DNA of 64,000 bases from CAYFZR01 sp046760505 [NCBI: Candidatus Hydrothermarchaeota archaeon] (GTDB taxonomy: Archaea > CAYFZR01): contig JBHIEG010000007.1 of NCBI GenBank assembly GCA_046760505.1, positions 17,577-81,576 on the forward strand, written 5' to 3'. Position numbers and translations under genes: made by a program. Below are positions 1 through 64,000 of this stretch, piece after piece; positions within the stretch are counted from its first letter, which is position 1, and each line of letters begins with the position of its first letter. The notes beneath the pieces are model-generated. The model was given only the letters and a program-made list of their open reading frames with translations. It made no database searches and was not told the origin of the DNA.

Positions 1-661
1 TGAGATAAGGTATCACGTCCTTTCCCACGTCCCTCACTCTGTCTCCCATCTCGTCGAAGACATCTTTTATCTCAGGCGAAAAGAGATATATAGCCGTATT
101 AACAAGTCTTGATGGTTCCTTGCCTTTTTTAGGTTTTTCGACAAACCTTATAATTCTATTGTCATCAGTAATCTCTGCAACTCCAAATTGAGAGATGGAT
201 TCTTGAGGTTCCAGTATTTTAAGTCCTATTGTGAGTAACGCATTCTTTTTCTTGTGAAACTCGAGCATTTCTCTAATTTCAATATCCACCACATTGTCAC
301 CGCTAACAACCAAAACATCTTCGTCGATATTGAAGTACTCCATGCAAAATCTAATCGCATCTCCACTTCCTTGATCATCGTATCTTGGTTGATATCGAAA
401 TTCTACTTCTTCGTCTAATCCCAATCTACCAGAAAAACCTTTTCCTTCTTTGAAATATTCTTTCAATCTGGTTGTATTGACATCGCCTTTGCTAGCAATG
501 TAAAACTCCCTGCACCCCTGATTTGCGAGACCCTCAAATAATATCGCTAAAATAGATTTGTTGCACATTTCTACAAGAGGTTTGGGCTGGTGAAGCGTTA
601 AAGGAAACAGTCTCGTCCCTCGCCCTCCTACGGTGGCAATTACAGGCGGCATTTCCTTCAT
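1..661 (-). CDS. Sugar-1-phosphate nucleotidylyltransferase, C-terminus cut by window edge
   Basis: Activates a sugar-1-phosphate with an NTP to give a nucleotide sugar (RmlA/GalU-like superfamily); the exact sugar cannot be told. My translation of the minus strand begins MKEMPPVIATVGGRGTRLFP and shows the family signature GGxGTRLxPLT followed by PKPL (about residues 11-28), then a GDN motif near residue 120 where the metal-binding GD(x) of the family lies, and an FVEKP motif further on. Start is the ATG whose complement is at 659-661; an in-frame ATG three codons later is possible. The C-terminal part lies beyond base 1. It heads or belongs to the nucleotide-sugar cluster on the same strand (724-4152), 62 bases upstream of which it sits in transcription order after the dehydrogenase. 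Confidence in family is high, in substrate low. Confidence 0.85.
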   Translation of the reverse strand, partial: MKEMPPVIATVGGRGTRLFPLTLHQPKPLVEMCNKSILAILFEGLANQGCREFYIASKGDVNTTRLKEYFKEGKGFSGRLGLDEEVEFRYQPRYDDQGSGDAIRFCMEYFNIDEDVLVVSGDNVVDIEIREMLEFHKKKNALLTIGLKILEPQESISQFGVAEITDDNRIIRFVEKPKKGKEPSRLVNTAIYLFSPEIKDVFDEMGDRVRDVGKDVIPYL

Positions 662-723
662 ATCTTTACTATTTTGAGGGTCTTACTTAAACATTACTTG
701 TTACAAAAATTTGCAAAAAAATT

Positions 724-2013
724 TTAAATGCTGTTATTTCCCCTTCCCAGACCCATATATAGGATATCATCTGTTTTTTCCAAAATGCGTCGCGTGTCTA
801 TTAAAATAGGATTGTTCATACTTTTTATGTGTTTTTTTACTTCTTTAAACTCCTCCCAATCCGTGACTATCACACAGCAATCGCTTCCCCTTAGAGAAGA
901 TTTAAGGTCTTCTGCGTACTCTATGGAATCTCCAAATATTTTCTTTGCGTTTTCTATTGCTCTAGGATCATAAACAATTACCCTTGCGCCATTCTTTTTG
1001 AGTTCGTTTATTATAGGAATTGCTGGAGAATTTCTCATGTCATCTGTATTCGGCTTGAAAGAAAGACCTAGTACCGTTATTTTCCTTTCATTAAGTCCAG
1101 ATAGGATATTTTTTACTTTCTCTACAACATAAAGAGGCTGTCTTCTATTTACTTCCAGCACAGATTCTAATAAGATTGGTTCATAACCTGCTTTTTTCGA
1201 CTCACTTATAATTGCGTGAACATCTTTGGGAAAACAGGATCCGCCAAAACCAGGTCCTGCCTTGAGGAAATGGGGTGAGATTCTGTGATCTAAACCTATG
1301 CCCTCTGCTACCTTATCAACGTCAATCTTGAATATCTCGCACATATTGGCAATTTCGTTAATAAACGAGATTTTCGTTGCTAAAAAAGCATTAGATGCGT
1401 ATTTGATCATTTCAGCAGTTCTAAAGTCTGTGTATAATTTGGGACAGTCAAAACTCTCGTATAACTTTGAGATTTCTATTCGAGAGGTATCATCCAGAGA
1501 TCCGATCACAATGCGATCAGGATTGAAGAAATCATATACTGCGTTACCTTCTCTCAAGAACTCAGGATTAACAACTATTCCAAAATCTTCTCCAAATTTC
1601 TTGCCCGAGGCTCTCTCAAGGACTGGTTTTACTATACGATCGGTTGTTCCGGGAATAACTGTGCTTTTTACCACAACGATATGATTTTTCTTTAAAGCCT
1701 TACCTATCTCAAAAGAAGAAGATTCTACATATCTTAAATCGATGCTGCCATCTGCTTTGCTTGGAGTACCTACACAAATGAAAGATATTTCGCTGTTTTC
1801 AATAGCATAGTTGGTATCTGTAGTGAATTCCAATTTTTGCGATGATTTTTCCAGCAAATCACTTAACTCAGGTTCGTAAAAAGGAATTTCTCTCTTCTTT
1901 ATTTTTTCTATTTTCTCCTCATCTATGTCTACGCAGATTACATCGAAGTTCATAGAAGCAAAGCATACAGCAGTAGTTAATCCAACGTAACCAGTTCCTA
2001 TAATTGAAATCAT
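724..2013 (-). CDS. UDP-glucose 6-dehydrogenase
   Basis: NAD-dependent oxidation of UDP-glucose to UDP-glucuronate (UDP-glucose/GDP-mannose dehydrogenase family), cytosolic. At 429 residues it has the normal length. Seen: N-terminal Rossmann motif GTGYVGL (residues 6-12), an FICVGTPS segment near 78-85, a PEFLREG segment near 150-156, and the catalytic cysteine in GGSCFPKD (Cys about 260). The family's UDP-binding C-terminal domain follows with LGLSFKPNTDD. Its start codon overlaps the stop of the upstream nucleotidylyltransferase gene by four bases (2010-2013), so the two are translationally coupled. With the UDP-glucuronate decarboxylase-like gene at 3109-4152 it would give UDP-xylose or a related UDP-sugar. 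A GDP-mannose or UDP-GlcNAc dehydrogenase role is the alternative, since the family shares these motifs. Confidence 0.88.
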   Translation of the reverse strand: MISIIGTGYVGLTTAVCFASMNFDVICVDIDEEKIEKIKKREIPFYEPELSDLLEKSSQKLEFTTDTNYAIENSEISFICVGTPSKADGSIDLRYVESSSFEIGKALKKNHIVVVKSTVIPGTTDRIVKPVLERASGKKFGEDFGIVVNPEFLREGNAVYDFFNPDRIVIGSLDDTSRIEISKLYESFDCPKLYTDFRTAEMIKYASNAFLATKISFINEIANMCEIFKIDVDKVAEGIGLDHRISPHFLKAGPGFGGSCFPKDVHAIISESKKAGYEPILLESVLEVNRRQPLYVVEKVKNILSGLNERKITVLGLSFKPNTDDMRNSPAIPIINELKKNGARVIVYDPRAIENAKKIFGDSIEYAEDLKSSLRGSDCCVIVTDWEEFKEVKKHIKSMNNPILIDTRRILEKTDDILYMGLGRGNNSI

Positions 2014-3146
2014 CGTCTCACCATGTCTAGCTTACTGTACGGGCCGATTACATTTCCTGCTCTAAAATGAAACATCGGACCTATAACGCTGAAATCACCT
2101 ATCACAACTCCAAATTCGTCGTTAGATCCCTTTGCAACAACCTTGGATGCTAACTCAGAACCTTCTCCGACTATACTTCTCTCAAGAAAGACATCATCCG
2201 AAATTATCACGTTGTCTAAAACAATAGAATTTGCAATAACGGAGGAACTAGAAATCTTCGTACCGGGACAGATGTAAGTATAAGGACCTATTGTGCAGTT
2301 TGGACCTATGTCCGTGTTTCTTGATATGTAAGAGGGTCCTATTATGCGAGTACCAGATCTTACTATTGCCCTCTCCTCTATGACTACATTTCCCTCTATG
2401 ATTACGTCTCTATCAAGATCTCCTTTGTTATCAGGGGATATATTACTTAAAAACTTCATGTTGGCTTCAAGCAGATCAAATGGATGACCTGTATCCTTCC
2501 ACCACCTTTCAATAATGTATCCAAGTACTAATTCTCCCCTGTTAACAAGTCCCTGAACTGCGTCCGTAATTTCATATTCTCCTCGCCAAGAAGGCTCTAG
2601 CGTCTCTATAACTTCGAATATCACTGGATCAAAAACGTAGATGCCTGCTACCGCAAGGTTGCTTGGAGGAATTCTTGGCTTCTCAACTAAATGAGTTATT
2701 CGATTCTCTGACATTTTCGCGACTCCGAATTTACTTGGATCTTCCACTTTAGCCAGGCATAAAGTTGCTTGAGCCTCATTTTCTCTATGAAATTTTAATA
2801 GGGGATTTAGTCTGATATCACTTAGTACATCACCAAGATATACCAAAAAATCGTCATCAAGATAATTTTCAGCGCAGGTTAAGGCGTGAGCCAACCCCAA
2901 ACGTCTTTCTTGAGTTACATACTCTATATTGAGATCGAAGCGCGTTCCATCTCCGAAGTAATCTTTGATGTATTCACCTTGATGTCCTATAACCATGATT
3001 ATATCCTTGAAGCCCGAACCATGGAGCTTTGTTATCACATGTTCGAGTATAGGTTTCCCTGCAACTGGAAGCATGTGTTTGGGTCTTGTAAACGTAAATG
3101 GTCTCATCCTAGTGCCTAGACCCGCTGCCAAGATAACCGCTTTCAT
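2010..3146 (-). CDS. Bifunctional-type sugar-1-phosphate nucleotidylyltransferase with left-handed beta-helix
   Basis: N-terminal NTP-transferase domain (about residues 1-235) joined to hexapeptide left-handed beta-helix repeats (about 240-375), the layout of archaeal Glc-1-P/GlcN-1-P uridylyl- or thymidylyltransferases. Seen: AAGLGTRMRPFT at residues 7-18, PKHML, LGDVLSD near 95, a VEKP motif near 160, and repeated I-G-P-x hexads in the C-terminal part. An upstream ATG at 3161 would add five residues, but the ATG at 3146 directly precedes the conserved KAVILAAG and is preferred. Even so it overlaps the end of the epimerase gene (3109-4152) by 38 bases in another frame, which fits one operon. 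An acetyltransferase activity in the helix domain is possible but not shown by any motif I can point to. Confidence 0.85.
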   Translation of the reverse strand: MKAVILAAGLGTRMRPFTFTRPKHMLPVAGKPILEHVITKLHGSGFKDIIMVIGHQGEYIKDYFGDGTRFDLNIEYVTQERRLGLAHALTCAENYLDDDFLVYLGDVLSDIRLNPLLKFHRENEAQATLCLAKVEDPSKFGVAKMSENRITHLVEKPRIPPSNLAVAGIYVFDPVIFEVIETLEPSWRGEYEITDAVQGLVNRGELVLGYIIERWWKDTGHPFDLLEANMKFLSNISPDNKGDLDRDVIIEGNVVIEERAIVRSGTRIIGPSYISRNTDIGPNCTIGPYTYICPGTKISSSSVIANSIVLDNVIISDDVFLERSIVGEGSELASKVVAKGSNDEFGVVIGDFSVIGPMFHFRAGNVIGPYSKLDMVRR

Positions 3147-4152
3147 GCTTAAACCACTCAATGGTTTTTTTCAACCCCTCCTCCAGCGAGACTTGGGGTT
3201 TCCAATCCAGTAATCTTCTTGCTTTAGATATATCCGGGCATCTTCTTTTAGGATCATCTTCTTGTTTAGGATAGAAGGTTATCTCTGATTTGGATTCCGT
3301 TAGTTTTTTTATCATTTCTGCCAGTTCGATTATTCTCGTTTCTTTGTTGTTCCCTATATTTATTACCTCTCCTTCCAGTCCGTCGAGCAAAGAGAGATAT
3401 AGAAAGCCGAGTATTTGATCTGTTACATAGAGAAAAGATCTAGTTTGGTTACCGTCTCCAAATACGGTTATTGGTTTTTCAGAGAGAGCTTGTTCTATAA
3501 ACCTTGGTACAACTCTACCATAGACATCGCCTGCTCGCATTTTAGGTCCATAGGTATTGAATATTCTTGCGATTCTTACGTCTAATCCATGTTCCCTATG
3601 ATATGCTATCACAAATGATTCTCCACATCTCTTTGCTTCATCATAACATCCTCTAGAGCCTAAAGAATTAACATTCCCATAATAGGATTCAGGAGTAGGG
3701 ATAAATCTCGGATCCGGATCTCCATAAACCTCACTGGTACTTGCGTAAATAAATCTAGAATTGTATTTTTTAGCTATTCCCAAAGTAATCCAGGTACCAA
3801 GAGTATTTGCCTTAAGTATTTGTATAGGATACCTTGAAAACTCTAGTGGAGAGGCACGACTGGCAAGATGCATTACTAGGTCAAATTTTTCATTAAAAAA
3901 GATAGGCTGGGAGATATCATGTTTTATGATTTTAAAGTTTTCTCCTATTAGGTGGTTTACGTTGTCCAATCTTCCGCTTGAAAAATTATCTATGCATGTA
4001 ACATTAGCATTTTGTGAAACGAGGACATCGCAAATCCAAGACCCCAAAAATCCTGCTCCACCCGTTACTAGTACACTTTTATCTTCAAACGATAAATTTC
4101 TTTTCCTCAATTTTTCTAATATGCTACTTACTCCCTCTCTGCATACGTCCAT
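3109..4152 (-). CDS. NAD-dependent sugar epimerase/dehydratase, UDP-glucuronate decarboxylase-like
   Basis: Extended short-chain dehydrogenase acting on a nucleotide sugar. Seen: Rossmann motif GGAGFLG (residues 31-37), ASTSEVYGDP near 137-146 giving the catalytic Thr/Ser, and the catalytic Y-x3-K as Tyr170 and Lys174 (CYDEAKR). The segments FNTYGPKMRAGDVYGRVVPRF and FGDGNQTRSFLYVTD-like region are the pattern of UDP-glucuronate decarboxylases (UXS), which make UDP-xylose, rather than of GalE. The UDP-glucose dehydrogenase three genes downstream in the same operon would supply UDP-glucuronate, which supports the assignment. The first 25 residues before the Rossmann fold are longer than usual but the upstream sequence gives no better start. 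dTDP-glucose dehydratase or GalE activity is the main alternative. Confidence 0.82.
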   Translation of the reverse strand: MDVCREGVSSILEKLRKRNLSFEDKSVLVTGGAGFLGSWICDVLVSQNANVTCIDNFSSGRLDNVNHLIGENFKIIKHDISQPIFFNEKFDLVMHLASRASPLEFSRYPIQILKANTLGTWITLGIAKKYNSRFIYASTSEVYGDPDPRFIPTPESYYGNVNSLGSRGCYDEAKRCGESFVIAYHREHGLDVRIARIFNTYGPKMRAGDVYGRVVPRFIEQALSEKPITVFGDGNQTRSFLYVTDQILGFLYLSLLDGLEGEVINIGNNKETRIIELAEMIKKLTESKSEITFYPKQEDDPKRRCPDISKARRLLDWKPQVSLEEGLKKTIEWFKHESGYLGSGSRH

Positions 4153-4205
4153 GAAGCCTTCCTACCTAATTCTTTCTTCTCAACTTATTTTTAAATTTTT
4201 GACTA

Positions 4206-4213
4206 TTTATAAA
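4206..4213 (-). promoter_or_regulatory. TATA box for the nucleotide-sugar operon
   Basis: On the minus strand the sequence CCTTTATAAATAG lies about 54-61 bases before the ATG at 4152, a normal place for an archaeal promoter with a short leader. It is the first minus-strand TATA-like element upstream of the operon. Confidence 0.55.
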
Positions 4214-4265
4214 GGCTTGGCTAGAAATGCGCGAGAGCATCTAACACTCCATGCTATCGAAATAA

Positions 4266-4273
4266 TTATATAA
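4266..4273 (+). promoter_or_regulatory. TATA box upstream of the broken carboxyltransferase gene
   Basis: The sequence TTATATAA lies about 52-59 bases before the ATG at 4325. Being nearly palindromic it could also act on the minus strand. It suggests the damaged gene downstream still has, or once had, its own promoter. Confidence 0.5.
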
Positions 4274-4324
4274 CATCATGGTTCACCTACCTTTTCCCAC
4301 TATCTCTCTCATCGAGGCAATCGC

Positions 4325-6091
4325 ATGGTAAAACTAACAGACACAATATTCAGGGATGCTCACCAGTCTCTTGCGGCAACAAGAATGAGAACAAGGCACA
4401 TGCTACCGTAGCAGAGAAACTGGATCAGGTTGGATTTTTCTCCCTCGGGGTATGGGGCGGCGCCACATTTGATTCATGTATAAGGTTTCTCAACGAGGAC
4501 CCGTGGGATAGAATTAAGTCTCTCAAAAAAGTTCTTAAGAATACGCCCATGCAGATGTTGCTTAGAGGTCAAAACCTAGTCGGCTACAGACATTATTCTG
4601 ATGATGTGGTTGAGAAGTTTATAGTTAATGCAGCGAAAAATGGAATAGACATATTCCGTATATTTGACGCCCTGAATGATATAAGAAACATGGAATTCTC
4701 CATAAGATTGCAAAGAGGGAGGCCGCACATGTACAGGGTTGTTACTGCTACACCATCAGCCCGGTTCATACTATGGAGAGAACTATTGAATTTTTCAAGG
4801 AATTAGCCTCTCTGGAAGTTGATTCTTTATGTATAAAAGACATGGCAGGACTTATTCGTCCAAAAATTGCTTACGACATGATAAAGAAGTTAAAAAAAGA
4901 AATCAACTTACCTATCGATTTACATTGCCATTGTACAGCGGGTCTAGCCCCAATTAGTTATTATGCTGCTTGTGAGGCAGGAGTGGACATATTAGATACG
5001 GCTATTTCACCATTTGGATGGGGCACTTCCCAACCTCCAAGAGAATCTATAGTCGCTGCCCTACAAGGTACCCCCTATGATACTGGTATAGACCTAGAGT
5101 CGCTTGTTGAAATAGCGAGTGACATCAAAAAGATAAGGGAAAAATACGCGCATCTCATAGTCCCTCTATCAGAGAGAGTTGATACCAGAGTTCTGGTTCA
5201 TCAGATACCGGGAGGCATGTTTTCCAATTTGATTTCTCAGCTGAAAGAGCAGAATACTATGGAAAAATTTGAAGATGTATTAAAAGAATTGCCTAGAACA
5301 AGGAAAGAACTGGGGTATCCTCCTTTAGTTACTCCTGCAAGTCAAATTGTAGGGATTCAAGCCGTTTTAAATGTCGTTTTGGATGAAAGATACAAGATGG
5401 TGCCAAAAGAGGTTAAAGATTACGTAAGAGGGCTATATGGTAAGACTCCCGCTCCGGTCGATGAAAAGATTAAAAAAATAATCATAGGAGATGAAAAACC
5501 TATAACCTCTAGGCCTGCAGATCTTTTAGAGCCGGAGTTGGATAAACTTACAGAGAGGCAAAAGAAAAGGGAATTCTACATAAAGAAGAGGATTTAATAA
5601 CCTACGCTTTGCATTCTCAAGCGGCTGAGAAATTTCTAAGAGGAGAATTAATAGAAGAGCCTCTGGAACCTGTTGAAGAGGTACGAACACCCGAGATTAT
5701 AAGTCCTGAAGCCGGTCCGGTGAGAGAATTCAAGGTTATTATTGACGATAAGCCTTACAAAATAAGGTTACAGGAGTTTGAGGCCGAACCATCTGTAAGA
5801 GAAGAAGTTTTATTGGCGAAGGAGAAGACAGTTAGTCCAGAAATCACGGTTCCAAAGGCTAAAGAAGTATCTCTGCCTGATGGAGAAATAACAAGCCACA
5901 TGCAGGGAACAATAATAAGGATAAATGTTAATGTTGGGGATTTCGTAAATGAAGGCGATGTGCTAGCGGTATTGGAAGCAATGAAGATGGAGAACGATAT
6001 AGTAGCGATAAGGTCAGGAACAGTCAGTAAGATACATGTTTCTGTGAATCAAACCGTAACTAAAGGAACACCCTTATTTCTAATATCGTAG
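4325..6091 (+). pseudogene. pycB: Pyruvate carboxylase subunit B / oxaloacetate decarboxylase alpha-type carboxyltransferase with biotin domain, three frameshifts
   Basis: The pieces together match archaeal PycB: a carboxyltransferase barrel starting MVKLTDTIFRDAHQS at 4325, then MLLRGQNLVGYRHYSDDVVE (from about 4555), then CIKDMAGLIRPK and TAISPFGWGTSQPP (from about 4833), and finally a biotinyl domain with the EAMKMEND motif near 5979-6000. The reading frame changes three times. Frame starting 4325 meets a stop at 4409 while the homologous text continues from GCA at 4411; it shifts again at about 4705-4707; and again at about 5580-5582, where the earlier frame stops at 5595. Each change is what the loss of one base would give. 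Between the shifts the protein is well conserved. Intact, it would carboxylate pyruvate with a separate biotin carboxylase (one is at 14907-16397). Real decay, or sequence errors clustered in one gene, are both possible; neighbouring genes are not affected. Confidence 0.85.
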
Positions 6092-6148
6092 TTTATCATG
6101 AAATTACCTTGATTTTTTCCGCAACCTTTTATCCCATCGTAAGTTTCC

Positions 6149-6820
6149 TTATTTTAAGTTCTTTTTTATTTTAAGTTCCTTTATTTTATGGGGTAAATGG
6201 GCGAAATCTTTGAAGTCAATTCCGTAACACAATACGTTAAGACCCGCTTTTTTAGCGCCTTTGCAATCTCTCTTACGATCGTTTCCGACGAATATGCATT
6301 CTTTTGGAGAAACCCCAAGTGAGGAGACCGCCTGTTCAAATATCTTTCTATGGGGTTTGCGCACCTTTACCATATCTGAGGTTATTATTAATTCAAAATA
6401 ATGTGACAGTCCGGTATAATTTAGATCAGACAACACCCATTTTAAGGGGGCATTGGTTATGATCGCGAGTTTATATTTTTTTCTGAGATCTTCGAGTGTG
6501 TTTTCAACGTTGATAACCGGGAAAACGAGTTCGTAATATTTTTTATAAATTTGCAATAGGAGTTCAACATGATTTTCTAGAACTTCATGCCCTAACAGGG
6601 AAAATATTTTTTTTACCGCGCTTTTATCATCATGGAGTTTGCCCAGACTATACTCCAAATAGACTGTATTGCGGGCGTCTTCATATTCTGAATATCTTAC
6701 ATCGTATCCAAGTTCTCTGGCTAGTTTACAAATTGAATTGCCAACTCTAAATGAATCTTTCTCATTCCAAGTTAGAAGCGTGCCGTATAGATCAAAGAGA
6801 ATTGCCTTTATTTCTGTCAT
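6149..6820 (-). CDS. HAD-superfamily hydrolase
   Basis: Haloacid-dehalogenase-like hydrolase of 223 residues. Motif I is ILFDLYGTLLTW (nucleophile Asp10); the second Asp of the phosphatase DxD motif is Tyr here, the DxYGT form known in 2-haloacid dehalogenases and some subfamily IA members. Motif II is in AIITNAPLK (about 117-125), motif III lysine in VRKPHRKIF, and motif IV in VGNDRKRDCKGA (about 178-189). An alpha-helical cap lies between motifs I and II. It is convergent with the carboxyltransferase pseudogene and stands alone on its strand. Whether it is a phosphatase or a dehalogenase cannot be told. Confidence 0.8.
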   Translation of the reverse strand: MTEIKAILFDLYGTLLTWNEKDSFRVGNSICKLARELGYDVRYSEYEDARNTVYLEYSLGKLHDDKSAVKKIFSLLGHEVLENHVELLLQIYKKYYELVFPVINVENTLEDLRKKYKLAIITNAPLKWVLSDLNYTGLSHYFELIITSDMVKVRKPHRKIFEQAVSSLGVSPKECIFVGNDRKRDCKGAKKAGLNVLCYGIDFKDFAHLPHKIKELKIKKNLK

Positions 6821-6933
6821 TCTATATCAGCTACCTTGTGAGATACTATTAATTTGTTTCTCAACATTTCACATTCAACGGGAAAAATAAGTATAACTTA
6901 TCGACAAGAAATTAATGTCAGGAGTGACAAATT

Positions 6934-7317
6934 TTGGCTGGTAAAGATGTTTTCCTATTTAGAAGAGGAGAATACAGAAGATACGGGGAGTTTCCTGGAA
7001 TTGTGGTAGATCTGTTGAAACCGGAAGTGGACTGCACAATGGAGCCTGCTATTGCTACATTTGAACCTGAAGCCTCTACTGGAAAGGATCCGTATGTCCA
7101 TCATGGGGATGAGTTCATACTGGTATTAGATGGTGAAATCGAAATAAAAATAGAGGATGAAATATTTACATTGAAAGAAGGGGATGGAATCTACTTTCCT
7201 TCGACAAAACCACATGCGGTTTATAATAAAAGTAACAAAAAGGCAAAATATTTGGCGGTAAATTGCCCCCCATCTCTCGTGATCATGCCCAGAAGATACG
7301 GAATGAACGAGGAATAG
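6934..7317 (+). CDS. Single-domain cupin protein
   Basis: Small beta-barrel protein of 127 residues with a conserved cupin core: VHHGDEFILVLDGEIEIKI (about 51-69) gives the first metal-binding HxH/E motif and YFPSTKPHAVYN (about 88-99) the second with its histidine. The start is TTG at 6934, placed six bases after GGAGTG at 6921-6926; no ATG fits. Similar small cupins are often auxotrophic sensor-like domains or isomerases, and no specific reaction can be assigned. It lies alone between the HAD hydrolase and the glcD-like gene. Confidence 0.75.
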   Translation: MAGKDVFLFRRGEYRRYGEFPGIVVDLLKPEVDCTMEPAIATFEPEASTGKDPYVHHGDEFILVLDGEIEIKIEDEIFTLKEGDGIYFPSTKPHAVYNKSNKKAKYLAVNCPPSLVIMPRRYGMNEE

Positions 7318-7450
7318 TATCAACCTCTGATATGAAAGATGTTGTATTTTTATTTACGATAAAATTTACTATTTCTTTTTAATACTCATCGAAAAATATT
7401 TTAGTAAAGATATTTTTACGTTGATTTGAGTTCTTTTGGAGGTATGATTT

Positions 7451-8890
7451 GTGGAAAAAGAACTGGTAGAGAGGGCTTATGAGGAAATTAAAAAGGTTTT
7501 AGGGGATAAAAAAGTCAGAAAAGATCCTGTGGAGTTGTACTGTTATTCATTTGATGCCTCAATTTATAAGGGTAATCCGGACATTGTGGTAAGGACCTCG
7601 AGCGCATATGAGGTCTCAGAGGTTGTTAAGATCGCTAACAAATACAAGATTCCAGTAGTTCCTAGAGGAGCAGGGACTGGGTTAACTGGAGGTGCATGTG
7701 CATTATACGGTGGAATAGTTTTGGATCTCATGGCCATGAATCGAATTAAAGAGATAAACATAGATAATCAATACGTTGTGGTTGAGCCAGGAATAATTTA
7801 CGACGATTTGAATTTAGAGCTAGCAAGCTATGGTTTTTTCTTTCCTCCTGCTCCGGGCAGCGGAAGCGCCTGCTCGGTAGGAGGCATGGTCGCGAATAAC
7901 GCTAGCGGGATGCGAGCAGTAAAGTATGGCACGACAAGAAATTACGTCTTAAAGTTAGAAGTGGTAATGCCTGACGGAAATATAATCACTACGGGATCTC
8001 TTTCCTCAAAGAGTTCAGCCGGATATTCTCTAAAAGATCTTTTTGTAGGATCCGAAGGAACTCTTGGCGTTATAACAGAGATTACACTAAGAATAAAACC
8101 TCTTCCTAAGCATTCATCAGCACTGATTGTTTCCTTTAATAATGTAAGAGAGGCAGGAAAGGCAGCATCGGAAATTTTGAAGACCGGAATAGTGCCAGCG
8201 GGAATGGAAATCCTGAGCGAGGTGTGCATTGAAGCGGTTAAAAGGGTTAAAAAGATAGAGTTTCCGGAAGGGAAGGCAATTTTATTCATTGAGACAGATG
8301 GAGATGATGTATGCGTCAAAAATGATACTGAAAAGATAATTAAGGTCTGTAAAGAAAACAATGCGTTATTTATCCAGCACTCTGAAGATAAAGCAGAAAT
8401 AAAAAGAATGATGGCTGGCAGGAAGGCTCTAAGTCCCTCTCTATTCAACTATGATCCGCGCTTAAATCCGGTATTTCTAGCAGAAGATATTGGTGTGCCT
8501 ATTTCAAGCATCCCTGATGCCATAGAAGAAATAGAAAAAATAGCATCTGAAGAAGGTTTGGTTATAGCAGTATTTGGACACATAGGTGACGGAAACCTCC
8601 ATCCAAGGATGTTAATAGATGTTAGAGATGAAGAAACTTGGAAGAGGGCCGATAGGGCTGCTAGAGAAATATACAAGATAGCCAAAAAATACGGCGGAAC
8701 GATAGCAGGAGAACACGGTGTTGGAATTACAAGAGCTCAGTTCTTAAAATTGGAACACGGCGAGAGCTTAGAGATTATGAGAAAAATAAAGAGGGCACTG
8801 GATCCCAACAACATAATGAATCCTGGTTTGCTCTTTGATTATAAAGAAACTCAATTAGATCATTTAAGATACAGGGAGACAGTCTTATGA
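7451..8890 (+). CDS. FAD-linked oxidase, GlcD / D-lactate dehydrogenase type
   Basis: Flavoprotein of the FAD_binding_4 / FAD-oxidase_C family that oxidises 2-hydroxyacids such as D-lactate or glycolate. Seen: the FAD-binding loop VVPRGAGTGLTGGACA (about 72-87), SVGGMVANNASG (about 147-158), and in the C-terminal half FGHIGDGNLHP (about 375-385), AGEHGVGITRAQF (about 418-430) and NNIMNPG near 457. Length 479 is typical. GTG start at 7451 follows GGAGGT at 7438-7443. The next gene (GlcF-like) begins inside its stop codon (ATGA, 8887-8890), so electrons probably pass to that iron-sulfur protein. The racemase-like LarA downstream supports a lactate substrate. Confidence 0.88.
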   Translation: MEKELVERAYEEIKKVLGDKKVRKDPVELYCYSFDASIYKGNPDIVVRTSSAYEVSEVVKIANKYKIPVVPRGAGTGLTGGACALYGGIVLDLMAMNRIKEINIDNQYVVVEPGIIYDDLNLELASYGFFFPPAPGSGSACSVGGMVANNASGMRAVKYGTTRNYVLKLEVVMPDGNIITTGSLSSKSSAGYSLKDLFVGSEGTLGVITEITLRIKPLPKHSSALIVSFNNVREAGKAASEILKTGIVPAGMEILSEVCIEAVKRVKKIEFPEGKAILFIETDGDDVCVKNDTEKIIKVCKENNALFIQHSEDKAEIKRMMAGRKALSPSLFNYDPRLNPVFLAEDIGVPISSIPDAIEEIEKIASEEGLVIAVFGHIGDGNLHPRMLIDVRDEETWKRADRAAREIYKIAKKYGGTIAGEHGVGITRAQFLKLEHGESLEIMRKIKRALDPNNIMNPGLLFDYKETQLDHLRYRETVL

Positions 8891-9963
8891 TAGATTACAG
8901 AGACAGAATTATAAAATGCGCCCTTTGCGGGGAATGTAATACACAATGCATAGTTTTAAGAGAGATCGGTTGGTTGTCTAGCGGTCCAAAAGGTAAGATT
9001 TTAATGTCCGGACTTGCTTTAGAAGGTAAATTAGAAAAAGACCTTGATAATTTGTATTTGTGTACGACCTGCGCTAAATGCGAACCGGTTTGTAATGTAG
9101 GGTTAGAGATAGTGGATATCATTGAGCATGCTAGGAGAAAACTGGTTGAAGCAGGGATTACAAAATTACCTCACGAAAAAATGGCAAACAATATCTTCAA
9201 CTACGGAAATCCCTATGGAGAAAAAGAAAAGATAAGGTTAGATTCAAAACTTGTGGAAAAAGAAAGCGCTGAGTACGTTTTTTTCCCAGGTTGTACGGCT
9301 AAATACAGAGTAAACGAGATAATGTTATCTTCTATAGATATATTTAATAAAATAGGGTTGGATTATGTGGTGTTTGATGAAAATTACTGTTGTGGAAGTC
9401 CACTATTTAGAACGGGTTTTGCGGGAGGTTTTGAAGAAAGAGCAGGATTACTCGTGGAAAAACTTAATAAAAAAGGAGATAAAGTAATAACTGCATGTCC
9501 TGGGTGTTATAGAACCATGAAAAATGACTACAGTAAAAAATACGATCTAGAATTAGATATTCAGCATATATCTGTTTTTTTAAATGAAAAGTTGGATGGA
9601 ATTGACCTTTCTCTCGAGAAAAATATGACAGCCACATACCATGATCCTTGCCACTTAGGAAGGCATATGAATGTCTACGAAGAGCCGAGAAGTCTATTAA
9701 AAAAAGTTAAAAACCTAGAACTAGTTGAAATGACAAATAATAGAGAAAATGCCCTCTGTTGTGGATCAGGTGGCGGTGTACGCGCCGCATTTGATGAACT
9801 TGCATATCAGATAGGTAAAAAGAGGTTAGAAGAGGCTAAAGAAACCAATGCAGAGTCTATAATCTCATCCTGTCCATTTTGCAAGTTGATGTTCGATACT
9901 CTCAAAGAAAATGGTTTAAATGCTTATGATGTTACTGAAGTCATTGCAAAATCCATGAGATAG
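8887..9963 (+). CDS. Iron-sulfur CCG-domain protein, GlcF / HdrD-like
   Basis: Electron-transfer subunit of 358 residues. Two [4Fe-4S] motifs at the N-terminus, CALCGECNTQC (about 12-22) and CTTCAKCEPVC (about 58-68), then two CCG (cysteine-rich) domains: FFPGCTAKYR with CCGSPLFRTG, and TYHDPCHLGRH with CCGSGGGVR, ending SCPFCKLMF. In methanogen HdrB/HdrD such CCG domains hold a non-cubane cluster that works on heterodisulfide; in GlcF/LutA-type proteins they pass electrons from a flavoprotein. Coupling by ATGA overlap to the GlcD-like flavoprotein favours the second role. The final acceptor is unknown. Confidence 0.85.
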   Translation: MIDYRDRIIKCALCGECNTQCIVLREIGWLSSGPKGKILMSGLALEGKLEKDLDNLYLCTTCAKCEPVCNVGLEIVDIIEHARRKLVEAGITKLPHEKMANNIFNYGNPYGEKEKIRLDSKLVEKESAEYVFFPGCTAKYRVNEIMLSSIDIFNKIGLDYVVFDENYCCGSPLFRTGFAGGFEERAGLLVEKLNKKGDKVITACPGCYRTMKNDYSKKYDLELDIQHISVFLNEKLDGIDLSLEKNMTATYHDPCHLGRHMNVYEEPRSLLKKVKNLELVEMTNNRENALCCGSGGGVRAAFDELAYQIGKKRLEEAKETNAESIISSCPFCKLMFDTLKENGLNAYDVTEVIAKSMR

Positions 9964-9989
9964 TATGATATGAACGTTGTAATTTAGGG

Positions 9990-11243
9990 ATGAAAATGAC
10001 AAGAGTGCGTTTGAGATATGGTAAGGGCTCAATTGAGGTAGACATACCGGAAAAAAATCTAATGGGAATTATTGAACCTAAAGAACTTCCTAGAGCAGTA
10101 GATGAAATAAAAGAGATTAATGAAGCCATCAAAAATCCAATAAACTCAAAAAAGATCTCAGAAATTGTAAAAAATAAAGAAAAAGTTGTAATCATTGTGA
10201 GCGACATAACAAGACCAACTCCTTCATCAAAGATTCTCCCACCGCTCTTGAATGAATTATATTCCTGTGGTATAAAAAATAAAGATGTAACCATTGTTTT
10301 CGCATTAGGAATCCACAGGGCGCACACGGAGAAAGAGAGAAAAAATTTGGTGGGCGAGGAAATTTATAGAAAAATACGTTGCATCGATCACGACCCTGAA
10401 AACTGTATAAACATCGGTAAAACTTCATATGGAACAAATGTAGACATTTTTAAACCTGTAGCAGAAGCAGACGTAGTTATTTGTACCGGAAACGTAGAAT
10501 TTCATTATTTTGCAGGATACAGCGGAGGATCAAAGGCTGTAATGCCGGGCGTAAGTTCTAAGAGAGCAATACAGGAGAATCATCGGATGATGGTTCTGCC
10601 AAAGGCTGAGGCTGGAAGGCTTGATAGCCCGGTAAGATTGGACATCGACGAGGCTGGAGAAATACTGGGAGTCGATTTCGCCCTAAATGTTGTATTAAAC
10701 GAAAAAAAAGAGATTGTCAAAGCCTTTGCTGGAAATCCCACTGATGTGTACAAAGCCGGTGCAAAGTACGTGGACATGATGTATAAAGTTCCAGTTGATC
10801 CAGCAGATATAGTAATAACATGTGCTGGTGGATCTCCCAAAGATATTAATCTCTATCAGGCGCAGAAAGCCTTGGACAATGCCAAAAATGCAGTGAAAGA
10901 CGGTGGCTCCATCATTCTTGTTGCAGAGTGTTCGGAAGGTTTTGGAGAGAGCACGTTTGAGGAATGGATAAGGGAGGCAAAGGATCCAGAAGATCTAATA
11001 AAAAGATTAGAAGAGAATTTTGTATTGGGCGGACACAAAGCAGCGGCTATTGCCTTAGTGATGCGGAAAGCGGAGTGCTATCTGGTATCCAATATGCCTG
11101 AAGACCTCGCAAAGGAAGCATTCTTTATTCCAAAAGGAGATCTTCAGGAAGCACTGGAAGAGGCATTGAGAAAGCAAGAAGATGCAAAGGTACTTGTCAT
11201 GCCGTATGGTGGATCTACTCTTCCCTTTCCCAAGACTAAATGA
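9990..11243 (+). CDS. larA: Lactate racemase family protein (LarA-like)
   Basis: Belongs to the nickel-pincer-cofactor racemase family (DUF2088). Seen: SDITRPTPS (about 71-79), ALGIHRAHTEKE with the conserved histidines (about 105-116), and HYFAGYSGGSKAVMPGVSS (about 172-190), where the Lys corresponds to the residue that anchors the pyridinium-thioamide cofactor in LarA of Lactobacillus. Length 417 is normal. It follows the GlcD/GlcF-like pair by 26 bases on the same strand, so it may allow both lactate enantiomers to enter one dehydrogenase. LarB, LarC and LarE, needed to make the cofactor, are not in the window. Other 2-hydroxyacids (for example malate) are possible substrates for the family. 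Confidence 0.82.
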   Translation: MKMTRVRLRYGKGSIEVDIPEKNLMGIIEPKELPRAVDEIKEINEAIKNPINSKKISEIVKNKEKVVIIVSDITRPTPSSKILPPLLNELYSCGIKNKDVTIVFALGIHRAHTEKERKNLVGEEIYRKIRCIDHDPENCINIGKTSYGTNVDIFKPVAEADVVICTGNVEFHYFAGYSGGSKAVMPGVSSKRAIQENHRMMVLPKAEAGRLDSPVRLDIDEAGEILGVDFALNVVLNEKKEIVKAFAGNPTDVYKAGAKYVDMMYKVPVDPADIVITCAGGSPKDINLYQAQKALDNAKNAVKDGGSIILVAECSEGFGESTFEEWIREAKDPEDLIKRLEENFVLGGHKAAAIALVMRKAECYLVSNMPEDLAKEAFFIPKGDLQEALEEALRKQEDAKVLVMPYGGSTLPFPKTK

Positions 11244-11931
11244 ATATTACCTTGGATGTCTCCTCGCCTTTAAACTTCATTCTATCGCGGTATCCTTTTT
11301 CAAATATCTCAACGTTTTTCTCTGGTACACCCTTCTTTGGTGGTGCCGACTCATATACAACTTTCTTAGCTTCTTCTAAAGGTATTTTCAAAAGATCTTC
11401 ATCTTTTCTTTTTTCTAGGTCAGCAATCATAACGCCGAATGAATATGGACCTTTCAGTACGGATGGATATTCCTTGTACTTTGAAAAGTCATATAAAATT
11501 ATTTTAGGAGGATTACCACCGATTTTATAGTTTTTGAGTAACTCTAGCAGTTCTTCTCTTGAATAATACCTGGGGCCTTTTATACTTGTCATCACTGCAA
11601 TTGGTTCGATAACTCTGTAATCGCTTATTACTGTTAGATCTTTTGAATATACCTTTTCCGCTCGATTTCCCGCCTCGGTGAACATACGCCAGATTTCAGT
11701 CATTTCATAGGCATCCATGTAGTTGATCTCTTGTGGTACCGAACCGTGAATCTCCTTCTCACTTATCCAGACATCCAGACACATGGGCCCCTCCGCCTGA
11801 GCCAGCCCTCTGCATTGATATACTACTGCATAATATCCTGCCTTAATCGCTGCATCTGCGATTGTCTCAGCAAGAGTTAGATATCCAGAACCTCCAATCG
11901 ATGGAAGAGTGATTACAAGATCTCGCCCCAT
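11236..11931 (-). CDS. 2-oxoacid:ferredoxin oxidoreductase gamma subunit (IorB/KorC-like)
   Basis: Gamma (catalytic-domain III type) subunit of a thiamine-dependent oxidoreductase, 231 residues. The N-terminus ITLPSIGGSGYLTLAETIA followed by YQCRGLAQAEGP matches the glycine-rich and R-G-x-x-x-x-x-G segments of the POR_gamma domain. Its end overlaps the end of larA (convergent, 8 bases). It lies 5 bases after the beta subunit, in the order alpha-beta-gamma, under a promoter near 14210. The complex would oxidise a 2-oxoacid with CoA, making acyl-CoA and reduced ferredoxin. The substrate is not evident. Confidence 0.75.
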   Translation of the reverse strand: MGRDLVITLPSIGGSGYLTLAETIADAAIKAGYYAVVYQCRGLAQAEGPMCLDVWISEKEIHGSVPQEINYMDAYEMTEIWRMFTEAGNRAEKVYSKDLTVISDYRVIEPIAVMTSIKGPRYYSREELLELLKNYKIGGNPPKIILYDFSKYKEYPSVLKGPYSFGVMIADLEKRKDEDLLKIPLEEAKKVVYESAPPKKGVPEKNVEIFEKGYRDRMKFKGEETSKVIFI

Positions 11932-11936
11932 CTAAA

Positions 11937-12857
11937 TCATCTCTCTGCATAGTTTTTCAAAAACTCGATATACTTCTTGGGGTGTTCGGTTACCATTGCT
12001 AGGTTTGGCTCATCGCATGTTAGAGATTCGCAATCGTAATGTGCACATGCCCCGCAGTTGAAGCATCGGCTTGGATCATTCTCAAGTAATGCTTGACAGC
12101 GCAGGCGCATACCGCAGAGTCTGCATTTGAATGGAGGAATTTCCTTTAGTTTTTCTGGATTCTCTCTAGCAATTTTTTCTCTTTCTTTTTGATAAATTAG
12201 GTCTTTGCAATCCTCTCTTTTGATAAATGTGCCCAGTTTAATTCCCACTGCTGAGAGTTCCCGTCTCAAGTCTCTTGAGCAGGTGCCATCAGCAACTACC
12301 ATGATTGCCTTGTTTTTCAGGTATTCCCCTATGAGTTTTTTGAAGATCTCTGCGTTCTCCTCATATCGATAGGGGTTGATGAAGTAAACATCGAAGCCTA
12401 AAGCTTTGCCTTCTACTTCGTAATCATTTTTTAAGCCTATTTGCCCACCTGTCATGCGAATTGAGTAGTTGTCGTAGATTATGTACATGCTTGGTGGGTC
12501 TTGGGCTGCAATCTTCATTCCATTTATATTGAAGTTGTATGCACCATCACCGCTTGCACAAACAACTATGTACTCATTCTCAGGTCCACCGGAAGAATAT
12601 CTTGCGCCTAATGCAACCATTGGAGCCATACCCATGCAGTAGATTGCATCTACTATTCTGTATTCATGCCATCCTTGGAGATTGCCGCAGCCTCTATCAG
12701 CTACGTAGATAAGTTTGAATTTTGTCTTATTTTCTTTATTGTATCTTCTGAGACCTTCTTTTAAGGCCATAGAAACTTTGGTTGCGCCGCATCCAGGGCA
12801 GTTTGCCACAGGTCTCTTAATCGTTCTTTCCTCAGGTTTAGGTAATGCAATTTCCAC
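11937..12857 (-). CDS. 2-oxoacid:ferredoxin oxidoreductase beta subunit (thiamine diphosphate) with iron-sulfur tail
   Basis: Holds the thiamine diphosphate-binding domain. Seen: CPGCGATKVSMAL at the N-terminus (about 19-31), GCGNLQGWHE, and the Mg/TPP motif GDGAYNFNINGMK (about 107-119) with a following DNYSIRMTGGQ that matches the NxxYGMTGGQ region of the family. The C-terminal 60 residues carry CRLCGMRLRCQAL and CFNCGACAHYDCES, a cysteine cluster set likely to bind one or two iron-sulfur clusters. A cysteine-rich tail like this is unusual for a stand-alone beta subunit; it resembles the C-terminal part of fused IorA. Sits between alpha (15 bases upstream) and gamma (5 bases downstream). 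Confidence 0.8.
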   Translation of the reverse strand: MEIALPKPEERTIKRPVANCPGCGATKVSMALKEGLRRYNKENKTKFKLIYVADRGCGNLQGWHEYRIVDAIYCMGMAPMVALGARYSSGGPENEYIVVCASGDGAYNFNINGMKIAAQDPPSMYIIYDNYSIRMTGGQIGLKNDYEVEGKALGFDVYFINPYRYEENAEIFKKLIGEYLKNKAIMVVADGTCSRDLRRELSAVGIKLGTFIKREDCKDLIYQKEREKIARENPEKLKEIPPFKCRLCGMRLRCQALLENDPSRCFNCGACAHYDCESLTCDEPNLAMVTEHPKKYIEFLKNYAER

Positions 12858-12872
12858 TATTTTCTCACCTCT

Positions 12873-14153
12873 TTACGCGCTAGCCATTATATGCTCTGCA
12901 TAAGAAAATCTTTCATACATTCTGGGCTCATATGGAATGCCCTTATTTCTAACCCTAACGCTGAATTCGTGTGTATTTATGAAGTCAAGAGTTTCGAAGT
13001 ACATCAGTCTGCTATATCCTTCCTCGAAAACAAAGACCTCATCTATAGAGCTTTCCTCAAAGATCTGCTTGTATATACCGATAGGCAAAGGCCAGACCAA
13101 GTCACTGGCAACCACGACTGGATCTTTATATCTTTCCCTGAATTCTCTTTCTTTGGCTTCATTGTTTCTTATGTAGTTGAAGTCTTCTCTGAAGGGGCCA
13201 TTAACAATTACCATTTTCGTTGGATTCTCTGAGTAATGAATAACCTCGTTATTTAAGAAATTGAATTTCTCTGAGAACTTTTTCTTTATAAGAGGAATTA
13301 TCTTCTCCCAGTGTCTCTTCTCCTTGGGCCTTATTTGAGGTCCGATTGTAACGAGATTATATGGATCCGGGGTGAATCCTTTCTTCCTCTTATTAGCAGT
13401 CATATCTATCTCAAGACTTACATCAGTGACTACCTCTCGATAAGATTGGTTGTAGTTCTCAATAATTGCGAAAGGCACGCCCAGTTCCTCACAAAGTTTA
13501 TAAGCGTTTCTAACTGTTACATGAGCATTAGCCGGGTTGTGAACTTCAAATGTTGGCATTCTGAAATGCCATGCGAATAATACCTTGTTGTCCTGCATTG
13601 TTTGCGATGCAGTGCCCTGTCTATCATCTCCGCTCGCTATGCCAAGACCGCCTGGATAGGGTATGATATTCATCAAAGTTCTAGCGACGTCTGCAGCGGT
13701 GTTGCCTCCGAGATGTTTAACCGAGCACATTACCCTCGAGCCAACTGGAATCTCATCTTTGTTCAGGAAATTTTTCTTTGCAAAGATTGTGTCTCCGTAA
13801 ATGGTATCGTATTCCTCGGGAGTAATGAATTCACGAGTTTTTTTATCTCCCTTACAAATTATATTGCCCAAGGCGAAGGATAGTGCATTTGGCTCGTTTG
13901 TCATTTCGCCCCATTTGGCAACGAGATCGTAGCCAGCCTTATCCAGAGCTTCGCCAAGTTTTTTTGTAAAAAGATTGTTTCTCGGATATCCTGGTTTTTT
14001 CGCGAGAGATTCAAATGTATTCTGCAGATCTGAAATAGGAGCACCGGGATATGCGCATGTAATTCTAACTCCCGCTTCTATGGCTCCTCTCGCGATTGCT
14101 TGGTTACCAGTGATTCTCATTCTCCCTAGATCGATTCTCAACGTTTCCACCAA
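12873..14153 (-). CDS. 2-oxoacid:ferredoxin oxidoreductase alpha subunit (IorA-like N-terminal part)
   Basis: Pyrimidine-binding and domain II portion of the oxidoreductase, about 426 residues. Seen: MRITGNQAIARGAIEAGV and AYPGAPISD near the N-terminus, and CSVKHLGGNTAADVARTLM (about 145-165), a pattern closer to indolepyruvate oxidoreductase alpha than to pyruvate oxidoreductase alpha. Unlike fused IorA, the thiamine domain is on the next gene. Start: I prefer TTG at 14153, which follows GGTGAT at a normal distance; GTG at 14162 or the internal ATG at 14120 are alternatives. A clear TATA element at about 14210 gives this three-gene unit its own promoter. Confidence 0.75.
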   Translation of the reverse strand: MVETLRIDLGRMRITGNQAIARGAIEAGVRITCAYPGAPISDLQNTFESLAKKPGYPRNNLFTKKLGEALDKAGYDLVAKWGEMTNEPNALSFALGNIICKGDKKTREFITPEEYDTIYGDTIFAKKNFLNKDEIPVGSRVMCSVKHLGGNTAADVARTLMNIIPYPGGLGIASGDDRQGTASQTMQDNKVLFAWHFRMPTFEVHNPANAHVTVRNAYKLCEELGVPFAIIENYNQSYREVVTDVSLEIDMTANKRKKGFTPDPYNLVTIGPQIRPKEKRHWEKIIPLIKKKFSEKFNFLNNEVIHYSENPTKMVIVNGPFREDFNYIRNNEAKEREFRERYKDPVVVASDLVWPLPIGIYKQIFEESSIDEVFVFEEGYSRLMYFETLDFINTHEFSVRVRNKGIPYEPRMYERFSYAEHIMASA

Positions 14154-14209
14154 TAGAATCACCTTTCATTATTTTGTAATGCTAGTGATTGAACTTCCAG
14201 AAAAGCGAG

Positions 14210-14219
14210 TATATAAAAT
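14210..14219 (-). promoter_or_regulatory. TATA box of the 2-oxoacid oxidoreductase operon
   Basis: Read on the minus strand, ATTTTATATA preceded by A-rich sequence lies 57-66 bases before the start at 14153. It separates the oxidoreductase genes from the carboxylase genes upstream, leaving a 141-base gap (14163-14303) in which I see nothing else. Confidence 0.6.
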
Positions 14220-14303
14220 TTGGGTTTGGCCTTTTTCAGAGTTATTATCGGGTTATGATTGTAAATTTTAAATATAGCAATAAAAAACGGTAAAAAACTA
14301 AGC

Positions 14304-14684
14304 CTAAGTTATGATCAATAACACATCTCCTACCTTTACAGTTTGTCCTTCTCTAACACATACTTCCTTTACCGTGCCAGAGATCTGAGAAGAAATATCA
14401 TTTTCCATCTTCATTGCCTCTATAACAACTACAACATCCCCTTTATTTACCGTGTCTCCACTTTTTACGTTAACAGACACGACAGTTCCCTGAATTGGTG
14501 AGGTAATCTCCCCTGTAAGCATGCTAGGTGTGGTTTCTACAAGAGGGATGGAGGGTTGGGCGGTTGTCTCCACCTCTATTTCGCTTTGGTTTTGCTCAAT
14601 AGGCTTGGGTTTGCTTTCTGATGTTATTTCTTCGACTTTCACTATGTAAGCGACTCCGTCAACCTTCACCTTGAATTTTCTCAT
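14304..14684 (-). CDS. Biotin carboxyl carrier protein
   Basis: Carrier subunit of an acyl-CoA carboxylase, 126 residues. The N-terminal strand motif FKVKVDGVAYIVKVEEI (residues 4-20) is typical of stand-alone archaeal/bacterial BCCPs; a flexible Pro/Thr/Glu-rich linker runs from about 22 to 55; the lipoyl/biotinyl domain follows with EAMKMEND, the biotin-accepting lysine being Lys92. The gene overlaps the preceding small gene by four bases (14681-14684). Neighbouring biotin carboxylase and carboxyltransferase subunits complete the enzyme. Confidence 0.92.
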   Translation of the reverse strand: MRKFKVKVDGVAYIVKVEEITSESKPKPIEQNQSEIEVETTAQPSIPLVETTPSMLTGEITSPIQGTVVSVNVKSGDTVNKGDVVVVIEAMKMENDISSQISGTVKEVCVREGQTVKVGDVLLIIT

Positions 14685-14920
14685 ATGTATCCCTTTATCC
14701 CTCTTTCTTTGTAGGATTTTGGAGCCATTAACCTTAGCCTACCTTGATACTTCCATGAGTCTTTTTGTTTCATTACTTTGAATGGTTTAATCATGAGTTG
14801 TTCTCTCCCTCTCACCTTCCATTCTGATATCACCGGAGTAGGAGGTGCCTCCTCCTCGAAGATCTCTTCTACCTCAACTATGTATGTCTTACCCTCGATT
14901 TCAATTTTAAACCTTCTCAT
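14681..14920 (-). CDS. Small BCCP-like protein lacking a biotin domain
   Basis: A 79-residue protein whose first 20 residues (MRRFKIEIEGKTYIVEVEEI) closely copy the start of the BCCP encoded next (MRKFKVKVDGVAYIVKVEEI). After an acidic/proline hinge the remaining 45 residues are basic and show no biotinyl-domain motif (no AMKM). Overlaps of four bases with the BCCP and 14 bases with the biotin carboxylase indicate it is translated in the operon. It may be an accessory subunit holding the complex together, or a BCCP duplicate whose carrier domain was lost; I could not restore a biotinyl domain in the other frames. Function unknown. Confidence 0.6.
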   Translation of the reverse strand: MRRFKIEIEGKTYIVEVEEIFEEEAPPTPVISEWKVRGREQLMIKPFKVMKQKDSWKYQGRLRLMAPKSYKERGIKGYI

Positions 14921-16397
14921 TTACATCATCAAGAGGTTCAATAGAAGATATTTTTATTTCTTCTGGGTTTTTTCCCAAATAAGCTGAGATAGCAGCAGTA
15001 ATCGCAACAATAGTTACACTATCTTCAATCTTTTTCTTAAGTTTTGGCATTATTCTCTGTTGGTAGAATGAGGTTGAGTAATTTCCCTCCCTGTAATATT
15101 GGTCTTCCATAACTAGTTTGTTAAAGGGTATTGTCGTCTTTATTCCCTCTCCAGTGATTATATATTCGTCCAGTGCCCGTCTCATTCTTTTTATTGCTTC
15201 CTTTCTATTTCTACCCCACACAATCACCTTAGATATCATCGGATCGAAGTAGGGGAGGATGGTATATCCCTCATAAACAGAACTATCTAGTCTAACTCCA
15301 AAACCTCTGGGAACTATGTAAGTATCTATCGTTCCGGGAGTGGGAATAAAGTCGTTAAAGGGATCTTCTGCGTATATCCTACACTGTATAGAGTGTCCAC
15401 GCATCCTTATGTCTTCTTGGTCGCACTCGATGCGTTCTCCTGCAGCCATCCTTATTTGCTCCTTGATCAGATCAACTCCGGTTACCATTTCAGTAACGGG
15501 ATGCTCTACTTGGATGCGTGTATTGACCTCTAGGAAATAGAAATTTTTATCCTTATCCATCAAAAACTCCACTGTTCCCAAGTTAGTATATCCGGCTTCT
15601 TTTGCACCTTTTACAGCCAGTTTCCCGAGAGTTTCCCTTAGTTCGCCGTTTATGGCAGGGGAGGGAGACTCTTCGATTAACTTTTGATATCTCCTTTGGA
15701 TGGAGCAGTCTCTTTCTCCTAGATGAATTATTTTGCCGTATTTGTCCGCCACAATTTGGAATTCTATGTGCCTAGGTTCTTCGATGTATTTCTCAATGTA
15801 AACTTCGGATATTCCGAATGAAGACATTCCTTCGCTCCTCGCAGATGCGATGGCTCCCTTTAATTCCTCTTCATTCTTTGCTATCCGAATACCTCTTCCT
15901 CCACCGCAACCGACGCATTTAACCACAACAGGATAGCCTAGACTCTCTGCTATTTCAAGGGCATCTTCTTCATCTTTTATTGGTTTCTTAGTACCAGGAA
16001 CAAGGGGGACGCCTGCCTTAGCCATTATTCTTCTTGCGCATACCTTGTCTCCCATTTTTTTGAGTACTTTACTAGAAGGTCCTATCAGTACAATCCCTGT
16101 TTTCTCACAGTCTCTCGCAAACTCGTTATTTTCTGCCAAAAACCCGTAACCGGGATGAATCGCATCTGCTCCGCATTTCAGTGCGGTATCGATTATCTTT
16201 TCTCCGTTTAAATAACTCTTTACAGGAGATTCTCCGATACAGTAAGCTTCCTTTGCGTATCTAACGTGTAAAGAATTTTTATCCGGTTCCGAGTAAACTA
16301 CAACAGGCTTTATGTCCAGTTCTTTACATGCACCCATTATCCTTATGGCAATTTCTCCTCTGTTTGCAATCAATATCTTGTTGAACAAAAATTTCAC
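14907..16397 (-). CDS. Biotin carboxylase subunit of acyl-CoA (propionyl-/acetyl-CoA) carboxylase
   Basis: ATP-dependent carboxylation of biotin on the BCCP. At 496 residues it has the standard AccC/PccA fold: N-terminal domain FNKILIANRGEIAIRI, Gly-rich ATP-grasp loop VKCVGCGGGRGIRIA (about 160-174), FLEVNTRIQVEHPVTE (about 282-297) and the biotin carboxylase C-terminal domain with GHSIQCRIYAEDP. It follows the carboxyltransferase gene directly (start at 16397, previous stop at 16398). Could also serve the PycB-type protein if that is ever made. Confidence 0.93.
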   Translation of the reverse strand: MKFLFNKILIANRGEIAIRIMGACKELDIKPVVVYSEPDKNSLHVRYAKEAYCIGESPVKSYLNGEKIIDTALKCGADAIHPGYGFLAENNEFARDCEKTGIVLIGPSSKVLKKMGDKVCARRIMAKAGVPLVPGTKKPIKDEEDALEIAESLGYPVVVKCVGCGGGRGIRIAKNEEELKGAIASARSEGMSSFGISEVYIEKYIEEPRHIEFQIVADKYGKIIHLGERDCSIQRRYQKLIEESPSPAINGELRETLGKLAVKGAKEAGYTNLGTVEFLMDKDKNFYFLEVNTRIQVEHPVTEMVTGVDLIKEQIRMAAGERIECDQEDIRMRGHSIQCRIYAEDPFNDFIPTPGTIDTYIVPRGFGVRLDSSVYEGYTILPYFDPMISKVIVWGRNRKEAIKRMRRALDEYIITGEGIKTTIPFNKLVMEDQYYREGNYSTSFYQQRIMPKLKKKIEDSVTIVAITAAISAYLGKNPEEIKISSIEPLDDVNEKV

Positions 16398-17960
16398 CTA
16401 CAGTGGTATATTTCCATGTTTTTTCCATGGTCTATCTTCTCTTTTATTTTCTAATGTTTTCAAAGCATTTATCAGGAGAGGTCTCGTGTTTTTGGGTTCT
16501 ATTACCGCATCGATGTATCCTCTTGCCGCTGCTTCGTATGGATTTGCGAATTTCTCCCTGTACTCTTGAATCAATTTTTCTCTCATCGCTTCAGGATCTT
16601 CTGCTTTTGCTATTTCTTTCCTCGCTATGATATTTACTGCTCCTTCTGGCCCCATCACAGCAATCTCAGCAGTGGGCCAGGCATAAACTAAATCCGCGCG
16701 CAAATCCCTGCTGCACATAGCCAGATAAGTGCCTCCGTATGATTTTCTCGTAATTATTGTTATCTTTGGAACTGTAGCCTCTGAATAAGCAAAGAGAAGT
16801 TTTGCTCCATGTCTAATAATTCCACCGTATTCCTGAGCCGTTCCTGGTAGAAATCCAGGCACATCAACGAATGTTACCAGAGGTATGTTAAAAGCATCAC
16901 AGAACCTTATGAATCTCGCAGCTTTGTCAGATGAGTTTACATCTAGACTTCCCGCGTACACTTTAGGCTGATTCGCTATTATACCCACGGTTTTGCCATC
17001 AAGCCTCGCAAAGCCTATTATAATGTTCTTAGCAAAATTCGGTTTGAGTTCAAACAGTTTACCATTGTCCACTATCATGCGTATTACGTCGTACATGTCA
17101 TATGCCTTCTTTGGATCCACTGGTACTACATAATTTAGTTCTTCTTCTCTTCTGTTTGGGTCGTCTCCTGTATTAACTACAGGAGGATCTTCTAAGTTAT
17201 TGGAAGGTAAATAGCTTAATAGCTCTTTGATCAATTTTATACATTCTTCTTCATTTTTTGCTGAGAGATCTGCGTTTCCGCTAACCTGAGTATGTACATC
17301 TGCTCCGCCTAACTGCTCGAACGTCACTTCTTCCCCTGTTACCTCTTTTATAACGTCCGGTCCCGTTATGAACATGTAACTGGTTTTCTCCACCATGATG
17401 GTGAAATCGGAGATAGCAGGAGAATACACTGCTCCCCCAGCGCAAGGACCCATTATTGCCGATATTTGAGGAATTACTCCTGAATATATTGTGTTCCTAA
17501 AGAATATTTCACCATAACCAGCCAAACTGTCCACTCCTTCTTGAATCCTTGCTCCTCCTGAATCATTTAAACCTATAAAGGGTGCACCAACCTTGGCAGC
17601 CATATCCATTATCTTGCAGATTTTCTTTGAAAACATCTCGCTTAACGTACCACCTATTACCGTAAAATCCTGCGCGAAAACGTATACAAGTCTGCCATCT
17701 ATGGTTCCGTATCCTGTAACCACACCGTCTCCGGGATACTTTCTTTTTTCCATGCCAAAGTGAGTGCACCTGTGCTCAACGAACATATCTAACTCCACGA
17801 AACTGCCTGGATCTAACAGCAAATCAAGTCTTTCCCGAGCAGTGAGTTTACCCTTTTTGTGTTGGGCATCTATTTTTTCCTTTCCTCCTCCTAATTTTGC
17901 CTTTTCTTCTCTTTCTTTAAGTTCGGCAATTTTTTTGTCAGATTCTGACCTAGCAGACAT
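16398..17960 (-). CDS. Propionyl-CoA / methylmalonyl-CoA carboxyltransferase
   Basis: Carboxyltransferase subunit (PccB/MmdA family) that moves CO2 from biotin to an acyl-CoA. 520 residues, normal length. Seen: [17 protein letters not shown] (about 37-53), [14 protein letters not shown] (about 144-157), [10 protein letters not shown] near 365 and the carboxybiotin-side GGA-type turns. The neighbourhood (succinyl-CoA ligase upstream, methylmalonyl-CoA mutase and epimerase divergently) argues for propionyl-CoA as substrate rather than acetyl-CoA. Direction in vivo may be either carboxylation or decarboxylation; no membrane OadB-like subunit is present, so a sodium-pumping decarboxylase is not supported here. 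Confidence 0.9.
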
Positions 17961-17980
17961 AAGAACCCTCCTTAACCAAA

Positions 17981-18847
17981 TTATAGTAATTCTTCAACTA
18001 TTTCTGCTACTCCAGAGGGAGTCGTACCAACTTTAACTCCAACTCTCTCAAGTGTTTTAATCTTCACATCAGGAGTCCCCGTACCTCTTGAGATTATTGC
18101 ACCTGCGTGACCCATCCTCTTTTCTGGAGGAGCATACCTTCCGGCAATAAATCCTACAACCGGCTTGTTTACATACTCTTTTATGTATTCTGCGGCCTCC
18201 TCCTCTTTAGTTCCGCCAATTTCTCCTATCAACACAATTGCCTTTGTTTCAGGATCTTCCTCGAAAAGTTTCAAAACATCTATGAATGTCGTGCCAACTA
18301 TAGGGTCACCCCCAATGCCTATGCAGGTGGACTGTCCAATCCCTCTTCTCGTAAGATCATCCACGATCTGATAGGTGAGAGTGCCACTTCTGGAAACTAC
18401 ACCTACGCTTCCCTTCTTAAATGCATCCCAAGGCATGATTCCAAGAAGAGTTTTCTCTGGGACAATTATTCCAGGGCAATTGGGCCCTACTAATACGGTA
18501 TCGGTCTCCTTTAGATACTTGGAAATTCTCAGCATGTCATGGACTGGAATGCCCTCTGATACGCAGACGATGAGATCTAGACCTGCGTATATAGATTCAA
18601 AAATTGCATCGGTAGCGAATTTTGCGGGAACAAAAATTAGGGAGGCATTCGCACCGGTCTCAATTACTGCTTCTTCTACTGAATTGTAAACAGGCACTCC
18701 ATGGATCTCCCCTCCTCCTTTGCCAGGCGTAACTCCAGCAACAACATTCGTTCCATATGCTATCATCCTTTCGGTATGAAAACTACCCTCTCTACCTGTT
18801 ATCCCTTGGACCAAGACCTTTGTGCTTTTGTCTGCCAGTATACTCAT
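17981..18847 (-). CDS. sucD: Succinyl-CoA ligase alpha subunit
   Basis: Forms succinate and ATP/GTP from succinyl-CoA, or the reverse. 288 residues from the ATG at 18847, where [21 protein letters not shown] matches the family start; an upstream ATG at 18919 would overlap sucC and is rejected. Seen: CoA-binding [23 protein letters not shown] (about 150-160), and the phosphorylated histidine in MGHAGAIIS (about 243-251). Located 13 bases after sucC. Confidence 0.92.
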
Positions 18848-18860
18848 TTTACTATCTCCT

Positions 18861-19997
18861 TTAAGACTTTTTAGATAGTTCCACGACTTTTTCTGCTGCA
18901 TCTTCCATGGTATCAGCAAGAATTAGATCTGTGTCTCTTAAAATTTCTTTCCCTTCAATTTCATTTGTTCCCGCCAACCTAACAACTATAGGCACGTTGA
19001 CTTTCATGTCTCCTAAGGCTTCTCTAATTCCTCTGGCAACCTCGTCGCACCTGGTTATCCCACCGTAAATGTTGAGCAGTATTGCATTTATTCTTTCATC
19101 TGATAGGAGTAAGCCTAAAGCACTTCTAACTCTTTCTGCCCTTGCTCCACCGCCTATATCTAGGAAATTTGCTGCTTTACCCCCTTTGTCGTGGATAAGA
19201 TCTATGGTTGTCATCACAAGACCTGCACCGTTTCCAATTACTCCGATATTTCCTTCTAATTTAACATAGTGGAACCCCTTTTCCTTAGAAATTCTCTCAG
19301 ATTCATCTGTTTCCATGTATTTAATTAATTCTGGATGTCTCATAAGGGCATTATCGTCTATTTCCAGTTTTGCGTCCAGTCCTACAAGTGATCTGTCTTT
19401 TTTGAGTACCAGAGGATTTATTTCTGCTAACATTGCATCTTTTTCTAAAAATATCTTGTAAAGTTTTTTTGAAATATCCAAAATACCTGGAATTGCTTCT
19501 TTATCAATGCCGGCATTGTATGCGAGCGATCTTGCCTGAAAATCTAGAAGACCTAGATTCGGGTCTACTGTTTGCTTGATAACCTTTTCAGGCATCTTTT
19601 TAGCGACTTCTTCAATGTCAACTCCACCAATGGAGCTCATAATGGCAGTGATTTGCCCGCTGGATGGATCTATCACAAAACCCACATAATATTCTTTTTC
19701 AATATCTACCCTTTCTTCTACGAGTACCTTTTTTACGGTAAAATCTTTTATTTTCATGCCCAGCATTTCCTTTGTTACTTTCTCTGCTTCCTCTGGTGTA
19801 TCAGAAAATTTTATTCCCCCTGCCTTCCCACGACCACCAACCGGTATCTGTGCCTTAATTGTGACCCGACTTCCTATGCTCTTTGCAATTTCTCTCGCTT
19901 CTTCAGGTGTTTCTGCGACTTTTCCCCTTGGGATGGGGAGACCATATTCTTTGAATATTCCTTTGGCCTGATACTCCAACATCCTCATTGCAACCAT
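18861..19997 (-). CDS. sucC: Succinyl-CoA ligase beta subunit
   Basis: ATP-grasp nucleotide-binding subunit paired with SucD. 378 residues or a few fewer: the family usually starts M-x-L-x-E-Y-Q-A, so ATG at 19988 ([10 protein letters not shown]) or 19982 may be the true start instead of 19997. Seen: [11 protein letters not shown] (about 52-62), AEINPLVL near 200, [10 protein letters not shown] near 320. First gene of the minus-strand operon, with TATA-like TTATATA in the divergent region at about 20034-20040. Confidence 0.92.
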
Positions 19998-20056
19998 CCA
20001 CGCATAGTAATTCTCCGGAGTTAATAACTGTTGTTGTATATAACAATTTTTTCATC

Positions 20057-20088
20057 AGAAAAACTTATAATTAGAAAAACTTATAATT
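20057..20088 (+). repeat. Perfect tandem duplication of a 16-bp BRE/TATA element
   Basis: AGAAAAACTTATAATT occurs twice back to back (20057-20072 and 20073-20088). Each copy holds a purine-rich BRE-like part and a TATA-like CTTATAAT, so the repeat looks like a doubled core promoter for the mutase operon that starts at 20204. It lies in the divergent region between sucC and the mutase genes. Confidence 0.8.
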
Positions 20089-20203
20089 CCAGATTTCATG
20101 AATTACTGTAAGAAGAGAAGAAATTGCAGAATAAGTAAGTAATAATTTAGAAATACAAGATTTCTTCATGCTTATATGAATGAGTTTTGAGAGGGAGCGG
20201 AAA

Positions 20204-20605
20204 ATGGAAGAAAAAATAAGAATCCTGATAGCGAAACCCGGCCTGGATGGCCACGACAGAGGTGCGAAGGTAATTGCGCGAGCATTAAGAGATGCTGGGT
20301 TCGAGGTAATTTATACAGGGGTGAGACAAACTCCTGAACAAATCGTTGAAACAGCAATTCAAGAAGACGTAGACGCTATTGGTCTTAGCATACTCTCTGG
20401 TGCACATACCTATTTATTTCCAAAGATAATGGAGCTTTTAAGAAAAAGAGGCGTTGATGACATAGTTGTTTTCGGAGGTGGAATAATACCTGAGGAGGAT
20501 ATACCTGCGCTCAAAAAGGCTGGAATAAAAGAGATATTTGGTCCAGGCACCTCAACCCAAACCGTCATTGAATTTGTAAAAAATACCGTCAAAAAGAGGT
20601 CCTGA
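20204..20605 (+). CDS. Methylmalonyl-CoA mutase, cobalamin-binding subunit
   Basis: B12-binding half of the mutase, 133 residues. Seen: [19 protein letters not shown] holding the DxHxxG motif whose histidine ligates cobalt, then [12 protein letters not shown] and [19 protein letters not shown], the rest of the S-x-L and GG signature of the fold. Start is ATG 20204 after the ribosome site GAGGGAG at 20191; a further ATG at 20180 lacks one. The split into separate small and large subunits is usual in archaea. Followed after 16 bases by MeaB. Confidence 0.92.
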
Positions 20606-20621
20606 ATTTTTTGGTGAAAGG

Positions 20622-21572
20622 ATGGAACTGGTTGACAGGTTATTAAAAGGAGATGAAAGAGCCGTAGCAAGATTGATAACGTTACTGGAAAACAGATCTT
20701 CAATAGCAAGAGAAGCCATAAGACTTCTCTATCCATACACCGGGAACGCATACGTGATCGGAATAACAGGAGCACCTGGAGTCGGTAAAAGTACTTTAAT
20801 CGATAGAATAGCCAGAGAATACAGAAAAGAGGACAAAAAAATAGGAATATTGGTCATAGATCCCAACAGTCCGTTTACCGGGGGTGCAATATTCGGTGAT
20901 AGGATAAGAATGATGGGATTAAGCACAGACAAGGATGTTTTCATAAGGAGTATGGGTTCTAGAAGCAAAAAAGGAGGACTAGCACCAGCGATACACGATG
21001 CAATAAGAGTTTTAGATGCATTTGGAAAACAAATAATCCTTGTAGAAACCATGGGTATCGGTCAGGCAGAAGTTGATATTGTAAAGGTAGCAGATACAGC
21101 CATAGTTGTCTCTGTTCCCGGGTTAGGCAATAGCATCCAGACCATTAAGGCAGGAGTGATGGAGATCGCAGACATATTTGTCGTAAACAAGGCTGATCAC
21201 CCATTCGCAGATAGGGTTGTATATGAGATTGAATCAATGCTTGATCTAGATCTAAGTGCATCAAAAGAAGAGTGGAGACCTCCGGTGATAAAAACTTCAG
21301 CAGAAAAAGGGGAGGGAATTTTAGATCTGATTAAAGCAATAGAGAACCACAGGACGTATCTACATGAATCGAACAGAATTGATTACAAAAGAAGAAAAAG
21401 AATTGAAAACGAATTGATAGAAGTAATTAGAGATATGTGCACAGAAAATTTATTGAAAAAAATGGAAGAAAATAAAATATTCGAAAAATTTATTGATGAA
21501 ATGGTCAATGAAAAGAAAGATCCTTATTTTATTGCTGAAAAATTCATTAGGGAGTGGATCAGAATTGATTGA
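20622..21572 (+). CDS. meaB: Methylmalonyl-CoA mutase-associated GTPase MeaB (ArgK family)
   Basis: GTPase chaperone that protects and reloads methylmalonyl-CoA mutase. 316 residues. Seen: Walker [10 protein letters not shown] (about 51-59), the [18 protein letters not shown] segment typical of the family (about 83-100), and NKAD (about 189-192) for guanine recognition. It lies between the two mutase subunits, the standard location, and overlaps the large-subunit start by eight bases. Confidence 0.94.
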
Positions 21573-23241
21573 AAAAGAATACCTGGAAAAAATAAAGGAT
21601 GAAGAAGAGAAGTGGGAAAACACAACCTTAAAGAAAGTACTGGAAAAATTCCCGGAAAGAAAAAAGGAATTTCTTTCTGAATCAAGAATATCCATAAAGA
21701 GAGTGTATACACCGAAAGATATCGAAGATACAGATTACATCAATGATATAGGTCTTCCTGGAGAGTATCCGTATACAAGAGGAATTCAACCCACGATGTA
21801 CAGGGGAAAAGTCTGGACAATGAGGCAGTACTCAGGTTTTGGTACTGCAGAAGAAACAAATGAGAGGTTTAAATATCTTCTAGAGCAGGGACAGACAGGT
21901 CTCAGTATAGCCTTTGATCTTCCTACCCAAATAGGTCTTGACTCTGACCATCCCCTTGCTTATGGAGAAATAGGCAGAACTGGGGTCGCCATAGATTCCC
22001 TTAAAGACATGGAAATACTGTTTGAAGGAATCCCCCTCGATAAGGTGAGTACTTCAATGACCATCAACGCACCTGCATGCGTACTACTGGCCATGTACAT
22101 CGTTCTTGCAGAGAAACAGGGCATCCCTCTGGACAAACTAAACGGAACAATTCAGAATGATATCTTAAAGGAATATATAGCAAGGAATACCTACATATTC
22201 GCCCCTTTACCATCCATGAAACTGATAACCGACATATTTGAATTCTGTACAAAAAATATGCCTAGATGGAATTTCATAAGCGTGAGCGGCTACCACATAA
22301 GAGAAGCAGGAGCAACAGCGGTTCAAGAACTGGCATTTACCTTTGCAAATGCCATGACTTATATTGATTATGCGATAAAGCGCGGTTTAGATGTAGATGA
22401 ATTTGCGGCTCGGATATCATTCTTCTTCAGTTCTTCAAGTGATTTATTTGAAGAAGTGGCAAAGTTTAGGGCAGCTAGAAGAATATGGGCTAAAATAATG
22501 AGAAATAAGTTTAAAGCAAAAAATCCAAGATCCTGGCTCTTAAGATTTCATGTTCAGACAGCAGGCAATACTCTAACTGCTCAACAGCCAGAAAATAACA
22601 TAGTTAGAGTAACACTACAAGCGTTAGCAGCGGTTTTGGGAGGTGCCCAGTCTTTACACACAAATTCTATGGATGAGGCATACTGCTTGCCAAGCGAACA
22701 AGCCGTAAGAACCGCACTGAGGACCCAGCAAATTATAGCCTATGAAAGCGGTGTAACCAATACGGTAGATCCTCTGGGAGGGTCTTACTACATAGAAGCA
22801 CTGACAAATGAAATTGAAAAACAGGTATGGGAATACCTAGAAAAGCTAGAGGAAATAGGAGTCGTGAACGCTATAGAAAGTGGCTTTATACAATCAGAGA
22901 TTCAAAGCAGCGCGTACAAATACACAAAAGAGATTGAAAGCAAGGAAAGAATAGTGGTAGGCGTCAACAGCTACCAGATAGAAGAAGAAGAGAAATTGGA
23001 ACTCTTAAGACCTAATCCTGCTGTAGAGGCAATGCAACTGGAGAGGTTAAGGAAGGTTAAGGAAGAAAGAGATGGTAAAAAAGTAGAAGAAGCTCTAGAA
23101 AAACTCAGAGAAACAGCAAAAAAGGAAGAAAATGTTATGCCTCCAATAATAGAAGCTGTTAGATCTTACGCAACAATTGGTGAGATTTGTGATGTTCTGA
23201 GAGAGGTATACGGAGAATATCAGCCAATTACAGTACTGTAG
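21565..23241 (+). CDS. Methylmalonyl-CoA mutase, large (catalytic) subunit
   Basis: Interconverts methylmalonyl-CoA and succinyl-CoA through a B12 radical. 558 residues from a TTG start at 21565, preceded by GGAGTG at 21551-21556; the earlier ATG at 21493 would overlap meaB by 80 bases and encodes non-family sequence. Seen: [20 protein letters not shown] (about 62-81), the barrel segments [17 protein letters not shown] (about 240-252) and HNSMDE-equivalent [14 protein letters not shown], and [11 protein letters not shown]. The tail ends in about 560 residues with no cobalamin domain, which is on 20204-20605. Confidence 0.93.
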
Positions 23242-23249
23242 GTAATGAA

Positions 23250-23786
23250 ATGGTAAGAAAAAGGTTAGTACAGGTTTACACAGGAAATGGCAAAGGAAAG
23301 ACAACCGCCAGTTTAGGACTGGCAATGCGAGCCGTAGGACATGGATTGAAGGTATACATGATTCAATTCTTAAAGGGAAACGGAAAGAAAGGAAATTTCT
23401 ACGGAGAACTAAACTTGGCCAAAGAGATTCCAAATCTAACGATTGTCCAGTTTGGAAGACCTGTTTGGCTCGACAAGCATACAATAGACGAAGAAGACTT
23501 AATAAGAGCAAGAAAAGGACTAATGCATGCTAAAGAGATTATTTCGAGCAAAGAATACGATATCGTAATACTGGACGAGATAAACGTGGCAATGGATTAT
23601 GGCCTCATAGACGTAAAGGAAGTAATGGATTTAATAAAAAATAAACCTGAAGAGGTAGAAATTGTATTAACTGGAAGGTATGCGCCGGAAGAGATTATAA
23701 AAATCGCTGATCTTGTAACAGAAATGAGGAATATAAAACATCCGTATGAAAAAGGAATAAAATCTAGAAAGGGCATAGACAGGTGA
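23250..23786 (+). CDS. Cob(I)alamin adenosyltransferase (CobA/BtuR type)
   Basis: Attaches adenosyl to cobalamin, giving the coenzyme the mutase needs. 178 residues with the P-loop [20 protein letters not shown] at 9-28 and [15 protein letters not shown] (about 109-123). Starts 8 bases after the mutase gene in the same operon, so cofactor supply is coexpressed with the apoenzyme. Confidence 0.92.
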
Positions 23787-23790
23787 TAAA

Positions 23791-24201
23791 ATGATAAAAA
23801 AAATTCAGCACATAGGTGTTGCTGTTAAAGACTTAAAGTCTGCGATGGATTTTTATGAAAACGTTTTGGGACTGAAGGTAAAGCATGTAGAGGTCATAGA
23901 AGACCAAAAAGTAAAGGTCGCTTTCATTCCAATTGGAGAGACCAACATAGAATTACTTGAAGCAACTGAAGAGGATAGCCCGGTCGCAAGGCACATAGAA
24001 AAGCGAGGTGAAGGATTGCACCACATAGCACTAGCGGTAGACGACATAGAGAAGGTATTGGAAGATGTAAGGAACAAAGGAGTCACACTGATAGATGAAA
24101 AGCCAAGAATCGGGGCCCATAATGATAAAATAGCATTTCTTCATCCAAAATCTACATACAAAGTTCTTTTAGAACTGGTTGAAGAATTTAAAGAACAATA
24201 A
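23791..24201 (+). CDS. mce: Methylmalonyl-CoA epimerase
   Basis: Interconverts the (R)- and (S)-epimers of methylmalonyl-CoA, linking the carboxylase product to the mutase. 136 residues, vicinal oxygen chelate fold. Seen: [11 protein letters not shown] with the first metal histidine (about 5-15), a second histidine in [13 protein letters not shown] (about 73-85) and the final LLELVEE with its metal-binding Glu. Last gene of the mutase operon, four bases after the adenosyltransferase. Confidence 0.93.
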
Positions 24202-24258
24202 CTAGTTATATTCAAAAAAAGGCGTAAAAAACTGTTAAATCTTTGAGAAGTAGAAAGA

Positions 24259-24267
24259 GTTATATTT
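24259..24267 (+). promoter_or_regulatory. TATA box of the fumarase operon
   Basis: GTTATATTT preceded by GAAAGA lies 33-41 bases before the ATG at 24300, giving a predicted start of transcription near 24290 and an almost leaderless mRNA. Confidence 0.55.
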
Positions 24268-24299
24268 GCCTCTCATCAAGGTTGAGGTAGGTTGTTGGT

Positions 24300-25130
24300 A
24301 TGGCAATTACTAGAGAGGATGTCATAGATTCGGTAGAAAAAATATTGAGGGAAGCCGTAATTAAGCTTCCTGAAGACGTTATATTTTGTTTGAAATCCTC
24401 GCTGAAAAAGGAACGTAATGAAAGGGCAAGAGCCACCCTCAACACGATTCTAGAGAATGTAAGGGTAGCAGCGGAAAGAAACATACCAATGTGCCAAGAT
24501 ACAGGAATACCTATATTCTTCGTCGATCTTGGAAGAGATTTGAACCTAGACTTCGATCTCAAGGAGGCAATAACGGAAGGAGTTAGAAAGGCTACCAAGG
24601 AGATACCTCTAAGACCCAATGCGGTACATCCGCTTACCAGGGAAAACTCAGGAGACAATACAGGTCCTGGAATGCCTGATATCACCTTAGATCTCGTGGA
24701 AGGAAGTTCAATGAAGATAACTGTAGCGCCTAAGGGCGCGGGCTCAGAAAACATGAGTGCTTTAAGAATGCTAAGTCCGGGTCAGGCAAAAGAGGTTGAT
24801 CGCATAATCGTAGAGACGGTTAAAAATGCTGGAGGAAGACCTTGTCCACCAGTCATCGTTGGAGTTGGAATTGGAGGATCATTCGATGAATCTGCTAAAC
24901 TTGCAAAGAAGGCCATACTTAGGGATCTTAGAGAGAAGCCAAGTAAGATGGAAAAGGAAGTGCTTGAAAAAATAAATTCTTTGGGAATCGGTCCGATGGG
25001 TCTTGGTGGGAATACCACTGCATTGAAGGTAAACATAGAATTCGCCCACTGTCACACCGCATCTCTTCCCTTGGCGATAAACATTCAATGCTGGGCTGAT
25101 AGAAAGGCGAGCGTTGTACTGGGTGGTTGA
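24300..25130 (+). CDS. Class I fumarate hydratase, alpha subunit
   Basis: [4Fe-4S] hydratase N-terminal subunit (FumA/TtdA family), 276 residues. Seen: [18 protein letters not shown] (about 59-76) with one cluster cysteine, [26 protein letters not shown] (about 147-154) and [12 protein letters not shown]. Interconverts fumarate and malate together with the beta subunit encoded next. L(+)-tartrate dehydratase is the close alternative, but the location between mutase and fumarate-reductase genes favours fumarase. Confidence 0.92.
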
Positions 25131-25131
25131 G

Positions 25132-25707
25132 ATGGAATATACACTAAATACACCTTTAAGCTTGGAGGATATTTCTCAACTTAAGGCAGGGGACATAGTT
25201 TATTTAAACGGCATAGTGCTTACCGCTAGAGATGAAGCCCATGAAAGAATCTTGAAATACAGAAAAGAAAGTAAGAAACTGCCCTTTGAATTAAATGGCT
25301 CCGCTATATACCATTGCGGACCACTGATGAAGAAGGAAAATGAAAAATGGAAGGTAGTAGCAGCTGGTCCGACTACTAGCGTGAGGATGAATAAAACTAC
25401 GCCAGAATTACTCAAGTATTTTGAAGTTAGAGCATTGATAGGAAAAGGCGGGATGAGCGAGATCACCGAGCATTTAAAGGGAAAATGCGTTTACCTTGCA
25501 TATACAGGAGGATGTGCTGCCCTCGCAGCGGATAGAATAAAGGAGACAAAAGATGTATTCTGGCTAGATCTTGGGATGCCAGAGGCGGTATGGGTATTCG
25601 AAGTGCAGAACTTCGGACCTTTAATAGTAGGGAGCGACGTAGAGGGAAATGATTTATTCAGAGATGTAATGGAAAATGCCACGAAAAAAATGAAAAAACT
25701 ATTTTAG
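25132..25707 (+). CDS. Class I fumarate hydratase, beta subunit
   Basis: C-terminal (swivelling) subunit of the two-part fumarase, 191 residues. Seen: LKAGDIVYLNGIVLTARDEA (about 17-36), IYHCGPL (about 58-64), GPTTSVRM and KGGMSE. Start is ATG 25132, one base after the alpha stop and close behind GGGTGGT; an earlier in-frame ATG at 25114 lies inside the alpha gene. Confidence 0.92.
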   Translation: MEYTLNTPLSLEDISQLKAGDIVYLNGIVLTARDEAHERILKYRKESKKLPFELNGSAIYHCGPLMKKENEKWKVVAAGPTTSVRMNKTTPELLKYFEVRALIGKGGMSEITEHLKGKCVYLAYTGGCAALAADRIKETKDVFWLDLGMPEAVWVFEVQNFGPLIVGSDVEGNDLFRDVMENATKKMKKLF

Positions 25708-25719
25708 GGAGATGTTAAA

Positions 25720-27405
25720 TTGGAGGTCCATGAGACAGATGTTCTAATCATAGGAGGTGGCGGTGCTGGCTGCAGGGCCGCCATAGAAGCATCTGAAAAA
25801 AATGTTGACGTAATAGTGATGGTGAAAAGTTTAGTCGGAAAGAGCGGATGCACTCCCATGGCTGAAGGCGGCTATAACGCGGCTTTGGGAAATATACACA
25901 AAGAAGATTCCTGGGAAGTTCATTTTAGAGATACGGTAATAGGGGGAGCCTACTTAAATAATCAAAAACTGGTAGAAATATTGGTTAAGGAGGCTCCAGA
26001 GAGGATATACGATCTCGAGAATTACGGCGCAGTCTTTGATAGAACAGAGGAAGGATATATAGCACAAAGACCTTTTGGACATCAAACCTATATCAGGACC
26101 TGTTATGCCAGCGATAGAACCGGTCATGAAATGATGATCACTCTTTTAAACGAGATTAGGAGGAGAGACATCACTCTGATAGAAGACCATATGGCTATTG
26201 AGCTTCTAAAATACGATAGCAGAGTTACCGGTGCCATAGCACTCGACATGATAAGCGGAGATCTTGCATTGATAAAGTCTAAAGCCACCATACTTGCTAC
26301 GGGTGGAGGATCAAGAATATATAAGATCTCTACGAACTCTCAGCAAACCTGCGGAGATGGCTATGCAATGGCTTATAGAGCGGGAGCAGAGTTAATAGAC
26401 ATGGAACAGGTTCAATTTCACCCTACAGGAATGGTATTTCCTGAATCTGCGAAGGGAATTCTGGTAACCGAAGCAGTAAGGGGAGAAGGAGGCATTTTAC
26501 TAAACAAAGATGGAGAGAGGTTCATGTTAAGATATTCCCCTGAGAAAAAAGAACTCGCAGGAAGAGACGTTGTTGCAAGGGCAATAGCCACTGAAATATT
26601 AGAGGGAAGAGGTACCAAAGAGGGTGGCGTTTATCTCGATGTATCTCATCTCGATGAGGAGGTTATTGAAAAGAGACTGGAAACGATGTTTGAGCAGTTC
26701 ATGTTATTTGGTGTAGACATAAGAAAGGAGCCAATGCAAGTGGCTCCTACCGCACATCACTTTATGGGAGGAGTTAGAATAGATGAGCAGTGCAGAACCT
26801 CTCTTCCCGGCCTATATGCTGCAGGAGAGACTGCAGGAGGCGTTCATGGAGGTAATCGGCTCGGAGGGAATGCTTTAGCGGATACGCAGGTATTCGGTAA
26901 GAGAGCAGGAGAATATGCTGCTGAATACGCTAAAAAGACTGGTAAGCCCAAGATAGAGAGACAATTTGTTGAAAAAGTTGAGAAAGGGGTTTACTCGCTA
27001 TACAACGGAGAGGGAGTTTCTCCAATAGAAGCAAAAAAACGTTTGACAGAGATTATGTGGGACAAGGTAGGGATATTTAGAGAAGAAAAAGCCATGAGTG
27101 AGGCTCTAAAAGAATTAGAACGAATGAAAAAGGAAGATTTGCAAAATTTAAGAGTTAATGAGGGAAAAACTTATAATTTAGAACTGATTGAGGCGCTTCA
27201 ATTAAGAAATATGGTTACCGTAGCAGAGATGGTTACCAGATCAGCGCTCTATAGAAAGGAAAGCAGGGGCGCTCATTGCAGACTTGACTTTAAGGAAAAA
27301 GATGACAAAAACTGGCTTGTAAACGTAATAGTAAAACAAAAAAACGGTAAGATGACGATTTACACAGAGCCAGTTGTTTTTACGATTCTAAGGCCAGGTG
27401 GTTGA
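25720..27405 (+). CDS. Fumarate reductase / succinate dehydrogenase-type flavoprotein (TfrA-like)
   Basis: FAD subunit that interconverts succinate and fumarate. 561 residues from a TTG start at 25720 behind GGGAGATG. Seen: dinucleotide motif IIGGGGAGCRAAIEA (about 9-23), HQTYIRTCYASDRTGHEM (about 120-137), FHPTGM (about 230-235) and HFMGGVRIDEQCRTSLPGLY (about 346-365). The segment where covalent-FAD enzymes have a histidine (R-S-H-T) reads KSGCTPMAEGG here, so FAD is probably not covalently bound. Together with the next protein, which has CCG domains, it resembles thiol:fumarate reductase (TfrAB) of methanogens. No membrane anchor subunits are nearby, so the enzyme is probably soluble. Confidence 0.88.
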   Translation: MEVHETDVLIIGGGGAGCRAAIEASEKNVDVIVMVKSLVGKSGCTPMAEGGYNAALGNIHKEDSWEVHFRDTVIGGAYLNNQKLVEILVKEAPERIYDLENYGAVFDRTEEGYIAQRPFGHQTYIRTCYASDRTGHEMMITLLNEIRRRDITLIEDHMAIELLKYDSRVTGAIALDMISGDLALIKSKATILATGGGSRIYKISTNSQQTCGDGYAMAYRAGAELIDMEQVQFHPTGMVFPESAKGILVTEAVRGEGGILLNKDGERFMLRYSPEKKELAGRDVVARAIATEILEGRGTKEGGVYLDVSHLDEEVIEKRLETMFEQFMLFGVDIRKEPMQVAPTAHHFMGGVRIDEQCRTSLPGLYAAGETAGGVHGGNRLGGNALADTQVFGKRAGEYAAEYAKKTGKPKIERQFVEKVEKGVYSLYNGEGVSPIEAKKRLTEIMWDKVGIFREEKAMSEALKELERMKKEDLQNLRVNEGKTYNLELIEALQLRNMVTVAEMVTRSALYRKESRGAHCRLDFKEKDDKNWLVNVIVKQKNGKMTIYTEPVVFTILRPGG

Positions 27406-27406
27406 T

Positions 27407-28933
27407 TTGGATCTCAAGGTTAGGGTACTTAGATACGATCCTTTAATGGATGATGAGCCCAGATTTGTCGAATATTCCGTTCCGTATCAGCAGTACATGA
27501 CTGTTTTAGACGTTTTACAATATATTTATGAAAACTACGATTCAACTCTCTCTTTCAAATGGGGGTGCAGAGCAGGTCAGTGTGGATCGTGCACCGTGGT
27601 GTATAACGAAAAACCCTCTTTGGCATGCAGAACAAAGATCGATCCTGAGCAAGATGTTGAAATAAGCCCTCTACCATATTTTCCGATTGTAAAAGATCTT
27701 GTTGTAAATACGGAGAAGATACGTGAGAAATTGATAAGGGCTTTACCCTTCCTAGAATCAATGAAAAAGATAGAAAGACCTTACAAAGTAAAACAGGAAG
27801 AAATAGAATCCATAGTAGATCTCAGGAAATGCATAGAATGTTATTCATGCGTAGCAACGTGTCCAGTAATAGATCAGGCATGGCAAGATTATGGAAGTCC
27901 TTTTGTTATGAGAGAAGTTGGCAGGTGGGCGTTCGATAAAAGAGATTCATTAGACAGGATAAAAATAGCCATGTTAAACGGGCTCTATAATTGTACCACG
28001 TGCGGAAGTTGCAAAGAAGTCTGCTACAAAAACATTGATATTCCAGAGAAAGCAATAGAAAAACTAAGAAATCTCGCGGTCATAGAGGGATTGGCGCCAT
28101 TGCCGCCTCATAAGACGTTGATAGCAAGCATACAAAATTACTGGAATCCATGGCTTCAGCCAAGGGCAGCGAGAGCAAAGTGGGCTAAGAAGATGAAATT
28201 GAAAGATGAAGGTGACACTCTATTTTTCGCGGGATGTTCTCCATCTTTGCTGTTAAAAAATCTTCCCTTATCGAGTATGGAAATACTGAATTCGTTGAAC
28301 AAAGACGTTGCGTATTTGGGAAGGAACGAAAGGTGCTGCGGCAGTCCATTGTTAAGACTAGGAGATTTAGAACTTTTTGATGAAATAGGAAGATCGAACA
28401 TAGAGGAATTCAAAAAAGCAGGAGCAGAAAGAATCATTGTTACGTGCGCAGGCTGTTACAAAGCCCTTAAAGTCGATTATCCAAATTTCTTCGGTGATTT
28501 CGACTTTGAAGTAAAGCACATTTCCGAAGTAATCGCTGACGAGATAAGAGAAGGCAATGTTGATTTTAAAGAAAAATACGATATGAAAGTTACATATCAT
28601 GATCCCTGTCATTTAGGCAGGGCAGGAGGGGTATATGATGCTCCAAGAGAAATTATAAAAGCCATTCCTGGTTTAGAATTGATTGAAATGAACAGGAAAA
28701 GGGAAATAAGTGCTTGCTGTGGAAGCGGAGGAGGTCTAAAGACTTATAAACCAGATCTTGCCATGTCCATAGGCGGTAAAAGAGTCGAAATGGCGAAGAA
28801 TACTGGAGCAGAGTATATACTGACGTGTTGTCCTTGGTGCGAGCAAAATCTTGATGATAGCGCTAAAAAGGCGAATATAGACATGAAAACCATAGACTTG
28901 GTTGATATCGTAGTAGAGGTACTTGAGGTGTAA
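27407..28933 (+). CDS. Fumarate reductase iron-sulfur subunit fused to CCG domains (TfrB-like)
   Basis: 508-residue electron-transfer subunit. Domains in order: [2Fe-2S] ferredoxin domain with KWGCRAGQCGSCTVV (about 55-69) and LACRT; two cluster motifs CIECYSCVATCPV (about 140-152) and CTTCGSCKEVC (about 197-207); then two CCG domains, FFAGCSPSLLL with RCCGSPLLRLG, and TYHDPCHLGRAGG with ACCGSGGGL, ending CCPWCEQNL. In methanogen TfrB the CCG part works on CoM-SH/CoB-SH; the electron donor here may be a thiol pair or another protein. Start chosen is TTG 27407 behind GGTGG; GTG 27398 is possible. Confidence 0.88.
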   Translation: MDLKVRVLRYDPLMDDEPRFVEYSVPYQQYMTVLDVLQYIYENYDSTLSFKWGCRAGQCGSCTVVYNEKPSLACRTKIDPEQDVEISPLPYFPIVKDLVVNTEKIREKLIRALPFLESMKKIERPYKVKQEEIESIVDLRKCIECYSCVATCPVIDQAWQDYGSPFVMREVGRWAFDKRDSLDRIKIAMLNGLYNCTTCGSCKEVCYKNIDIPEKAIEKLRNLAVIEGLAPLPPHKTLIASIQNYWNPWLQPRAARAKWAKKMKLKDEGDTLFFAGCSPSLLLKNLPLSSMEILNSLNKDVAYLGRNERCCGSPLLRLGDLELFDEIGRSNIEEFKKAGAERIIVTCAGCYKALKVDYPNFFGDFDFEVKHISEVIADEIREGNVDFKEKYDMKVTYHDPCHLGRAGGVYDAPREIIKAIPGLELIEMNRKREISACCGSGGGLKTYKPDLAMSIGGKRVEMAKNTGAEYILTCCPWCEQNLDDSAKKANIDMKTIDLVDIVVEVLEV

Positions 28934-28935
28934 TT

Positions 28936-29280
28936 ATGACTTTAAATATAGATCCCCTGAAATGTGTTGGATGTGGAGCATGCGAAGTAGCATGTAGTTT
29001 TCATAGGGATGAGACCTTTTCAACCCTCTCTTCAAGTATAATGTTATATAAAGAGGAGAAGAAAAACTACTTCGGCGTTATGTTAAAGAGAGAAGAAGAT
29101 CTTGTCCTCGGTAGACCCGAGGGACTAGAAATAAAAAGGATAGAAGATATTTCTGAGGAAGCAGGAGAAGAAGCAGCCAGCTCAAAGCCAATATTGTTAA
29201 GAGAATCCTGCGATTTATGCGAAGACGAAGAACCCTATTGCGTGAGATTTTGCCCTACCAACGCTATAACAGGAGGATAA
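28936..29280 (+). CDS. Ferredoxin-like iron-sulfur protein
   Basis: 114 residues with CVGCGACEVACSFH near the N-terminus (about 11-24) and CDLCEDEEPYCVRFCPTNAI near the C-terminus (about 92-111), consistent with two [4Fe-4S] clusters whose halves are separated by a 65-residue insert. It starts two bases after TfrB and ends one base before the AOR-like gene, so it probably feeds that protein, as the small ferredoxin subunits next to AOR-family oxidoreductases do. Confidence 0.78.
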   Translation: MTLNIDPLKCVGCGACEVACSFHRDETFSTLSSSIMLYKEEKKNYFGVMLKREEDLVLGRPEGLEIKRIEDISEEAGEEAASSKPILLRESCDLCEDEEPYCVRFCPTNAITGG

Positions 29281-29281
29281 A

Positions 29282-30709
29282 ATGACGGAATACTTGTATT
29301 CAGGATTAGTATTGATAGTTGATCTTGAAAAAGAAGAAACAGAAGAAATTGACCTGGAAGATGAATTAATAGAGGAGAAAATAGGTGGTGCAGCGGTAAA
29401 CATAGCCTTATATGAAGAACACAAAGAAGATGATCCTATAATACTGGGAACAGGTATTTTTACAAGTACATTGGTTCCGGGCTCCGCCTTAGGAATAATA
29501 ACTGCCAAGAGCCCGATAAATAAAAGGGTATGTCACGTTCCAATTACGCTCTTCGCGGGCTGTGATTTAAAACTCAGTGGATTTGACTTCGTTGTAATCA
29601 AAGGAAAGGCAGAAACTCCTGTCTATCTCTGGCTACGCGATATGATAGCGGATATTCATGACGCGAGTGAGGTTTGGAATAAGGATACATGGGAAACCAC
29701 TGATTATTTGCGCTCAGAACTAGGGGAAGAACGTATCCAAGTACTAAATATAGGTACTGCAGGAGAAAACAAGGTTGACATCTCTCAAATCTGCAATAAC
29801 TACTGGGGATCTGCTGATAGATTTGGTATTGCCAGTATTTTCGGAGATAAAAATCTGAAAGCCATTGCTATGAGAGGTCTAGGAGAACTAGAGATAAAGG
29901 ATCCGAAAAGTTTCTTTGATAAAGCCCTCGAATTACTCGAGGTCGCTAGAAATAGAAAGATCGACGTTTTAGATCTCATGCCAAATGGAAGAGCGGAAAT
30001 AGAAAATATGCTCCATAGAAGAGTTTCCTGCTTTAACTGCGGATACGCATGTAATTTATTTTTGAAATTCAGAGAGGACCCTAAGGTAATGGTTTCTTCT
30101 CATATAGAAGAACCAGGAATACTTGTTCAAGATATCTCTCATCTGATCGGTTTCTCCAATTTTAAACTATCGCTGGCAGAGATTATCGAAGTGATAGAAA
30201 AGTGCTACAGATTAGGGCTGGATCCTGTATCAGTAAGTAAAATTGCAAGGGGAGATTCTAAGGAAAAAGTTATGAGAGAAATAGAGGGATTCGCAAGCGG
30301 CACTTACGACTTGCCCGAGGCAAGATTTGACGGAATAATACCCTATCCAACCATAAAGGACTCGGGCCTTCTCCAAGGATTTGGAATATTCTCAAATTGG
30401 ATGACTTTACATATCGGAGATGTTACAGATATCACCGAGGCAGAAGCTTGGGTATACAGAAATGCCCTCTCCTACATACTCGGAATCTGCCCGATACTCA
30501 TGTTGGGAGCAAATTTTAACGAAAAAGATCTTCTTGAGCTAATAAATCTCGGAACGGAATTCGAAATAGACTCAGAGACTCTAAGCGATAAAATAAAAAA
30601 TATGGTTGGAGATAGCATCAAACTCGGAGGAGAAGAGAGAGACATCCACAATTCTCTTAAAAGCGGGGATTTCGATTCGAATTTAAAAGATCTCCTAAGA
30701 AAATTCTGA
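29282..30709 (+). CDS. Degenerate aldehyde ferredoxin oxidoreductase (AOR)-family protein
   Basis: 475 residues against about 600 for AOR enzymes. The N-terminal domain is recognisable: a VDLEKEE strand, IGGAAVNIALYEE, GSALGIITAKSPINKR, GFDFVVIKGKAETPVYLWL (about 98-116), GTAGENKVDIS and FGDKNLKAIAM (about 186-196). The cluster ligands are kept as CFNCGYAC (C-x2-C-x3-C, about 249-256) and a later LGIC. What is missing is the segment carrying the pterin-contacting Y-D-P-R-G and GHGL motifs of AOR, and the conserved Arg in the GGRYN loop is replaced (PGSALG). It may hold an altered tungsten-pterin site, or only a cluster. Linked to TfrAB and the preceding ferredoxin. Reaction unknown. Confidence 0.7.
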   Translation: MTEYLYSGLVLIVDLEKEETEEIDLEDELIEEKIGGAAVNIALYEEHKEDDPIILGTGIFTSTLVPGSALGIITAKSPINKRVCHVPITLFAGCDLKLSGFDFVVIKGKAETPVYLWLRDMIADIHDASEVWNKDTWETTDYLRSELGEERIQVLNIGTAGENKVDISQICNNYWGSADRFGIASIFGDKNLKAIAMRGLGELEIKDPKSFFDKALELLEVARNRKIDVLDLMPNGRAEIENMLHRRVSCFNCGYACNLFLKFREDPKVMVSSHIEEPGILVQDISHLIGFSNFKLSLAEIIEVIEKCYRLGLDPVSVSKIARGDSKEKVMREIEGFASGTYDLPEARFDGIIPYPTIKDSGLLQGFGIFSNWMTLHIGDVTDITEAEAWVYRNALSYILGICPILMLGANFNEKDLLELINLGTEFEIDSETLSDKIKNMVGDSIKLGGEERDIHNSLKSGDFDSNLKDLLRKF

Positions 30710-30733
30710 AGATTTCCCCATATTATTCCATCA

Positions 30734-32026
30734 TTACTCATCGTTTAATCCCAATGCTTCTGAAACCAATTTTGTTATATCTGATACTTCCATTCTAAGT
30801 TTTTTCATTTTAACAGTGTTCTGCAGGCTTTGATAACAGAATGGGCAGGCAGTAACCAATTCTTCAGCATTGATTTCCCTCGCATCTTCTACCCTACTCT
30901 CTGAAAGTCTCTCCGCAAGATGAGGATTTGCGGGTTTAAGCCCTCCTCCAGCGCCGCAACATCTAGAATACTCTCTATTTCTTTCCATTTCAATTAGTTC
31001 GATTCCGGTGATTGATTCCAAAACCCTTCGCGGGGGATCATAAACATTCGTATGCCTACCTAAGTGGCATGGATCGTGATAGGTTATCACCTTATTTATA
31101 GCCTTTTTAAATTCGAGTTTACCCTCCTCTATCAACTCGTCTATGAATTCAATGGTATGCATGACCTTGGGTTTCAATTCCCCGAACTTGGGATAGTCTT
31201 GGCTCAAGGTCTTGAAGCAGCCTGCGCAGGATGTAACTATGAGCTCTACTCCTAATTCGTTAAAAGTTTTAAAATTCTCATTGGCTATTTCCTTAAATTT
31301 TTTTACCTCTCCAACTCTAAGGAGAGTGCTTGCACAACATTGCTCCTTTTTACCCAAGATTCCAAAGTCTACGCCTGCTTCATTAAATATTTTTACCGTA
31401 TTTATTGCTACGTCTTTTATGTGAGGATCATAGGAAGCAGTGCAGCCAACGAAAAACAGGATTTTTGCATCCTCTTTATTTAAATCTTTAATTTTTAATT
31501 CCTTTTCCTTTTTTCTCATTTCTTTGGTCAAATCCTTAGCCCATTTATCTCTCCTTGCTCTTGGATAAAGCCAAGGATTTCTGTAATTTATGATGCTCTT
31601 GACAAAGACATCGTGCTCTTTCAAAGGACCAAATCCGTTTTCAACTGAAACTTGTCTCGTATCTTCCCAGAGATTTATGGTGTTAATTTTAGCCGGACAT
31701 ACAATGTGGCACTGTCCGCATACCGTACAGGCGTACAGACCGTTTAGAAATTTTTCTCTCTCTACGTTTTTTCCAATCAGATTGTACAGGACTCTGTAGA
31801 ATGGGTTGTGTTTCTTTCTTAAAATGGTCTTCATCCCGTCTATCTTAAACCTAGGCAATACATTTTCCTCTTTTAATCCATCATACGCTGGACACCAGTT
31901 GAGGCACTCTCCGCATCTCGTGCAAGCCTCGATTTCAATCAACTGCTTTATACTTAGATCTTCCAGAGATAAGTCTTCTATTTCCTTTTCATCCTTTTTT
32001 GTCTCTTGCTCTTTCACTTCAGTCAT
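30734..32026 (-). CDS. HdrD/DsrK-like iron-sulfur CCG protein
   Basis: 430 residues. After an acidic 30-residue start, two cluster motifs CTRCGECLNWCP (about 36-47) and CTVCGQCHIVCP (about 95-106), then two CCG domains: FVGCTASYDP with QCCASTLLRVG, and TYHDPCHLGRHT with RCCGAGGGL, ending ACPFCYQSL. This is the composition of HdrD of HdrDE and DsrK of DsrMK. Its start overlaps the stop of the NarI-like membrane gene (32023-32026), so the two form a membrane complex in which quinol or methanophenazine electrons would reach the CCG site, or the reverse. Confidence 0.82.
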   Translation of the reverse strand: MTEVKEQETKKDEKEIEDLSLEDLSIKQLIEIEACTRCGECLNWCPAYDGLKEENVLPRFKIDGMKTILRKKHNPFYRVLYNLIGKNVEREKFLNGLYACTVCGQCHIVCPAKINTINLWEDTRQVSVENGFGPLKEHDVFVKSIINYRNPWLYPRARRDKWAKDLTKEMRKKEKELKIKDLNKEDAKILFFVGCTASYDPHIKDVAINTVKIFNEAGVDFGILGKKEQCCASTLLRVGEVKKFKEIANENFKTFNELGVELIVTSCAGCFKTLSQDYPKFGELKPKVMHTIEFIDELIEEGKLEFKKAINKVITYHDPCHLGRHTNVYDPPRRVLESITGIELIEMERNREYSRCCGAGGGLKPANPHLAERLSESRVEDAREINAEELVTACPFCYQSLQNTVKMKKLRMEVSDITKLVSEALGLNDE

Positions 32027-32838
32027 TCTCTAACCTTTGAGACGGTGTTTAAGAATATGCTTAATGGAGTGGTGAAAACGTGGAAAAACTTGCTGAAGGG
32101 GAAGTATGCTATGAAGAGAGAGGATAGAAGCGAGTGAGTAATCCATAGATGCTCATGAAATGTGTGTACAGCATTATCACTTATATTCATGAATTTTGAA
32201 ATAAAATATCCAAAGAATGAATAGATTCCTATGGAAGATGGCTCTTTAACTAATCTCACCGCTTCCAGAATGAAGCCCGATAGTACCACTATTAACAAAA
32301 AAGTTAATGCGAAGGCATCGTCAAGATTCGTTGACATCTGCTCACTTTTAAATAAAAATCTCCTTGATAAAGCAATCAGAATTCCGATAAAAATCATAAA
32401 TCCAAATAATTCAAATAAAAAGTCATATACAATCAGGGATTTGCCCTTCAGTTCTACATGGAATAAATCAGTATACGTGCCAACGAGATCCATGATCAAA
32501 AAGAGGATGAATCCGACTCCAATGTTAAAGTGCATAAACCATCTTACCTTACTTAATTTGGTGGTATCTTTCTGTAAAATGGAATCCAGAAAGAGAGTCT
32601 TTACAAAAGTTTCAAAGTTGTTCAGGATTAATTTGATTAACCTCGTTCCATTTGAGAGGAACTTGGATATTATGTTTCTTTCAGATTTATCCGCAGTCAA
32701 AAAAATACTGATCCTTATCCACAAACCCACGCAAAAAATTAAAAGGCAGGAAAAATGGACTATCCAAAAAAGTGAGATCAATTTAGCGTTGTCTATGGTC
32801 TTTATCATTGAAATCAATCTCATGGGGACTAAAAACAT
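32023..32838 (-). CDS. NarI/HdrE/DsrM-like membrane cytochrome b subunit
   Basis: 271 residues with about five or six predicted transmembrane helices. Histidines suited to heme b are seen in SLFWIVHFSCLLIF (about 22-35), VRWFMHFNIGVGF (about 92-104) and the pair in FHEHLWITHSLLSS (about 227-240), as in nitrate reductase gamma and HdrE/DsrM. GGGTGG lies six bases before the ATG. First gene of a two-gene unit with the HdrD-like protein; together they would exchange electrons between the membrane carrier pool and a cytosolic thiol/disulfide or protein partner. Confidence 0.78.
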   Translation of the reverse strand: MFLVPMRLISMIKTIDNAKLISLFWIVHFSCLLIFCVGLWIRISIFLTADKSERNIISKFLSNGTRLIKLILNNFETFVKTLFLDSILQKDTTKLSKVRWFMHFNIGVGFILFLIMDLVGTYTDLFHVELKGKSLIVYDFLFELFGFMIFIGILIALSRRFLFKSEQMSTNLDDAFALTFLLIVVLSGFILEAVRLVKEPSSIGIYSFFGYFISKFMNISDNAVHTFHEHLWITHSLLSSLFIAYFPFSKFFHVFTTPLSIFLNTVSKVRE

Positions 32839-32871
32839 ACTTCCACCCTTTTGGGAATCTTAAAGGACAAC

Positions 32872-32939
32872 ACTATAAAAGCTTTGTGGAGGTATAGTTC
32901 CGATCTAGGCAGATAACTCCAATTTTTGTAACAAAGCTT
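32872..32939 (+). promoter_or_regulatory. TATA-like element and inverted repeat in a 361-base gene-free gap
   Basis: The gap 32839-33199 has CTATAAAA at 32873-32880, read on the plus strand, directly joined to an inverted repeat: AAGCTTTGT (32879-32887) pairs with ACAAAGCTT (32931-32939), and inside it TGGAG (32887-32891) pairs with CTCCA (32917-32921). Read on the minus strand the same block lies 34-100 bases before the NarI-like start. It could be an operator for that operon or the 5' part of an RNA reading rightwards. In the rest of the gap I see only the ribosome site at 33189-33196. Confidence 0.4.
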
Positions 32940-33199
32940 AGGTTCTGTAATTCTAAAATAAGATACCCGGTTGCAGGCGGCATTTAAAGAAAAAAGTAGC
33001 AGGCCATGTTCTTTGAATGACATTGGTGATAAATTAAAAAAGCCTATGGCTCCTATTTTCACTTCCCATAAACAATAGATAGGAGAGGAAAAAACTGGTA
33101 AAAGTTCAGGAATGGATATAGAAGGTTCAAATGATTTTTAACATAAAGCAATCTTTTTATACTCTCAAATCTACTTTTCAGAAAAACGGAGGTGATGGA

Positions 33200-34585
33200 T
33201 TGAAAAAATTCATTATTTTGAGAAAATGCATTATTCTAATGGTCATATCGCTTTTGATGACTCTTTCTCTTCCAAGTCCTTCAAATTCTCTGACATCTTT
33301 AAGTCCTGAAAACACTATAAAAACTGAAATTCCAGTCCAAAAAGTTACTTTTTATCAAAATGGACTGATATACGTCGAAAGAATTAAGAATATCCTTCTA
33401 AAGAAAGGAATCAACGAGATAGTAACCGATACGTTTTCAGATCAGATCTTGGCTTATACAATAAGGGCAAAAACCGAGGAAGGGGAAGTCATTGACGTTT
33501 CTTACACGCCGGAAAAAAAATTGGAAACTAGGTTTAAAGAATTCTTGGGAAAACAGGTAGAAATTTTATTAAAAGAGGGAAAAATTATCCGAGGAGAACT
33601 TGTGTCTTATTCACTAGACTATCTGGGGATATACTCTGAAAATAGGTTGGACGTGGTAAAAACAGAGAATATATTGAGTATAACGGTCTTTGGCGTCGAA
33701 AAAAACGGAAAGGCACTTAAAATAAAAATAGATTCTAAAAAGGATGGTAATCAGAAAATAAAATTCACCTACCTCACGAAGGGTGGAAATTGGAAACCTG
33801 TATACGATCTTTACGTAGAAAAGTCTCATTTAATTTCTAATGCAGTGATCACAAATGAGGTAGAGCCATATTCTAACGTGGAACTCGAATTAGTAGCTGG
33901 AACTCCTCATTTCGCTTTCGTTCCCGTTCCCATACCTGCCATGGCGAAGGGCTATGCCGTGGAAGAAGCCGGAAGAGTGGTAAGAGGAGGTTTAGGAGAA
34001 TACGTAGTTTACAAATTATCTAACGTAACCATCGAAAAAAACGAAATCAAGAAATTTAAGTTATTCGAAGGAAGTGTGGACATAGACCCAATATATCAAT
34101 GGGATGCTTCCACTTTGATAAAGGGAAAGGCAAGCGAGAGATTAAAGTTAAAAAATAACATGGAAGACCCGTGGGCCAGCGGAATAATGAATATCTATAG
34201 GAATGACAAGTTAATAGGCTCTGACTCAATAGAATATACCCCTATAGGGGCAGACGTTGAGGTTACCGTAGGAAGCACTCCTGATATAGACGTGAAGAAA
34301 GAACTTACAGCGGTTAAAGTATCCTACGAGGAGACCCTTCGAATTGAGACTGTGGAGTATACATTGACGATAAATAACTACAAGAAAGAATCTATAGCGA
34401 TCATTGTAAAAGATAGAATTCCCTACGGCTCTACTCTCGTATCCGCCAATCCCAAAGCGACTCAAAAACCGGATAACATGTTAGAATGGAGAATTAATAT
34501 CCGCCCTCAGGGAGAGCAGAAGATAACTTATACTTATGAAACCAGACAACCAGTTCCAAGATACGTAGGAAAGCCGGTTGGATAG
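33200..34585 (+). CDS. Exported DUF4139-type protein
   Basis: 461 residues from TTG at 33200, which follows a full GGAGGTGA at 33189-33196; the in-frame ATG at 33131 lacks a ribosome site and would bury the signal peptide. Signal sequence: KKFIILRK then a hydrophobic stretch IILMVISLLMTLSL, cut near PSNS. The body is beta-rich: a region with FTYLTKGGNWKPVYDLYV (about 198-215) is characteristic of DUF4139, and the C-terminal part, with VEYTLTINNYKKESI and RIPYGST, is like other archaeal surface beta-sandwich proteins. No lipobox or C-terminal anchor seen. Function unknown. Confidence 0.7.
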   Translation: MKKFIILRKCIILMVISLLMTLSLPSPSNSLTSLSPENTIKTEIPVQKVTFYQNGLIYVERIKNILLKKGINEIVTDTFSDQILAYTIRAKTEEGEVIDVSYTPEKKLETRFKEFLGKQVEILLKEGKIIRGELVSYSLDYLGIYSENRLDVVKTENILSITVFGVEKNGKALKIKIDSKKDGNQKIKFTYLTKGGNWKPVYDLYVEKSHLISNAVITNEVEPYSNVELELVAGTPHFAFVPVPIPAMAKGYAVEEAGRVVRGGLGEYVVYKLSNVTIEKNEIKKFKLFEGSVDIDPIYQWDASTLIKGKASERLKLKNNMEDPWASGIMNIYRNDKLIGSDSIEYTPIGADVEVTVGSTPDIDVKKELTAVKVSYEETLRIETVEYTLTINNYKKESIAIIVKDRIPYGSTLVSANPKATQKPDNMLEWRINIRPQGEQKITYTYETRQPVPRYVGKPVG

Positions 34586-34765
34586 AAGTATAAGAAACCC
34601 CATGGAGAGTAATTAAGTCTGCAGAAAATCCGTGTAATCAGGGTAAAAACTCCATTATCTGGTCTGTATAAAGAACATTCTTCGATGATATAAGATGATG
34701 GAGTAAGACATTCCTCTTTTGCCTCTGTAGTAAAGTTTTTAACTTTTTGTTCTTTATTTTCTCCT

Positions 34766-37114
34766 ATGATTGGGGTATTCCTCTGTCATTGCGGAAATAA
34801 CATCGCTGGTACAGTAGATATAGAATATATCAAGAAAGAACTTTCTAACAGGGGCATAATTAATTTTGACAACATTTTCCTTTGTTCTCAAGAAGGTCAG
34901 GATCTTATTTTAGAGAGGATAAAAGAAGAAAATTTAGATAGAATCGTGATTGCTGCTTGTTCACCTAAGCACCATGAAGATATCTTTAAAAGATGTGTGG
35001 AAAAAGAGATCAATCCATACCTTTTGGAAATGGTGAACATTCGAGAACAATGCTCTTGGGTACATAGAGATAAGGGAGAAGCCACCAAAAAAGCTCTTGC
35101 CCTGATAACCGGTGCCATCAGGAAGGCGGAATATCTTTCTGAGATTCATAGAATCGAGGTTCCAATAAGCAAAGAAGTCCTGATTGTTGGAGGTGGTGTA
35201 GCCGGAATTCAGTGTGCTTTGGAACTCGCTAAAAACGACTACAAGGTATATCTCTTAGAGAAAGAACCATGCATAGGAGGGAACATGGTAAGGCTCAATA
35301 AAACTTTTCCAACGGATGATTGTTCCATGTGTACTATTGCTCCAAAGATAAGCGAGGTTGGAAGTCATGAAAACATAGAGATAATATCAATGGCTGAGAT
35401 AGAAGACATAAAAGGCTCTGTAGGCAATTTCACTGTAAAAATAAAGCAGAAGCCTAGATACGTCAACGAAAAGTGTACTGCCTGCGGAGAGTGTGCCAAG
35501 GCTTGCGTCCTGAAAGACAGGATCGAGGATGATTTCAATCTGGGATTGAGTAAAAGATCAGCGATTTATATCCCATATGAGCCTGGAATGCCTTCCATGT
35601 ACGTTGTAGATGCGGAAAACTGTCTATATGTAAAGAAGGGAAAATGCAAGCAGACCTGTCTGGAAGCCTGCTTTAGAGGTGCCATAGACTTTGAGCAGGA
35701 AGAAAAAGAGTTCACTCTAAACGTTGGAGCAATAGTGCTCGCAACGGGTTATCAGGAGTACGATCTAACGGGTACCGAGTATAATTTCGAGCACCCAAAT
35801 GTGATAACCGGTCTGCAACTGGAAAGGCTATTGAGCGCGAATGGACCGACTGGAGGTACTTTGAGAAGACCCAGCGATGGAAAGATACCTAAAACCGTTG
35901 TTTTCGTGCAGTGCGCTGGCTCGAGAAGCGAGAAACACAATGAATATTGCTCAAAGATCTGCTGCATGCATGCCCTTAAGAATTCAATGATAGTAAAATC
36001 AGAAAATCCAGATACCGAGGTTTACTACTGCTATATAGATCTAAGAGCCGCTGGCAGAGGTTACGAAGAGTACTACGATAGAGCCAGAGAGATGGGAATA
36101 AAATTTATAAGAGGAAATGTGGGAGATATCCAAAGCGCAAGCGACAATCTTATCGTAAGAGTTGAGGACACTCTTTTGGGAGAGAATAAAGAAATCGAAG
36201 CAGAACTGGTGGTCCTCTCAACTGCACTGGTACCCTCTGAAGGGACTAAAAATATAAAAGACCATATCAACGTTTCTTATGAGCCAGATGGTTTTGTAAG
36301 TCCTTTACATCCAAAAATAGAACCTGTGGATACAAAAGATGCGGGCATATTTATATGCGGTACGGTATCTGGTCCAAAGGCGATACAGGACTGTGTTGCA
36401 GAGGCTAACGCGGTTTCATCCCGGATTCAAACAATCTTGCATAGAGGAAAGATAGAGGTCGATTTAAAGATACCCTCTCTGGACAAAGAGATCTGTGTCC
36501 GCTGTGGAGAATGCATAGTGAACTGTGCGTTTAATGGCGTAGAGGATTTTGAAGTACTGGAAGGCGTTTGCAGGAGTTGCGGAAAGTGTATTGTTAATTG
36601 TCCTTCAAGTGCTTTAGAAACGTGTTACTACTCAGACAGGCAAATAGAATCGCAAATAGAGGGAATCTTGGAAGTCGATCCAGATTCCATAATAGCCTTT
36701 TGCTGTAATGAATGCAGTTATGCTGCTGCTGATTTAGCTGGCGTTGCAAAAATAAACTATCCTTCACAGGTAAAAATTATAAGAGTTCCATGCACAGGAA
36801 GGGTTTCATTAAATCACATATTGAAATCCTTTGAGCTTGGAGCGCAGGGTGTTATGGTAGCCGGATGTTTAGCTGATCAATGTCATTACATCGATGGGAA
36901 TTACAATGCCGCTGAAATTGTAGAAAGAGGAAAAAAAATTCTTGACTTGCTTAATATAGGAAGCGAAAGATTAAAGATGTTTTATATTTCAGCAGCAATG
37001 AGAGATGCTTTTGTGCAAGCAGTAAAAGAAATGGTTGAGACCACTAAAAAGCTATCAGAAGAGTTTAAAGAAGAGAAATCTGAAATAGCTATTAAAGATA
37101 CTTTCCAGCATTAG
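34766..37114 (+). CDS. HdrA-like flavoprotein fused to an MvhD domain
   Basis: 782-residue electron-bifurcation-type protein. Order: N-terminal HdrA domain with GVFLCHCGNNI (3-13); FAD/NAD-type fold VGGGVAGIQCALELA (about 137-151) and a following CSMCTIAPK; cluster motif CTACGECAKAC (about 238-248); second FAD half ending with PVDTKDAGIFICGT; two clusters CVRCGECIVNC and CRSCGKCIVNCP (about 578-620); then an MvhD/FlpD domain (about 640-770) with FCCNECSYAAAD and GCLADQCHYIDGN. In methanogens HdrA passes electrons from MvhD to HdrBC; here MvhD is fused and the next gene supplies CCG domains. It has its own upstream gap (34586-34765). Confidence 0.9.
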   Translation: MIGVFLCHCGNNIAGTVDIEYIKKELSNRGIINFDNIFLCSQEGQDLILERIKEENLDRIVIAACSPKHHEDIFKRCVEKEINPYLLEMVNIREQCSWVHRDKGEATKKALALITGAIRKAEYLSEIHRIEVPISKEVLIVGGGVAGIQCALELAKNDYKVYLLEKEPCIGGNMVRLNKTFPTDDCSMCTIAPKISEVGSHENIEIISMAEIEDIKGSVGNFTVKIKQKPRYVNEKCTACGECAKACVLKDRIEDDFNLGLSKRSAIYIPYEPGMPSMYVVDAENCLYVKKGKCKQTCLEACFRGAIDFEQEEKEFTLNVGAIVLATGYQEYDLTGTEYNFEHPNVITGLQLERLLSANGPTGGTLRRPSDGKIPKTVVFVQCAGSRSEKHNEYCSKICCMHALKNSMIVKSENPDTEVYYCYIDLRAAGRGYEEYYDRAREMGIKFIRGNVGDIQSASDNLIVRVEDTLLGENKEIEAELVVLSTALVPSEGTKNIKDHINVSYEPDGFVSPLHPKIEPVDTKDAGIFICGTVSGPKAIQDCVAEANAVSSRIQTILHRGKIEVDLKIPSLDKEICVRCGECIVNCAFNGVEDFEVLEGVCRSCGKCIVNCPSSALETCYYSDRQIESQIEGILEVDPDSIIAFCCNECSYAAADLAGVAKINYPSQVKIIRVPCTGRVSLNHILKSFELGAQGVMVAGCLADQCHYIDGNYNAAEIVERGKKILDLLNIGSERLKMFYISAAMRDAFVQAVKEMVETTKKLSEEFKEEKSEIAIKDTFQH

Positions 37115-37125
37115 GTGCACGAAAA

Positions 37126-39009
37126 ATGCTAGATTGCACAACCTGCAGGCTTTGTGCCGTCAAATGCCCAACAGAAATCAATCTAGATGAGATTATCAAA
37201 AGATACAGATATTTAAATGAAATCAGGACTCCTCACGGGGGAGTATTCCATATACTAGGGAAAATTTTAATCAGAGTGGATATTTCAGATTGGCTTAAAG
37301 AAGATGAACTGGATATTGGCAGAGACGATTTATACTATTTTCCAGGATGTTTGCCGATATTCGATTTGGTTCTGGATAGAGATAGAAGCTATTCGGGAAT
37401 TGCCCATGCAGGAATAAAGGTTTTGAATAAGTTGGGGATATCACCGAAAATAATCTACGGCTGCTGCGGGCACGACCTCTTATATTCAGGGAATTTAGAT
37501 GAGTTTGAAATCAATAGGATAAACCTTAAAGGAAAAGTGGAAGGTAAGAAGATAATAACTGGATGTGCAGAGTGTTATCACATTTTAAAAAATGAATATC
37601 AAGCGGATGTGGAGCATTTCTCTCAATTCATTTCCAAAAATTTAAACAAACTTGATTTAAGTAATATCGATACAGAAAAATTGAAAACCACCTATCATGA
37701 TCCCTGTAGATTAGGAAGATACAATTCAATTTACAATGAACCTAGAGAACTCCTTGAAAAAATCACTTCCTTTAGTGAGATGTCAAGAAACAGAGAAGAA
37801 ACAATATGCTGTGGAGTTTCTTCGTGGCTAAACTGTGATAACCTATCTAGGGAATTGAGAGAAGAAAAAATAAAAGAAGCAATTGAAACCGGATCAGATT
37901 CTTTGGTCACGAGTTGTCCGAAGTGTATAGTTCATTTAGATTGTTTATACGAAGAGAAACTCGGTGATTTGGATTTAAAGCGTTTAAATATCGTTGATTT
38001 ACAAGAAATACTCGCTCATTCGCTTGGAATCTATGACCTCCAATCAGATGAGAAATTTTATGAAATAAAAAAGAGAAAGAGCACACCAATAAAGTCCGTT
38101 GAAATAAAGAAAGATCCCTTGAGATATATAGACAGAGATCTATCCAATTTAGCATACAGGTGTACCACATGTTATGCATGTGAGACTGCATGTCCGATGG
38201 AATATAAGCCTGTTCACATGATGGAAGACTTCAGAAAATTTCTTGTTTCTCAAAATCTCAATCCTGAAAGGCACAATGAAATTTATAACAATATTTTAGA
38301 AACAGGAAACGTTTTTGGTGAAAAAGAGGAAATATTTGATGAAAAAGTAGATCATGACGTGGTTTATTTCCCGGGATGTGTCGCTAGTTTTCGTGCTAGG
38401 AAGATAGTCGATTCATGCAGGGAATTGATGGACAGAATAGGAGTTAATTATACCATCCCTAAAGGGACGATATGCTGTGGGAGCATAGCGTTTAGAACGG
38501 GATTCAATACCAGACCAATCGTGGAGAAGAATATGCAAGTGTTAAACGGAAAGAAGATTGTTTGTTCTTGTTCGGGTTGTTACGCTACGTTTAAAAAGGA
38601 CTATGGATTAAACGCTATTCACTTCATCGATTTATTGCTGGATAACAAGAATAAACTGAAATTTAAAAAATCGGGAGTGAAAATAGCCTACCATGATCCG
38701 TGTCATCTAGGAAGGGAGTTTCAGTACTTCGACCCTCCGAGAGAACTGCTAAAATTAATTCCAGAACTGGAATTGGTAGAATTTCCCCATAGCAGAGAGA
38801 ATTCTCTATGCTGTGGAGGTGGAGGCGGGGTTAGATCTGCTTTTCCGGAGTTATCTGCAATGATAGCAAAAAAAAGGATGGAAGAAATCGAAAATGAAAG
38901 TGTGGATGCTGTAGTAACCGCCTGCCCGTTCTGTGAGATAAATCTAGGAACCGTTACCGATAAGAAGGTATACGACATATCCCAATTCTTACTGATACAT
39001 CTAAAATGA
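37126..39009 (+). CDS. Double-length CCG iron-sulfur protein (tandem HdrC/HdrB-like modules)
   Basis: 627 residues made of two similar halves. First half: one cluster motif CTTCRLCAVKCP (residues 4-15), then CCG domains with YFPGCLPIF, GCCGHDL, GCAECYHIL, TYHDPCRLGRY, ICCGVSSWLNC and SCPKCIVHL. Second half (from about 345): CTTCYACETACP, YFPGCVASFR, ICCGSIAFRTG, CSGCYATFK, AYHDPCHLGRE, LCCGGGGGV and ACPFCEINL. In the first half the second CCG has SSW in place of GGG, suggesting altered cluster binding. It begins 11 bases after the HdrA-MvhD gene and likely receives its electrons. Each half has only one ferredoxin-type motif where HdrC has two. Confidence 0.85.
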   Translation: MLDCTTCRLCAVKCPTEINLDEIIKRYRYLNEIRTPHGGVFHILGKILIRVDISDWLKEDELDIGRDDLYYFPGCLPIFDLVLDRDRSYSGIAHAGIKVLNKLGISPKIIYGCCGHDLLYSGNLDEFEINRINLKGKVEGKKIITGCAECYHILKNEYQADVEHFSQFISKNLNKLDLSNIDTEKLKTTYHDPCRLGRYNSIYNEPRELLEKITSFSEMSRNREETICCGVSSWLNCDNLSRELREEKIKEAIETGSDSLVTSCPKCIVHLDCLYEEKLGDLDLKRLNIVDLQEILAHSLGIYDLQSDEKFYEIKKRKSTPIKSVEIKKDPLRYIDRDLSNLAYRCTTCYACETACPMEYKPVHMMEDFRKFLVSQNLNPERHNEIYNNILETGNVFGEKEEIFDEKVDHDVVYFPGCVASFRARKIVDSCRELMDRIGVNYTIPKGTICCGSIAFRTGFNTRPIVEKNMQVLNGKKIVCSCSGCYATFKKDYGLNAIHFIDLLLDNKNKLKFKKSGVKIAYHDPCHLGREFQYFDPPRELLKLIPELELVEFPHSRENSLCCGGGGGVRSAFPELSAMIAKKRMEEIENESVDAVVTACPFCEINLGTVTDKKVYDISQFLLIHLK

Positions 39010-39030
39010 TGTTCACGGTGAAGATGTAAT

Positions 39031-40143
39031 ATGAAGATAGGTGTATACGTGGGAGAAGGCTCTTCGCATTCATGGGTATGGCTCGTTGATACCTTGGAGA
39101 AATTTGGTCTTATAGATATCTTGTTTCTAAACGAAAAACTTGTAAAAAAAGATACGCTGAATTCCATAAATTTAATGGTAATATCTGGAGGGGACACGAT
39201 ATCCATAGCCAATTCTATAGGAAATGGGTTCAAAGAAATCAAAAACTTTATAGGAGATGGAGGAATATACTTGGGAATTTGCGCTGGCGCTTATCTTCCC
39301 CTGTACTCGAGGAAAGAGCCACTTTCTAAGTTTAACCTAGTTAAAGCCGGTATCACCAATATAATCAGGAGTGGGGGCTTTAAACCTTTCAGTTGCGACC
39401 GTGTATTTCAGGGCGTAAGAGGACCGTTGTATATAGATTTTCAAGGAAAGATCATTTCCGCGCCTCTCTACGGTGGCCCCTCCTTTGTCCCCAATGGAAG
39501 TGAGACTCTTGCAATCTACTCTGACTTTTCCGAAGAGACCTCATTTTTGGTTGAAAAAAACCTAGCAGAAAGAACGATTTTAGGAAAAGGAGCAATTATC
39601 AAAAAGGATTATGGAAAAGGCGCCTTTTTGCTCTTTGGACCCCATCTTGAGCACCCTTCTTTCCATGATGCTAATCTAATTTTTTACCACTTACTCAAAG
39701 GTTTGAAAATTAAAGAAATCAGAGACCAGGAAGAAAAAGATTTTACCCATTTATTAAGAGGTGTAGAGGCGAAAAAATTCTTAAAGGACTTAAAAAGAGA
39801 GATTAGCAATATGAGAATAATCGCAATGGGAATTGAAGGCTCTATAAAATGGAAGGTAGGGCATAAGGTATGGGATATGGAAAGAATCCTTTATTTCACA
39901 GATGCCACATGGAAGAGACTTAGATACCTGGAAAAAGATACCCTTTACGTAAAAAATCCCGATAAAATAGTGGAAGAAGTAAAAGAGACAAAAAATCTAC
40001 TCATAAAAATCAGGGAAGAATTAAGAGAAGGAAAGGACATAAGAGAATCTGCTGAAAACTTGGTAAGAAAAATGAGAGAAGTTGTTCCAGCGATTCTTGA
40101 GTTTTATTTTAACAACATAAAGAGAAATAGGGGATCCTCATGA
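39031..40143 (+). CDS. Glutamine-amidotransferase-like protein of the BPL_N type
   Basis: 370 residues. The N-terminal 235 form a class I glutaminase-like fold: KIGVYVGEGSSHSW, VISGGDTISIAN, the nucleophile elbow GICAGAYLP (Cys about 85), GPLYIDFQG and HLEHPS with a histidine at the expected distance, the pattern of the domain found at the N-terminus of eukaryotic biotin-protein ligases and in stand-alone archaeal proteins. The C-terminal 130 residues are helical and charged with no recognised motif. Its stop overlaps the start of the next gene by four bases. Function unknown; a link to biotin would fit the biotin enzymes elsewhere in the window but is not shown. Confidence 0.65.
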   Translation: MKIGVYVGEGSSHSWVWLVDTLEKFGLIDILFLNEKLVKKDTLNSINLMVISGGDTISIANSIGNGFKEIKNFIGDGGIYLGICAGAYLPLYSRKEPLSKFNLVKAGITNIIRSGGFKPFSCDRVFQGVRGPLYIDFQGKIISAPLYGGPSFVPNGSETLAIYSDFSEETSFLVEKNLAERTILGKGAIIKKDYGKGAFLLFGPHLEHPSFHDANLIFYHLLKGLKIKEIRDQEEKDFTHLLRGVEAKKFLKDLKREISNMRIIAMGIEGSIKWKVGHKVWDMERILYFTDATWKRLRYLEKDTLYVKNPDKIVEEVKETKNLLIKIREELREGKDIRESAENLVRKMREVVPAILEFYFNNIKRNRGSS

Positions 40144-41111
40144 ATGAGATAAAATTTGGGCTTCAACAGCCAGAATACAACTTTAAACCTGAAACAACCT
40201 TTGATAATTTAAAGAATATAATTCAGACTGCTGAATCAAATGGTTTTGAATCTTTCTGGGTTATGGATCACTTGATGCAGATCCCGTATCTGGATCCTGA
40301 ATCTAAGGCTCCAATGCTGGAAGCATGGGTTGTCCTCTCTAATCTGGCGGGGGTTACCAAAAAGATTAAACTTGGAACGCTTGTGACATGTGCATCATAC
40401 AGAAATCCTGCCCATCTTGCAAAGATAGGCGCTACCTTGGATGTTTTATCTGGTGGTAGAGTAATCATGGGAATCGGAGCCGGTTGGTTTGAAAAAGAGT
40501 ACATATCTTATGGCTATTCGTTCCCTAAATATAGGGAACGCGTGGAAATGCTAAGCGAGGCAGTGCAGATAATGAAAAAGATGTGGACGGAAGAGTCGCC
40601 ATCCTTTGAAGGGAAATATTTTAGGATAAAGGATGCTATTTGTAACCCTAAACCCTTGCAGAAGCCATATCCGCGGATTTTAATTGGAGGAGGAGGTCTA
40701 GAGACCTTAAAAGTCGTGGCTGAACATGCAGACATGTGTAATTTCTTCGGAAAGCCTGATGAAATCATGAAGAAGATTGAGACAGTTGAGAAATACTGCT
40801 CTGAAATCGGTAGAGACCCAGATGAAATAACAGTTAGTAAAATAGGCGGAGTTATAATAGCCGAATCTGAAGATGAACTAAAAAGTATTCTAAAGACAAA
40901 AATCCGCCCTGGCATCCGCCCTGGCTTCAGTCCTGAGCAACTGGAGGGCTGGCTGATTTTAGGCACCCCAGAGCAAGTAAAGGAAAAATTACAGAAATTC
41001 ATAGATGTGGGAGTTACTTACTTCATCCTCAACTTCCCGGGCTCGGATGAGGTTAAACTACATTTGAATAAAATAATGATCTTCGGTGAAAGGGTGATAT
41101 CTGAGTTCTGA
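40140..41111 (+). CDS. Luciferase-like (probably F420-dependent) oxidoreductase
   Basis: 323 residues, TIM-barrel LLM family. Seen: FESFWVMDHLMQIP (about 35-48), KLGTLVTCASYRNPAHLAK (about 77-95), VIMGIGAGWFEKEY (about 110-123), PKPLQKPYPRILIGGGG (about 166-182) and an insertion rich in acidic residues before the last barrel strand. In archaea most such proteins use coenzyme F420; the substrate cannot be predicted. ATGA overlap with the amidotransferase-like gene implies a joint function. Confidence 0.82.
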   Translation: MNEIKFGLQQPEYNFKPETTFDNLKNIIQTAESNGFESFWVMDHLMQIPYLDPESKAPMLEAWVVLSNLAGVTKKIKLGTLVTCASYRNPAHLAKIGATLDVLSGGRVIMGIGAGWFEKEYISYGYSFPKYRERVEMLSEAVQIMKKMWTEESPSFEGKYFRIKDAICNPKPLQKPYPRILIGGGGLETLKVVAEHADMCNFFGKPDEIMKKIETVEKYCSEIGRDPDEITVSKIGGVIIAESEDELKSILKTKIRPGIRPGFSPEQLEGWLILGTPEQVKEKLQKFIDVGVTYFILNFPGSDEVKLHLNKIMIFGERVISEF

Positions 41112-41141
41112 TACAAAGAGATATAGAGAGACAATATCATT

Positions 41142-41624
41142 ATGTCAGTAGAATCGGAAAAAATAAGGATTGATAGAGTAAATCTAAAGGAAATCAAAGA
41201 ACTGGTGGAAGTTTATAAAGATGCTTATGCTGAGTTGGAAGAATATGCCTACACTAGCCGAAGCAATATAAAGGGGTATTTGAAATGGCTTTACAAAAGA
41301 GATCCGATGGGTTTTTTTGTTGCTTATTTTAAAAATCGACCTGTGGGATTTATTTCAGTAGATTCTAGATGGTACAGCGTGGATAAAGGTGTACTTCTGG
41401 GAGAAATCCATGAAGTCGTTGTAATCAGGGAATTTCAGGGAAAAGGAATAGGTAAAAGACTCTTCGAGACGGGTCTATCTTACCTGAAAAGCAAGGGAAT
41501 AAAGAACTTGGAGTTATGGGTTGGAGAAAATAATAGAAGGGCAAGGAAATTCTACAGGAAATATGGTTTCAAAGAAGTTGAAAAGCGATGGGACTGGGTG
41601 AGAATGACGAAAAAATTAGACTAA
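41142..41624 (+). CDS. GNAT-family N-acetyltransferase
   Basis: 160 residues with the acetyl-CoA pyrophosphate loop FQGKGIGKRLFETGL (about 101-115) preceded by IHEVVVIREF, and the C-terminal motif RRARKFYRKYGFKEVEKRW typical of RimI-like enzymes. Substrate unknown. Last gene of the plus-strand group; overlaps the end of the convergent peptidase gene by nine bases. Confidence 0.82.
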   Translation: MSVESEKIRIDRVNLKEIKELVEVYKDAYAELEEYAYTSRSNIKGYLKWLYKRDPMGFFVAYFKNRPVGFISVDSRWYSVDKGVLLGEIHEVVVIREFQGKGIGKRLFETGLSYLKSKGIKNLELWVGENNRRARKFYRKYGFKEVEKRWDWVRMTKKLD

Positions 41625-42698
41625 ATATGAAATCGCTCTATACAAGATTTTGCTGGCTAAAATAATATCTTCAACATCAACGTATTCATTCGAGGTGTGG
41701 GAAGTTTCCAATCTACCGGGACCGAAAACAACTGGTTCAATTCCCCTTTCGTATAGATTTTGTGCGTCTGTCCAACTCTTCATACCTCTTATCTTTGCAT
41801 CCTTACCTAAAACATCTTTATATGCCTTTTTCAATAAACTTACAATCTCAGCGTCCATATTGATTTCGAAAGGCATGGATTCGTCTGTTAGTTTGTATTC
41901 AATTCCTTTAGAATCGAAATAATCATGTAACTCCTTCTTTATTTTTTTAGCATCTTGATTGGGGAGTATTCTAAAATCTAAAACCATTTTACATTTCTTA
42001 GGAACTATTAAGGCATCGAAACCCCCTTCGATTCTCTGGATGTTATAGAGGCTTTTACCTATCAATTCATGCTCCTCATTTAAGAATGAGAGCTCGTTAA
42101 TTTTTTCAATTACATCAATTGCTTTCATAATAGCATTTTCTCCGAATTCAATCGCGCTTCCATGCGCTTCCTTTCCTATAACTTCTATTTCTATCTCAAA
42201 GGATCCTGCGCCTGCTACACATATATCCAATCCGGTAGGCTCTAGAACTATACCGTATTTTGAGGTATACTGATCCGCTAACTTCTCGGATCCTGATCCA
42301 TCCCCCTCTTCGTCCACCAAAAATGCGAAGGTAACAGGAAATTTTCTCAGATTTTCTTTCTCTTTTATTGTTTCCAAAGTCAAGAGAATGGATAAAATGC
42401 CACCTTTAGCATCAGCACTTCCGAGTCCGTAAACTCTTTCTCCCTCAACCTCTGCCCTAAGAGTTTGATGATAGAGTAATGGTATTGTATCTACATGCGT
42501 GCATATAATGAGTTCTGGATCATCGAGCGGATTGACGATTAAGTTATAGTTTTTCTTTACATTTTGTCTTTCGAATGGAATATCCAGTTCATTAAGCCTT
42601 TTCTCTATATATCTTAGAATTTTATCCTCTTCTCCACTAGGACTTGGAATTTCTATGAGTTTTACCAACTCATCTATGAGGGAACGCATGGTGAACAT
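41616..42698 (-). CDS. M20-family metallopeptidase / deacylase (ArgE/DapE type)
   Basis: 360 residues. Two-zinc site seen as CTHVDTIP (His about 62), GSADAKGG (Asp about 95), DEEGDGSG (Glu about 129-130) and the last His in RLETSHTSNEYV (about 330-341). The lid domain occupies roughly 160-270. Candidate substrates are N-acylated amino acids or LysW-bound lysine/ornithine; the family does not separate these by motif. ATG at 42689 (MRSLIDELV) may be the real start instead of 42698. Confidence 0.82.
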   Translation of the reverse strand: MFTMRSLIDELVKLIEIPSPSGEEDKILRYIEKRLNELDIPFERQNVKKNYNLIVNPLDDPELIICTHVDTIPLLYHQTLRAEVEGERVYGLGSADAKGGILSILLTLETIKEKENLRKFPVTFAFLVDEEGDGSGSEKLADQYTSKYGIVLEPTGLDICVAGAGSFEIEIEVIGKEAHGSAIEFGENAIMKAIDVIEKINELSFLNEEHELIGKSLYNIQRIEGGFDALIVPKKCKMVLDFRILPNQDAKKIKKELHDYFDSKGIEYKLTDESMPFEINMDAEIVSLLKKAYKDVLGKDAKIRGMKSWTDAQNLYERGIEPVVFGPGRLETSHTSNEYVDVEDIILASKILYRAISYLV

Positions 42699-42734
42699 TT
42701 TTCTTCATCCTTAGTTTTTTACTTAATAAATTTC

Positions 42735-43997
42735 TTAGATTGTGTATTTTTCCAACCCTAAGAGTTCAAGTAATCTATCAAAAATAGAGGATAAAAGTCC
42801 TATTATTCCTTTATGCTCAAGATCCTCAGAGACATGAATCGAAATTTTTTCTGAAATTATGATTTTTTCCTGATTATCTTCATAGTAGATTAAATTTGCG
42901 TTGGGAATCTCATAATCACCTTTTTGTTCTGGTCTAATCCTATAGCTGTAGGTTTTGAATTCTCCTCCTCCCAAGATATCTGCGATAATTAAGCTACCAT
43001 TGATAACTTCAAAATCTTTAGGGGCTGTATCAACAATTTCAATCTTAATGGGCTTATCTAAAAGGTTCTCTACCTTCAATAAGACGCTCATTTCTTGCCC
43101 AACTATTGGATTATAGTTTTCGATCTCCTTGACGATTACCGCACCAAGTCTCTCTCTTGGCGCGAACTTAGTTTCTCTGACTATTCTATACCTCATTGAT
43201 GAGGGCAATTCTACTTTCACTTCAACGCCATCAGAGTTTATATCCAGCAAGGTCAACTTTGCTTCTCCTATGTCCAGAGATTCTCCAGAATTCAGAGAAC
43301 CAGAAAGAGGAGACTTCTTCCCTTTGTATAAAACATTTATGTAGGCCCTGTTTTTTTCGGTATCAATAAGTCTCAGTCCATAATTCTCATAAGTAAATAT
43401 CTCTCCAAAGGAGAGAAAACCCTGATAAAAGCCTTTTCCTTCCTTCAATAATTCGCCCTCATAGATATAGGTGGTAGGTGGACCAGTAAGTTTAGGTTCT
43501 TTTTTTTCTTTGTAGGTTTCTTTCTTAGGAATTTGGGTTAACTTTACTCCTCTCAATAAACTGTTTATTACAGATTCGAGCTCTTCTTTCTCTCTGTAAC
43601 CAGACAATTTTTTAACCGGCCTTCCATATCTGTCGAAAAAGGTAAACGTCGGGAGGTAGCGTTCACCATACTTTCTTGAAAGTTTTAGACCTTCTGCAGT
43701 ATCTACGTTAACGGTTATTATATCCACGATTCCCTTGTATTTCGTTCTCAGCGCTCTTACGGTTGGAATCATCATTCTACAAACCCCGCACCTATCTGCT
43801 GAGAATTCTAATACGGTGGGCTTACCGTTGTTTAATGCTTCATGAAACTTCTCTGGAGAGTAATCATAGAGAATTCCAGCGGGGCTTAAATACCCCTCAA
43901 AATCTCCTGCCTCTTCTGCCTCAGAAGGAATCAATAGCATGACTAGCATTACAATCAGGAAAACGACCAGGAGATGTTTTTCAAACCCTTGCATCAT
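42735..43997 (-). CDS. Exported thioredoxin-fold protein with C-terminal beta domain
   Basis: 420 residues. N-terminal hydrophobic segment (about 8-24, LLVVFLIVMLVMLLIP) acts as signal or anchor; thioredoxin domain from about 45 to 150 with active site FSADRCGVCRMM (Cys70 and Cys73) and the cis-proline in YLPTFTFFD. The C-terminal 250 residues are beta-rich and contain a VLLKVENLLDKPIKIEIVD segment like the oxygen-fold/BatD or DUF11 type, followed by a hydrophobic end. Likely outside the membrane, making or breaking disulfides or holding a metal site. It is divergent from the AAA+ operon. Confidence 0.75.
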   Translation of the reverse strand: MMQGFEKHLLVVFLIVMLVMLLIPSEAEEAGDFEGYLSPAGILYDYSPEKFHEALNNGKPTVLEFSADRCGVCRMMIPTVRALRTKYKGIVDIITVNVDTAEGLKLSRKYGERYLPTFTFFDRYGRPVKKLSGYREKEELESVINSLLRGVKLTQIPKKETYKEKKEPKLTGPPTTYIYEGELLKEGKGFYQGFLSFGEIFTYENYGLRLIDTEKNRAYINVLYKGKKSPLSGSLNSGESLDIGEAKLTLLDINSDGVEVKVELPSSMRYRIVRETKFAPRERLGAVIVKEIENYNPIVGQEMSVLLKVENLLDKPIKIEIVDTAPKDFEVINGSLIIADILGGGEFKTYSYRIRPEQKGDYEIPNANLIYYEDNQEKIIISEKISIHVSEDLEHKGIIGLLSSIFDRLLELLGLEKYTI

Positions 43998-44034
43998 CTC
44001 ATAATTTATGCTTTGGGCTATATTAAATTTTTAG

Positions 44035-44050
44035 ATGTTCGAGCAGTTGA
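44035..44050 (+). repeat. Near-copy of the AAA+ gene start
   Basis: ATGTTCGAGCAGTTGA here matches 15 of 16 bases of ATGTTTGAGCAGTTGA at 44237-44252, the first codons of the downstream AAA+ gene. The reading frame it opens ends soon after. It may be a remnant of a short duplication, or chance. Confidence 0.4.
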
Positions 44051-44154
44051 AGATTATGTTATTTCAATTAACCTATATTTCCAACTTTAATTTAATCTTT
44101 AATTTACATCTCTATTAATTTTTTATTCGTCTCTGAATCTGAGCAGATATCTCT

Positions 44155-44166
44155 CGAACATGTTCG
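44155..44166. promoter_or_regulatory. Palindromic operator, copy 1 (perfect)
   Basis: CGAACATGTTCG, a 12-base perfect palindrome, centred about 31 bases upstream of the TATA element at 44190-44196 of the AAA+/VWA operon. The position upstream of BRE/TATA suits an activator. The same sequence stands at 50131-50142 and, with one mismatch, at 49391-49402. Confidence 0.75.
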
Positions 44167-44189
44167 TGGTAACGATTATCCTCTAAGAG

Positions 44190-44196
44190 TATATAT
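44190..44196 (+). promoter_or_regulatory. TATA box of the AAA+/VWA operon
   Basis: TATATAT within AAGAGTATATATG, 41-47 bases before the ATG at 44237. Rest of the 239-base gap (43998-44236) holds the palindrome at 44155 and the short gene-start copy at 44035. Confidence 0.6.
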
Positions 44197-44236
44197 GTTA
44201 GTTTGACTCTTGAAGTAATGATAATGGTGGACATCT

Positions 44237-45241
44237 ATGTTTGAGCAGTTGAGAGAAGTAATTTTAGAAAAAATTAGACAGGGTATAGATCCCTTGGGAA
44301 AAATAATCGGTCAGGAAGAGGCTAAGGAAGGAATACTAGCAGCTTTGCTTGTAGGACATCATATTCTGATTGAAGGCCCTCCAGGGGTAGGTAAGACCAC
44401 TCTGGCAAAGGAAGTTGCAAAACTTTTGCCACCGATAAAAGTCGTTAAGGGGTGCCCCTATAACTGTGATCCTGAAGAGCCTGTTTGCCCCCTGTGCAAG
44501 CAGAAAAAAGACTTTGAAATCGAGGAAATTGCTGGAATAAAGAGGTTTGTCCGAATTCAGGGTTCTCCAGATCTTACTGCAGAGGATCTTCTCGGAGACA
44601 TTGATCCTCCGATGGCATTCAAGTATGGACCCCAAGACTACAGGGCATTTACTCCCGGAAAACTTCTCAAAGGAAATAGAGGGGTTATATTCTTCGATGA
44701 ACTCAACAGAGTCCCAGAAAAGTTGCAGAATGCTTTACTTCAAGTATTGGAGGAGGGAATAGCTACCATAGGTCCCTACGACGTTGACTATCCCTCCAAT
44801 TTTATAATGATCGCAACCATGAATCCTGCTGAGCACGCTGGAGTGGAAGAACTCTCAGACGTTTTGCTTGATAGGTTTGATATGGTAAGAATGGGGCATC
44901 CTGTTTCCATAGAAGAGGAAAAGAGAATCGTGCTGGAAAACGCCCGTGATATAGGCGTTAAAGTCAAACCTGAGTTGATGGACGAATTACTCAAAATAGT
45001 TAGGGCTACAAGGGAGGATGAAGAAATTTCCCAGGGAGCAAGCGTTAGAGCGAGCATAAGTTTATACGAAAAGGCTCAGGCCAGGGCTCTTATGCATGGA
45101 AGAAGAGAGGTGACCAGAGAAGACATAATGGAAATGGCTCCTTCCGTACTACTTAAACGCATAAAACCCGCTCCAGAATCTCCTTACTTTGAAGATCCCT
45201 TGCCTCTCGTGATAAGGAAGATAGATGAGGTAATGGGCTAA
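44237..45241 (+). CDS. MoxR/NorQ/ChlI-type AAA+ ATPase with four-cysteine insertion
   Basis: 334 residues. Walker A GPPGVGKTT (47-55), Walker B VIFFDELNR (about 148-156), sensor/arginine region DRFDMVRM (about 213-220) and a helical lid. Right after Walker A it has an insertion with C-x3-C-x6-C-x2-C (Cys73, 77, 84, 87), which would bind zinc or another metal; the next protein has the same motif. Known relatives (NorQ, CbbQ, BchI, MoxR) work with a VWA protein to insert metals or remodel enzymes. Its stop is directly followed by the start of the AAA+-VWA gene. TATA and palindrome upstream. Confidence 0.85.
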   Translation: MFEQLREVILEKIRQGIDPLGKIIGQEEAKEGILAALLVGHHILIEGPPGVGKTTLAKEVAKLLPPIKVVKGCPYNCDPEEPVCPLCKQKKDFEIEEIAGIKRFVRIQGSPDLTAEDLLGDIDPPMAFKYGPQDYRAFTPGKLLKGNRGVIFFDELNRVPEKLQNALLQVLEEGIATIGPYDVDYPSNFIMIATMNPAEHAGVEELSDVLLDRFDMVRMGHPVSIEEEKRIVLENARDIGVKVKPELMDELLKIVRATREDEEISQGASVRASISLYEKAQARALMHGRREVTREDIMEMAPSVLLKRIKPAPESPYFEDPLPLVIRKIDEVMG

Positions 45242-47563
45242 ATGGGTATAAGAAAAGATATAAGGAATGTATTGAGGGAAAGAGAAGAAGAATTATTTGA
45301 AGGACTTTACTTGCCAGTGGATTTCAAGGAAGATGTCCTGACTAGTCTTTTCGCTGGGCACAACATAATCCTCGCTGGACCTCCAGGAACAGGAAAGACA
45401 AGTATTGCCTTAAATCTATCAAAAATGCTCCCTGATATTAAAGTAGTTAGAGGCTGTCCAGTTAATTGTCTTTTTGAAAATCCAACATGTCCATTTTGCA
45501 AAAAATTAGGAAAAATGGAGCCAGAGATCATAAAGGGAAGCGAGAGGATGGTGAGAATACAGGGAAGCGCAGAAATGGTTCCTGAAGATCTAATAGGAGA
45601 CTTCGATCCAAAAGTGACTCTTGAAGAGGGCTTCACCTTGGAAGCCTTTCATCCAGGAAAACTCTTTAAAGCCAATAATGGCATATTGATGGTAGATTTC
45701 ATTGATAGAATGCCTGAGAGAGTAATAAATACCCTATTATCTAGCCTCGAGGAAGGATACGCTGTTCCACGGTTAGAAGAATTCTTCAAATTGGATTTTT
45801 TAATTATCGCCACGAGCGGAATTAAAACTCTAGATAGGCTGCCAGATGATTTGATAGATAGATTCGATGTAATAAAAATGGACTACATAGAGACAAAATA
45901 TGAAAAAGAGCTTTTTCTCGAGCGTGCAAAGGGTGTAAAAAAAGACCTCGTGGAGTTATATGCTAAACTAATTGGAGATACTCGTTCTCACTCAGATGTT
46001 CTAAGAGGGGTTAGTACAAGAGGCGGTTTAAGGTTTTTTGAGTTGTTGAGCATACTGCCCACCCTAAATCAAAGGGATGAAATTACCATAGAAGACGTAA
46101 AAAAGGCAATGTACATGACTCTAAGACACAGAATGAAAGTAAAACCTTATACCAAGGCAGAAATCGTTTTAAAAGACATAATGGATGATTTACTTGGTGA
46201 ATATAAAGAGAAAGGACCAATAACAGATGCTGACGTTATCAGTATAATAGAGGAAATAGCCTCTGATCCAAGCCTTCAGAGACCACTTAAGTATGGATTC
46301 TCAGATATTTTACTCAAAAGACTGAGTCAGAGACCTTCTTCTACATTAAGTTTAATTCAGCAGAGAATTGCAAAAGATTTGGAATATAAGGTAAGATTTG
46401 CTCCAGACCAGGCTGAAAAAATGAAGATAACGCAGGATACAGTTTTAGAATTAAGGAAAGAACTCAAAGAAAAAGCACTGGAGATGTTGTTGGATATTCT
46501 GGAAGTAAAAGGAGTTTTGAAGAAAGAAGTACGCGGCTATTCTTTTGGTGCCCAAGCCGCGAATTATTTCTTGGAGATGCTCATGGCGGACTGGACCTAT
46601 TTACCCTCTACTTACTATGGAGAGCACAGCACAGGAGTTAGAGCACCTTATGGCGAGGGAAAGATAGTAGGGACGAGAAAGTACAGATTTGGAGACAGAT
46701 ATCGAGACATAGCCTTTAGAGATACCATAATGCACGCAATAAAGGCAAAAAGAAAAAAGGTTGAGAGTGAGGACATCCAGGTCTATCAAAAAGATGTAAA
46801 ATCGAGAGTAGATATAGTACTCGCAATAGATACATCTGGAACCATGGAACAAGGGAAAAAACTATTCCAAGCTAAAAAGGCTGCAAGCGCCTTATCTCTT
46901 GCTAGCGCAAACTTTGGAGACAGAGTAGGCGTGGTGTCTTTCTCAGAGGATGCAGAAATCGTATGTAGGCTTACTGATAATCCAAACAAGTTAACCAGCG
47001 CGATATTAGATCTTACTGTATTCTCGAGAGGTGCGAGAACAAACATAGGAAGTGCTCTGATAAAATCTAGAGAACTGTTCAGTAAGTATGGGAGATCAAC
47101 TGCTACGAGACACATAGTCCTAATAACAGATGGAGATCCTACAGCTCCTCTTCCTAACCCAAGAGGATATGCTGTAAGGCAAGCAGTCATCTCAGCCAGG
47201 AGAGGCATTACAATATCGGGAGCATGCATTTTGCATGGAACTACTGAGCCGGAGTTTCTAAGAAGACTTACCAAGATTGGGAAGGGAAGAATATACGGTA
47301 TAGCGGAAGAAGCATTACCAGAAACAATACTAAGGGAGCATGCCATTTTAAGGGGTTTAAAAATACCCACAAAAATAGAGGAGCCGATAAAAAAGTCCAT
47401 AATCGATGTTTTAAGTAAAGAAGGACCCGTTACCCTAACTGTGCTTGCTAAAAAGATGGGAGAATCTTTAAGAGATGTTTCTAAAGCGGTAGAAGAATTG
47501 GAAAAAGAAGGATTGGTCTCCCATAAGTTGGTGAAAGACATAAAGGTTTATCACTTAATATAG
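45242..47563 (+). CDS. AAA+ and VWA fusion protein (ChlD/BchD/NorD-like) with winged-helix end
   Basis: 773 residues. Domains: AAA+ (about 25-300) with Walker A GPPGTGKTS (46-54) and Walker B ILMVDFIDR, in which the catalytic Glu after Asp is Phe, so ATP hydrolysis is probably lost as in magnesium-chelatase BchD; the cysteine insertion C-x3-C-x6-C-x2-C (Cys72, 76, 83, 86); a helical, partly acidic middle region; VWA domain (about 520-700) with the complete MIDAS start DTSGT; and a winged-helix-like end (about 705-773). Forms a complex with the preceding ATPase. A chelatase or NorQ/NorD-type maturation role is inferred; no ChlH/CobN-like subunit is in the window. Confidence 0.83.
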   Translation: MGIRKDIRNVLREREEELFEGLYLPVDFKEDVLTSLFAGHNIILAGPPGTGKTSIALNLSKMLPDIKVVRGCPVNCLFENPTCPFCKKLGKMEPEIIKGSERMVRIQGSAEMVPEDLIGDFDPKVTLEEGFTLEAFHPGKLFKANNGILMVDFIDRMPERVINTLLSSLEEGYAVPRLEEFFKLDFLIIATSGIKTLDRLPDDLIDRFDVIKMDYIETKYEKELFLERAKGVKKDLVELYAKLIGDTRSHSDVLRGVSTRGGLRFFELLSILPTLNQRDEITIEDVKKAMYMTLRHRMKVKPYTKAEIVLKDIMDDLLGEYKEKGPITDADVISIIEEIASDPSLQRPLKYGFSDILLKRLSQRPSSTLSLIQQRIAKDLEYKVRFAPDQAEKMKITQDTVLELRKELKEKALEMLLDILEVKGVLKKEVRGYSFGAQAANYFLEMLMADWTYLPSTYYGEHSTGVRAPYGEGKIVGTRKYRFGDRYRDIAFRDTIMHAIKAKRKKVESEDIQVYQKDVKSRVDIVLAIDTSGTMEQGKKLFQAKKAASALSLASANFGDRVGVVSFSEDAEIVCRLTDNPNKLTSAILDLTVFSRGARTNIGSALIKSRELFSKYGRSTATRHIVLITDGDPTAPLPNPRGYAVRQAVISARRGITISGACILHGTTEPEFLRRLTKIGKGRIYGIAEEALPETILREHAILRGLKIPTKIEEPIKKSIIDVLSKEGPVTLTVLAKKMGESLRDVSKAVEELEKEGLVSHKLVKDIKVYHLI

Positions 47564-47579
47564 ATGGAGAAACTAGAAA

Positions 47580-47933
47580 ATGGAAAAAGAAGATCTTAAT
47601 AAACTCCGGAAGATTTTAGATTACCTTGAAAAAGAGACTTTAAGGGGAAGACTGGATAAAATAGATCGCTATAGTCTACAAGAAATGTTAGAAGAGTTTG
47701 AGAAAAAATACTCTGAAAAAGAATTACTAGATGCATTAGAGGAAATAGAAAAGACTCGTATGGAAAGAGTATATCTTGATGTAGGGGAAGAAGAAATTAA
47801 AACGTGTTTTGATTGTTCTTACGCAAAAAGGGCTGGTGGCGTTTGGTATTGTGAAATCGATAAAAGGGGACGTATCATTACTATGGCAGATCTGGCCTAT
47901 GCGGAAAATTGTCCCCATTTCAAGAAAGCATAG
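47580..47933 (+). CDS. Small coiled-coil protein with C-terminal cysteines
   Basis: 117 residues, not recognised. The first 75 are charged and strongly helical, likely a coiled coil (RKILDYLEKETLRGRLDKI and following). The last 45 hold CFDCSYAKRAGGVWYC and a later ENCPHF, four cysteines and a histidine able to bind a metal or cluster. It starts 16 bases after the VWA gene behind GGAGA and is likely the third member of that operon; it could be the client adaptor of the AAA+/VWA pair. Confidence 0.68.
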   Translation: MEKEDLNKLRKILDYLEKETLRGRLDKIDRYSLQEMLEEFEKKYSEKELLDALEEIEKTRMERVYLDVGEEEIKTCFDCSYAKRAGGVWYCEIDKRGRIITMADLAYAENCPHFKKA

Positions 47934-47945
47934 AACACGAGGTCT

Positions 47946-48512
47946 TCAATCTATAGTTTCCAAGAAATATATGCAAGAGTAATCTTTTAATAATTCGACA
48001 ATTTCATTTTCATCCAATTCCTTTTCCTTGATATTTCTTCTTGAAACGAAAATTTCTCCGAATATTGATTTTGACCCAAGTCTTGTGATGTTAACATGTT
48101 TTTCTCCCACTCTTATTTTTTCTCCAAGTCTCTTACTAACGAAGTGATGTACTATACAAAAAGGACTTACTGCGATATCTTCATTTTCTCTGTAGTATTC
48201 GATTAAACTTTCGAAAGAAGGCGGAAACCTACCAAAATTCTCGACATATCTCCACAGAGTTTCCGCGAAGGGGCACGACTCAAAAAGTAAGAGATCTCCC
48301 TTCAAAATTGGAATAACGGTGAAATATGGAATAAAAACTTCTCCCTTTGATATTTTTTCTTTAAATTCATCTAAATCTTTGAATTCTTGTATTTCAACCT
48401 TTTCAAAGAGAGTCATTCCAAGATCTTTTAACCATTCGATCGTATCAGAGAGACTTGACGTGTTTGCCAGTGTTTCGATGTATGTTATGAGAACCATATA
48501 AGGGTATTCCAT
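47946..48512 (-). CDS. Conserved-looking protein of unknown function
   Basis: 188 residues, not recognised. Mixed alpha/beta. A cysteine pair occurs in FESCPFAETLWRYVENFG (about 77-94) and SPFCIVHHFV (about 115-124), the latter with two histidines, which could form a metal site. A ribosome site GGAGTAT lies ahead of the ATG at 48512. Convergent with the coiled-coil gene, alone on its strand apart from the ferredoxin-domain gene upstream (48542-49381), which may share its transcript. Confidence 0.6.
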   Translation of the reverse strand: MEYPYMVLITYIETLANTSSLSDTIEWLKDLGMTLFEKVEIQEFKDLDEFKEKISKGEVFIPYFTVIPILKGDLLLFESCPFAETLWRYVENFGRFPPSFESLIEYYRENEDIAVSPFCIVHHFVSKRLGEKIRVGEKHVNITRLGSKSIFGEIFVSRRNIKEKELDENEIVELLKDYSCIYFLETID

Positions 48513-48541
48513 CCCAATCCCTATACTCCTTTATTTTTTGC

Positions 48542-49381
48542 TTAATTCTTCTTCTCTCCCCTGATACTTACTATCGCCTCTTTGAATGGTATAACCTTGC
48601 CTGAAGATTCCAAAGCGGATTTTACTATGTTAACTAGTCCAAAACAGCATGGGACCTCCATGTGCACGCAGGTAAGAGTGCTGATTTCGTTTTCTTTGAA
48701 TATAGTCGCGAGTTTCTTTTTGTAGTACTCACAATCATCGAGCTTAGGGCAACCTACCAAGAGCACCCTGTCCTTTAGGAAGTCCTCATGAAAGTCTGGA
48801 TAGGCAAATGGAACACAGTCTGCTGCGATAATGAGTTCAGCGCCTTTTAAGTAAGAAGCATTGGTTGGAACCAGCATAATCTGGACAGGCCAGTTTTTTA
48901 GGTGAGAAGCAGATTTAAGCGGTTTTTCTTCTTTTATGCTTCTATCTGGTAACTCTGTTGTCATTGAATCAGAACAGATTGAATGAGATTCACTTTCATG
49001 ATTAAGAGAAATTCCATGTTCTTCAAGATATTTCAGGGCTTCTTGGAGGTATTCATCTGCTCCATGATCCTTAAGATGCTGTAGATGCGCACTTATTGTG
49101 TTTGGACCTTGCTTCACGATATTTTCCATTACCTTTCTTTCGTTGTATGGCTTTGCTTCACGCTCTTCTATTGTAATAGCGCCAAAAGGACAATGACCAA
49201 CACATGCTCCAAGCCCGTCGCATAAAAAATCGCTCAAAAGACGAGCTTTACCATCTATTATCTGCAATGCTCCTTCAGGACAGTTAGGGATGCATTTGCC
49301 ACAGCCATTGCATTTATCCTCATCGATTTTGATTATCTTTCTGAGTGGCATAGTTATCTCTCTTATATTTTTGATTGACAT
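48542..49381 (-). CDS. Iron-sulfur protein with two ferredoxin motifs and a cysteine-rich C-terminal domain
   Basis: 279 residues, or 269 if the ATG at 49351 (MPLRKIIKIDEDKC) is used. Clusters: CNGCGKCIPNCPEGAL (about 24-39) and CDGLGACVGHCPFGAI (about 54-69). A hydrophilic linker with NTISAHLQHLKDHGADEYL follows, then a domain (about 165-275) with LIIAADCVPFAYPDFH, LLVGCPKLDDCEYY and CVHMEVPCCFG, giving more cysteines. Proteins of this layout occur in many anaerobes, often beside hybrid-cluster or nitrosative-stress genes; function not established. The palindromic site at 49391 sits ten bases before the first possible start codon. Confidence 0.75.
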   Translation of the reverse strand: MSIKNIREITMPLRKIIKIDEDKCNGCGKCIPNCPEGALQIIDGKARLLSDFLCDGLGACVGHCPFGAITIEEREAKPYNERKVMENIVKQGPNTISAHLQHLKDHGADEYLQEALKYLEEHGISLNHESESHSICSDSMTTELPDRSIKEEKPLKSASHLKNWPVQIMLVPTNASYLKGAELIIAADCVPFAYPDFHEDFLKDRVLLVGCPKLDDCEYYKKKLATIFKENEISTLTCVHMEVPCCFGLVNIVKSALESSGKVIPFKEAIVSIRGEKKN

Positions 49382-49390
49382 AGTTTCTGG

Positions 49391-49402
49391 CGAACATGTT
49401 AG
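49391..49402. promoter_or_regulatory. Palindromic operator, copy 2 (11 of 12)
   Basis: CGAACATGTTAG in the 59-base divergent region between the iron-sulfur gene (minus) and the 41-residue gene (plus). A TATA-like GTGATATGC at 49411-49419 serves either direction; for the plus gene it would give a leaderless message starting near 49440. Confidence 0.65.
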
Positions 49403-49440
49403 CGAAAAACGTGATATGCAATGAGGCTTTCAAACTAACC

Positions 49441-49566
49441 ATGAGTATGAATAAATGCCTGAACTGCGGCAACACAAGCGAGGAGATCCCTCTAATAAAA
49501 TGTGAGGTAAAGGGCGAGCAGAAGTGGGTATGTGTTAAATGCTTGCCAGTTTTAATTCATGGGTAG
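49441..49566 (+). CDS. 41-residue zinc-ribbon protein
   Basis: Encodes MSMNKCLNCGNTSEEIPLIK and then CEVKGEQKWVCVKC-type sequence, ending at TAG 49564-49566. Two CxxC pairs (CLNC and CVKC) plus one further cysteine make a zinc-ribbon or rubredoxin-like knuckle. It lies between the palindrome and the CGGC-domain gene, whose start overlaps its stop by eight bases, which supports translation. A TATA-like element 22-30 bases ahead of the ATG predicts a leaderless message. Function unknown; too short for most gene finders. Confidence 0.6.
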   Translation: MSMNKCLNCGNTSEEIPLIKCEVKGEQKWVCVKCLPVLIHG

Positions 49567-50101
49567 TCCTATGGAGTGGGAAGAGGAAGCGTTAAAGTTG
49601 TTGGAAAAAGTGCCAGAATTCGCCAGAAGCAAGGCAAAGGAGATAGTAGAGTCCATCGCTTTAGAGAAGGGAAAGGAAAGAATCTCTCTAAAAGATGTGG
49701 AAGATGCTTATAATCTCCAATTCGGAGAGGATTCTAAAAAGATCGCTATAATCCGATGTGATATCATATCTGAGGTCTGTCCGGGAGTTGGCTGCCTTAT
49801 AGCCTATGAAAACAGAAAAGAGTTATTCAAAGATTATGGACCGGATACAAAAATCGTTGGCTTTTTTACGTGTGGAGGGTGTCCGGGAAGGAGGGTATTT
49901 CGTCTTGTCAATACTCTAAAGAGATACGGAATTAATGCGGTGCACATGAGTTCTTGCATGCTGATGGAAGAGCCTTTTACCAAGTGTCCTTACAAAGATG
50001 AGATAAAAAAATCGATAGAAAGCCAAGGAATAGTTGTGATCGAAGGAACTCATCATGAAGTGGGCCAGTATGCTCATGGATCGAGATATCACATGAAATA
50101 A
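49559..50101 (+). CDS. PCP_red and CGGC domain protein
   Basis: 180 residues. The first 52 (WEEEALKLLEKVPEFARSKA and following) match the small PCP_red helical domain known from protochlorophyllide-reductase-related subunits and other redox proteins. The rest has IIRCDIISEVCPGVGC and FFTCGGCPGRR, the CGGC motif of a small cysteine-rich domain thought to bind metal, then SSCMLMEEPFTKCP and a HHEVGQYAHGSRYH histidine-rich end. ATG 49571 is an alternative start. Member of the palindrome-linked group; likely an electron or metal carrier. Confidence 0.72.
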   Translation: MGSPMEWEEEALKLLEKVPEFARSKAKEIVESIALEKGKERISLKDVEDAYNLQFGEDSKKIAIIRCDIISEVCPGVGCLIAYENRKELFKDYGPDTKIVGFFTCGGCPGRRVFRLVNTLKRYGINAVHMSSCMLMEEPFTKCPYKDEIKKSIESQGIVVIEGTHHEVGQYAHGSRYHMK

Positions 50102-50130
50102 AAGAAAAAGAAGCAAAAATCCTAGAAACA

Positions 50131-50142
50131 CGAACATGTTCG
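50131..50142. promoter_or_regulatory. Palindromic operator, copy 3 (perfect)
   Basis: CGAACATGTTCG again, here centred about 33 bases upstream of a TATA-like AATAATAG at 50166-50173, almost the same spacing as at 44155. It precedes the operon 50210-52218. Confidence 0.75.
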
Positions 50143-50209
50143 CGACAAAAAATTTCCTTTTCAAGAATAATAGTTATCGTGAGTAAACAGGCAAATAGGT
50201 GATAATACG

Positions 50210-50395
50210 ATGGAAATCACGGAAAAAATGACGGTTGCCGAAACCATAAGGAGGTATCCAAAGTCAAAGAGCGTGCTCCTCAGACACGGAATATGTGATT
50301 GCTGTGGAGGCAATATCACCATCGAGAGAGCCGCGAGAATAAGAGACTTAAACATCGATGAATTTATGAAAGAATTGAGAGGAGCGATAGAATGA
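50210..50395 (+). CDS. DUF1858 domain protein
   Basis: 61-residue helical protein: MTVAETIRRYPKSKSVLLRH then GICDCCGG, the standard DUF1858 form also found at the N-terminus of ScdA/YtfE-type di-iron repair proteins. The two cysteines next to glycines could ligate a metal or cluster. Its stop overlaps the start of the MIP18-like gene (50392-50395). First gene of the palindrome-controlled operon. Confidence 0.85.
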   Translation: MEITEKMTVAETIRRYPKSKSVLLRHGICDCCGGNITIERAARIRDLNIDEFMKELRGAIE

Positions 50396-50673
50396 ATTTA
50401 GAAGGAAAGATAATCAAAAAATTAAAAGAAATAAAGGATCCACATACCGGAAAAAGTGTTTATGACATGAATATGATAGAAAATTTAGAGGTCAAAGAAG
50501 ATAAAGTAAGATTGAATTTCAGACCCACAAGCCCATTTTGCCCTATTGGAATTCAATTAGCAACTGCCATTAAGAAGGGATTAAAAGAAATTGAGGAGAT
50601 AAAAAGCATAGATCTGAAAGTAGTAGGATATGTTAAGGAGAAAGAAGTTAACGAAATCTTGAAAAAGATATGA
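50392..50673 (+). CDS. MIP18/PaaD-family (DUF59) protein
   Basis: 93 residues: IIKKLKEIKDPHTGKSVYDM, then VKEDKVRLNFRPTSPFCPIG with the single conserved cysteine, and a helical pair. DUF59 proteins assist iron-sulfur cluster assembly or delivery. Coupled by overlap with the DUF1858 gene; supports a metal-centre maturation theme for the operon. Confidence 0.85.
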   Translation: MNLEGKIIKKLKEIKDPHTGKSVYDMNMIENLEVKEDKVRLNFRPTSPFCPIGIQLATAIKKGLKEIEEIKSIDLKVVGYVKEKEVNEILKKI

Positions 50674-50737
50674 TTTCGAATCAACATGAAAGAGCACGCT
50701 GAAGAAATCTTGGAAGTTTTTAAAGGGAGAAAAGATA

Positions 50738-51919
50738 ATGATCAAAAATCTTACCGTAAGATTCTTTTCATGCTCAATTTTTTATCTTTTATTATCGGTT
50801 ACGCTGGGAGTGGCATTAGCCGCGGGATTTTTATCCAGGAATGCAATACCTGCGCACGCGCATCTTGCTTTAATTGGCTGGGTTTCTATCACGATAATTG
50901 GGGCCATGTATCAGTTGGTCCCTACTATACGTGGAACTGAACTTTTTAGCGAGAAGTTAGCGAACTTGCAGTTCTGGATGATAAACATCGGTACGATGGG
51001 TCTTTTTTTGGGGTTATTGCTTGAAAATTTTTGGATGAAAGTATTTTTTGGCTTTTTGTTACTGGTATCGTCTTATATTTTTGCGTATATTATATTTAAG
51101 ACTTTATTTTCAATAAAAGAAAGAATAGAATTGACCTTAAGATTTTTTGGCATCGCAATCCTATACTTTTTGATAGCGATAACATTGGGTTTGCTCATGA
51201 TCGCTAATGTTATACCTAATTTTTTGGGCGCGCATGCGCATCTAGCCCTGATTGGTTGGGTTTCCCTCACGATAATGGGTGCGGAATATCAGATGGTACC
51301 GATGCTTGCCCTAAAAGAACTTTACAGCGAAAAACTATCGAACATACAATTCTGGATGGTTAACTCGGGGGCAATAGGAATTTTCTTTGCTTTTGTAATT
51401 TCTAGCAAAATCTTGATAGGTTTATTTGGTGGTGTATTTTTTATATCTTCACTCATTTTTGCATGGATAATTTATAAAACGCTGACACAAGATAAAAAAA
51501 TGCAGGAAAAGGTGGATATTAGTGTTAAATTCTTCTTAACCGCCATTATCTACTTGTTGATAGCAAGCATTCTTGGACTTTTTTTGCCTTTTGGAATTTT
51601 ATACCTCAAAATCGCCCACGTACATCTAGCCTTGGTTGGGTGGGTATCGCTCACAATAATTGGAGGAATGTACCATATCATGCCCATGCTCGTATGGATG
51701 GAAAAATACGGTGAAAAACTTGGAAAAGAACCTATTCCCATGATAAAAGACATGTACAGTGAGAGGCTGGCAAATTCCATCCTCTGGATGGTTAATGCAG
51801 GTACCATAGGCATGTTTTTCGGTGCAATCTTTGGAAAATTATTTTTGCTATCTGGAATTATAATAGCCTTGGCATCCTATCTCTTTGCCTTTGATATGTT
51901 TAATGTGCTACGGAGATAG
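50738..51919 (+). CDS. Heme-copper-oxidase-like membrane protein made of three 4-helix repeats
   Basis: 393 residues, about 12 transmembrane helices in three repeats of about 126-128 residues. Each repeat has a helix ending in HxHLALxGWVSxTIxG followed by xYxxxP (His40/His42, His166/His168, His294/His296), then SE(K/R)L(A/S)N and a WM(I/V)NxG helix (71-85, 197-211, 341-355). That motif matches helix X of cbb3-type CcoN/NorB-like subunit I, with its heme-ligating HxH, G-W and Y-x3-P. The HH pair of the copper/iron-B site in helix VII is not present. So it probably binds hemes, up to three HxH sites, but may not be a terminal oxidase. The third repeat has a 16-residue insertion before its SERLAN. 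Start ATG 50738 follows GGGAGA. Confidence 0.85.
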   Translation: MIKNLTVRFFSCSIFYLLLSVTLGVALAAGFLSRNAIPAHAHLALIGWVSITIIGAMYQLVPTIRGTELFSEKLANLQFWMINIGTMGLFLGLLLENFWMKVFFGFLLLVSSYIFAYIIFKTLFSIKERIELTLRFFGIAILYFLIAITLGLLMIANVIPNFLGAHAHLALIGWVSLTIMGAEYQMVPMLALKELYSEKLSNIQFWMVNSGAIGIFFAFVISSKILIGLFGGVFFISSLIFAWIIYKTLTQDKKMQEKVDISVKFFLTAIIYLLIASILGLFLPFGILYLKIAHVHLALVGWVSLTIIGGMYHIMPMLVWMEKYGEKLGKEPIPMIKDMYSERLANSILWMVNAGTIGMFFGAIFGKLFLLSGIIIALASYLFAFDMFNVLRR

Positions 51920-51924
51920 ATAAA

Positions 51925-52218
51925 ATGAAGAAGAATACGGGAAAAATTTTGGATATAATCACTTCAAAAGAAGATCACATGAGATTACACAAGACCATTC
52001 AAAATAAAACTAGAAGAAAAATCCTTGAATTTTTAATGGAAAAGGAGAGAACAATAGAAGAATTATTCAAATTAACTGGATTGACCCAGAAAGAATTAGA
52101 CTACCACATAAAAATGTTGAAGTACGGATTGTGCATTGAGGAATTTGAAAGAGAAAATAAAATATACTACAGACCAACGAGAGAAGGAGAGATCGTAATC
52201 GAATTAACAAAAAAATAA
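51925..52218 (+). CDS. ArsR-like winged-helix regulator
   Basis: 97 residues. Winged helix: LHKTIQNKTRRKILEFLMEK, the recognition part EELFKLTGLTQKELDYHIKM (about 48-67), then a wing CIEEFERENKIYYRPT. A single cysteine (about 71). It starts five bases after the repeat-built membrane protein and is in the palindrome-controlled operon, making it the nearest candidate for the factor that binds CGAACATGTTCG; not proven. Confidence 0.78.
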   Translation: MKKNTGKILDIITSKEDHMRLHKTIQNKTRRKILEFLMEKERTIEELFKLTGLTQKELDYHIKMLKYGLCIEEFERENKIYYRPTREGEIVIELTKK

Positions 52219-52227
52219 TTTAAAAAA

Positions 52228-52686
52228 GTGATGTCAGTGTTGGGAATTGGAGAGAAGGAGGTAAAAATCTTCCTGTTCATTCTTTTACTTTCTACAGGAT
52301 GCATTCATAAGGAAAAGACTCCAACTCTAAATTCTGTTCATCTAAAGGTTATTGGAGAATCTTTTATGGGGGTTCAGTATAAAAAAGAAGTTACACTCAT
52401 CCATGAAGACTTAGGATATGCATTGAAATATTCTTGTGAGGCGAGAGAGGGATTTGAAAACTTTTGCGAATGTAAAGAAGTGGAAAAAGTGGTAGAAGAA
52501 AGTACGGTAGATCAGTTTCTGAAACTACTGGATAGTCTTAGAGATGAAGGAGAAGAAGCCAAGTGTTGTGATCATCCATGGTCTGAGATTGAAGTCACCT
52601 ACTCAAATGGGAGCGGTAAAAAGATTGCAGTAAGTTTTCCAGTGGAAGTTGAGAAAATCTTTAATATTGATTGTTTGAAATCTTGA
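52228..52686 (+). CDS. Lipoprotein-like small exported protein
   Basis: About 152 residues or slightly fewer. Near the start EVKIFLFILLLSTGCIHKEK has a hydrophobic stretch and an LSTGC lipobox, followed by a Thr/Asn-containing mature part with cysteine pairs ENFCECKEV and EEAKCCDHPW and a last DCLKS. GTG at 52228 is taken as start; a GGAGG at 52256-52260 sits too close to the signal to pick a better codon, and TTG at 52240 is possible. Ten bases after the regulator, perhaps same operon. Function unknown. Confidence 0.6.
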   Translation: MMSVLGIGEKEVKIFLFILLLSTGCIHKEKTPTLNSVHLKVIGESFMGVQYKKEVTLIHEDLGYALKYSCEAREGFENFCECKEVEKVVEESTVDQFLKLLDSLRDEGEEAKCCDHPWSEIEVTYSNGSGKKIAVSFPVEVEKIFNIDCLKS

Positions 52687-52817
52687 GGAAAATATTTCTA
52701 TTTTTCAGTATATTTTACGCATTCTTACTAGGGAAAAATCATGGTTTTCCACGAGATATTTGTTTATGGTAGGATAAAATAAGCGATAAACAGGATAAAA
52801 TAAAAAATAAATGGAGA

Positions 52818-52994
52818 TCACTCTAGGGTTATCGCTCCTTGGGGACACTCATCAACACATATTTCGCATTCGGTACAATCTTCTGGACGTGCAACGATGG
52901 ATTTTCCTTCCTCAAGTTCAAATACCTCAGTTGGGCATTCGTCTACGCAAGTTCCACATCCATCGCATTTATCGTGGTCTACCACCGGGGGCAT
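52818..52994 (-). CDS. Two-cluster bacterial-type ferredoxin, 58 residues
   Basis: Minus-strand translation MPPVVDHDKCDGCGTCVDEC, then a second CTECEICVDECP motif, ending QGAITLE and a TGA at 52818-52820. Two [4Fe-4S] binding patterns C-x2-C-x2-C-x3-CP are complete. Start ATG at 52992-52994 follows GGTGGTG. TATA at 53046-53055. Monocistronic; short enough to be missed by automatic callers. The 131 bases between this gene and the lipoprotein gene contain a repeated AGGATAAAATAA (about 52770 and 52790) and nothing else I can name. Confidence 0.9.
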   Translation of the reverse strand: MPPVVDHDKCDGCGTCVDECPTEVFELEEGKSIVARPEDCTECEICVDECPQGAITLE

Positions 52995-53045
52995 ATTGCA
53001 CCACCTCGAAATTTGTTGTATGATGCTGAGGATCTATGTACTTAA

Positions 53046-53055
53046 TATTTATAAG
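53046..53055 (-). promoter_or_regulatory. TATA box of the ferredoxin gene
   Basis: On the minus strand CTTATAAATA preceded by AAATAA lies 52-61 bases ahead of the ATG at 52994. Confidence 0.6.
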
Positions 53056-53115
53056 TTATTTTTCGTTACCCCATTAGATAGGATCTTATCTTTATTTATT
53101 TTTCCAGGCGATTGG

Positions 53116-53446
53116 CTAATAGATTAACTCCGGTCGCTTGTACGTTCCGATCAGCTCATCTTCAACCAAAACATGACCTTCCATCGCTTTTTCAAGTTGC
53201 TTTCTATCAACTCCCTCAGGTAAATCCAGTAGTGTGTCCAATGCGTAAAGCTTGAACCGGTAACGATGTGCCGAACCTGAAGGTGGACAGGGCCCGCGGT
53301 ATCTCAACTCGCCAAAATCATTTCTCCCTTGGTTTCCTGAACTTGCTCCCTCAGGGAGGTGATATGTCTTCTCCATCACAGGTGTACTTCTTTGGAATAG
53401 GCTGATTGTGTTTGAATGCTGGACTTTGAATTTTCACCCGAAACAT
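53116..53446 (-). pseudogene. PEBP-family (YbhB/YbcL-like) gene with internal deletion and frameshift
   Basis: Reading the minus strand from ATG 53446 gives MFRVKIQSPAFKHNQPIPKK and YTCDGEDISPP, the correct N-terminus of the phosphatidylethanolamine-binding protein family, then a stop. In a second frame the sequence goes on with LPEGASSGNQGRNDFGELRY, RGPCPPSGSAHRYRFKLYAL and EGHVLVEDELIGTYKRPE, the correct C-terminal half. The middle, which in the family holds the DDPDAP and HW motifs (some 40-45 residues), is missing and the frames differ, so one deletion removed it. TATA-like TTTAAATA is at about 53457-53464. Not functional as it stands. Confidence 0.8.
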
Positions 53447-53549
53447 CTCCTGTTAAGATTTAAATATCTCTCCAATATAACTTAGTTTCAAATGACTCGA
53501 CAAATTGATATATTTTTTCTCAAGAGATATCCTCTTGGTGATCCCTTTG

Positions 53550-54176
53550 ATGGAAGCTGTTTTGTCCATAAAAATTCCAGATAACTGGGTTACGGAAATT
53601 ACAAACAAATATCCCGCGACGATAAAGGTCTTAGATTCTTTGCCCTTTGAAGGAGAAGGGGTTCGAGATTTGATAGAGATTACTGCTCCAGAAAATTATC
53701 TGAACAAAGTACTTAAGGAAATAAAAGAGCATCCAATGGTTTCTTATTTTGATGTAACCACGACAGATAAAGAAAAAGCATTAGCAGTAGTTTCTGCTGA
53801 TAGCTGTGTGCTATGCAGGGCTTTAACCGAGTCTGATTGTTTTCCAAGTTCAGTCTCAACTAAAGAGGACAGAACTGTGGAGTGTACATTAATAATCAGC
53901 GAGCGGACTTCTCTCAAAAGACTGATAAGAAACTTAGAAAAGGGCGGATGTGATGTTAAATTAATTAGAATATCAGGTATAGATGATAAAGAGGCCTTAA
54001 CCTCAAGACAGGAGGAAATTGTCCGTTTAGCATTTGAGAAAGGGTACTTTGACTACCCAAAGAAGGTTGGAATTCGGGATTTGGCATCAATTCTTAATAT
54101 TTCTCCATCAACTCTCTCCGTTATTCTTAGAAAGGGCGAGAAAAAAATTTTAGATGCTTATTTTAAGAAAAAATAA
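53550..54176 (+). CDS. Bat-type HTH_10 transcriptional regulator
   Basis: 208 residues from ATG 53550 behind GGTGATC; an earlier in-frame ATG (53505) would add a poorly fitting start. The C-terminal 60 residues hold the bacterio-opsin-activator-type helix-turn-helix: LTSRQEEIVRLAFEKGYFDY, PKKVGIRDLASILNISPST and LRKGEKKILDAYF. The N-terminal part is an alpha/beta sensor with three cysteines (CVLCRALTESDC, about 88-99) that might sense redox state or metal. Lies near the PEBP pseudogene and SAM synthetase. Confidence 0.82.
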   Translation: MEAVLSIKIPDNWVTEITNKYPATIKVLDSLPFEGEGVRDLIEITAPENYLNKVLKEIKEHPMVSYFDVTTTDKEKALAVVSADSCVLCRALTESDCFPSSVSTKEDRTVECTLIISERTSLKRLIRNLEKGGCDVKLIRISGIDDKEALTSRQEEIVRLAFEKGYFDYPKKVGIRDLASILNISPSTLSVILRKGEKKILDAYFKKK

Positions 54177-54280
54177 GCATTTTCAATCAAAATAAACAAG
54201 GTAAATTTTGAAACATCTGGTTTGCAAATATTTAAAAGGGACTAAAATACTATTCAATAGAAATAACTAGGGTGGATTTC

Positions 54281-55483
54281 ATGCAGAATATCGTTGTTGA
54301 AGAACTTCATGCAAGGCCAATAACTGAGTATAAAATTGAAATAGTTGAAAGAAAGGGACTGGGTCACCCGGACTTTATTTGTGATTCAATAATGGATCAA
54401 ATTTCTGTCAGGCTGAGTAAAGAATATCTGGAAAAATTTGGGGCAGTTATGCACCACAACATCGATAAGGGGCTTCTTGTCGCAGGAGAGGCTGAGCAGG
54501 CCTTTGGAGGAGGGGAAATTAAAACTCCGATGAAACTCGTGATCGGGGACAGAGCCACATTTGAAGTAGGGGATGATGAAATCGACGTAAATGAAATAGC
54601 GATTTCCACCTCTAAAAAATGGATAAAGGAAAATCTTAGATTCGTCGATCCTGAAGAGAATGTAATATATCAAGTTGAGCTGAAAAGAGGTTCCGCTGCT
54701 CTTAAAGACCTTTTTGAGAGAAAAGGTGCAGTTTTGGGAGCAAATGATACATCCGCTGCGATTGGATACGCGCCAATGTCTCCGACAGAGTTAATTGTTT
54801 ATAAAACTGAGAAATTTCTTAATTCAAAGGAGTTTAAGAAGAGATTTCCTGAATCAGGTGAAGACATCAAGGTAATGGGCCTGAGGAGCAATACGGAACT
54901 ACATCTAACCATAGCAATGGCCTTGGTTGATAGATACATCGAGTCCGAAACTGACTACTTTAGAAAGAAAGAGGCAATTTTAGAAGAAATTAAGGCATTT
55001 GTGGATAAAGAAAGTGGTATGAAGAATTATGTATACCTTAACACATTGGATCAGAAGGGCAGAGGTTTGGCAGGCTGTTATCTAACCGTTACCGGAACGT
55101 CGGCAGAAGATGCAGATTGTGGTCAAGTCGGTCGAGGTAATAGGGTAAATGGTATTATACCCCTAAACAGACCAATAGGCTCTGAAGCAGCAGCGGGAAA
55201 AAATCCTGTAAGCCATGTAGGAAAGATATACAATGTTTTAACGCATCAGATCGCAAAAAAGATATATCAAGAGATTTCTGGTATGAGAGAAGTTTATGTG
55301 TGGCTTTTATCTCAGATAGGGCAACCAATAGACCAGCCAAAGATCGTAGTAGCCCAGGTTATTTTGGAAAAAGGTAGAGTAGAGGACATTGAAAATGAGA
55401 TTAAAGCAGTTGTAGAAGATGAACTGGCCGACATCAAATCGTTCACGATGGATCTTGCCCGCGGAAGGATACCGATCTGTTAA
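54281..55483 (+). CDS. Archaeal S-adenosylmethionine synthetase
   Basis: Makes S-adenosylmethionine from methionine and ATP. 400 residues of the archaeal MAT family, distinct from bacterial MetK: start [13 protein letters not shown], then [13 protein letters not shown] (about 24-36), [20 protein letters not shown] (about 58-77), [27 protein letters not shown] near 283-300, and [11 protein letters not shown] at the end. ATG 54281 sits behind AGGGTGG; GTG 54272 is possible. TATA-like AAATATTTAAAAG at about 54227. Confidence 0.95.
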
Positions 55484-55490
55484 ATATTTA

Positions 55491-55517
55491 TTAGAATATT
55501 TAGAATACTTAGAATAA
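55491..55517 (+). repeat. Three tandem 9-bp units
   Basis: TTAGAATAT, TTAGAATAC and TTAGAATAA follow each other directly, starting seven bases after the SAM synthetase stop codon. AT-rich; may be chance or part of a 3' end. Confidence 0.55.
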
Positions 55518-55650
55518 AGCGGTTCAACCTAAAGATTACACCGATTTTTTCCGATCGAATCTGCATTACGATAAATGATATGTACAAAAAATGTAGACTT
55601 TTTGATAAAGTTTAAAGGAGGTAAATTAATCCAGAGACAGGGGGAATTTT

Positions 55651-55812
55651 TTGAATGTTTTGCTGATGCTGGGTTTAGGACTTATCTTTCTTGCACTAAC
55701 TGGTTTTACTCTTGCCACTACTCATGTTGGAAAATACTTCATTAGTCTTCCGCTTCTCTTTGTAACATTAATAATTGGAATTGCCTTGGTTATAACTAGC
55801 CAAGCTTCTTGA
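55651..55812 (+). CDS. 53-residue two-helix membrane protein
   Basis: TTG start at 55651 after GGGG, then MLGLGLIFLALTGFTLATT (helix 1) and YFISLPLLFVTLIIGIALVI (helix 2) separated by HVGK, ending at TGA 55810-55812. Composition is that of a small integral membrane protein; nothing more can be said. A TATA-like sequence is not obvious; GGAGG at about 55617 may be an alternative ribosome site for a short upstream peptide. Confidence 0.5.
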   Translation: MNVLLMLGLGLIFLALTGFTLATTHVGKYFISLPLLFVTLIIGIALVITSQAS

Positions 55813-55821
55813 GGGATCATG

Positions 55822-56265
55822 TCAGTTGCATGAGAACACATCAGATCTGATAAGTTTCTGAATCTTTCTCTCATCTAAAATTTTTACCCTTCTTGAGCTT
55901 GTGTTCTCTCTTTTAAAATCTAAGAAAAAATCTACCTTTTCATTCAACTCCTTATTTGGTCCTAGAACTGTAATCTCTATCTTATCCTTAATATCTGGCT
56001 CCTCCTTTGGATACTCACTTACTAATGAGGGATCTATATCCCCCAATCCCTTATTTATGGTGTAAAATTCTATAAGAGTGCCCTCCTTAAAAATCATCCA
56101 AGTTTCAGAGTCCTTGTCCCTTGAGAAAATCTTTATACGGCCAGTATACGAATTTTCAGCCATTGTTATAATTATTTTGAAGAAATCCTCCAGTTTGAAT
56201 CCACATATTTCATCAATAATTCTTGTCCTACCGGTAATTCTAGAAACTATCATCGGTTTTTGCAC
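55822..56265 (-). CDS. Uncharacterised archaeal protein (DUF2226-like)
   Basis: 147 residues, alpha/beta. The N-terminal 75 (FFKIIITMAENSYTGRIKIF and WMIFKEGTLIEFYTINKG) resemble the effector-like N-terminal domain of archaeal DUF2226 proteins, an assignment I hold loosely. Start could be ATG 56253 (MIVSRITG). Convergent with the small membrane protein. Function unknown. Confidence 0.5.
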   Translation of the reverse strand: MQKPMIVSRITGRTRIIDEICGFKLEDFFKIIITMAENSYTGRIKIFSRDKDSETWMIFKEGTLIEFYTINKGLGDIDPSLVSEYPKEEPDIKDKIEITVLGPNKELNEKVDFFLDFKRENTSSRRVKILDERKIQKLIRSDVFSCN

Positions 56266-56452
56266 CGTGTGAAGATTAGAGAGAAACCAATAGTTATTCT
56301 CTTCCTAAACAAATTTGAAGTAATGGTTGCAGATTTGTAGGTAAAATTACGGTTAATCTATTTTGTTTTAATCTTTAAATAAAACTAGATTTCACTATAA
56401 TTTCCTAGAAAGCGTTTTTTTATGAATAAATAGGACATACGTCTGACAAAAA

Positions 56453-56469
56453 CGAAAAAAATAAATATA
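56453..56469 (+). promoter_or_regulatory. BRE/TATA of the small RNA candidate
   Basis: CGAAAAAA followed by ATAAATATA; the TATA centre lies about 26 bases before G56491, the usual archaeal distance to the first transcribed base. It lies in the 428-base gap 56266-56693, which otherwise holds the RNA candidate and, at about 56631-56646, the TATA region of the exported-protein gene. Confidence 0.6.
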
Positions 56470-56490
56470 GAATCTCCATATTAATTAAAA

Positions 56491-56552
56491 GAGGACACCA
56501 CCACCTCCCTTGCCCTCACCATCTTTCATTTTCTGGTGTCCTCAATTTTTTT
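56491..56552 (+). ncRNA. Candidate small RNA: 10-bp stem, C-rich loop, T7 end
   Basis: GAGGACACCA (56491-56500) pairs perfectly with TGGTGTCCTC (56534-56543), and a run of seven T (56546-56552) follows, like a factor-independent archaeal terminator. The predicted transcript start from the TATA at 56460-56469 falls on the first base of the stem. The 33-base loop is C-rich and includes CACCTCC (56502-56508), identical to the anti-Shine-Dalgarno end of 16S rRNA, and CCCTCACC, so it could pair with ribosome sites of mRNAs. No open reading frame of note inside. Confidence 0.6.
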
Positions 56553-56693
56553 ATGTCTTCCCTTAGTTTAAAATATTTGCGTATTTATTTCCAAATTATT
56601 TGCATTTTTATCGTCTTTAAGAGATCCAAAAGGAAATATTTAAATATTAACAACCCCATTTTGTTTTCAGACCTGGCAGGGGGGTGACAAAAT

Positions 56694-57119
56694 TTGAGGA
56701 ATGAAATTTTTTCTTTAGTGCTCTTAACAGTCATCGCCACACCGGTATTCTCTTCCTGTCTTTGTGGATTTGACCCAATTTACCTCGAAAATGGAGCAGT
56801 CCACAGAAGCAGCAACGATGCCATTTATGATACCGTAACAAGAAAAATCGAGATTCCAATAGAGGAGGAGTACTATATAAAAATCATTAGCTACGGTCTA
56901 TCAAAGCTTTACATAAATGTTCAGAGAGAAAATAGAACCATTTACGAAGTATGGTCAGTTTTTCCAGGACCTTATACAGTAAGTCCTCAACCCAACGCAG
57001 TTTCGTATTTCCGCATAGGAAATTTATCACCAGGTGAAATAAAAGTGACTCTGACTCCAGGTGGACCAAATGGTGCTCATGCAACCTTGATGGCTGGATA
57101 TTTTCCAGGACCCGGATGA
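56694..57119 (+). CDS. Small exported protein of unknown function
   Basis: 141 residues. TTG start at 56694 behind GGGGGGTGA. Signal peptide IFSLVLLTVIATPVFSSCLC with a cysteine that might be lipid-modified. The mature part is beta-rich (EEEYYIKIISYGLSKLYINV, VSYFRIGNLSPGEIKVTLTP), like a single beta-sandwich domain. Promoter GGAAATATTTAAATA about 56633-56647. Not recognised. Confidence 0.65.
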   Translation: MRNEIFSLVLLTVIATPVFSSCLCGFDPIYLENGAVHRSSNDAIYDTVTRKIEIPIEEEYYIKIISYGLSKLYINVQRENRTIYEVWSVFPGPYTVSPQPNAVSYFRIGNLSPGEIKVTLTPGGPNGAHATLMAGYFPGPG

Positions 57120-57165
57120 ATTTATAAGCGTAACTTTTTTTATTTATCCCACCTCAAAAAATTCT

Positions 57166-58113
57166 ATGAATATTTTGATAATGGGAGCCGGAGCTCTGGG
57201 CTCAGTCTTCGGAGGATTTTTATCGCGGACGAATGACGTTGTACTCGTCGGCAGAGATCCTCATATTGAGGCTATAAACAGAAAAGGCCTCAGGATTTCC
57301 GGGATATGGGGTGAACATACCTTCAACGTTAAGGCTTACACCGATACCTCAGGGATAGAGTCTCAGGACATAGTTTTTATTACCACAAAGGCTTACGATA
57401 CAAGAAAAGCATTAGAACAAATTCTTCCACTTCTTTCTGAAGAAAGCATAGTGATAAGCATGCAAAACGGTATTGGAAACGAAGAAGTTATAGAGGCACT
57501 CGTAGGAAGGAGGAGAACCATGGGAGGTATGGCGATTTTCGGTGCAAGAATTGTGAGTCCCGGGCATGTCGAGGTTACGGTATATGCAAGCGAATGTTTG
57601 GTTGGCTCTCTCAACGGAGATGCTAAGAAGTCAGAGATGGTTGCAAGGCTTATAAGCGAAGCAGGAATTCCTGCTAAACCCTCTGACGACATCATAAGGG
57701 AGAAGTGGATGAAGGCCTTTTACAATATTGCATTGAATCCTCTCTCTGCCATCTTGAAGGTACCCTACGGAATGCTCGGAGAAAATGAGGGTACCTTAGC
57801 AATTATGAGATCCATGCTGGAGGAATCTTTTCAGGTTGCCAGAGCAGAAGGAATAAATCTTAGATTCACCGCGGAAGAGTACTTCAGGTATCTGATTGAA
57901 AAGCAACTGCCTCCTACTGCGAAACATAAGAGTTCGATGCTCCAAGATATTGAAAGGGGAAAGAGAACAGAAATAGATTATTTAAATGGATTCATCGTAA
58001 AACTGGGAAAGAAACACGGTATCTCAACTCCGGTAAACGAGACGATAACAAACATATTAAAAACAATGGAAGACCCCAAATTTCAGGATGTTTTCAAAAT
58101 AAAAAGGAGATGA
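57166..58113 (+). CDS. panE: 2-dehydropantoate 2-reductase
   Basis: NADPH-dependent reduction of ketopantoate to pantoate in CoA synthesis. 315 residues. Seen: ILIMGAGALGSVFGGFLSR (3-21), TTKAYDTRKAL (about 71-81), MQNGIGNEE (about 100-108), and the catalytic Lys/Glu region REKWMKAFYNIALNPLSAI (about 180-198). The family also contains other ketoacid reductases. Followed by a cyclase-family gene at 7 bases. Confidence 0.88.
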   Translation: MNILIMGAGALGSVFGGFLSRTNDVVLVGRDPHIEAINRKGLRISGIWGEHTFNVKAYTDTSGIESQDIVFITTKAYDTRKALEQILPLLSEESIVISMQNGIGNEEVIEALVGRRRTMGGMAIFGARIVSPGHVEVTVYASECLVGSLNGDAKKSEMVARLISEAGIPAKPSDDIIREKWMKAFYNIALNPLSAILKVPYGMLGENEGTLAIMRSMLEESFQVARAEGINLRFTAEEYFRYLIEKQLPPTAKHKSSMLQDIERGKRTEIDYLNGFIVKLGKKHGISTPVNETITNILKTMEDPKFQDVFKIKRR

Positions 58114-58119
58114 TGTATT

Positions 58120-58755
58120 GTGAATGTAATAGATGTTTCTGTGAGTATATCAGAGGACATGCATTTATTTCCGGGAGATCTAAAGCCGGTGATAACCAGA
58201 GTTTCGAATATATCTGAAGGTAGCCCTTATAACCTATCTAATCTATCTTTGAGTGCTCATGCTGGAACGCATGTAGATCCGCCGCTCCATTTCCTGGAAG
58301 AAGGAAAAAGCATCGATCAAATAAAACTGGATAATTTGATTGGATACGCTATTGTATTAGATTTAACAGATTTGAACGAAAAGATAACCGCAAGAGATTT
58401 AGAGAAATTCAAAGGTTATATAAAAGAAAATGATATCATCCTTTTCAAAACGAAAAACTCTATTCTCTGGAAAGAAAAGAAATTTTCAAAGGACTACGTA
58501 TATTTAACGGAAGAAGCAGCTATATATCTAATTGAAAATGGAGTGAAAACAATCGGTATAGATTATCTGTCCATAGAAAAGTTTGGAAGCGAAGATGCAA
58601 GAGTACACAAAGAGTTGTTGAAAAATGAAGTTTTGGTAATAGAAGGATTAGACTTAAGTAATGCGAAGCAGAAGAAATATTTCTTTGTTTGTTTGCCTTT
58701 AAAGATAAAAAATGGAGATGGGGCCCCTTCAAGGGCAATACTTATAGAGGAATGA
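58120..58755 (+). CDS. Cyclase-family (kynurenine formamidase-like) metal hydrolase
   Basis: 211 residues. Metal-binding motif HAGTHVDPPLHF (about 47-58) plus DLTDL and GIDYLSIEKFGSEDARVHKE (about 147-166), as in arylformamidase KynB and related amide hydrolases. GTG start 58120; GGAGATGATG lies ahead. The substrate is unknown; an archaeal role in tryptophan breakdown is not implied. ATGA overlap with the debranching-enzyme gene (58752-58755). Confidence 0.83.
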   Translation: MNVIDVSVSISEDMHLFPGDLKPVITRVSNISEGSPYNLSNLSLSAHAGTHVDPPLHFLEEGKSIDQIKLDNLIGYAIVLDLTDLNEKITARDLEKFKGYIKENDIILFKTKNSILWKEKKFSKDYVYLTEEAAIYLIENGVKTIGIDYLSIEKFGSEDARVHKELLKNEVLVIEGLDLSNAKQKKYFFVCLPLKIKNGDGAPSRAILIEE

Positions 58756-60790
58756 CCATGTTCTCATTCACAAATCCAACGTACGAAGAGTGTTTCGATA
58801 AAGAGTGGATTGTAACAAATGGCTTGGGAGGATATGCGTCTTCTTCCATCACTGGGGCCAATACACGAAAATATCATGGTTTGCTAATTGTGTCTTTAAA
58901 TCCTCCCGCAGATAGGTGGCTCTTGTTATCTAAACTTGAAGAAAGCATCATTTATGGAGGAAAGGTCTATGAAATTTCCACAAATAGGTATCCGGATGTA
59001 ATACATCCTGAGGGATATAAATTTTTAAGTCAGTTTGTACTGGATCCCTTTCCGAGGTTTATTTACAGAATAGAGGATGTATTCATAGAGAAAAAGGTAT
59101 TCATGATTCATGGAGAAAATGCGAGCGTAATCTCCTATGATGTGGATCCTAAGGACCTTTCAAATGAATTGAAAATCTGTGTAAGGCCCCTTGTAAATTC
59201 AAGAAAACATCATGAAAACACGCATCTTCCTCTAGACTGGGAATTTTTAGAAGATGAGAGTAAAAAAAAACACAACTTAAAGCTTCTTTCGAAAATGCTC
59301 CCTCTTTCATAATAGGTTCTGATCTTGCAGAATACCTTAAGGGAGGTAATTGGTATAGAAACATGGTATATGATATCGAGAGTCAGAGAGGCATGGATGA
59401 CAGAGAAGATCATTACAATCCAGGAATATTTTGGATAAAAATCGACAAAAAAACTAAATTCAATATTCTTGCATGCGGTGGATCTCATGCAAAAAAAACA
59501 TTTGACAGATACTACACGGAAGATCCAACAAAATTTGATTTGATTTATCAGAAACAACTGGATAGATTGAGAGAATTGAACAAAAAAATGTCATTCTTGT
59601 GTGATGTAAAAGAAGAACCTTCAAATAAGATCATAAAGGCTCTTGTACATGCTTCCGACTCTTTTATTGTTGAAAGAAAGTCTGCATCCTCAAAGACGAT
59701 AATAGCTGGCTATCACTGGTTCACTGACTGGGGAAGAGATGCATTGGTCGCATTACCGGGTTTAACTTTAGTTACGAGAAGATTTGATTGCGCTAGGGAC
59801 ATACTCTCGACTTTGTCTCTCTATTGTAAAGATGGGCTCATACCCAATTATTTTTCAGATGATGGTAAACCAATATACAACTCTGCAGACGCTTCGCTAT
59901 GGTTTTTTTATGCTGTATACAAGTATTTAGAATACACAAACGATTTTGATTGGGTTGGGAAAAAATTATTTCAAACAATGAAGGATATAATATTCAATTA
60001 CACCAAAGGAACTCATTTCAATATCTCTATGGATGAGGATGGATTAATTAATGCGGGAGATAAAAATATCCAGCTAACATGGATGGATGCTAAAATTGGA
60101 GATTTTATCGTTACGCCTAGACATGGAAAAGCAGTAGAAATAAATGCCTTGTGGTATAATGCATTGAAAACTATGGAATTGGTCTGTAAAGAATTAAGAG
60201 AGGACAATACATTCTACAGAGAGAAACATAGGCTTGTAAGGAATAGTTTTAACGAAAAATTCTGGAACGAGGAAAAAGGATGTTTGTACGATGTTATTAG
60301 AGAAAGCTATGTTGATTTTTCAATAAGACCAAATCAAATATTCGCGATTAGTCTTCCATTCACGCTCTTAGATAAAGAAAGGGAAAAAAGCGTTATAATA
60401 ACTGTGATGAAAGAATTACTGACTCCGTATGGATTGAGAACCCTTTCTCCATCAGACAAAAATTACAAGGGAACTTGTACAGGAAATCAGTTGGAGAGAG
60501 ATACTGCCTATCATCAGGGAACAGTTTGGAATTGGCTTTTAGGACATTTCATAACCGCCTTTGTCAAGGTAAACAATTACTCAGAAGAGAGCAGGGAGTA
60601 TGCCAAAAAATTTTTCTTCAATCCTTTGGCTGACCATCTAAAAGATGCCGGGATTGGAACCGTATCTGAGATATTTGATGGAGATTTTCCAAATAAACCA
60701 AGAGGATGCATATCACAGGCTTGGAGTGTTGGAGAGATGCTGCGCTCATTTATGGAGGACATCATGGGTGTTAAACCGAGATATGGGTAG
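58752..60790 (+). pseudogene. Glycogen debranching enzyme (amylo-alpha-1,6-glucosidase), frame broken at an A9 tract
   Basis: About 679 codons in two frames. Part 1 (58752-59312): GDE N-terminal domain with EWIVTNGLGGYASSSI, TGANTRKYHGLLIVSLNPPADRW and VFMIHGENASVISYDVDPK. Part 2: homologous text resumes upstream of 59363, from about 59271 (TQLKASFENAPSFIIGSDLAEYLKGGNWY as read in the new frame), and continues with GYHWFTDWGRDALVALPGL, AHDASLWFFYAVYKYLE-type sequence and GNQLERDTAYHQGTVWNWLL, to the stop at 60788-60790. The two frames meet at the nine-A run 59262-59270; a tenth A restores one open frame. Could be a real lesion, a sequence error, or be read by slippage. The enzyme would remove alpha-1,6 branches of stored glycogen. 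Confidence 0.85.
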
Positions 60791-60796
60791 AACAAT

Positions 60797-60997
60797 CTAG
60801 AACTTTTCCAATATAATCTCGTGTTTCTCAAGATCTATTTTAGCGATTTTGGCCTCGACACTTTTTTTCTCTCCCAGTATTCCTGAAATTTCTACCCTAT
60901 CTCCTTTTATTTCTAGTTTTAGGGCCTCATCCATGATAATTTCTGTCTTATCACCTTTTTTTAAAATTACTTTTGATTCACACACAGGATTCACCAA
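60797..60997 (-). CDS. CooT-like small protein
   Basis: 66 residues: VCESKVILKKGDKTEIIMDE, then LKLEIKGDRVEISGILGEKK and EAKIAKIDLEKHEIILEKF. This is the pattern of the CooT/DUF2097-type family; CooT of Rhodospirillum binds nickel through an N-terminal cysteine and aids CO dehydrogenase maturation. Here the cysteine is residue 6. Its specific metal role is not known. Convergent with the debranching-enzyme gene. Confidence 0.78.
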   Translation of the reverse strand: MVNPVCESKVILKKGDKTEIIMDEALKLEIKGDRVEISGILGEKKSVEAKIAKIDLEKHEIILEKF

Positions 60998-61054
60998 AAG
61001 AATTAATAAATTAAGAGATATATAAATATAGTTCGAATTTACATATTTTTATCA

Positions 61055-61351
61055 TCACTCGTTCTCTAGGGCTACCTTTATCTTGTTTGCAACTCTTTTT
61101 CCCTTATCTGTAAGGAAGACATAGGTTTTGTAGGGATATCTCTCTTTTTCCTGCTCAACCTCGATGTACCCGTTTTCTAAAAGCGGGATTATCACATACT
61201 TGTTGAAATCCCTGCACTGGACTATTTCGCGTAATCTCGGGCGTTCGAGTTTTCCTTCATTTTCGATTAATGCTAAAAGGGCCAGGGCAGTATATTTACT
61301 TCTGAATATTTTGTTGTATATTTTCTCATATTTTTTGTATAAAGATGACAT
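61055..61351 (-). CDS. Winged-helix DNA-binding protein
   Basis: 98 residues if it starts at ATG 61351 (MSSLYKKYEKIYNKIF); a longer reading from 61456 adds 35 residues with no DNA-binding look. Winged helix: ALALLALIENEGKLERPRLR, EIVQCRDFNKYVIIPLLENG, then YPYKTYVFLTDKGKRVANKI. MarR/PadR-like. Target unknown; alone. Confidence 0.68.
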   Translation of the reverse strand: MSSLYKKYEKIYNKIFRSKYTALALLALIENEGKLERPRLREIVQCRDFNKYVIIPLLENGYIEVEQEKERYPYKTYVFLTDKGKRVANKIKVALENE

Positions 61352-61493
61352 GAGTATTTTGGTATTCACAACATTTATCACTTTTTCGCCGTTTAATGAG
61401 GGATTTAAACCGAAATAAAGGTAATTACCTAAAACAAGGAAGTATAAGCAACTCATATGCGTTACTTAGAATGATTTAGTTAAAAATTCCAAT

Positions 61494-61823
61494 TCATTCC
61501 TCAAATTTTTTCAAAATTTCCTCCTTCATTGAAATGTATTCTTCTTTGGTTATTTCTCCTCTTGCAAACCTTTTATTCAGTATATCAATCGCATCTTCCT
61601 TTGGCTCTTCTTTAAAAGAAAGAACCAGATAAATAAATATAACCAATAAAATTAGCCAGATTATCCACCCAAAACCAAATCCATGCCCGTACATCATACC
61701 GTGCATCATTCCTCCCCAGTATCTGCAGCCAAAAAAAGCTGATCCTCGCTCATATCCAACTGTTAGCAGTAACAATAAAATCAAAACTCCGAAGACTATG
61801 TAGGCCATATATTGTTTTTTCAT
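61494..61823 (-). CDS. SHOCT-domain membrane protein
   Basis: 109 residues. One N-terminal helix (about 7-22), a Gly/Met/His-rich stretch GCRYWGGMMHGMMYGHGFGF (about 34-53), a second helix IIWLILLVIFIYLVL, and a C-terminal SHOCT motif DILNKRFARGEITKEEYISM (about 80-99). The Met/His run would face the outside and could bind copper. A paralogue follows at 61908-62144. Confidence 0.72.
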   Translation of the reverse strand: MKKQYMAYIVFGVLILLLLLTVGYERGSAFFGCRYWGGMMHGMMYGHGFGFGWIIWLILLVIFIYLVLSFKEEPKEDAIDILNKRFARGEITKEEYISMKEEILKKFEE

Positions 61824-61907
61824 CTTATTCCCCTAATATCACATCTTTTTTAATATTAAGGTTTGACGACATAGATAAGTTTAGAGTAAAAAGGAGATAA
61901 ACTCCTT

Positions 61908-62144
61908 TCATTCAAGTAACTCTCGTTTTTTCTCCTCAAACTCCTCTCTGTCAATCTCTCCGCGTGCGTATCTTTTCTTAAGGATTTCAAGTGATTCTTC
62001 CTTTCTTTTAACCCCGCCAAGTTGACCTTCGCTGATTATCCATCTAACTAGAATCACGATCAGTGCGAGGATTAAACCCCAGAAGAGGATCATGGAGATC
62101 AGACCGAATCCGGACATTCCAAATCCATTCATTCCGTACATCAT
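61908..62144 (-). CDS. SHOCT-domain membrane protein (paralogue)
   Basis: 78 residues: MMYGMNGFGMSGFGLI start, one helix (ILFWGLILALIVILVRWII, about 20-38), and SLEILKKRYARGEIDREEFE SHOCT motif. Same general build as 61494-61823 but shorter, with Met-rich start. Likely oligomerisation-driven regulator or chaperone at the membrane; SHOCT domains have no known enzymatic role. The 198-base gap to the next gene (62145-62342) shows nothing I can name. Confidence 0.72.
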   Translation of the reverse strand: MMYGMNGFGMSGFGLISMILFWGLILALIVILVRWIISEGQLGGVKRKEESLEILKKRYARGEIDREEFEEKKRELLE

Positions 62145-62342
62145 TTTTTGGTCACCTCAGATAAGTATATGGGGAGAACATCTATAAAGTTTGCATTTAA
62201 GACTGTTCTCAATCGAATAATTCTTTACTGTTGAAATCATAAGAAATGCTCCAGAACAGTTCAGTTTGATTATTAAATCTGGTGTTTATCTTATTCAGAA
62301 GACTTCACGGGTTCCAAAAAAAAGGTAAGAAAAACGATATTT

Positions 62343-63113
62343 CTACCCGTTCAATTCATTGATAACCGGACCGTGCCAGTTCTCTATCCAAAGTGCTCCG
62401 GTGTATCCGTTAACGTTTATCTGAGCAACAATACTTTTGTTTTTATCCTTCGCATGAAATTCATAGAATCCATAGTATACTTCCGCATTGTCTAAATTCC
62501 AGTCGAGATTGTTTCTATTTATGAATTCTTGAACGATTTCCCTGGCTTTTTCTTCGGTTATGCTCATTGGAACCAAATAATCGGTGGAGAAGTGCCCGTA
62601 CTTTGTGTTCCACATCATATTCGGTCCCATTTCTGGAGAGATTGCTCCGGTGTATTTATCTACAACGATTTCAAAGGCGTGTTTTCCCGTATCTTTCTCC
62701 TCAAATTCTGCCTCAAAGTGAGTCTGGAATTCATATACTTCGTCAAGTTTTAGATTGTTGTACTCTTCTACATAGTCTTCCGCGATCTTCTTAGCCTCTT
62801 CGATTGTTATAGGCTCTGCTTCTTTTATTATACCCCTGTTTATTCCATCGTACCACCCAGCCATCATGGGACAGTGATATCCGTCAAATCCATAACCCAT
62901 CATTCCATGAGGGTATCTCAAGCCATAGCCTTGAACTTGCTCTTTATATGGGCTTTGGGCATTACTATACCAGTTATGCATCATACCCCGGAAGGTATCC
63001 ACCACTCCGTGGAAACCCATCATGCCTCCGCCAAAGCCCATTCCATGCGCGAGGGCCGTTCCGGTCAGTAGGGCAACGACTAGCGTTCCAATTAAAATGG
63101 TTTTCTTTCCCAT
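62343..63113 (-). CDS. Exported PepSY-domain protein with Met/His-rich leader region
   Basis: 256 residues. Signal peptide KKTILIGTLVVALLTGTALA (3-22), then HGMGFGGGMMGFHG and later PHGMMGYGFDGYHCPMMAGW, a Met/His/Gly-rich stretch (about 23-90). The remainder has two PepSY-like repeats: ITIEEAKKIAEDYVEEYNNL ... GKHAFEIVVDKYTGAI (about 101-158) and ITEEKAREIVQEFINRNNLD ... IVAQINVNGYTGALW (about 183-240). PepSY domains often regulate peptidases or bind metal; the Met/His run suggests copper or iron binding outside the cell. It sits beside SHOCT and sensor-like genes, likely a metal- or membrane-stress group. Confidence 0.75.
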   Translation of the reverse strand: MGKKTILIGTLVVALLTGTALAHGMGFGGGMMGFHGVVDTFRGMMHNWYSNAQSPYKEQVQGYGLRYPHGMMGYGFDGYHCPMMAGWYDGINRGIIKEAEPITIEEAKKIAEDYVEEYNNLKLDEVYEFQTHFEAEFEEKDTGKHAFEIVVDKYTGAISPEMGPNMMWNTKYGHFSTDYLVPMSITEEKAREIVQEFINRNNLDWNLDNAEVYYGFYEFHAKDKNKSIVAQINVNGYTGALWIENWHGPVINELNG

Positions 63114-63240
63114 TAAATCACCTCAACTCTTAAAAAACCTGAAGGGAGATGAAAATTGCAGGGAAGATCGTTTTTAATTGAAGCCCGCTAAGGTTTTAAA
63201 ATAGTTTGCAACCGTCCAAAACTGTCCAAAATTAGAAATA

Positions 63241-63723
63241 TCATTCTTTTTTCAGCCAATCGCCTATGTAAACCTTATAGGTTTTTCCAACCCTTTCTCT
63301 GGATACTATGCCTTTTTTCTCTAAATTAATAATGATGGCACTAACCTTAGACTTAGAAAAACCGGTTCTGAATCTTAGGGAATCTTGAGTTATACCTTCT
63401 GAATTTCTTATGATATCCAGCAAAAGAATCTCATCATCGTTTAAAGCTCTTTCAAGGATAGAGAGGCTCTCATCCCTTTTGGTCTCCCTTACTTCTGGTT
63501 TTGCCCAAATAAAAAAAACTGCACCTATAATCAAACTCACCACGAAAGAAAGGGTCATTTTGTACTGTACGAACATCGCACTCTCTTCTAAACCATACAG
63601 AATGGATATCAGTGAGTTTAGACCGAAATAAACGATAAATATTAACAAAACAGAAGCCAGTAATCTTTCATTCTCTGTAGCAGGTCTTTTGAGTTTCATA
63701 ATCAATTTCTTTAGTCCATTCAA
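63241..63723 (-). CDS. Membrane-bound winged-helix regulator
   Basis: 160 residues. Two transmembrane helices (about 22-42, ASVLLIFIVYFGLNSLISIL, and about 52-73, KMTLSFVVSLIIGAVFFIW), a charged linker, and a C-terminal winged helix: ILLLDIIRNSEGITQDSLRF, GFSKSKVSAIIINLEKKGIV, VYIGDWL. Probably senses at the membrane and binds DNA. May regulate the adjacent Met/His-rich protein. Confidence 0.75.
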   Translation of the reverse strand: MNGLKKLIMKLKRPATENERLLASVLLIFIVYFGLNSLISILYGLEESAMFVQYKMTLSFVVSLIIGAVFFIWAKPEVRETKRDESLSILERALNDDEILLLDIIRNSEGITQDSLRFRTGFSKSKVSAIIINLEKKGIVSRERVGKTYKVYIGDWLKKE

Positions 63724-63765
63724 TAAAAACTTATACTACTTAAAGGGTGCCTCATCTAGGATTCT

Positions 63766-64000
63766 CTATTTGGAGAGTCTTTTCCATAATCTGACGAATT
63801 TATCGCTGTAGTCTTCCTTTTCAACTTTGACAAATAATCTGCCACCCGAAAAGGTCAGGGAAACACGACCAACGTTAGATTTATAGTATTTCTCCTCGTT
63901 TCCAGATATGTTTATGATGGTCTTTACGTGTTTTATCAATTCTGCATCCTCTAATGACTTTATTTTTCTATAAACAGTTGCTATGGGTATATCTAGTTCT
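63766..64000 (-). CDS. HTH DNA-binding protein, N-terminus beyond window edge
   Basis: About 78 residues visible of a protein whose start is right of base 64000; stop at 63766-63768. It begins within a helix-turn-helix: ELDIPIATVYRKIKSLEDAE, followed by INISGNEEKYYKSNVGRVSL and a lysine-rich end. Archaeal TrmB/ArsR-like winged helix. A possible companion of the membrane-bound regulator. Confidence 0.65.
   Translation of the reverse strand, partial: ELDIPIATVYRKIKSLEDAELIKHVKTIINISGNEEKYYKSNVGRVSLTFSGGRLFVKVEKEDYSDKFVRLWKRLSK

What the first reader, a model, noticed from the sequence alone, without database searches (positions are those of the whole stretch)
50738..51919. A heme-copper-oxidase-like protein that is an explicit three-fold repeat
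Seen: three 126-128-residue repeats each carrying HxHLALxGWVSxTI, YxxxP, SExLxN and WMxNxG motifs (His40/42, 166/168, 294/296). Known: subunit I of heme-copper oxidases has 12 helices with pseudo-three-fold symmetry and heme/metal His ligands in helices II, VI and X, but sequence repeats are no longer evident there. Here they are strong even at the DNA level (compare 50848-50905, 51225-51285 and 51609-51668), which implies recent duplication, gene conversion, or retention of an ancestral form. The HH pair of the copper site is absent.
Basis: partly seen in the sequence, partly recalled or inferred. Interest (0 to 1): 0.85.

Follow-up and report, generated by a model that had tools for sequence, protein, structure and literature searches.

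The report
Threefold-repeat relative of respiratory oxidases
A probably archaeal gene encodes a membrane protein with the fold of the respiratory oxidases, still visibly built from three copies of one four-helix unit and lacking the copper site; it probably holds heme for redox or nitric-oxide handling and resembles what the ancestor of these enzymes may have looked like.

Summary
Window 50738-51919 (+) encodes 393 aa: three four-helix units, 42-49% identical, each with HxHLALxGWVS. The AlphaFold model (pLDDT 93.5) has the heme-copper-oxidase (HCO) fold, in CcoN's order (VIA-align Z 42.0, rmsd 2.3 A, 374 residues). It has seven histidines and no HH pair, hence no copper-B (CuB) site.

The repeats are not recent: codons at matched residues are no more alike than expected, and unit 3 of the 13 proteins tested forms one group. 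Homologues occur in 16 of 23 genomes of one archaeal phylum, and in Elusimicrobia, Thermus, rhizobia, Aliarcobacter and haloarchaea; single-unit proteins exist too.

By HCO symmetry six histidines would pair between neighbouring units as three bis-His heme sites (inferred; no coordinates). Six are kept in 24 of 25 archaeal proteins. All 44 proteins surveyed keep H42 and H166, facing the pore without heme in true HCOs. Neighbours elsewhere include NO and redox genes.

Four-helix units and three-unit homologues were published by Pei et al. 2014 (reference seen, content recalled). This is an unusually symmetric new variant, most likely a heme protein and not an oxidase.

The parts
50738..51919 (+). 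Three-unit HCO-homology membrane protein, 393 aa, 12 predicted TM helices
   Evidence: AF2 model pLDDT 93.5, pTM 0.92; HCO fold Z 42.0; Pfam COX1 E 5.4e-29 with 3 stretches
50750..51130 (+). Unit 1 (residues 5-131), equivalent to HCO helices I-IV
   Evidence: H40 aligns with NorB His53 (hhalign 96.7%) and, weakly (22.0%), with the CcoN helix-II His
51131..51517 (+). Unit 2 (residues 132-260), equivalent to HCO helices V-VIII; the HH pair of CuB is absent
   Evidence: unit 2 against CcoN third 2 hhalign 39.9%
51518..51916 (+). Unit 3 (residues 261-393), equivalent to HCO helices IX-XII
   Evidence: H294/H296 align with CcoN His409/411, Paracoccus numbering (95.6%) and, weakly (8.1%), with NorB His326/328
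50855..50881 (+). HAHLALIGW of unit 1: H40 (site A), H42 (site C)
   Evidence: H42 in 44 of 44 and H40 in 27 of 44 proteins surveyed
51233..51259 (+). HAHLALIGW of unit 2: H166 (site C), H168 (site B, the CuB-ligand position of CcoN)
   Evidence: H166 in 44 of 44, H168 in 37 of 44; H168 = CcoN His271 (Paracoccus numbering) by gapless extension of the alignment
51617..51643 (+). HVHLALVGW of unit 3: H294 (site B), H296 (site A)
   Evidence: H294 in 24 of 44, H296 in 26 of 44
51695..51742 (+). About 16-residue insertion of unit 3 (WMEKYGEKLGKEPIP region), with counterparts of varying length in the homologues of alignment A3
50392..50673 (+). DUF59 / FeS_assembly_P (SufT/PaaD-like) gene 64 nt upstream; same kind of neighbour in some other members
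   Evidence: Pfam PF01883 E 8.8e-14; neighbours
49559..50101 (+). PCP_red + CGGC domain protein; homologue directly beside the three-unit gene in L072 and L074
51925..52218 (+). ArsR-type winged-helix gene starting 5 nt after the stop; probable operon partner or regulator
52228..52686 (+). Small lipoprotein-like ORF (152 aa, label by eye) 9 nt further on; no Pfam match at E 0.001

Best explanation
It is a three-unit homologue of HCO/NOR subunit I that never had, or has lost, the copper or iron-B (FeB) site, and works as a membrane b-type heme protein rather than an oxidase. Shown: the ORF, the old repeats, the predicted HCO fold in register with CcoN, the ligand inventory, and conservation in archaea and bacteria. 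Inferred: each heme is held between the second His of one unit and the first His of the next. That gives site A = H40+H296 (the low-spin heme site of HCOs), site B = H168+H294 (in place of the heme-CuB centre) and site C = H42+H166 (the pore without a cofactor in HCOs). Archaeal members could hold up to three hemes; the bacterial ones keep a full pair only at site C. Most likely role: electron transfer to, or binding and removal of, nitric oxide and related stress molecules, drawing on the quinol pool or a c-type cytochrome. The role in the window's own organism is the least certain step.
For: Fold: window model Z 42.0, rmsd 2.3, 374 residues against CcoN 8smr_E, and Z 39.5 against cNOR 4xyd; the bacterial homologue P0007 also, Z 39.1. 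Register: the structural match runs 1..393 on 10..462 without permutation; H40 aligns with the NorB helix-II His at 96.7% and H294/H296 with the two CcoN helix-X His at 95.6%; H168 with the CuB-ligand His by gapless extension only. No HH pair. His survey: H42 and H166 in 44 of 44; all six in 24 of 25 archaeal and 0 of 19 other rows. Redox neighbours: a c cytochrome with 8 CxxCH directly beside the gene in 5 of 16 archaeal loci of the window's type (Pfam multihaem match run for L067), and NorB plus a cytochrome c two and three genes away in L070. NO link: the Ensifer gene lies between a nor operon with hemN and NnrS with nirK, with DUF2249 and DUF59 beside it; Thermus has DUF2249, protoglobin and DUF59 beside it; S. 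meliloti pSymA has DUF2249 on both sides, with NorB and NnrS homologues in the same 21 kb.
Against: No heme has been shown in any member here. The pairing at sites B and C rests on threefold symmetry and on recalled HCO structures; the model's coordinates could not be opened and no distance was measured. Sequence alone does not fix the register: all three units score best with CcoN third 3 and with NorB third 1, and the only significant phmmer hit puts unit 1 on CcoN helix X. In the 18 kb around the gene searched with seed proteins no NorB, NnrS or DUF2249 was found, and no ORF of the window list has more than one CxxCH, so the NO/redox link is by analogy. Neighbours differ between clades, which could mean different roles; the five loci with the cytochrome c look like close relatives, and 6 of 11 bacterial chromosomal loci had neither DUF59 nor DUF2249 at E 1e-4.
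Confidence: 0.6

Rival explanations
1. It is a true but divergent terminal oxidase or NO reductase that uses another metal site at the pore-B position.
For: HCO fold; helix-X ligand positions and one CuB-position His (H168) are present.
Against: No HH pair and no further His except H313; no Tyr in residues 201-260 except Y246; no cytochrome c or CuA-type match among the neighbours scanned beside the window gene; the bacterial rows lack the helix-X ligands (the haloarchaeal plasmid row Halorhabdus keeps one His there).
Confidence: 0.08
2. It is a gas (NO, CO or O2) sensor or a buffer that signals to the neighbouring ArsR-type protein or through DUF2249 proteins, not an electron carrier.
For: An HTH gene follows 5 nt downstream in the window; DrpA and DrpB of Thermus, called DUF2249 proteins in PMC11218638, were proposed as nitrate sensors (passages of PMC6282519); a MarR/DUF7343-type regulator follows the gene in L067.
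Against: No signalling domain in the protein; bis-His six-coordinate sites bind gas only after losing a ligand (established knowledge); multiheme cytochrome c beside the gene in one clade points to electrons.
Confidence: 0.15
3. It is a heme transport, delivery or assembly factor (for NOR, or for the DUF59/CGGC metal-cluster system) rather than a redox enzyme.
For: Neighbours include Fe-S assembly-type DUF59, CGGC and, in Ensifer, hemN; a MoxR ATPase plus VWA protein pair lies 3 kb upstream in the window.
Against: Intramembrane bis-His pairs in the HCO core look like stable prosthetic heme sites (inference); I know of no carrier with this fold (recalled).
Confidence: 0.12
4. The repeats are a recent in-frame triplication and the resemblance to HCO is incidental.
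For: Visible DNA repeats.
Against: Codon identity at chance level; unit 3 is one group in 13 proteins; same architecture in 44 proteins of archaea and bacteria; Z 42 fold match.
Confidence: 0.02

Closest known systems
Three-unit HCO-homology (HCOH) proteins with single-unit relatives, Pei, Li, Kinch and Grishin 2014, Protein Sci 23:1220 (PMC4243994; not held; reference seen; content recalled)
   Same: Four-helix evolutionary units, three per protein, most like HCO helices IX-XII, denitrification/NO neighbourhoods, single-unit proteins thought to trimerise. The relatives found here (bacterial three-unit proteins, single-unit proteins) are of this kind.
   Different: As recalled, most three-unit HCOH proteins keep two His and could bind one heme. 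The archaeal set here keeps six His in overt repeats. Whether that set, or the H42/H166 pair, was in the paper could not be checked.
CcoN, subunit I of cbb3 oxidase (8smr_E, 3mk7)
   Same: Best fold and sequence match; same helix-X ligand positions, and helix-II position weakly.
   Different: No HH pair for CuB, 393 instead of about 470 residues, His added at H42 and H166, overt repeats, no CcoO/CcoP-like match among the window neighbours scanned.
cNOR subunit NorB (4xyd, 3o0r)
   Same: Fold (Z 39.5 and 37.2); helix-II ligand position (96.7%), helix-X positions weakly; genomic company in Ensifer and L070.
   Different: No FeB ligands; in Ensifer and L070 NorB is separately encoded nearby, so this is not the catalytic subunit there.
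NnrS (PF05940)
   Same: 12-helix NO-stress membrane protein (recalled), coded near the Ensifer and S. meliloti members.
   Different: Window protein has no Pfam NnrS match at E up to 1; hhalign probability 3% against two NnrS proteins.
Single-unit four-helix HCO homologues (Thermus WP_014511218, Priestia WP_099000146 'cytochrome-c oxidase', Elusimicrobia L055-L057)
   Same: Same HxH unit; COX1 profile match in the helix IX-XII part, above cut-off for the two Elusimicrobia proteins scanned and below it for Thermus and Priestia; one lies beside a weak DUF2249 match (L083, E 4e-6) and the Thermus one near a nitrite reductase.
   Different: One unit per gene; would need to assemble as trimers (inference).

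Membership tests
Catalytic HCO/NOR subunit I | 12-helix subunit-I fold with pseudo-threefold arrangement | tested here: met
   predicted model: Z 42.0 to CcoN over residues 1-393; 12 long helices
Catalytic HCO/NOR subunit I | Low-spin heme bis-His ligands in helices II and X | tested here: met
   sequence level only: H40 with NorB His53 (96.7%), H296 with CcoN His411 (95.6%)
Catalytic HCO/NOR subunit I | High-spin heme proximal His in helix X | tested here: met
   H294 with CcoN His409, Paracoccus numbering (95.6%); sequence level only
Catalytic HCO/NOR subunit I | CuB/FeB ligands: His of helix VI plus HH pair of helix VII | tested here: not met
   H168 falls at the helix-VI position by gapless extension, but the protein has only 7 His and no HH
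Catalytic HCO/NOR subunit I | Catalysis of O2 or NO reduction | not testable with these tools
   needs purified protein
Three-unit HCOH proteins (Pei et al. 2014; definition recalled) | Three homologous four-helix units with HCO homology outside the catalytic families | tested here: met
Three-unit HCOH proteins (Pei et al. 2014; definition recalled) | Denitrification or NO-related gene context (family level) | tested here: met
   Ensifer, S. meliloti, Thermus, L070; not seen in the 18 kb around the window gene
Three-unit HCOH proteins (Pei et al. 2014; definition recalled) | Only two conserved His, one heme (recalled as typical of 'most' members, not a strict definition) | tested here: not met
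   window and 23 further archaeal rows keep six; two (H42, H166) are common to all 44 rows. This marks a variant
NnrS (PF05940) | Match to the Pfam NnrS profile above its cut-off | tested here: not met
   no match at E up to 1; best of the relatives scanned E 0.0018, 18.1 of 28 bits
ccoN equivalog (TIGR00780) | Curated whole-protein cut-off 583 bits | tested here: not met
   72.6 bits

The most novel reading that the evidence does not exclude
The archaeal proteins are living near-symmetric forms of the HCO ancestor: a triheme b cytochrome with one bis-His heme in each of the three pores, including the third pore that known oxidases leave without a heme. Oxidases would then have arisen by losing site C and turning site B into the heme-copper centre, while the bacterial relatives took the opposite course and kept only site C complete.
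Probability: 0.3. Interest if true: 0.8.

Novelty: new variant of a known kind. Interest (0 to 1): 0.52.

Why it matters
The origin of the heme-copper oxidases, the enzymes of aerobic respiration, is usually argued from structures in which the ancestral threefold symmetry is visible only in outline. A natural protein that still carries three like units with all six ligand positions filled makes the triplication idea directly testable: heme number, sites and redox properties can be measured and single sites removed. The consistently kept H42+H166 pair predicts a heme in a pore where none is known in oxidases. It would also give a first biochemical handle on a family that recurs beside NO-handling genes and is annotated 'hypothetical protein' in 5 of the 6 plasmid records used here, the sixth having no gene table for the stretch.

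Tried and rejected
Recent triplication: rejected by the codon test and the unit tree. Concerted evolution in the window gene: column counts for units 1 and 2 against L001 were 10 concerted to 3 positional, but only L001's own units 1+2 form a starred clade, so nothing is claimed for the window. Circularly permuted alignments as a search profile: MAFFT aligned them by identity, so the three repeats alone were used (A2). Global hhalign of the archaeal family against CcoN slid by one unit, and the one against NorB covered only units 1 and 2; replaced by unit-wise comparison and the structural match. In the unit-wise comparison all three units score best with CcoN third 3 (95.0, 97.1, 95.6%) and with NorB third 1 (96.7, 95.5, 87.6%), so the own-third pairings are partly weak: unit 1 with CcoN third 1 22.0%, unit 2 with CcoN third 2 39.9% (starting after the His, so H168 = CuB-ligand His is gapless extension), unit 2 with NorB third 2 0.2%, unit 3 with NorB third 3 8.1%. 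The 144-aa open frame in G004:C34 looked like a single-unit archaeal protein but is the cut start of a true HCO at a contig end. Viral contigs: no relatives in two scans. Phylum of G010: 1 of 100 genomes at E 1e-8, G010 itself. The window's lineage: MetK is 63% identical to G025 of the L001 phylum and 44-49% to the 15 other genomes with a match, 7 of 23 having none; other phyla were not compared, so the placement is tentative.

Rows left out of the 44-row His survey: duplicates of the same gene seen through two tools, the contig-end fragment L040, the distant L041/L051, the HCO-like L042, L052 and L053, and single-unit proteins. The six plasmid rows were picked by hand: five (Natrononativus, Thermus, Ensifer, Halorhabdus, S. 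meliloti) out of 188 records, and Aliarcobacter out of 2 records. Some archaeal rows are close relatives of each other.

Full report
What is there. The ORF at 50738-51919 (+) encodes 393 aa. Alignment scores are 317, 232 and 225 against shuffled maxima of 65-68. Each unit alone matches Pfam COX1 in its last third (profile 342-399, 342-401, 311-401), the third unit just under the cut-off. The protein has seven His: 40, 42, 166, 168, 294, 296 and 313.

Age of the repeats. The repeats are visible in DNA, but at positions with the same residue identical codons are 23 of 58, 14 of 44 and 13 of 46, with 21.1, 15.1 and 15.8 expected from the window's codon usage. DNA likeness is therefore a by-product of protein conservation. 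In a tree of 39 units from 13 archaeal proteins plus 4 single-unit proteins, unit 3 forms one group (90/94), unit 1 needs two changes and unit 2 four; the one within-protein pair is L001 units 1+2 (99/92), a sign of gene conversion in that relative. An insertion in unit 3, of varying length, is shared by the archaeal and bacterial rows of A3. The triplication is old; the window gene keeps it unusually legibly.

Fold. AlphaFold2 with 12 sequences gives pLDDT 93.5 and pTM 0.92 with 12 long helices. Foldseek's best hits are cbb3 CcoN, then NOR, then other HCOs. VIA-align gives Z 42.0, rmsd 2.3 and 374 aligned residues to 8smr_E, residues 1-393 on 10-462, so the units lie in HCO order. The Elusimicrobia homologue P0007, pLDDT 85.5, gives Z 39.1, rmsd 2.7, 387 residues.

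Ligand positions. Unit-wise profile alignment puts H40 on the NorB helix-II His (96.7%) and, weakly, on that of CcoN (22.0%); it puts H294/H296 on the two helix-X His of CcoN (95.6%) and, weakly, of NorB (8.1%). H168 falls on the helix-VI CuB ligand of CcoN by gapless extension of a 39.9% match. Sequence alone would allow other registers, since all three units score best with CcoN third 3 and with NorB third 1, and the only significant phmmer hit puts unit 1 on CcoN helix X; the order is fixed by the structural match. From recalled HCO structures, helix X's second His and helix II's His hold the low-spin heme, and helix X's first His holds the high-spin heme opposite the CuB site. Applying the threefold rotation, each pore receives the second His of one unit and the first of the next: A = H40+H296, B = H168+H294, C = H42+H166. 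C is the pore without a cofactor in known HCOs (recalled). This pairing is inference; no coordinates could be opened and no distance was measured.

Conservation. In 44 three-unit proteins (17 archaeal of the window type, 8 of a second archaeal type, 13 bacterial chromosomal, 6 plasmid-borne, of which two are haloarchaeal) H42 and H166 are present in 44 of 44. H168 is in 37, H40 in 27, H296 in 26 and H294 in 24. All six occur in 24 of 25 of the first two groups (exception L039) and 0 of 19 others. The rows are not independent, but they span archaea and bacteria.

Distribution. A scan of the genome-contig collection with two strict peptide patterns gave 15 loci: five archaeal (Euryarchaeota, Hydrothermarchaeota, Pyrohabitans or just 'archaeon' in the titles), eight titled Elusimicrobia and two titled only 'bacterium'. 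In the phylum of L001's genome, 19 of 23 genomes have some match, 16 of 23 a near full-length one at E of 1e-50 or better; some weak matches look like ordinary HCOs. In the Elusimicrobia phylum sample 5 of 149 match, three of them single-unit proteins. tblastn on plasmids finds 188 records with the L001 protein, 67 with one place covering at least 80% of it; how many of the rest are ordinary HCOs was not checked. Single-unit proteins occur in Thermus and Priestia.

Neighbours (with seed proteins at E 1e-4; and record annotations). Window: CGGC/PCP_red, DUF59, the three-unit gene, ArsR-type HTH, small ORF, with gaps of 290, 64, 5 and 9 nt. Of 16 archaeal loci of this type examined (window included), 5 have an 8-CxxCH cytochrome directly beside the gene, 3 (window, L072, L074) a CGGC homologue next to it or one gene away, 1 (L070) NorB and a cytochrome c two and three genes away, and 1 (the window) DUF59. 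Of 4 loci of the second archaeal type, 2 have DUF59. Of 11 bacterial chromosomal loci, 5 (L006-L009, L011) have DUF59 or DUF2249 next to the gene or within two genes; 6 had neither. Of 6 plasmid loci, 5 have DUF59 or DUF2249 nearby. Ensifer shows nor operon - hemN - DUF2249 - gene - DUF2249 - DUF59 - NnrS - nirK, and Thermus shows DUF2249, DUF2249, hypothetical, protoglobin, gene, DUF59. In the 18 kb around the window gene no NorB, NnrS or DUF2249 homologue was found, and no ORF of the window list has more than one CxxCH.

Literature. PMC11218638 (passages) says that DUF2249 is associated with the HCO superfamily, citing Pei et al. 2014, and reports four DUF2249 genes of H. mediterranei activated under denitrifying conditions. 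PMC6282519 (passages) proposes Thermus DrpA and DrpB as nitrate sensors. PMC4602095 (passages) notes that YgdD and MAPEG homotrimers resemble the HCO core, citing Pei et al. PMC6759336 (passages) reports NOR without NirS/NirK, and multiheme cytochromes, in Hydrothermarchaeota genomes. Pei et al. itself is not held; my account of it is recalled. Ten searches showed, among the titles and abstract beginnings they listed, no three-heme or six-His HCO homologue; this does not show that none is in print.

Verdict. Most likely it is a membrane b-heme protein for redox or NO handling. How many hemes it binds, and whether one sits in the third pore, is the testable question.

Noticed in passing
window 44237-45241 and 45242-47563: MoxR/Mg-chelatase-type AAA ATPase followed by an AAA+VWA protein with a weak C-terminal HTH match; such pairs insert metals elsewhere (e.g. 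NorQ/NorD, recalled). The second has only partial matches, in 11 of 23 genomes of the group searched.
   Followed up: partly
window 4549-4806, 4773-5597, 5609-6091: Three consecutive ORFs that by eye look like pieces of one biotin-dependent carboxylase/decarboxylase subunit, possibly a frameshift or split gene (no search run).
   Followed up: no
L077, L078, L079, L080 (G019, G021, G020, G016): A second, diverged six-His three-unit family in the same archaea; in L077 and L079 it has a DUF59 gene on one side and a 1045-1046-aa gene on the other (in L079 with a 199-aa ORF between).
   Followed up: partly
L001:3249-4448: Units 1 and 2 are 59% identical to each other, more than either is to its counterpart in the window protein (45-47%), suggesting gene conversion between units.
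   Followed up: partly
L059:9112-10296 (Natrononativus plasmid): A second ORF weakly similar to the window protein (E 7e-7), two genes from the first, annotated hypothetical.
   Followed up: no
L062:7917-8294 (Thermus SG0.5JP17-16 plasmid): Single-unit HxH protein beside DUF542 and AraC-type-ligand-binding-domain genes, a few genes from 'cbb3-type subunit I', cytochrome c and nitrite reductase genes.
   Followed up: partly
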